From a virus: DNA of 21,097 nucleotides. Within the stretch, counting starts at the first letter, position 1. Each line of letters opens with the position of its first letter. Positions 1-21,097 of this stretch are shown piece after piece. The translations under genes and the position numbers were made by a program. The notes beneath the pieces were generated by a model. The model worked only from the letters and a program-made list of their open reading frames with translations. It was not told the DNA's origin and ran no database searches. Location of the stretch: IMG/VR virus record IMGVR_UViG_3300027467_000047, positions 1 through 21,097 of that record. One strand, written 5' to 3'.

Positions 1-66
1 ACAATGAAGGACGAAAAGGGCGAGCCGACCAGAAAAGCGGCATCCTTGAAGCGCTGGAAGTGCTGA
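1..66 (+). CDS. C-terminal end of an unidentified small phage protein (partial)
   Basis: The frame is open from the first base and stops with TGA at 64-66, giving a basic tail that ends KAASLKRWKC. An ATG at 4-6 lies in frame, but the gene more likely begins upstream of the window. The next gene starts one base after this stop, which supports a real end in an operon of small genes. Too little is visible to assign a family or function. Confidence 0.45.
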   Translation, partial: TMKDEKGEPTRKAASLKRWKC

Positions 67-67
67 C

Positions 68-226
68 ATGGAGCCAGACAAGTTAATCTGGGGCTACATC
101 CAAGCCAAAAAGCAACTTGAGTGGATGAAAACCCAAAAAGGCGCTTGGATGAAGATTCAGGTTTACAGACAAATCATCAGGGGCTACGAGGCCAAACTCA
201 AGGAGTTAACAAATGCCGTTAATTAA
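68..226 (+). CDS. Small hypothetical protein, 52 aa
   Basis: ATG at 68 opens a 52-codon frame ending TAA at 224-226. It starts one base after the preceding stop and overlaps the next gene by 14 nt, the compact spacing usual in phage operons. The protein is rich in K, Q, W and Y (it begins MEPDKLIWGYIQAKKQ) and probably helical. It has no cysteines, signal peptide or membrane segment. I do not recognise a family. The case for it being a gene rests on packing and on the fact that without it this stretch would be an unexplained gap. Confidence 0.55.
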   Translation: MEPDKLIWGYIQAKKQLEWMKTQKGAWMKIQVYRQIIRGYEAKLKELTNAVN

Positions 227-383
227 AGGTACATCCGACAATACCCGCCAGAAGAACATCAAGAAAGAAATCGAAGCTGGAAAGCCTCCTAAACAAGCCG
301 TGGCGATTGGGTATGCTGTCCAGCGTGAGGCTATTGGCAAAAAAGGCGGGAAATCAGAGAGCAAAACTGCGAAAAAGAAATGA
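213..383 (+). CDS. Small basic protein, 56 aa, resembling the DUF6496 type
   Basis: ATG at 213 opens a 56-codon frame ending TGA at 381-383, and this stop overlaps the methyltransferase start as ATGA. The protein is strongly basic. Its core reads NIKKEIEAGKPPKQAVAIGY, followed by a K/S-rich tail. The 'AGKPxKQAVAIA' pattern is one I associate with the small phage and bacterial proteins called DUF6496, whose function is unknown; this is from memory, not a search. The charge would allow nucleic-acid binding, but nothing shows it. Overlaps on both sides suggest it is translated together with its neighbours. Confidence 0.65.
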   Translation: MPLIKGTSDNTRQKNIKKEIEAGKPPKQAVAIGYAVQREAIGKKGGKSESKTAKKK

Positions 384-1585
384 AAATTACCGTAAAGAAA
401 GTTGCAGAGCTTGTTCCTTATGTAAACAACAGCCGCACTCATAGCGATGAGCAGGTTGCTCAGATTGCGGCAAGCATTAAGGAATTTGGCTGGACTAATC
501 CGATACTGGTTGATGGCGAGAACGGCATCATTGCTGGGCATGGAAGGCTTATGGCGGCTAGAAAGCTCGGTCATGCCGAAGTGCCTACGATTGAGCTTAA
601 AGACCTGACAGAGGCGCAAAAAAAGGCATATGTCATAGCCGACAACAAGCTGGCGCTGAATGCTGGTTGGGACAATGATGTTTTAAAAATAGAGCTTAAA
701 AATCTGCAAGAGCTTGGGTTTGACCTTGATGTGCTTGGTTTTGACGCAAAAGAGCTAGATGCGTTGCTTGAGCCTGAACAGATTGAAGGCTTAACAGATG
801 AGGATAATGCGCCACCAATTCCTATTGAGCCTAAAACAAAACAGGGTGATATATATCAATTAGGCAAACATAGGCTGATGTGCGGCGATTCATGTAGCGT
901 TACAGACATGGAAAAATTATGTGACGGACAACTTGTGGATATGTGGTTAACAGACCCGCCATACAATGTTGCGTATGAAGGTAAAACAAAAGATGCATTA
1001 AAAATTAAAAATGACGAGATGGCTGACGATGATTTTCGTCAATTTTTGCGAAATGCTTATGTAACCGCTGACCTTGTTATGAAGCCGGGAGCAGTTTTTT
1101 ATATTTGGCATGCCGATTTAGAAGGATATAACTTTAGAGGCGCAGCCCAAGATGCTGGATGGAAAGTACGGCAATGTTTAATATGGAAAAAATCAACAAT
1201 GGTGATGGGAAGACAAGATTACCATTGGAAGCATGAACCATGTCTTTATGGATGGAAAGATGGCGCTGGGCATCTTTGGGCGGCAGACCGCAAACAAACA
1301 ACAATTCTTGAGTTTGAAAAACCATCAAGAAACGGTGAACATCCTACTATGAAGCCTGTTGCTTTATTTGAGTATCAAATGCTTAATAACACAAAAGGCG
1401 GTGATATTGTGTTGGATTCATTTGGTGGAAGTGGAACTACCTTAATTGCGGCTGAAAAAAACAACCGGGTAGCAAGATTAATGGAACTAGACCCGAAATA
1501 TTGCGATGTTATTGTTAAGCGATGGGAAGACTTCACAGGCAAAAAAGCTGTGTTGTTGACTCAAAACCCAGAAGCAGTAAACTAA
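380..1585 (+). CDS. ParB-like domain fused to a beta-class DNA adenine/cytosine-N methyltransferase
   Basis: This 401-aa protein has two parts. Residues about 1-95 form a ParB/Srx-type N-terminal domain, with GHGR at 53-56 in the segment IIAGHGRLMAARKLG. From about residue 156 there is an S-adenosylmethionine-dependent methyltransferase. Its catalytic motif IV, DPPY, lies at 192-195, and the AdoMet-binding motif FGGSGTT at 348-354 comes after it. Catalytic motif before AdoMet motif defines the beta class. DPPY fits amino-group methylation, most often N6-adenine. Such fusions are common in phages, where they can protect phage DNA from host restriction. No partner restriction enzyme is visible. 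The start overlaps the previous stop as ATGA. The methyltransferase half is visibly more AT-rich than the ParB half and the terminase genes, which suggests separate origins. The target sequence cannot be read from the gene. Confidence 0.93.
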   Translation: MKITVKKVAELVPYVNNSRTHSDEQVAQIAASIKEFGWTNPILVDGENGIIAGHGRLMAARKLGHAEVPTIELKDLTEAQKKAYVIADNKLALNAGWDNDVLKIELKNLQELGFDLDVLGFDAKELDALLEPEQIEGLTDEDNAPPIPIEPKTKQGDIYQLGKHRLMCGDSCSVTDMEKLCDGQLVDMWLTDPPYNVAYEGKTKDALKIKNDEMADDDFRQFLRNAYVTADLVMKPGAVFYIWHADLEGYNFRGAAQDAGWKVRQCLIWKKSTMVMGRQDYHWKHEPCLYGWKDGAGHLWAADRKQTTILEFEKPSRNGEHPTMKPVALFEYQMLNNTKGGDIVLDSFGGSGTTLIAAEKNNRVARLMELDPKYCDVIVKRWEDFTGKKAVLLTQNPEAVN

Positions 1586-1607
1586 TGTAACACTTCCCCT
1601 TTATAAA

Positions 1608-1946
1608 ATGTCACACGAACATCAGCCAACCGATGAGCAGCGCCGCCTAGTTGAATCGACTAGCGGTTTGGGCTTGCCGCACGAGCAGATAGCTATTCTT
1701 GTAGGGATAGATGACAAGACGCTACGCAAGCATTACCGCCACGAACTTGATGCGGGAAAGGCGAAGGCCAACAGCCAGATTGCCAAAACGCTCTATTCAA
1801 AGGCGCTTGCTGGAGACACAACTAGCCTGATTTGGTGGACAAAAAGCCAAATGCGCTGGTCTGAAACCGTTAAGCAAGAGTTAACGGGCGCAGATGGTGA
1901 GCCTTTACAGGGCATCCAAGTCTCATTTGTAAAGCCGAATGAGTGA
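1608..1946 (+). CDS. terS: Terminase small subunit
   Basis: This is a 112-aa protein whose residues about 24-46 look like a helix-turn-helix (EQIAILVGIDDKTLRKHY), followed by a helical stretch and a C-terminal tail. The pattern and size match phage small terminases, which bind the packaging start site on phage DNA and stimulate the large subunit. Its place directly before the large terminase, with an 8-nt overlap, supports the call. The upstream sequence (1586-1607) has no convincing Shine-Dalgarno site, and no better start lies nearby, so the start may depend on readthrough or coupling from the methyltransferase gene that ends 22 nt upstream. Confidence 0.88.
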   Translation: MSHEHQPTDEQRRLVESTSGLGLPHEQIAILVGIDDKTLRKHYRHELDAGKAKANSQIAKTLYSKALAGDTTSLIWWTKSQMRWSETVKQELTGADGEPLQGIQVSFVKPNE

Positions 1947-3231
1947 AGCTCAAAACGCAATAGCCAAAGCCCAGTTCCCTGCGAAACTGGAATGCCTGTT
2001 CAACCCTGAGTCGATTCGCTACCGTGTCCTGTTTGGTGGGCGTGGTGGCGCTAAGTCGTGGGGGGTTGCTAGGGCGCTCCTGATTAAGTGCGTCCAAAAG
2101 CCTTTGCGTATCCTCTGCGCCCGTGAGTTTCAGACCTCTATCAAAGATTCGGTGCATAAGCTGCTGAGTGACCAAATCACGGCTATGGGCTTAGACAGCT
2201 TTTTTGAGGTCACGCAAGCCCAAATCCGGGGCAAAAACGGCTCAGAATTCAATTTCGTAGGGCTGAAAAACAACGTTGCAAATGTTAAGTCCTATGAAGG
2301 CGTGGATATTTGCTGGGTAGAGGAGGCTCAAACGGTGAGCCGCCACTCATGGAATGTGTTAATCCCAACCATCCGTAAAGAGAAGTCCGAAATCTGGGTC
2401 ACGTTTAACCCAGAGCTAGAGACTGATGAAACCTACCAGCGATTTGTGGCAAACCCACCGCAGAACGCTGTGGTTCAGAAAATTAACTGGTCTGATAACC
2501 CGTGGTTTCCTGAAACCCTGCGGGAGGAAAAGGACACGCTAAAGAGCCGGGATATTCAGGCTTACAACACGGTCTGGGAGGGAATGTGCCGCCTGACCAT
2601 TGATGGGGCTATCTTTGCTCGGGAAATGCAGATGGCAGAGGCTGAAGGCAGGATTACACGGGTTCCATTTGACCCTGTTAAGCCCGTCCATGCCGTGTTC
2701 GACTTGGGTTGGGCTGACATGACCGCAGTTTGGTTTGTTCAGTTCATCGGCATGGAAACCCGATTGATTCGGTACTACGAGGTTAACCAGACCACAATGA
2801 CCGAAATCCTAGCCAAAATGCAGACATTTGGGTATGTGTACGACACGCTCTGGTTGCCGCATGATGCCCAGAACAAGACTTTGGCAAGCCAAGGCAGGAG
2901 CATTGAGGACATTGTTAGGGCGGCTGGGTACAAGACTCGGGTGCTTGAGCGAGTGCCTGTGGCTGACTCAATTAACGCCGCAAGGACGATGTTTAGGTCG
3001 TGCTATTTTGATAGAGAAAATTGCCACGAAGGGCTACAATGCCTGAGACACTATCGTTACGAGGTTGACCCTGAAACCAATCAATTTAGCCGTACACCGC
3101 TTCACGACCATTACAGTCACGGGGCAGATGCGTTTAGATATATTGGGCTGATGGTCAACGAACCTCGCCAGCGCAAGAGTCAGCGACAAATCCCGCACTC
3201 CTACGGGAGCGCACACAGTTGGATGGGCTAA
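1939..3231 (+). CDS. terL: Terminase large subunit (ATPase and nuclease)
   Basis: The 430-aa protein is the packaging motor and headful nuclease that docks on the portal. The N-terminal ATPase carries a Walker A-like loop GGRGGAKS at 33-40 and a Walker B strand ICWVEEA at 124-130 with the catalytic Glu next to the acidic residue. A coupling-like segment FNPELETDETY follows. The C-terminal RNase-H-like nuclease has acidic positions at D255 (in HAVFDLGWAD) and D397 (in HGADAFRY). The architecture fits the Terminase_3/PBSX-type large subunits, and length is normal. Its start overlaps the small subunit by 8 nt and its stop lies 2 nt before the portal start. Confidence 0.95.
   Translation: MSEAQNAIAKAQFPAKLECLFNPESIRYRVLFGGRGGAKSWGVARALLIKCVQKPLRILCAREFQTSIKDSVHKLLSDQITAMGLDSFFEVTQAQIRGKNGSEFNFVGLKNNVANVKSYEGVDICWVEEAQTVSRHSWNVLIPTIRKEKSEIWVTFNPELETDETYQRFVANPPQNAVVQKINWSDNPWFPETLREEKDTLKSRDIQAYNTVWEGMCRLTIDGAIFAREMQMAEAEGRITRVPFDPVKPVHAVFDLGWADMTAVWFVQFIGMETRLIRYYEVNQTTMTEILAKMQTFGYVYDTLWLPHDAQNKTLASQGRSIEDIVRAAGYKTRVLERVPVADSINAARTMFRSCYFDRENCHEGLQCLRHYRYEVDPETNQFSRTPLHDHYSHGADAFRYIGLMVNEPRQRKSQRQIPHSYGSAHSWMG
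3221..3227 (+). promoter_or_regulatory. Ribosome binding site supporting the portal start at 3234
   Basis: GGATGGG lies 6 nt before the ATG at 3234, overlapping the last codons of the large terminase. An in-frame TTG at 3219 would add five residues, but it has no site at a suitable distance. The ATG at 3234 is therefore preferred. Confidence 0.4.
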
Positions 3232-3233
3232 AC

Positions 3234-5357
3234 ATGGCTACACAAACCAATCAGGACGATTACGACCCCAGAATCGACGAAGCCAAGCAGTTTCTGAAGA
3301 TGGCTAACGATGCGGATACGATGAATCGTCAAGAGGCGCTTGAAGATTTAAAGTTTGTCAACGGCGACCAGTGGCCTGTTGAGCTACAAAACTCCCGCAA
3401 CCTAGAATCCCGCCCCGTTCTGACAATTAACAAGCTGGATGGCTATTGCCGCCAAGTTGTTAACCAAATCCGTCAGCAACGCCCTCGTCCCAAAGTCCAC
3501 GGGATGAACAGCCAATCCGATGCCAAGGTTGCCGAGGTTATCCAAGGCATGATTCGGCACATTGAGGCCAATTCCAACGCTGACAACGCCTATGACACAG
3601 CCGCAGATTACGCTGTTCGCATGGGTTGGGGTTACATCCGCATCCGCACAGACTACGTGCGTGAGGACAGTTTCGAGCAGGAAATCTACATTGACCCTGT
3701 GGATAACCCGTTCACAGTTTATTACGACATTAACAGCGTCTTGCCTGATGGCTCTGATGCCGAGCGTTGCCTTGTTACAACAATGCTCAGTAAAAAAGAT
3801 TTCCACAAGATGTACCCAGACGCTGAAGACACGAGCTTTAGCCAGCGTGGTACGGGCGACAGTCAGTCTGAGTGGATTACCAAAGAGGATATTCGCCTAG
3901 CCGAGTACTTTTACACCGTTCGGACAAGAGAAAAGCTCTTGCTTCTGAGCGATGGAAGCAGCATCTTTGAGAGCGATTTCAAGAAATCTGAGCAGATGCT
4001 TGTTGCTGGCGGGGTGTACCCGATTGACGAGCGCATGAGCGTTAAGAAGTCAATTAAATGGTGCAAACTGACTGCTGTTGAGGTGTTGGAGGAGGGCGAG
4101 TGGCCCGGACGCTACATCCCCATCATTCCTGTTTACGGGCGGCATTGCATCGTTGGGGACAAGCGCAAGAAATTTGGCATGGTGCGTCACGCCAAAGATG
4201 CCCAGCGTATGTACAACTTCTGGCAAACCTCGCTCACCGAGTCGGTTGCACTAGCTCCCAAGGCCAAATGGATAATGGCAGAGGGTCAGGACGAAGGCCA
4301 CGAAAACGATTGGGCACAAGCCAATACAAAGAGCTTCCCGCTTCTGCGTTACAAGCAGACGGACATTGAAGGTCGTCCAGCGCCAGCGCCCCAGCGACTT
4401 CAGCCTGAGCCGCCTCCTGCTGGCATCATGGCGGCATCAGCCTCAATTGATGACGATATTAAGACCCTGATGGGCATTTTTGACCCAGCACAGCTAAAGC
4501 AGGGCAATATCTCTGGCAAGGCTCTGAACGGGCAACAGCAACAGGTTGACCTGTCCAACTATGATTTCTACGACAACCTGACAAAATCCCAGTGCCAAGT
4601 TGCTCGTGTGATTCTTGACCTGATTCCCCGCATTTACGACACAGAGCGTGTTTTGCGGATTATTGGGGACGATGGCAAGCCTGATTTGGTAACGGTCAAC
4701 GAGTATGATGCGGTCAACCAAGTGGTCAAGAACAACCTTGCTGTGGGTCTGTACGATGTGGTTATGGACACTGGCCCCGGCTACAACAGCCGCCGCCAAG
4801 CCGCAGTCGAGGCGATGACTCCGATTCTGGCGGCAGACCCTGCGCTCATGCAACAGATTGGCGATTTGTGGTTCCGCAATCAAGATTTCCCCGGCGCAGA
4901 CATTATTGCTGACCGCTTGGCTACGCTTAACCCGCTGGCGCAGTTGGACGAGAAGTCCGATATACCGCCCCAAGCGCAGATGGCTATTAAGCAACTCCAA
5001 GCCCAAAACCAGCAAATGCAACAGGCGCTGGAGCAATTCCAAGTTGAGCGCAAACAGCGTATGGACATTGAGTCTGTTAAGCAAGAAGCCGAAACAAAGC
5101 GTGAGCTTTTGCGTCAAACCGGCAAGGCTTTCAACGTCGAAACGATGGCAGAAGTGCGGGTCAATGACCAGAACACCCGTTCGATTACCTCGCAGAACAA
5201 GATGGAAATTGAGGCGATTGTCCAGTTGCTTTTGCACAACATGGACACCGCAAGGCTGAATCAGGAGATTGAGCGTCGAAATGCCGAGCAACGAGCCGCC
5301 ATGCAGTTTGCGGCGCAGGATGTTGACAACCAACAAAATCCATTGATGGGACAATAA
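3234..5357 (+). CDS. Portal protein, P22 gp1-like
   Basis: The 707-aa protein is close to the length of the P22 portal (725 aa) and lies between large terminase and scaffold as in P22. Twelve copies form the ring through which DNA enters and leaves the capsid and on which the tail is built. The N-terminal part has the typical helical clip/wing character, including the motif MNRQEALEDLKFVNGDQWP. A Q-rich coiled-coil stretch at about residues 578-630 (QLQAQNQQMQQALEQFQVER) and a polar C-terminal tail match the helical barrel that P22-type portals carry. The ATG at 3234 is chosen over a TTG five codons upstream. The family call rests on context, length and overall pattern, because portals have few invariant residues. 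Confidence 0.9.
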   Translation: MATQTNQDDYDPRIDEAKQFLKMANDADTMNRQEALEDLKFVNGDQWPVELQNSRNLESRPVLTINKLDGYCRQVVNQIRQQRPRPKVHGMNSQSDAKVAEVIQGMIRHIEANSNADNAYDTAADYAVRMGWGYIRIRTDYVREDSFEQEIYIDPVDNPFTVYYDINSVLPDGSDAERCLVTTMLSKKDFHKMYPDAEDTSFSQRGTGDSQSEWITKEDIRLAEYFYTVRTREKLLLLSDGSSIFESDFKKSEQMLVAGGVYPIDERMSVKKSIKWCKLTAVEVLEEGEWPGRYIPIIPVYGRHCIVGDKRKKFGMVRHAKDAQRMYNFWQTSLTESVALAPKAKWIMAEGQDEGHENDWAQANTKSFPLLRYKQTDIEGRPAPAPQRLQPEPPPAGIMAASASIDDDIKTLMGIFDPAQLKQGNISGKALNGQQQQVDLSNYDFYDNLTKSQCQVARVILDLIPRIYDTERVLRIIGDDGKPDLVTVNEYDAVNQVVKNNLAVGLYDVVMDTGPGYNSRRQAAVEAMTPILAADPALMQQIGDLWFRNQDFPGADIIADRLATLNPLAQLDEKSDIPPQAQMAIKQLQAQNQQMQQALEQFQVERKQRMDIESVKQEAETKRELLRQTGKAFNVETMAEVRVNDQNTRSITSQNKMEIEAIVQLLLHNMDTARLNQEIERRNAEQRAAMQFAAQDVDNQQNPLMGQ

Positions 5358-5371
5358 AACCGTGGTAAATT
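5343..5371 (+). promoter_or_regulatory. Weak sigma70-like promoter candidate before the scaffold gene
   Basis: TTGATG (5343-5348) and TAAATT (5366-5371) are separated by 17 nt, the optimal spacing. Each matches the consensus at four of six positions. The -35 overlaps the end of the portal gene. A transcript starting here would carry the hairpin at 5386-5402 in its leader. Such matches also arise by chance. Confidence 0.25.
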
Positions 5372-5385
5372 AGCCACAAACCTTA

Positions 5386-5402
5386 CCAGTGAGGTTCACT
5401 GG
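5386..5402 (+). promoter_or_regulatory. Perfect 7-bp inverted repeat (compact hairpin) in the scaffold leader
   Basis: CCAGTGA (5386-5392) and TCACTGG (5396-5402) are exact reverse complements separated by GGT. The RNA would form a tight hairpin ending 10 nt before the TAGGGA ribosome site of the scaffold gene. No T-run follows, so it is not an intrinsic terminator. An overlapping, mutually exclusive pairing AACCT (5379-5383) with AGGTT (5392-5396) is also possible. It could be a translation control element, an RNA-processing site or an operator. Function is not shown by the sequence. Confidence 0.5.
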
Positions 5403-5423
5403 GCTTAAATCGTAGGGATACGT

Positions 5424-6326
5424 ATGTCCGAAAACCAAGCTAGTAACGTTGTAACTAGCGAAAATGCGGCTGAGTTCTATGCACAAAAGTTGGGTTTAGC
5501 CCCTGCGGAACCAACACCCGAGGCCGATGTTGCAGAAACGCAACAACAGGAGCCGGGAACGGAAGAAGTAGACGGGAGTGAGCCTGAAGCGAAAGAGGAA
5601 GCCAAGTCACAGGACGAGCCTAAAAAGGCGAATCCGAAACTGGAAAGGCGCTTTAGCGAGATTACTAAGCAGCGTGAAGAAGCTCGCCGTGAGGCAGAGG
5701 CTGAACGCCAGCGTAGGGTTGAGCTAGAGGAAAGATTGGCGGCGCTTGAACGTCAACAGGCTCCAAAACAGCCCGTGGTTGACCAAGAACCCCAACCGAG
5801 TCAGTTCCAAGATGCGTTTGAATATGCCAAGGCTCTAGCAGAGTACACGGCTGACAAGCGGATTGAGGAAATGAAACGGCAGGAAGCCGAGGCTAAAGTT
5901 GAAGCCGAACGCCAAAAAGTCATTGAGACTTGGACGCAGAAGGTGGAGCAAGTCAAAGCTGAATTGCCCGACTTTGATGACATGGTTGCATCTTCTGATG
6001 TGGTTGTGTCTAACGATATTCGTGATGCCATCCTAGAGAGCGATGTAGGGCCAAAAATCCTATATCACCTCGCAGAGAACAGCGAATTCGCCAAAAAAGT
6101 TGCGGCTATGCCAACTCGTGCGGCCTTGAAGGAAATCGGTAAGCTAGAGGCGCGATTTGAGGCGAAAGCCGAAGAAAAACCTGTGGCAAAAAGTAAAGCG
6201 CCAGCGCCTGTCACGCCTATCCGTGCAGCTTCTGGTGTAGCTGAAACCAAAATGTCCAGCGATGGGCAATGGTATGGAAGTTACGCCGAATGGAAAGCAG
6301 CACGTAAAGCGGGTAAGGTTCGCTGA
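5424..6326 (+). CDS. Scaffolding protein
   Basis: This 300-aa protein matches the P22 scaffold in size (303 aa) and position between portal and coat. It has an acidic E/Q/P-rich N-terminal third, then a highly charged helical segment (residues about 70-115, including EARREAEAERQRRVELEERL) typical of coiled coils. It closes with a short basic tail, SYAEWKAARKAGKVR, like the coat-binding end of scaffolds. It would direct procapsid assembly and leave before or during packaging. It has no cysteines or membrane segments. A TAGGGA ribosome site lies 6 nt before the ATG. The call rests on composition, length and synteny, because scaffolds diverge rapidly in sequence. Confidence 0.85.
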   Translation: MSENQASNVVTSENAAEFYAQKLGLAPAEPTPEADVAETQQQEPGTEEVDGSEPEAKEEAKSQDEPKKANPKLERRFSEITKQREEARREAEAERQRRVELEERLAALERQQAPKQPVVDQEPQPSQFQDAFEYAKALAEYTADKRIEEMKRQEAEAKVEAERQKVIETWTQKVEQVKAELPDFDDMVASSDVVVSNDIRDAILESDVGPKILYHLAENSEFAKKVAAMPTRAALKEIGKLEARFEAKAEEKPVAKSKAPAPVTPIRAASGVAETKMSSDGQWYGSYAEWKAARKAGKVR

Positions 6327-6372
6327 CAACCCTTTTTTGTTCATCGAATTTTTCTTGAAAAGGAGAGCGTAA

Positions 6373-7599
6373 ATGTCAAACACGCTACTTACCATTAGCA
6401 AGATTACCAACGAAGCGTTGATGGTCTTGGAAAACGAACTTACCTTCACCTCTGAAGTTGACCGTAACTACGACGACCAGTTCGCTGTTGTTGGCGCAAA
6501 GATTGGCGCAACTGTGAACGTTCGCCGCCCCGGTCGTTTCATCGGTACAACTGGCCCTGCGCTGAATGTTGAAGATTTCAACGAAACCAGCACTCCCGTC
6601 ACGTTGTCCACCCAATTCCACGTTGACACCCAGTTCACCACTCAGGACTTGGCTCTTTCGCTGGATATGTTCTCTGACCGTGTGTTGAAGCCTGCCGTAG
6701 CCGCAATCGCAAACAAGATTGACTATGACGGTCTGACCACCGCCCGTTTGAACACCGCCAACATCGTCGGAACCCCCGGCACTCCTTCTAGCGACCTCGG
6801 TACATACCTGACCGCCGCCGCTTATCTGGATGCTGAAGGCGCTCCCCGTGATGGTCGTCGTTCTTGCATCGTTGAACCCTTCACTTCTGCGACCATTGTT
6901 AACAGCCTCAAGGGTCTGTTCGTGCCGCAAGAGGCGATTGGCGAGCAATACCGCAAGGGCTTGATGGGTCGTGACTCTGCTGGCATGAACTGGAAACTTG
7001 ACCAGAACGTGAACGCACAGACCTTTGGCTCGTTCAACGGTACTGCTACCGCTGACACAACCACAAGCAACGCTGGCATCCTGACCTCTGGCTGGGCTTC
7101 TACTAGCACTATCACCATCACCAAGTCTGGTACTGTGACCCCCAACGTGGGCGACACTTTCACCATTGCTGGCGTGTATGCTGTGAACCCCCAGAACCGT
7201 CAAGCCTACGGCTCCAACCGCCTCCGCAATTTCGTCATCAAGTCGATTAGCGGTTCCACCGTGGTTGTCAGCCCCGCCATCATCAGTGGTGGTCAGTTCC
7301 AGAACGTCAGCATCCCGAGCGCCAGCGCAACGGCTGCTATCACGTTCTACAACACTTCTGGCACAGTCTCTCCGCAAAATATCATCATGCACCGCAACGC
7401 CTTCACGCTTGCGATGGCTGACCTTGAGTTGCCCGAGGGTGTTCACTTTGCTGGTCGTGCTTCCGACAAGGAAATCGGTCTGTCCATGCGTGTTGTCCGT
7501 CAATACACCATCAACAACGACTCTATCCCGACTCGTATTGATGTGCTGTACGGCTGGGCGCCCTTGTATCCCGAACTCGCTTGCCGTGTGGCTTCCTAA
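6373..7599 (+). CDS. Major capsid (coat) protein, P22 gp5-like
   Basis: The 408-aa protein (P22 coat is 430 aa) follows the scaffold. The N-terminal part has the P22-coat pattern MVLENELTFTSEVDRNYDDQ and the later VNVRRPGRF segment. A threonine/serine-rich beta section at about residues 221-335 corresponds to the inserted I-domain of P22-type coats and contains GDTFTIAGVYAVNPQNRQ, a recognisable hallmark. The remainder would form the HK97-like fold of the shell. Translation signals are strong: AGGAG at 6361-6365 lies 7 nt before the ATG. Codons favour C-ending forms (AAC, TTC, ATC, CGT) more than neighbouring genes, as expected for the most abundant protein of the infection. Confidence 0.95.
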   Translation: MSNTLLTISKITNEALMVLENELTFTSEVDRNYDDQFAVVGAKIGATVNVRRPGRFIGTTGPALNVEDFNETSTPVTLSTQFHVDTQFTTQDLALSLDMFSDRVLKPAVAAIANKIDYDGLTTARLNTANIVGTPGTPSSDLGTYLTAAAYLDAEGAPRDGRRSCIVEPFTSATIVNSLKGLFVPQEAIGEQYRKGLMGRDSAGMNWKLDQNVNAQTFGSFNGTATADTTTSNAGILTSGWASTSTITITKSGTVTPNVGDTFTIAGVYAVNPQNRQAYGSNRLRNFVIKSISGSTVVVSPAIISGGQFQNVSIPSASATAAITFYNTSGTVSPQNIIMHRNAFTLAMADLELPEGVHFAGRASDKEIGLSMRVVRQYTINNDSIPTRIDVLYGWAPLYPELACRVAS

Positions 7600-7627
7600 T
7601 CAACTTCACTAGGAAAGGAAACAGATT

Positions 7628-7861
7628 ATGTCTAATCCCGGCCCCGCATCAACCGTAACCCCCGTCTACCTGCTTAACGGTAACGCCGCTGATGGCGTTG
7701 CTGTTGGTGTGGCTGGCGGCTTGGTTGGCTTTTATGGCGAAACCCCCGTTGCTCAAGCTGGCGCTATTACTGCGCTGACCGCAGCACCGACTACCGCTGA
7801 GTTTGTGGCAGCTACCAATGCCATTATCACAGCGCTCAAGAATGTTGGCATCACAGCCTAA
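7628..7861 (+). CDS. Small probable head decoration/head-fibre protein, 77 aa
   Basis: This is a small A/G/T-rich protein directly after the coat gene with a good ribosome site (AGGAAAGG about 8 nt upstream). It has a central segment GGLVGFYGETPVAQ and a C-terminal helix TNAIITALKNVGITA. The pattern 'GFYG.TPVxQ' followed by a helix ending in LxxLG is one I associate with the trimerising ends of phage head-fibre and decoration proteins. That family link is from memory. There is no signal peptide. Being last before the strong terminator at 7875-7910, it should be expressed at a level similar to coat, as a decoration protein would need. Confidence 0.7.
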   Translation: MSNPGPASTVTPVYLLNGNAADGVAVGVAGGLVGFYGETPVAQAGAITALTAAPTTAEFVAATNAIITALKNVGITA

Positions 7862-7874
7862 TCTTGACTGACCG

Positions 7875-7910
7875 AGCCACCCTGCTTAACTGTGGGGTGG
7901 CTTTTTCTTT
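7875..7910 (+). terminator. Strong rho-independent terminator after the capsid genes
   Basis: AGCCACCC (7875-7882) pairs perfectly with GGGTGGCT (7895-7902) across a 12-nt loop. The T-rich run TTTTTCTTT (7902-7910) follows at once. The stem is GC-rich and uninterrupted. It lies between the small capsid-associated gene and the glycosyltransferase gene and would end the capsid transcript. Confidence 0.9.
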
Positions 7911-7919
7911 GGAGACACA

Positions 7920-8579
7920 ATGCACGTAATGATTGCGATTCCCGCCTATACGGGCGTGGTACACGTATCAACGATGCGCTCCCTCTTTACCGATTTGATT
8001 GATTTGGTTCAAAGGGGCGACAGATTTACACTGGTTGACGATATTGGAAACGCCTTAATTGCAGATTCAAGAGGGGTGATTGCCACCCGCTTTTGGGAGT
8101 CAGACTGCGATTGCTTGGTATTTGTTGACAATGACGTTAGCTGGGAAAAGGGCGCTCTTTTGCGTCTGATTGATGCCAAGGCTGATGTGGTCGGCGGGGT
8201 GTATCCGATGCGCCGTGACCCGATTCAGTACCCTATTCATTATCTTGACAAGCCAGAATTGTGGGCAGACCCCGAAACAGGGCTTTTGGAAGTTAAGTCA
8301 ATTCCAACAGGGTTTATGAAGTTAAGCCGAGAGTGCATTGGTAAGATGATTGAGGCTTACCCAGACAAGCACTATTACACGGCAGAGCGTGACAAGCAGT
8401 TTTACCCGCTTTTTGACCATATTTTTGAGGATGGTTACAAGTGGGGCGAGGACTTCAGTTTTTGCATTCGCTGGCGCAAAATCGGCGGCAAGGTATGGAT
8501 TGACCCAGAAATGGCGATGGGGCATACTGGGCTAAAGATTTTTGAAGGGCACATTGGAAAGTGGTTAAAAAGCCGCTAA
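7920..8579 (+). CDS. Glycosyltransferase-like protein (GT-A/family 2 type)
   Basis: This 219-aa protein begins with a beta strand, HVMIAIPAYTG, as in nucleotide-sugar-binding Rossmann-like folds. At 67-73 it carries VFVDNDV, whose Asp-x-Asp (70-72) fits the metal/nucleotide-sugar site of GT-A enzymes. A second conserved-looking block is GEDFSFCIRWRKIGG (176-190), with the acidic pair often seen at the catalytic base position, followed by H202. It has no membrane segment and should be cytoplasmic. It lies right behind the terminator, with GGAG 5 nt before its ATG, and is followed by fibre genes. It could modify a virion protein or host surface glycan, or act on DNA bases. The donor and acceptor cannot be read from the sequence. 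Confidence 0.8.
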   Translation: MHVMIAIPAYTGVVHVSTMRSLFTDLIDLVQRGDRFTLVDDIGNALIADSRGVIATRFWESDCDCLVFVDNDVSWEKGALLRLIDAKADVVGGVYPMRRDPIQYPIHYLDKPELWADPETGLLEVKSIPTGFMKLSRECIGKMIEAYPDKHYYTAERDKQFYPLFDHIFEDGYKWGEDFSFCIRWRKIGGKVWIDPEMAMGHTGLKIFEGHIGKWLKSR

Positions 8580-8584
8580 TGGGC

Positions 8585-8590
8585 TAGAAT
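8585..8590 (+). promoter_or_regulatory. -10-like TAGAAT in GGGCTAGAATT motif
   Basis: One base after the glycosyltransferase stop is GGGCTAGAATTAAAT, containing a five-of-six -10 match. No good -35 is visible at 16-18 nt. A very similar motif, GGGACTAAAATTT, occupies the same place after another stop at 18488-18500. Promoter function is inferred only. Confidence 0.3.
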
Positions 8591-8615
8591 TAAATATCTT
8601 TCAAAAGGAAGGTCT

Positions 8616-8957
8616 ATGGCTATCTCCTCCACCATTCGCTCTATTGGCAAAACAACGGCTGTTTCGGTGGGGGCAAGCGCCACCTCTGAAGTGCTAATTA
8701 CCTCAAGCACAAACGACCAAAACACGTTTGTTTCGCTGATTAACACTGGCGCAACCTCCGTTGCTGTTAAGTTTGGCCCGACAGGGTTGAGCGCTCCTGT
8801 TTTGCCCGTAAGCGGCTCCACAACTGGCGATTTTGTTCTGCCGCCGAGCATGAACAACGCCATCATTTTTGAAGTCCCGACCACTCCTTGCTATGTGCGA
8901 ATGATTGGTTCTGCGGCTGGCCCGTCCATCGTTTATGTGACTCCTGTGGGGCTGTAA
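8616..8957 (+). CDS. Small beta-rich structural protein of unknown role, 113 aa
   Basis: A clear ribosome site (AAGGAAGG, about 5 nt upstream) precedes the ATG. The protein is rich in S, T, V and G with alternating hydrophobic residues (for example NTFVSLINTGATSVAVKFGP). This suggests a single beta-sandwich such as those used in head decoration or fibre-attachment proteins. There is no signal peptide or catalytic motif. Its stop overlaps the start of the large fibre-like gene by 1 nt (TAATG), so the two are probably co-translated and may act in the same structure. I do not recognise a named family. Confidence 0.75.
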   Translation: MAISSTIRSIGKTTAVSVGASATSEVLITSSTNDQNTFVSLINTGATSVAVKFGPTGLSAPVLPVSGSTTGDFVLPPSMNNAIIFEVPTTPCYVRMIGSAAGPSIVYVTPVGL

Positions 8958-11077
8958 TGTCTAACCCGGCTGATTCCTCAGTTCAAAATCTGCTGCCAGT
9001 TCAGGCGTATTTCTCAACTGATGGCGAATTTCAGACCTTCATTGGTCAGGGTCAGCCTTTTTACGCCTCGGTTGACCCGCAACAGTCTGGTCTGCACATC
9101 ACTAATAGCACGATTGACAGCACGACGATTGGTGCAACAACCCCGTCATCGGCTATTTTCACGACTGCCCAAGTCAATACTGCGCCAGCCACCGCTTTGG
9201 ATGTGGCAAACAAGCAGTATGTTGACGGATATGTCGCTGGTATTTCTTGGAAGCCGCCCGTAAATTATGGGACAACAGGAAATATCACGCTTTCTGGTCT
9301 ATCAACTCAAGGCGGCGGTGATTGGGGTTCTGCGCTGACCGCAGGAATGCGGATTCTGGTTAAAAACCAAACAGCGCAAGCAGAAAACGGGATTTATGTT
9401 GTCGCATCAGGAGCTTGGACTCGTTCGGAAGATTGCAGCACTTGGGATGAGTTGGTTTCCGCAATTTGTTTTGTTGAGTCTGGTAGCACTCTCGGCGGTT
9501 CTGCTTGGTATTGCCCTGCTCAACCCGGTGGAACACTCGGAACTACTGCTGTTACATGGTCTAACTTTTCGGTAGCGGCTACTTACACTGCCGGCACGGG
9601 GCTGACGCTCTCGGGCTATCAGTTCAGCATCACCAACACAGGTGTTGCGGCGGCAACATACGGCTCTGGGTCTAGCGTCCCTGTTTTTGCAGTTAACGCT
9701 CAAGGCCAACTGACCTCGGTGACAAACACCTCGATTTCGATTAACGCAAATCAAATCACATCGGGGACTGTCACCAATGCCCAGCTTCAAAATAGTAGTT
9801 TTACGCTCAATGGAACTTCTGTTACTTTGGGTGGTTCTGCGACAATCACTGCGGCAAATCCTCAGACTCTTACGTTCGGGACGGGACTAAATACTGGTAG
9901 CTATGACGGGTCTGCCGCCACCACGATTAGTCTTGCAAACACAGGCGTAAGCGCATCCACCTATGGCTCGGCATCTGCTGTGCCTGTTTTTGCGGTAAAC
10001 GCCCAAGGGCAGATTACCAGCGTCACCAACACCAACATCAGCATTGCCAATACGCAAGTTACGGGGCTGGGCACAATGTCCACCCAGAATGCTAGTGCGG
10101 TGGCGATTACTGGCGGCACGGCAACGGGGCTGACCAATCTTGGCGCTGATTACTTGCAGTTCAACACGGGAGCGACAGTAACTCCTGCTGTTGGCAAGAT
10201 TTGGTGGGATGGCGGCACGACTGTAAATGTGGGCATGACTACCAACGTGACGGGTCATGCGTTGGAAGACCAGTACTATTACATCAAAGCCTCGTCAGCA
10301 ATTACCAAAGGCCAAGTGGTGATGTTTACAGGCTCTGTGGGCGCTTCTGGCGTTGCCACGGGTGCGCCAGCCACAGGGGTTGCTGATGGCTCTTACATCA
10401 TGGGTATTGCGGCAGAGAACATTGCCTTAAACGGCTTTGGACTTGTGCAGTACGAGGGAACCTTGCGTAACGTCAATACCTCTGGGATTGGCGATGGTGA
10501 GGTTCTTTGGTACAACCCTGCGGTTACTGGTGGCTACACAGCTACTAAGCCAAGCGCACCAAACGTCAAGGTTCAGGTTGCGGCTGTGATTAACGGCAAC
10601 AGCAGTGGCGGTGGCGTTATCCTGGTTCGTGTTAATGCTGGTTCTGTGCTTGGTGGCACGGACTCAAACGTGCAATTTGGCTCTTTGGTTAACAACGACC
10701 TCATCCAATACAACAGCACGGCTGGATATTGGGCGAACGTTGCTCCTAGCTCGGTTTCGGTTGGAACAGCCACAAACCTTGCTGGCGGCGCTGCTGGGTC
10801 TGTGCCTTACCAAACCGCATCGGGCACGACTGCAATGCTTGCGGCGGGTACAAGCGGTCAAGTCCTGTCAATCAACGGCTCTGGCTTGCCAACATGGTCA
10901 ACGCCAACGGCTTATGCAACGGTGACTGATGACACAACGACCAACGGAACCCGATATATTCTGTTTGCCAACCAAACAACTGGCAACCTGACCACAGAAT
11001 ATGTTTCTTCCACTAAACTTCAATTCAACCCAAGCACAGGCGCTTTGAGAGCAAGCCAGCTTGTAATCGCACCGTAA
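8957..11077 (+). CDS. Tail-fibre-like structural protein, 706 aa
   Basis: The start is the ATG at 8957 inside TAATG, because an upstream in-frame start at 8888 would bury 69 nt in the previous gene. The protein is almost entirely S/T/G/N/A-rich beta structure with no transmembrane segment. Residues 229-262 and 330-363 are two copies of a 34-aa tail repeat (28 of 34 identical), each with YGS..VPVFAVNAQGQ. These are typical of phage fibre shafts. Residues about 75-160 (AVDVANKQYVDG-like segment, then VNYGTTGNITLSG) resemble the region seen near the head of many fibre proteins. The C-terminal part has motifs such as LIQYNSTAGYW and AAGTSGQVLSINGSGLPTW, common in fibre and baseplate spike ends. 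Likely role: host-surface attachment. No enzymatic depolymerase motif is visible. Confidence 0.8.
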   Translation: MSNPADSSVQNLLPVQAYFSTDGEFQTFIGQGQPFYASVDPQQSGLHITNSTIDSTTIGATTPSSAIFTTAQVNTAPATALDVANKQYVDGYVAGISWKPPVNYGTTGNITLSGLSTQGGGDWGSALTAGMRILVKNQTAQAENGIYVVASGAWTRSEDCSTWDELVSAICFVESGSTLGGSAWYCPAQPGGTLGTTAVTWSNFSVAATYTAGTGLTLSGYQFSITNTGVAAATYGSGSSVPVFAVNAQGQLTSVTNTSISINANQITSGTVTNAQLQNSSFTLNGTSVTLGGSATITAANPQTLTFGTGLNTGSYDGSAATTISLANTGVSASTYGSASAVPVFAVNAQGQITSVTNTNISIANTQVTGLGTMSTQNASAVAITGGTATGLTNLGADYLQFNTGATVTPAVGKIWWDGGTTVNVGMTTNVTGHALEDQYYYIKASSAITKGQVVMFTGSVGASGVATGAPATGVADGSYIMGIAAENIALNGFGLVQYEGTLRNVNTSGIGDGEVLWYNPAVTGGYTATKPSAPNVKVQVAAVINGNSSGGGVILVRVNAGSVLGGTDSNVQFGSLVNNDLIQYNSTAGYWANVAPSSVSVGTATNLAGGAAGSVPYQTASGTTAMLAAGTSGQVLSINGSGLPTWSTPTAYATVTDDTTTNGTRYILFANQTTGNLTTEYVSSTKLQFNPSTGALRASQLVIAP
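9641..9742 (+). repeat. First copy of the 34-aa fibre repeat
   Basis: Codons 229-262 of the 706-aa fibre-like protein, matching 9944-10045 at 28 of 34 residues. The DNA copies differ at many silent positions, so the duplication is not recent or has drifted. Confidence 0.8.
9944..10045 (+). repeat. Second copy of the 34-aa fibre repeat
   Basis: Codons 330-363 of the 706-aa fibre-like protein. The conserved centre is VPVFAVNAQGQ. It is spaced 101 codons from the first copy. Confidence 0.8.
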
Positions 11078-11086
11078 GGAACCGAC

Positions 11087-11683
11087 ATGGGACAACTAGT
11101 TTTTCAAGCAAACCTCGGTGGAGCAGTTAACCTTGCTGGCCCTAACACCGCTTCCACGGTCACATTCACCTTGCCCAGCGCCGATGGCACAAACGGGCAA
11201 GCATTGGTTACAAACGGCTCGGGAACGCTGTCATTTAGCTCTGTAACAACTTCTCCGGGCGGCTCCAACACCCAGCTTCAGTACAACAACAACGGGGCTT
11301 TTGGAGGCATTACAGGCTTTACCTACAACGGTACAACCGTAACCTTCACAAACCCGACTGTTACCAACTACACCGAGACTGCTTACACGGCAAACTCAAG
11401 CACGGCTATCACGCTGGCGCTGACAAACGGCACGGTTCAAATCATCACCTTGACGGGCAATGCCACGATTACCATGCCGACAGCGGCGGCTGGCAAGAGC
11501 TTTATTCTGTTCCTCAAACAAGATGGAACTGGTAGCCGCACGGTCACATGGTCAACTGTTAAATGGCCCGGTGGCACAGCACCGACCATCACCAGCACTG
11601 CAAGCAAGCAAGACATTTACTCGTTCTTTAGCGATGGAACGAACTGGTACGGCATCACTGTTGCACAAAACTACACCCCGTAA
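11087..11683 (+). CDS. Fibre-associated beta-rich protein, 198 aa
   Basis: TAAGGA before the ATG provides a ribosome site, and the gene starts 9 nt after the large fibre-like gene. It shares that gene's composition and style: an S/T/N/G-rich protein with a GGSNTQLQYNNNGAFGG segment (about residues 58-74) that I associate with phage fibre proteins. A C-terminal domain (ITLTGNATITMPTAAAGKSF, then WPGGTAPTITSTASKQDIYS) looks like a small beta domain common at fibre ends. It has no signal peptide or catalytic motif. It may be a second fibre subunit or a detached tip domain of the preceding protein. Confidence 0.75.
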   Translation: MGQLVFQANLGGAVNLAGPNTASTVTFTLPSADGTNGQALVTNGSGTLSFSSVTTSPGGSNTQLQYNNNGAFGGITGFTYNGTTVTFTNPTVTNYTETAYTANSSTAITLALTNGTVQIITLTGNATITMPTAAAGKSFILFLKQDGTGSRTVTWSTVKWPGGTAPTITSTASKQDIYSFFSDGTNWYGITVAQNYTP

Positions 11684-11692
11684 GGAATCCTG

Positions 11693-12361
11693 ATGGCGTA
11701 TGTTTATATGTTAATTGACGGTCGAAATAACAAACCTTTCTATATTGGGAAAGGGAAGGATGAGCGTTGCAATTATCATGTGAAAGAAGCTAAGTATTAT
11801 CCTGAACGCAAATCAAAAAAACTTAACAAGATTCGTAGCATATTGAATGATGGTTTTGAAATAAAGATAAAAAAAATTGAAGATGATGTAACAGATGAAG
11901 ATGCTTTAGATTTTGAATGCCTTGTTATTTCTGAATTAAGAGATATTGGGTTTGATTTAACAAATGTGACTGAAGGTGGCGATGGAGCTTCTGGTTATAA
12001 ACATACAGAGCAACATAAAAATCGAATGTCGTTTTTAATGCGTGGTAGAAAATTTGACGAGGCAACAAAAGAAAAAATGAGAAAACCTAAGTCGCCAGAA
12101 GGACGGGCGGCTATTGCTGAAGCGCGAAAAACTGTAAACTACAAACCGTCAGAAAAAACAAAATTACAAGTTTCTCAAAAATTGTTTGGACGAGTCAGTC
12201 CTATGAAGGGACGCAAGCAATCTGAAGAATCAAAAGCAAAAATGAGTATGCAAAGAAAAGGTGTACCTAAATTGAAAACAATTTGTCCTCATTGTGAAAA
12301 ATCAATTTCTGTAAATACATCTAAGCGTTGGCACTTTGATAATTGCAAGGAGAAGAAGTAA
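11693..12361 (+). CDS. Free-standing GIY-YIG homing endonuclease
   Basis: The 222-aa protein opens with the GIY-YIG nuclease fold. YVY is at 3-5, YIGKGKDERC at 17-26 includes the presumed catalytic R25, and H29 and the metal-site E75 (in DFECLVIS) follow. Two NUMOD3-like DNA-binding segments are at about 101-129 and 169-190 (GYKHTEQHKNRM; MKGRKQSEESKAKM). A probable zinc finger is formed by C198, C201, H214 and C218. These enzymes cut a specific site and spread by repair of the break. The gene lies between two intact fibre genes with no intron signature. It is strongly AT-rich and uses AAA, AAT and TTT heavily, unlike the capsid and terminase genes, so it probably came from elsewhere. Its stop overlaps the next start by 1 nt. 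Confidence 0.93.
   Translation: MAYVYMLIDGRNNKPFYIGKGKDERCNYHVKEAKYYPERKSKKLNKIRSILNDGFEIKIKKIEDDVTDEDALDFECLVISELRDIGFDLTNVTEGGDGASGYKHTEQHKNRMSFLMRGRKFDEATKEKMRKPKSPEGRAAIAEARKTVNYKPSEKTKLQVSQKLFGRVSPMKGRKQSEESKAKMSMQRKGVPKLKTICPHCEKSISVNTSKRWHFDNCKEKK
12347..12352 (+). promoter_or_regulatory. Shine-Dalgarno site fixing the start at 12361
   Basis: AAGGAG lies within the last codons of the homing endonuclease, 8 nt before the ATG at 12361. An in-frame TTG at 12343 would overlap the site itself, so 12361 is the preferred start. Confidence 0.6.
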
Positions 12362-14328
12362 TGTTCAACGCCGCATCAAAAACAGATAATGTATCTGCTG
12401 AGGCAAATTATATAGAATCGGTGTTCAGCACTTACCTGTACACGGGTACAGGCGCATCGCAAACAATAAATAATGGACTTGATTTATCCACTAACGGTGG
12501 GTTGGTTTGGATTAAAGAAAGGTCGTCTACATCTGCATCTCCATCAAATAAATTGTTTGATACAAACAGAGGTGCGACAAAGTATTTGAAATCTGATTCA
12601 ACCGCCCCGCAAACAACAGACGCTAACTCCTTGACTGCATTTAATAGCAACGGGTTTACTGTTGGCAGCTCAATAGCATCAAATACAAACAATTCAACTT
12701 ATGTTGCTTGGTCATTTAGAAAACAGCCTAAATTTTTTGACGTAGTTACATATTCAGGTGATGATGTATCAAATAGAGCAATTCCTCATAGTTTGGGGTC
12801 AGTTCCCGGGTGCATCATAATTAAAACAGTAAGTGGCGGCGACCAAGGGTGGATTGTCTATCATCGTAGTTTGGCTAATCCTACTAATTCCGCATTGAGA
12901 TTAGAGGATACAGCCCCCGTAACTGCACTCCCTTATTTCCCAACAAATCCAACATCTACTAATTTTTATGTGGCTGGTGGTGGATATAGTGTAAATAGCT
13001 CTGGCTATACTTACGTTGCATATATTTTCGCGCATGATGCTGGCGGTTTTGGTCCAACAGGAACAGATAACGTAATCAGTTGCGGCTATGGAACTGCGGC
13101 TAGTAATACATCTGCAATTAATGTGACTTTGGGCTATGAACCTCAATTCATATTGATGAAAAACGCTACTGACCCGAGTGGAAGTCCTTGGTGGATGTTT
13201 GACACTATGAGAGGAATTGGCTCTTATGGACTTGCTCAAAAACTAGAAGCAAATTCTGGCACGTATGAATCTACTGTTGGTAACGTTTCTTATCCAGTGA
13301 ACATAACATCTACTGGATTTTCGCTAAACGTTGCATATTTAGGTGGATGGGGTTCATCTTCAGATAGATTCATCTACATCGCCATTCGCCGTGGCCCGAT
13401 GAAAACGCCTACGACAGGCGCAAGCGTATTTGAGCCAGCGTTCTCAACAAATGGTGTTCCTGAATACAAGTCAAACACGGTGATTTCCGGGTTTGATACT
13501 GCAATTAATATTTATCGTCCCGGATATTCTGACCAATACATTTCCTATCCTTATGTAGCGGCTAGATTAACGGGCACTGGACAGATTCTGCAAACATCAA
13601 GGGTTAATGCTGAATACAACTATTCAACCGCCGCTACATTTGCATATAACACTGGTTGGTTTGGTAGCGCATTTGGGGCTGACACCAACCGTGAATCATA
13701 TATGTTTAAGCGAGCTCCGGGATTCCACGATGTTGTTTGCTATCCGGGGACAGGTTCTCCTCAAAACATTAATCATAATTTAACCGCAGTTCCAGAAATG
13801 ATAATCGCTAAGATTAGAAATTTTGGTACTTATGCTTGGCGTGTTTATCATTCTTCCCTTGGTAGTGGACAAGCGCTTTATTTGAATTTGACTAATTCTG
13901 TTGCGGTTTCAACAGGTTTTTGGAATGACACAAACCCAACTGCATCTGTTTTCACCGTTGGTTCTGACGCTGGTACAAACGCTAGCGGTTACAACATGGT
14001 TGCATATTTGTTTGCGTCATGCCCCGGCGTGAGCAAGGTTGGTTCATATAGCGGCACTGGCGCAAATCAGACAATTAATTGCGGATTCCCAAGCGGGGTT
14101 CGTTTTGTACTTATCAAACGCACGGACACGACTGGCGATTGGTATGTGTACGACACGACGCGTGGCATGACTTCAGGCAACGACCCGTACATCCTGCTTA
14201 ACAGCACTGCGGCAGAGGTGACGGGAACAAACTATGTGGAAACCATAGCAACAGGGTTCCGTTTGATTGGCTCTAATGCTGGCACAAACGCCAGCGGCGG
14301 TTCCTATATTTTCTTGGCGGTGGCCTAG
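12361..14328 (+). CDS. Large repeat adhesin/tail-fibre-like protein of the DUF7483 type, 655 aa
   Basis: The protein is built from about five related blocks of roughly 100 residues (about 20-118, 125-225, 239-345, 455-554 and 559-655). Each block runs from a 'YTGTGxxQTIN' start through an 'xxVLIKRTD..WxVYD' centre, a 'GFxxGSDAGTNASG' segment and an aromatic 'YVAYxFA' strand. I associate this with phage domain DUF7483; the link is from memory. The blocks differ considerably from one another, so this is an old expansion. A non-repeat section lies at about 346-454. There is no signal peptide or enzyme motif. It is probably a receptor-binding or virion surface protein. Most of the gene is AT-rich like the adjacent endonuclease, but about 13380-13450 and the last 300 nt look like the rest of the phage. 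Confidence 0.8.
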   Translation: MFNAASKTDNVSAEANYIESVFSTYLYTGTGASQTINNGLDLSTNGGLVWIKERSSTSASPSNKLFDTNRGATKYLKSDSTAPQTTDANSLTAFNSNGFTVGSSIASNTNNSTYVAWSFRKQPKFFDVVTYSGDDVSNRAIPHSLGSVPGCIIIKTVSGGDQGWIVYHRSLANPTNSALRLEDTAPVTALPYFPTNPTSTNFYVAGGGYSVNSSGYTYVAYIFAHDAGGFGPTGTDNVISCGYGTAASNTSAINVTLGYEPQFILMKNATDPSGSPWWMFDTMRGIGSYGLAQKLEANSGTYESTVGNVSYPVNITSTGFSLNVAYLGGWGSSSDRFIYIAIRRGPMKTPTTGASVFEPAFSTNGVPEYKSNTVISGFDTAINIYRPGYSDQYISYPYVAARLTGTGQILQTSRVNAEYNYSTAATFAYNTGWFGSAFGADTNRESYMFKRAPGFHDVVCYPGTGSPQNINHNLTAVPEMIIAKIRNFGTYAWRVYHSSLGSGQALYLNLTNSVAVSTGFWNDTNPTASVFTVGSDAGTNASGYNMVAYLFASCPGVSKVGSYSGTGANQTINCGFPSGVRFVLIKRTDTTGDWYVYDTTRGMTSGNDPYILLNSTAAEVTGTNYVETIATGFRLIGSNAGTNASGGSYIFLAVA

Positions 14329-14346
14329 TCATAACAAGGAGTTAAC

Positions 14347-14847
14347 ATGGAAATCAGAATTCGTGAAACAGGCCAAGTGATGTTTGAGGGCGAGTTTCGC
14401 TCCATGCATCCTGAAACATCTTTCCCCGTGCCGCTGACTGCCGAAATCCTTGGTGATTTTGGTGCTGATGTGGTTTTGGAAGGCCCACAAGCTACAACTC
14501 AGCCTCCGTATGAGTTCAGCTATCGGAATGGTGTTGAACAAATTAACGGTCAATGGTTTACCAAATATTCTATTGGCCCTGTGTTCCAAGACCAACCAGC
14601 GCAAGGCGACCAACCCGCAAAAACTGCTGCTGAGCAAATGGCTGAATATCGTGCACAAAAAGATGCCGAGCAAGCCAAAAATGTCCGAGAGACTCGTAAC
14701 CAGCGCCTTAAAGACAGCGATTGGTCACAAGGCAAAGATATTGCCGATGCCGTTAGCCAGCCTTGGGCGGTTTACCGTCAAGCATTGCGGGATGTTCCTG
14801 CACAAGCTGGCTTCCCTTGGGATGTAACTTGGCCTGACGCACCGTGA
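14347..14847 (+). CDS. Tail-assembly-chaperone-like protein, 166 aa
   Basis: A good AAGGAG site precedes the ATG. The C-terminal 50 residues (116-166) follow the tail assembly chaperone pattern of phage proteins: TRNQRLKDSDW, then WAVYRQALRDVPAQAGFPWD and a WP ending. The N-terminal half is a small mixed domain that includes RSMHPETSFPVPLT, and a Q/A/E-rich linker joins the two. These C-terminal domains are common in fibre-region genes, and the role in tail assembly is known only from relatives. Its stop overlaps the next GTG start as GTGA, so the two are likely coupled. I see no slippery sequence that would give the frameshift product of long-tailed phages. Confidence 0.8.
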   Translation: MEIRIRETGQVMFEGEFRSMHPETSFPVPLTAEILGDFGADVVLEGPQATTQPPYEFSYRNGVEQINGQWFTKYSIGPVFQDQPAQGDQPAKTAAEQMAEYRAQKDAEQAKNVRETRNQRLKDSDWSQGKDIADAVSQPWAVYRQALRDVPAQAGFPWDVTWPDAP

Positions 14848-15140
14848 AGTGGGAAATTCTTGAAATCCATGCCGATGGCGAGCTAATTACTCATGTTCGC
14901 TATCGTGCCTCTGAGGGCGAGGTTGCCTCTGAGGGTTACTGGTACTTCCAAAGCCCTGAATTGACGGTTCCGCTGGCTCAAACTACCGAGGAAATGGTGG
15001 TTGGCTGGGTGCGCCAAGCAACTATGAAAGACGGTCAAAACGCCGTAGAATCACGCATTAGGGAACAGATTGAGGCACTAAAAGGCGCAAAAGAAATCCA
15101 CCCGCCTTGGAAGCCTAAAACATTCACGGTGACTGTGTGA
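14844..15140 (+). CDS. Small hypothetical protein, 98 aa, GTG start
   Basis: The GTG at 14844 overlaps the preceding TGA and no ATG lies near, so the GTG is taken as the start. The frame ends TGA at 15138-15140. The protein is mixed charge with several tryptophans (YWYFQSPELTVPL; MVVGWVRQATMKDG). It begins with a strand pair KWEILEIHADGELITHVRY and ends with a strand KTFTVTV. This is a compact cytoplasmic fold with no signal peptide. Small proteins of this style often follow the tail-assembly-chaperone-like gene in related phages, but I cannot give it a function. Confidence 0.7.
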   Translation: MKWEILEIHADGELITHVRYRASEGEVASEGYWYFQSPELTVPLAQTTEEMVVGWVRQATMKDGQNAVESRIREQIEALKGAKEIHPPWKPKTFTVTV

Positions 15141-15301
15141 AAGAAGTAAAGCTGGAACTAACCGTCGAAGAATTGCAAGTAGTGGCTGGCGCTTTACGCG
15201 AGCTGCCCTATAAAGTTGTTGTAAATCTGCTACAAAAAATTGACAGGCAGGTAATTCCACAACTCCAAAGGGAAGCTCAAAATGGCAACGACCCCGTTTA
15301 A
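15137..15301 (+). CDS. Small protein, 54 aa, overlapping both neighbours
   Basis: A GTG at 15137 overlaps the previous stop as GTGTGA. The frame ends TAA at 15299-15301, overlapping the gp4-like gene start by 20 nt. The product begins KEVKLELTVEELQVVAGALR and continues ELPYKVVVNLLQKIDRQVIPQL. This is an amphipathic strand-helix-helix pattern ('ltveELxxvxxALxelPxkxvxxLixki') seen in many short phage proteins near this position. Function is unknown. Two translational overlaps, biased composition and the lack of another gene in 15141-15281 support it as real. Confidence 0.72.
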   Translation: MKEVKLELTVEELQVVAGALRELPYKVVVNLLQKIDRQVIPQLQREAQNGNDPV

Positions 15302-16268
15302 CATCATTAGCCGAGCATTAAAAGACATTGGCGCATTAGAAGCCGGGGAAACGCCTTCTCCTGATGCCGCCCAAGATGCTTTTGATATGTTCAACGACCT
15401 CATTGACCAATGGTCAAATGAGAACATGATGGTTTTTAACGTCACAGAGATTATTTTCCCTGTGGTTCCGGGTCAGACTCAGTACACGATTGGCCCTAAC
15501 CCATCCACCCAGAACTTCATTGGCGCTCAGTTTACAGGCTCAATTACGGGCAATGTGCTGACCGTATCGGGCATTTTGTCAGGGGCTGTGGCTCAAGGGC
15601 AAACTTTGAGTGGTACGGGCATCGCTGAAGGCACAAAAATTGTGGCTTTTGGTACAGGCGCTGGCGGCAACGTCAACGAGCAGGGCACTTACATTCTTAA
15701 CAAGTCCCAGACGGTTGCCTCCACGACCATCACGGCTTACTACCAAAAGCCTTTGAGCATTGACTCGGCTTTTGTGCGGATTAACACGAACTCCAACGGT
15801 GTGCCGATTGTTAATGGTGGTTTGGACTACCAAGTGGCGATTCTTGCCCTACAAGATTACGAGCTTATTGGTCTGAAAACGCTGAGTGGCCCGTGGCCTA
15901 AAGCGCTGTATTTCAATCCGGGCGAGGATTCTGGCAACTTGTTCTTGTGGCCTAACCCTTCTCAGGGTGAAATGCACATCTTTGCCAACACGATTTTCAG
16001 CCGGTATGAGAGCTACTACACGCCCATTTCGATGCCGCAAGGCTATCTGATGGCTATGCGGTGGTGCTTGGCAGAGCGTCTGATGCCGATGTATGGCAAA
16101 AATGACCCAACGCAAATTGCGATGATTAACGCCTATGCTGCACAAGCAAAGTCAACGATTAAGCGCACAAACATGAGTCCCTTGCAAACCGCAAGGTATC
16201 CCGATGCTTTGCTTGCCAACAAGAGCAAAGACGCTGGCTGGATTCTTACAGGCGGTTTCTTTAACTAA
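15282..16268 (+). CDS. Tail-tube/head-completion protein, P22 gp4-like, with an inserted beta domain
   Basis: The N-terminus IISRALKDIGALEAGETPSP, followed by DMFNDLIDQWSNENMMVF, matches the gp4 (P22 tail accessory/head completion) pattern. The segment GYLMAMRWCLAERLMPMYGK and a long helix give the expected C-terminal half. P22 gp4 forms the first ring under the portal. This protein is 328 aa against 166 aa in P22. Part of the excess is an inserted domain at residues 84-152 (FTGSITGNVLTVSG to TVASTTITA), a beta-rich unit also found twice in the next gene. The gene overlaps the 54-aa gene upstream by 20 nt and ends 9 nt before the gp10-like gene, so the pair are probably made together. Confidence 0.85.
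   Translation: MATTPFNIISRALKDIGALEAGETPSPDAAQDAFDMFNDLIDQWSNENMMVFNVTEIIFPVVPGQTQYTIGPNPSTQNFIGAQFTGSITGNVLTVSGILSGAVAQGQTLSGTGIAEGTKIVAFGTGAGGNVNEQGTYILNKSQTVASTTITAYYQKPLSIDSAFVRINTNSNGVPIVNGGLDYQVAILALQDYELIGLKTLSGPWPKALYFNPGEDSGNLFLWPNPSQGEMHIFANTIFSRYESYYTPISMPQGYLMAMRWCLAERLMPMYGKNDPTQIAMINAYAAQAKSTIKRTNMSPLQTARYPDALLANKSKDAGWILTGGFFN
15531..15737 (+). repeat. Shared beta-domain copy A (in the gp4-like gene)
   Basis: Codons 84-152 of the gp4-like protein: FTGSITGNVLTVSG, then TLSGTGIAEGTKIVAF, closing with a SQTVASTTITA strand. The unit resembles copies at 16677-16868 and 16875-17057 in the next gene. Confidence 0.75.
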
Positions 16269-16277
16269 GGAGCGACA

Positions 16278-18251
16278 ATGCCTGATTTTGGATTTGTCGG
16301 CCCAAGTTACGAGGCTCCTAGCATCTATCAGGATGCTCAGGAATGCATTAACTTTTACCCTGAAATTGACCCCCTAAAAGAGCCGGGGACTCGGGGTGTT
16401 GTTGCCCTGTATCCAACCCCCGGACTGACCACAAAGGTTGTTTTGCCCAACACCCAAGAGGTGCGTGGGGTGAGAACCGTGTCTGGTGGCGAGCAAATGG
16501 TTGCGGTCTGCGGCCCGTATGTCTATGTCTTGTCGGCAACGCTTGTTCCTGCCGTGGTGGGGGTGCTTAACACTTCCACAGGGATTGTGGGGATTACTGA
16601 CAACGGCACAAACGTCTACATCGTAGACGGTGCTTATCGGTACACGTGGCGCATTTCAGCGCCAGCCACGGCTGTTTTGACGGGTTCGATTAGCGGCACA
16701 ACCCTGACCGTAAATTCGGTGTCTAGCGGCACGATTGCGGTTGACCAGCAGCTATTTGGGGTCGGGGTTTTGTCCGAAACCATCATCACGGCTGGTAGCG
16801 GCTCAACATGGACGCTGAACCGCAGTCAGACCGTAGCCACAGAAAGCCTAAATACTGCCGCTGTTAGCGCCACATTTACTGGCACAATTTCTGGCACGAC
16901 CCTGACGGTCAGCGGTGTAACTGGCAATATCTATGTTGGGCAGACCATTCAGGGTGCTGGCGTAACGCTTGGCACGATTGTGGTTGAGGAGCTTACCTCC
17001 ACGACATTCAAGTTAAGCACAAGCCACACGATTGGCACGGGCGTGACCATGTGGGCGCTTAACTTCTCTGTTTTGCCTAGCAGTGACGGGGCTTTTTCTG
17101 GCGCAACATCGGTGGACATTATGGACAACTACTTTGTCTATAACCGTCCTGATTCTCAGTGGTGGGGCGCTTCTGACCTAAATTCGCCCATCAGCCCTGC
17201 TTTGAGCTATGGGGTCAAAGACGGTGGCCCGGATAACCTTGTTTCCCTGATTGTTGACCATCGGGAGGTTTACCTTCTTGGCGAGCAATCCTCTGAGGTT
17301 TGGACGGACGTTGGCTCGGTTCCTTTCCCGTTCCAGCGTATTCCCGGCACGTCAACCCAGCACGGGATTGTGGCTGAATTCTCGGTGTCTCGATTGGGCA
17401 ATTCCTTTGCCTATGTCAGCCGAAACAACCGTGGGCAAGGCCAAATCATGCAAATGAACGGATATGTGCCCCAGCGCATTTCCACCCATGCGGTTGAGAA
17501 CAGCCTTGTTAACCAGACGATTGATGATGCGATTGCGTGGACTTACCAGCTAGAAGGCCACGAGGTTTACGTTGTCACATTCCCGAGCATTGGAAGCAAC
17601 GGCTTAACATGGTGCTATGACACAGCAACCCAAATGTGGCACAAATGGCTTTATTGGGAGTCAAACCAGACCTACGGGCGGCATCGTGGCAATTGTTGCT
17701 GTGTATTTCAGGGTATGGTGCTGGTCGGCGACTACCAAAACGGCAAATTATACGCATTGGATAAAACCAACTATACGGATGATGGCAACCCCATCCGTAG
17801 GGTAAGACGTGCGCCGCATTTGGTGACGGACTTCCAGCGCCAGTATTTTGACGAGTTGCAGATTCAATTCCAGCCGGGTGTTGGCACAACTGGTTTGTCG
17901 GTTAACTTGGTTAACTATTCCAACAACCCAGAGGAATACATCATTTACCCCGAGGCAACCTTAACAATTGCCCCGACTCAATCGTTTGTGATTGGCAACC
18001 AAGGTAGCGGTGTTCCTCAAAACATCACCACAACCCAGCCAAAAGCCATGTTGCGGTGGTCAAACGATGGTGGCTCAACTTGGTCTAAGGAGTACTGGGT
18101 TGGAATCGGGGCGCAAGGCAAGTACCAAAACCGAGCCATTTGGCGGCGGTTGGGGATGGCTCGTGACCGTGTTTTTGAGGTGGCAATTACCGACCCTGTT
18201 AAGGCGGTTATTGTGTCGGCTAACCTAAAGGCAAGCAAAGGGGCGAACTGA
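16278..18251 (+). CDS. Tail hub/DNA stabilisation protein, P22 gp10-like, with two inserted beta domains
   Basis: P22 gp10 forms the hexameric tail hub below gp4 and helps hold packaged DNA. This 657-aa protein (gp10 is 472 aa) has a strongly beta-rich, propeller-like body. Segments include LIVDHREVYLLGEQSSEVW, NSFAYVSRNNRGQGQIMQMN and LEGHEVYVVTFPS, and the C-terminus is RAIWRRLGMARDRVFEV from residue 619. Residues 134-197 and 200-260 are two copies of the shared insert (SGTTLTVNSVSSGT and SGTTLTVSGVTGN). Without them the length approaches the family's. It follows the gp4-like gene by 9 nt and its stop overlaps the next start by 1 nt. The assignment rests on order, length and C-terminal pattern. 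Confidence 0.86.
   Translation: MPDFGFVGPSYEAPSIYQDAQECINFYPEIDPLKEPGTRGVVALYPTPGLTTKVVLPNTQEVRGVRTVSGGEQMVAVCGPYVYVLSATLVPAVVGVLNTSTGIVGITDNGTNVYIVDGAYRYTWRISAPATAVLTGSISGTTLTVNSVSSGTIAVDQQLFGVGVLSETIITAGSGSTWTLNRSQTVATESLNTAAVSATFTGTISGTTLTVSGVTGNIYVGQTIQGAGVTLGTIVVEELTSTTFKLSTSHTIGTGVTMWALNFSVLPSSDGAFSGATSVDIMDNYFVYNRPDSQWWGASDLNSPISPALSYGVKDGGPDNLVSLIVDHREVYLLGEQSSEVWTDVGSVPFPFQRIPGTSTQHGIVAEFSVSRLGNSFAYVSRNNRGQGQIMQMNGYVPQRISTHAVENSLVNQTIDDAIAWTYQLEGHEVYVVTFPSIGSNGLTWCYDTATQMWHKWLYWESNQTYGRHRGNCCCVFQGMVLVGDYQNGKLYALDKTNYTDDGNPIRRVRRAPHLVTDFQRQYFDELQIQFQPGVGTTGLSVNLVNYSNNPEEYIIYPEATLTIAPTQSFVIGNQGSGVPQNITTTQPKAMLRWSNDGGSTWSKEYWVGIGAQGKYQNRAIWRRLGMARDRVFEVAITDPVKAVIVSANLKASKGAN
16677..16868 (+). 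repeat. Shared beta-domain copy B (in the gp10-like gene)
   Basis: Codons 134-197: LTGSISGTTLTVNSV, then LFGVGVLSETIITAG, ending with NRSQTVATESL. It resembles copy A at the start and at the SQTVA strand. Confidence 0.75.
16875..17057 (+). repeat. Shared beta-domain copy C (in the gp10-like gene)
   Basis: Codons 200-260: FTGTISGTTLTVSG, then TIQGAGVTLGTIVVEE, ending near the STSHTIGTGVTMW strand. It lies immediately behind copy B and has a more divergent end. Confidence 0.7.
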
Positions 18252-18487
18252 TGAGCAATGGTCTGTATTCATCCCCACAGGTAAACCCGTATCCTCAGAG
18301 CGAGTTTCTTGACCCAAACACAAAGCGCCCCACGAGGGCTTGGCAACAGTTTTTCCTGAATTTGCTTAACTTTGCAAGTTCATCAAGCGCCACGGCTGGT
18401 TCTGCAACCCTGCCAGCAAATCCTGTTGGCTTCATCACAATCACGGTTGATGGCAAACCGTACAAAGTCCCCTATTACAACGAGTAA
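18251..18487 (+). CDS. Small protein of unknown role, 78 aa, in the tail-needle slot
   Basis: The start overlaps the gp10-like stop as TGATG. The protein begins MSNGLYSSPQVNPYPQSEF, has PTRAWQQFFLNLLNFASSS in the middle and ends with GFITITVDGKPYKVPYYNE. The short helix followed by an S/A-rich linker and a final hairpin-like pair of strands could suit a small virion or chaperone protein. P22 carries its tail needle (gp26, a coiled coil of about 230 aa) at this place; this gene is far too short to be one, and has no heptad pattern. I recognise this general small-protein style from phage tail regions but know no function. Confidence 0.75.
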   Translation: MSNGLYSSPQVNPYPQSEFLDPNTKRPTRAWQQFFLNLLNFASSSSATAGSATLPANPVGFITITVDGKPYKVPYYNE

Positions 18488-18492
18488 GGGAC

Positions 18493-18498
18493 TAAAAT
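18493..18498 (+). promoter_or_regulatory. -10-like TAAAAT in GGGACTAAAATTT motif
   Basis: The motif begins immediately after the stop of the 78-aa gene and resembles GGGCTAGAATT at 8581-8591, also right after a stop. No -35 match is visible at the right distance. If active, it would give the ejection-protein genes a short leader of about 13 nt. Confidence 0.3.
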
Positions 18499-18517
18499 TT
18501 AGCAAAGAGGTGCTGAT

Positions 18518-19666
18518 ATGGGATGGTTTAGCAGTTTAATTAGCGGCGACATTGGCGGGGCTTTTGACCAAGCCGTTGGCAATGTTTCGTCTGGAATTGG
18601 CAATATTGTGTCAGGTGTGGAAAGTGCAGGGCGCAGTCTTGACGATATTGTTAACGACATTCCGGGCGGTTGGGGAACTGTTGCCGCCGCTACTGGCATC
18701 TATTACGCCCCAGAAATCGGTGAATATATCGGCGCTTCTGGTGGTGGTTTGACTGAAAGCCAAGTTAAACAGGCTGTTTCTGGGTTGGCTGAAGGTGGAG
18801 CAGCGGCTGACCTTGCCGCTGCGGGAGCTACGGCAGATGCCCTAGCTGGCGCAATGCCAGCGGCTGCTGGTGGTGGAAGTGGCGCATGGTTAGGAGCTTT
18901 TGAAGATATGGCTCCTGCGGCGGCTGGTGCTGGTGCAGGAACAGCGCTTTCTAGCATGGCTCCTGCGGCGGCGGCTGGTGCGGCTGGCGCTGCGGCTGGT
19001 GGTGGATTGTCTGGTGCTTTGCCATATCTGGCGGCTGGGAACATCGCCAGCGGTTTGATTGGTTCTGAAGCGGCAAAGACTGCGGCTCAAACTCAAGCTG
19101 ATGCGGCTCGCCAATCCGCAGACTTGCAAAAGTACATTTTTGACACACTAAACCAACAGCAAGGCCCGTACCGTGAGGCTGGATATTCTGCGCTCAAAGA
19201 TATTCAGACCCAACTGCCTTATCTAACCAGCAAATTCACTCCCCAAGATTTTGCCGCAGGAATTGACCCCGGCTATGCTTTCCGTCTGAAGCAAGGTCAA
19301 ATGGCGGCAGAACGTGCGGGAAACCTAAAAGGCATGACAGGCAATGTGCTGACAGGCTTGCAAGACTACACACAAGGCTTGGCTTCACAAGAGTATGCAA
19401 ACGCTTTTAATCGCAATTTGGCGCAAAAGCAAAACATTTACAACACTCTTGCAGGAATTGCAGGGATTGGACAAAACGCACAAGGCCAAACTACTCAAGC
19501 GGCTGGCACATACGGAACCAATGTGGCTAACTTGCTAACTGGTGGTGCTGCGGCGCAAGCGGCTGGTCAAGTTGGTCAAGCAAACGCTTTGGGTGGTGCG
19601 CTTGGTAATGTGATGAACACATACACGCTTGCATCTTTGCTCGGTCAATCTGGAAAAGTTGCATAA
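18518..19666 (+). CDS. Probable DNA ejection (internal virion) protein, 382 aa
   Basis: The start has an AGAGGTG site a few bases upstream. The N-terminal third is small-residue-rich, with a striking Ala/Gly section at about residues 92-172. The remainder is helical and includes YIFDTLNQQQGPYREAGYSA (about 205-224), DPGYAFRLKQGQMAAERAG (about 249-267) and a QDYTQGLASQEYANAFNRN segment. That second half matches the pattern of phage DNA-transfer proteins in this position; in P22 the ejection proteins gp7, gp20 and gp16 are packed in the head and enter the host to guide DNA. No signal peptide is present. The Ala/Gly stretch could insert in or lie along membranes, which is an inference. Confidence 0.82.
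   Translation: MGWFSSLISGDIGGAFDQAVGNVSSGIGNIVSGVESAGRSLDDIVNDIPGGWGTVAAATGIYYAPEIGEYIGASGGGLTESQVKQAVSGLAEGGAAADLAAAGATADALAGAMPAAAGGGSGAWLGAFEDMAPAAAGAGAGTALSSMAPAAAAGAAGAAAGGGLSGALPYLAAGNIASGLIGSEAAKTAAQTQADAARQSADLQKYIFDTLNQQQGPYREAGYSALKDIQTQLPYLTSKFTPQDFAAGIDPGYAFRLKQGQMAAERAGNLKGMTGNVLTGLQDYTQGLASQEYANAFNRNLAQKQNIYNTLAGIAGIGQNAQGQTTQAAGTYGTNVANLLTGGAAAQAAGQVGQANALGGALGNVMNTYTLASLLGQSGKVA
18908..19014 (+). repeat. Ala/Gly-coding low-complexity region with direct repeats
   Basis: ATGGCTCCTGCGGCGG followed by CTGGTGC occurs at 18908-18930 and again, with one added GCG, at 18956-18981. GCG, GCT, GGT tracts continue after it. Slippage or unequal exchange could explain the expansion within the ejection-protein gene. 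Confidence 0.7.
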
Positions 19667-19675
19667 GGAATCATC

Positions 19676-21076
19676 ATGCCTGTTTTTACCGACCTTAGCC
19701 CTAAACAACAAAGCATGAGCCTTGGCGACATTTTGAATGTCGCTCGTGGGGCGCAAGCATATCAACAAACTCAGCAGTTAAACCCTCTGCAATTGCAAAA
19801 AGCGCAGATGGAGATTGAACAACTGCAAAAAATCAATCCCTTGGCTGCTAGAAAAGCTGAAGCAGAAACTAAGTCCGCAGAGCTTGGATTTACTCAAGCC
19901 GAGAAAAAAGCGCCTCTTGAATTTCAACAGACCGAACAAGCTACGGAAAAAAGCCGATTGGAACTTGCTGGGCAGAACCTAAAGCAATTCCAAAATGTCA
20001 TGGGTGGATTTGCAACTGACAAACGAATGCTTGATGCGGTTGCTCGAAACGATGTAAAAGCGGCGCAAAAGCTATTGAGTGAAGGCGTTAGTCAGCTTTT
20101 AACCTCTGGATTTAACTCACCATCCTTTTTGCAGGGCGCTGCGGAAATGATGGACTATGCCCAGAAAGACCTCAAAAATCTTCCTGCAAAGCTCAACACA
20201 CTTAACTTGCAAGCTGTCAGCCCTGAAACTCGGGTCACGGCTCAGACGGGCGGTGTTGTTGAAATTAACGGCGTTAAATACCAATTTAACCCCACAACAA
20301 AGGCTCTTACGCCGATTGGTGAGGAAGTCTCTCCTGCGGCGGCTCCAGCGGTTCCAGCGGCTCCAGCCGCCGCCCCTGCAATGGCTCCGCAACGAGGTGG
20401 GCTGGTTCCTCTTGATATGCCTGTGTCTGGCAAGGTTCCTCAACTCAACACTCAGCAACAAGACCGCTACAAGTTTGGTGAGGCTTTGATGCGTGACTCG
20501 GCGCAACTTGCACAAGCCGCAGGTGATAGCCGCCAGACCATTCGTCAAATCAAGCAAAACATCAGCCAAGCGGCTGGAAGCAAGCCAGAGCAATTGGTGC
20601 GTAATGCTGGGCGCTGGATTGGCGGGAATGAGGAATTGGACGAATTGCTCAAGAGCCTTGCTGACAATCAACTGAAGCAAGCGCAAATGATGGGTGTTGG
20701 CACGGATGCAGCTCGTTCCACGGTAGCGACAGCTTCTGGCTCGGCTGACATTTCTGCTGGCGCTCTTAACATGATTGCCAACCGTGCTGATGCAATGAAC
20801 ACGGCTTTTGAGAAGTTCAACAAAGGTCTAAGCGCCTTCCAGCAAAAGCATGGCAAGGTAAATGGCTCTATCCATGCCGACAACTTCAAGCAAGCATGGT
20901 CGCAAAACTATGACCCGCTTGTGTTCTTGGTGCAAAATATCAACGCCTCTGACCTGACTCCTGCTGAAAAGCAAATGGAGTTGCAGAAGCTGCTTAAGGG
21001 CACGAGCGAACAACAACGCAAAGAATTGGCTCGTAAGGCTGAAAACATCAAGCGTTTGGAGAAGGGTGACTTCTAA
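19676..21076 (+). CDS. Probable second ejection/internal virion protein, 466 aa
   Basis: The gene starts 9 nt after the previous one with AAGGA upstream, and its stop overlaps the next start as TAATG. Residues about 25-100 are a Q/E/K/A-rich helical stretch (LQLQKAQMEIEQLQKINPL) fit for a coiled coil. A Pro/Ala hinge occupies about 219-242 (SPAAAPAVPAAPAAAPA). A helical C-terminal half contains GGNEELDELLKSLADNQLKQ and EKFNKGLSAFQQKHGKVNG. There is no signal peptide, membrane segment or catalytic motif. Position next to the 382-aa ejection-like protein suggests a second internal protein, in the manner of P22 gp20 or gp16. Function is inferred from context only. Confidence 0.75.
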   Translation: MPVFTDLSPKQQSMSLGDILNVARGAQAYQQTQQLNPLQLQKAQMEIEQLQKINPLAARKAEAETKSAELGFTQAEKKAPLEFQQTEQATEKSRLELAGQNLKQFQNVMGGFATDKRMLDAVARNDVKAAQKLLSEGVSQLLTSGFNSPSFLQGAAEMMDYAQKDLKNLPAKLNTLNLQAVSPETRVTAQTGGVVEINGVKYQFNPTTKALTPIGEEVSPAAAPAVPAAPAAAPAMAPQRGGLVPLDMPVSGKVPQLNTQQQDRYKFGEALMRDSAQLAQAAGDSRQTIRQIKQNISQAAGSKPEQLVRNAGRWIGGNEELDELLKSLADNQLKQAQMMGVGTDAARSTVATASGSADISAGALNMIANRADAMNTAFEKFNKGLSAFQQKHGKVNGSIHADNFKQAWSQNYDPLVFLVQNINASDLTPAEKQMELQKLLKGTSEQQRKELARKAENIKRLEKGDF

Positions 21077-21097
21077 TGGCATACGAAAACGACCCCG
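21076..21097 (+). CDS. Start of a further gene (partial)
   Basis: ATG at 21076 overlaps the preceding TAA as TAATG and opens MAYENDP before the window ends. The tight overlap supports a real gene, probably the next internal virion or ejection protein of the cluster. No family can be assigned from seven codons. Confidence 0.55.

Follow-up and report, generated by a model that had tools for sequence, protein, structure and literature searches.

The window analysed here is the whole 21,097-nucleotide stretch of viral DNA (IMG/VR record IMGVR_UViG_3300027467_000047), in which two adjacent plus-strand genes encode tail proteins resembling gp4 and gp10 of phage P22. An earlier note on this DNA had described one small beta domain inserted three times across the two proteins, and the coordinates it gave for the three units, here called A, B, and C, proved correct. 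The features are as follows.

15282..16268, plus strand: gp4-like head-tail adaptor gene, 328 aa (phrog_12985, E 3e-37; Pfam SU10_adaptor, E 1e-7)
15432..16031, plus strand: putative fibre-dock-like beta region, residues ~51-250, host of unit A (from model strands and adaptor alignments)
15531..15737, plus strand: unit A, gp4-like residues 84-152 (model strands 81-100, 108-110, 119-123, 135-153)
16278..18251, plus strand: gp10-like tail hub or head-closure gene, 657 aa (phrog_578, head closure Hc3, E 4.1e-97)
16659..17075, plus strand: inserted B-C block, gp10-like residues 128-266 (~139 aa), in the second propeller repeat between strands c (120-125) and d (263-266)
16677..16868, plus strand: unit B, gp10-like residues 134-197 (strands 132-151, 157-161, 169-174, 177-195)
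16875..17057, plus strand: unit C, gp10-like residues 200-260 (strands 198-216, 223-226, 234-238, 243-261)
17892..18026, plus strand: second, hypervariable gp10-like insert, residues 539-583 (~45 aa), not a copy of the unit

At the protein level, A and B align with a score of 111 against a maximum of 68 among 2000 shuffles (z 12.5), A and C with 94 against 62 (z 9.0), and B and C with 95 against 66 (z 9.1), and unit A used as a query against its own viral record finds exactly three places: A, B, and C. The shared motifs are present as previously quoted, except that unit C reads GAGVTLGTIV, ending in V where the "T.I" segment calls for I. Across 242 units, charged residues make up 3% and aromatic residues 4.7%; a single aromatic position is near-invariant, and core motifs are kept across members. 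Because the DNA likeness among A, B, and C is confined to short stretches of 10-22 bases, of which a 17-base stretch between B and C narrowly exceeds the codon-shuffle maximum, the three are not recent DNA copies of one another.

AlphaFold models of the two proteins display the same four-strand pattern in A, B, and C, with equal offsets, order, and spacing as judged from strand positions, and two of the four strands are ~20 residues long. Confidence is high over units B and C (pLDDT 95-98) and moderate for the gp4-like model (mean pLDDT 79, pTM 0.67). Taken with the shuffle scores and the absence of the segments from P22 gp4 and gp10 and from the gp10 of near relatives, this common pattern makes the three units almost certainly one family of domains, inserted in frame and ~65 residues long. 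Each unit is likely to be autonomous, because one unit is apparently nested in the loop of another (L075), unit C is split by other domains in L072/L079, and the BFVD contains a unit-sized match for unit A within an 894-residue viral protein (1.3 Å over 77 columns, 42% identity). In the models the module opens and closes with a long strand, and these two strands adjoin each other, so that a loop of another protein fold could accommodate it. Structure searches with Foldseek and VIA used the whole models, and adaptor and propeller proteins took up their hit lists. A single row, 5izl_B 220-306 against gp4-like residues 58-153 (Z 6.7, 74 residues, 2.4 Å), falls in a Z range that the tool deems unspecific; the matched region would be a RIFT or EF-Tu domain 2 type barrel. 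A structure search also returned a 78-column match to 8eci_1.

The helical adaptor core of the gp4-like protein superposes on P22 gp4 (8eao_A; Z 14.7, 110 residues, 2.1 Å), and the protein aligns over 152-216 residues with adaptors of the T7/KP32/SU10/N4/A4 type, compared with ~110 for P22 gp4. The additional strands in the model (residues 53-237) lie between the helices and make up a beta region that may correspond to the fibre dock of T7/KP32/SU10-type adaptors as described in PMC6702177 and PMC9509320. P22 gp4 has no fibre dock. Unit A appears from the model to sit within this dock-like beta region, as a further insert inside it rather than as the dock itself. Unit A (mean identity 0.667) diverges scarcely more than the surrounding beta region (0.683-0.695). 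The gp4 alignment comprised 41 of 42 representatives plus the window's own sequence.

The gp10-like model superposes on P22 gp10 (8eap_D; Z 37.8, 445 residues, 2.5 Å) and on Pan3 (Z 38.1), with the propeller-plus-platform fold present. The B-C pair is missing from the gp10 of L001 and L002, which are 62% and 66% identical. On a tree of core regions it occurs in 30 of 66 aligned gp10 representatives and is absent from the other 36; the 30 bearers form one clade without loss inside it, and the distribution is explained by one gain (one change, support 95). This alignment held 65 of 76 gp10 representatives plus the window's own sequence; six of the 11 omitted were unusually long, carrying extra or split units, and sequences whose start escaped the search pattern are missing from the representative set. 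Mean identity is lower in units B and C (0.67 and 0.63) than in the core (0.77-0.83), a sign of somewhat quicker divergence. Since the unit occurs in gp4 at 25 of 25 sister-clade loci examined and the B-C pair is a single gain, unit A is the older insertion.

None of the three units has a credible match in Pfam, NCBIfam, or PDB sequences, and the literature searched does not describe the module; searches for Arthrobacter phage Bridgette and for RIFT barrels in phage tails yielded nothing useful. A stretch of each of two PHROG profiles, phrog_21413 and phrog_38233 (tail fiber protein), corresponds to the unit, and 14 of 14 members tested match both. These are, however, families of entire proteins (595 and 896 positions) in which the unit is not defined as a domain. 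Promiscuous beta modules of virion proteins are already known: Fraser et al. (2006) reportedly described Ig-like domains on phage virion proteins, which resemble the unit in being small beta modules common to unrelated virion proteins through in-frame insertion or addition. The unit differs from them in matching no Ig family (at E up to 1 for the three units and up to 10 for 14 members) and in having four strands with no evident Ig topology in the models. Two other small beta domains occur in unit-bearing proteins, End_beta_barrel (PF12195) in the phrog_3287 protein L388 (residues 118-181, 24 bits, below the cut-off of 35) and E1_FCCH (PF16190) in L345, each in a place separate from the unit, and the unit itself matches neither model. 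Profile comparison likewise gave no relation to the End_beta_barrel-type domain of L388/L410/L319 (hhalign E 0.55) or to the nested domain, longer than the unit, of L072/L079 (E 0.06), with thin profiles of 3 and 17 rows respectively.

The unit turns up in many unrelated virion proteins. At least 102 ORFs that are neither gp4 nor gp10, at least 84 of them with distinct first units, carry it among the best 80 loci per scan; the scans were partly queried with the unit itself, so these tallies are not frequencies in nature. Its hosts include tailspikes, a pectate-lyase spike, baseplate J, tail collar, LamG, minor head, and phrog_3287 virion proteins. One secreted protein from Bacteroidota also carries it, and the unit is frequent in environmental phages as well as present in genome records of several bacterial phyla. 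Because the module lies inside so many unrelated phage and bacterial proteins, it acts as a portable add-on rather than a local duplication, and we regard it as an accessory that phage virion proteins of many kinds have taken up. Profile alignment of the gp10-like protein with the phrog_3287 set, considered for a shared insertion hot spot, was driven by the common unit and is uninformative.

The insertion sites suggest where the units would stand on the tail. Nozzle domains are placed in the "loop of blade 3" in T7 and "between blade 2 and blade 3" in SU10, in the nozzle descriptions of PMC6702177 and PMC9509320, and comparison of the model strands with these descriptions would put the B-C block, by strand count, in the corresponding propeller loop. 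As in the nozzles of T7 gp12 and SU10 gp17, extra beta domains would leave the hub propeller at a matching blade by strand order, but here a tandem pair from a promiscuous family takes the place of a barrel tip (T7) or four Ig-like domains; P22 gp10 has no nozzle domain. The portal-proximal placement proposed earlier suits unit A, on the adaptor, whereas B and C more likely occupy the distal or outer hub, because their loop appears to be the one that carries the nozzle domains in T7 and SU10. From strand order and these published descriptions, outward projection of the units is likely. The adaptor ring would then bear twelve projecting A units at the place of fibre docking in T7-like phages, and the hub six B-C pairs reaching out from the nozzle-domain loop.

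On balance, we favor an explanation in which a promiscuous, portable module was gained separately at these sites and extends the tail outward. The most likely role of the units, which we put forward tentatively, is structural: they would act as outward spacers that make the tail stump longer and broader and give neighboring tail parts a surface to contact, with neither catalytic nor channel function. More tentatively still, the unit may represent an undescribed portable domain found across phages and several bacterial phyla in many unrelated virion folds, with this P22-type hub having possibly rebuilt a T7-like nozzle extension from two borrowed modules in one event, in addition to a module gained earlier on the fibre dock of the adaptor. 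The gp10 case, a single gain at the putative nozzle-domain site, would lend itself to tests of how short phage tails become longer. The unit apparently lacks a Pfam, NCBIfam, or PDB entry. With a named profile, parts of many "hypothetical" tail and head proteins could be annotated, and false annotation via the common unit, through which two PHROGs match unrelated proteins, would be prevented.

The strongest competing account, which we nevertheless consider unlikely, is that the units would aid adsorption to the host by binding glycans or receptors. Many unit-bearing proteins are spikes, fibres, or LamG proteins, and a beta-barrel in the catalytic region of the K1F endosialidase is one of three polysialic acid sites in the account of that enzyme in PMC12632334; the unit-bearing L388 has the sub-threshold End_beta_barrel match noted above. 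However, the unit matches no sugar-binding family in the family searches, its composition does not point directly to a classical aromatic sugar platform, it has no profile relation to the End_beta_barrel-type domain (on the 3-row profile), and it also occurs in minor head and baseplate J proteins.

Somewhat less probable again is that the unit is a tolerated hitchhiker, spreading with little or no function since loops of virion proteins accept it. Its very broad and irregular distribution, the nested copies, and the faster divergence of B and C would fit such a history. Retention of the pair throughout its clade argues against it, as do the conserved core motifs and the finding that none of 246 complete gp10 sequences among the matches listed (best 80 loci per scan) has exactly one unit, a count of complete ORFs that omits the window's own loci (L166-L168) and ORFs cut by contig ends.

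Spread by copying between neighboring genes, as suggested in the earlier note, fares worse. The genes are adjacent, B and C lie in tandem, and C is the nearest other-class unit for 14 of 39 B rows; for the C rows, however, the nearest is B in 2 of 46 and A-type in 5 of 46. Mean identities of 0.49 (A-B), 0.45 (A-C), and 0.46 (B-C) equal those to units of unrelated viral ORFs (0.50, 0.46, and 0.45) and of species-genome ORFs (0.48, 0.46, and 0.44), such that the three are no closer to one another than to units of unrelated phages and bacteria. DNA identity between gp4 and gp10 units reaches ~70% at most, which rules out recent gene conversion, and A predates B-C; an old copying event followed by divergence is conceivable, if improbable. 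Trees of the unit had 65 columns and 9 well supported inner branches of 239. Separate acquisition from a wider phage pool, of A early and of the B-C pair once and later, is the probable history.

That the three segments belong intrinsically to the gp4 and gp10 folds is highly improbable: the pair is near-fixed in the close clade (30 of 30 representatives), but it is cleanly absent from relatives, and the P22, Pam1, and Pan3 cores superpose without the segments, the P22 proteins matching parts outside the units. Neither outcome that the earlier note named as refuting its idea, segments integral to the folds or segments of differing fold, was observed, the second as judged from strand patterns.

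The earlier note also proposed that the inserts help to account for the greater length of both proteins relative to their P22 counterparts. For the gp10-like protein (657 aa, compared with 472 aa for P22 gp10), this is borne out when the B-C block is counted together with the C-terminal loop at residues 539-583, a second insert that the earlier note did not mention. In the gp4-like protein, unit A supplies under half of the extra length, and the remainder is largely the further beta region that P22 gp4 lacks. The loop at residues 539-583 ranges from 2 to 77 aa among 66 relatives, with 9 changes on the tree and a mean identity of 35%, compared with 77-83% for the core regions.

In the 21,097-base window, which comes from IMG/VR, gene order is of the P22 type, with a portal (phrog_156), a P22 coat protein and fibre genes, followed by the gp4-like gene, which carries unit A of the beta module (residues 84-152), and the gp10-like gene, which carries units B and C (134-197 and 200-260). 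Used as a query, unit A matches exactly three places in the window record, and these are the segments that the earlier note had delimited. Its grouping of the three into one family also holds, with pairwise local scores of 111 (A/B), 94 (A/C) and 95 (B/C), where 2000 shuffles per pair reached at most 68, 62 and 66, respectively. At the DNA level the units are alike over short stretches only, so they are not recent copies. The features concerned are:

11693-12358, free-standing homing endonuclease gene (GIY-YIG/NUMOD3), between fibre genes
15282-16268, gp4-like gene (predicted head-tail adaptor), 3' of the fibre genes
16278-18251, gp10-like gene (predicted tail hub or head closure, 657 residues), 3' of the gp4-like gene
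18251-18487, ORF of 78 residues, after the gp10-like gene

In the related GenBank record MW202674 (L002), an annotated endonuclease separates the gp4- and gp10-like genes.

AlphaFold models, for which the alignments were restricted to proteins from the window and from viral contigs, predict a common strand pattern for the units. Mean pLDDT and pTM are 88 and 0.85 for the gp10-like model, in which the blocks of B and C reach 95-98, and 79 and 0.67 for the gp4-like model, in which unit A is mostly at 85-93, dipping to 74-81 in a long loop. Counted from the unit start, strands span -3 to 16, 24 to 26, 35 to 39 and 51 to 69 in A, -2 to 17, 23 to 27, 35 to 40 and 43 to 61 in B, and -2 to 16, 23 to 26, 34 to 38 and 43 to 61 in C, the main difference being a longer loop ahead of the last strand of A. 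The remainders of the two proteins superpose on P22 gp4 (Z 14.7, 110 residues, 2.1 Å) and P22 gp10 (Z 37.8, 445 residues, 2.5 Å).

The view that the units are insertions is borne out by the relatives. In MW202520 and MW202674, the gp4-like proteins are 70% identical to that of the window and contain the unit, and the gp10-like proteins (62% and 66% identical, respectively) are entirely devoid of B and C. Unit A is missing from the remoter gp4 relatives P26218, ctfPj964, PAE2 and Pam1. On a gp10 core tree of 66 representatives with insert columns removed, the B-C pair is one change: the 30 rows with the pair lie on one side of a branch with support 95, and it occurs in 0 of 26 sister-group rows and 0 of 10 P26218-like rows, which makes a single gain the simplest reading of these sequences. 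All 25 sister-group loci with gp4 sequence (26 loci in the group) have the unit in gp4, and their gp10 is without the pair, so A was acquired before B-C. Among the matches listed, complete distinct gp10 proteins (n = 246) contain no unit in 117 cases, one in 0, two in 120, three in 7 and four in 2, and gp4 proteins (n = 253) none in 22, one in 214, two in 15 and three in 2; the scans were partly queried with the unit, so these are not natural frequencies, and matches to a third gp10 unit are partly weak (e.g., E 0.19). In the Xanthomonas phage PBR31 (L003, 2045-2995), the gp4 site of unit A is taken up by a divergent insert containing the motif ISGAGIPAGATVTAI. This insert looks unit-like by eye, falls below the profile threshold and probably represents a remote form of the unit.

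The earlier note had the units spreading by copying between neighbours, a claim that is not supported by comparison of 242 units less than 80% alike (from 627 distinct). Mean identities of 0.49 (A-B), 0.45 (A-C) and 0.46 (B-C) equal those to units of unrelated viral ORFs (A 0.50, B 0.46, C 0.45) and of species genomes (0.48, 0.46 and 0.44). For C, 39 rows out of 46 have their nearest other-class unit in an unrelated ORF; for B this is so in 24 rows out of 39, and in 14 the nearest is a C. DNA identity peaks at about 70% between gp4 and gp10 units; when units of either protein are compared with those of unrelated ORFs, the peak is about 75%. In the poorly resolved unit tree, each position mostly clusters with itself. 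Separate acquisition of A, B and C from a common pool fits these sequence comparisons best, an old duplication being a less likely source. Endonuclease genes of the GIY-YIG/NUMOD3 type could drive exchange among neighbouring tail genes.

The nearest precedent for such a unit is the family of promiscuous Ig-like domains that phages carry. Beyond gp4 and gp10, the loci examined contain at least 102 ORFs with the unit, whose first units are distinct in 84 cases; the 38 loci from species genomes account for 44 of these ORFs. Some of the species records are metagenome bins, so that the organism named there may be wrong. Among the host proteins, Pfam, which gave a match of any kind in 6 of 10 scanned proteins of this set, recognises Baseplate_J, phage tail Collar, Laminin_G_3 and pectate-lyase/beta-helix spikes, among others; PHROG adds baseplate wedge phrog_6, minor head phrog_2122 and virion protein phrog_3287. 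The surroundings of the unit in L225 and L318 look like jelly-rolls by eye. A Foldseek search against predicted viral proteins returned an 894-residue protein (77 columns, 1.3 Å, 42% identity) and further proteins, including one labelled HK97 major capsid protein, with 25-39% identity over 80-142 columns; as the output carries no aligned range, we infer from match length and identity that the matched stretches are the unit. The Sinorhizobium phage fibre ORF in L006 is also 894 residues long. A Bacteroidota protein (L354, ORF 3913-10797) combines five tandem units with GEVED and fn3 domains and a sorting tail for secretion (5 of 7 proteins had any match in the second Pfam scan, which included it), and by this example the unit seems to occur outside phages as well.

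Units also nest and are themselves interrupted. The gp10-like ORF of L075 (2414-4820) has four unit matches, one unit appearing to lie inside a glycine-rich loop of another, and in the gp10-like ORFs of L072 and L079 unit C is split by copies of a longer domain. This portable domain of about 80 residues (...TISGT.GGTG.I.GY.NPTTYYIIATNGSTTF.LS..., up to three copies) is also found in L026, L032, L033, L060 and L085. One Sphingopyxis flava genome (L346-L348) has three unit-bearing ORFs, two sharing 94% unit DNA, a possible recent duplication.

The units had no Pfam match at E up to 1 and scattered singletons only at E up to 10, no NCBIfam family (again scattered singletons) and no credible match among PDB sequences. 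All 14 aligned members matched phrog_21413 and phrog_38233, two families of long proteins in which the unit forms a single stretch. The unit family was not found in the open-licence papers searched; domain sharing across phage proteins is itself well documented (PMC10684548).

WD40 structures align with residues ~45 to 497 of the gp10-like protein, which fixes the extent of its propeller. At four strands per repeat, the second propeller repeat is interrupted by B-C between its strands c (120-125) and d (263-266); the second repeat after the velcro strand is blade 3 by that count. The nozzle domain of T7 gp12 leaves the propeller from a loop of blade 3, and that of SU10 gp17 lies between blades 2 and 3 (PMC6702177 and PMC9509320). 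By this strand order, rather than a residue-level map, B-C probably occupies the nozzle site of the hub propeller. The gp4-like protein can be aligned with T7/KP32/SU10/N4/A4-type adaptors over 152-216 residues and with P22 gp4 over ~110, and its model has additional strands at 53-60, 67-70, 157-167 and 181-237. According to PMC6702177 and PMC9509320, a fibre-dock domain is present in the T7, KP32 and SU10 adaptors and missing in P22 and Sf6. Unit A sits between two of the additional strands, which most likely places it on the fibre dock of the adaptor.

An outward extension or contact surface is the most likely role of the units. A binding module comes second. Ser, Thr and Gly make up 50% of unit residues, with charged residues at 3% and aromatic ones at 4.7%; a single aromatic position is near-invariant (position 50, Tyr in 94%). 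Such a composition favours a structural beta module over a classical aromatic sugar platform. It is nevertheless compatible with binding, since the beta-barrel sialic-acid site of K1F endosialidase has a pocket of small or polar residues (PMC12632334). A tolerated hitchhiker ranks third. Within the clade, conservation is 0.67 for B and 0.63 for C, under the gp10-like core (0.77-0.83) and well over the C-terminal loop 539-583 (0.35), and that of unit A (0.67) is similar to the adjoining beta region (0.68-0.70). The C-terminal loop (17892-18026), which is not a copy of the unit, varies from 2 to 77 residues among the 66 representatives, with 9 changes on the tree, and might serve for docking a tail part.

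The 78-residue ORF 3' of gp10 is perhaps a stand-alone fibre anchor. Its start (YPQSEFLDPN.KRPTRAW) matches that of the unit-bearing fibre protein of L225, with a score of 68 against a shuffle maximum of 47.
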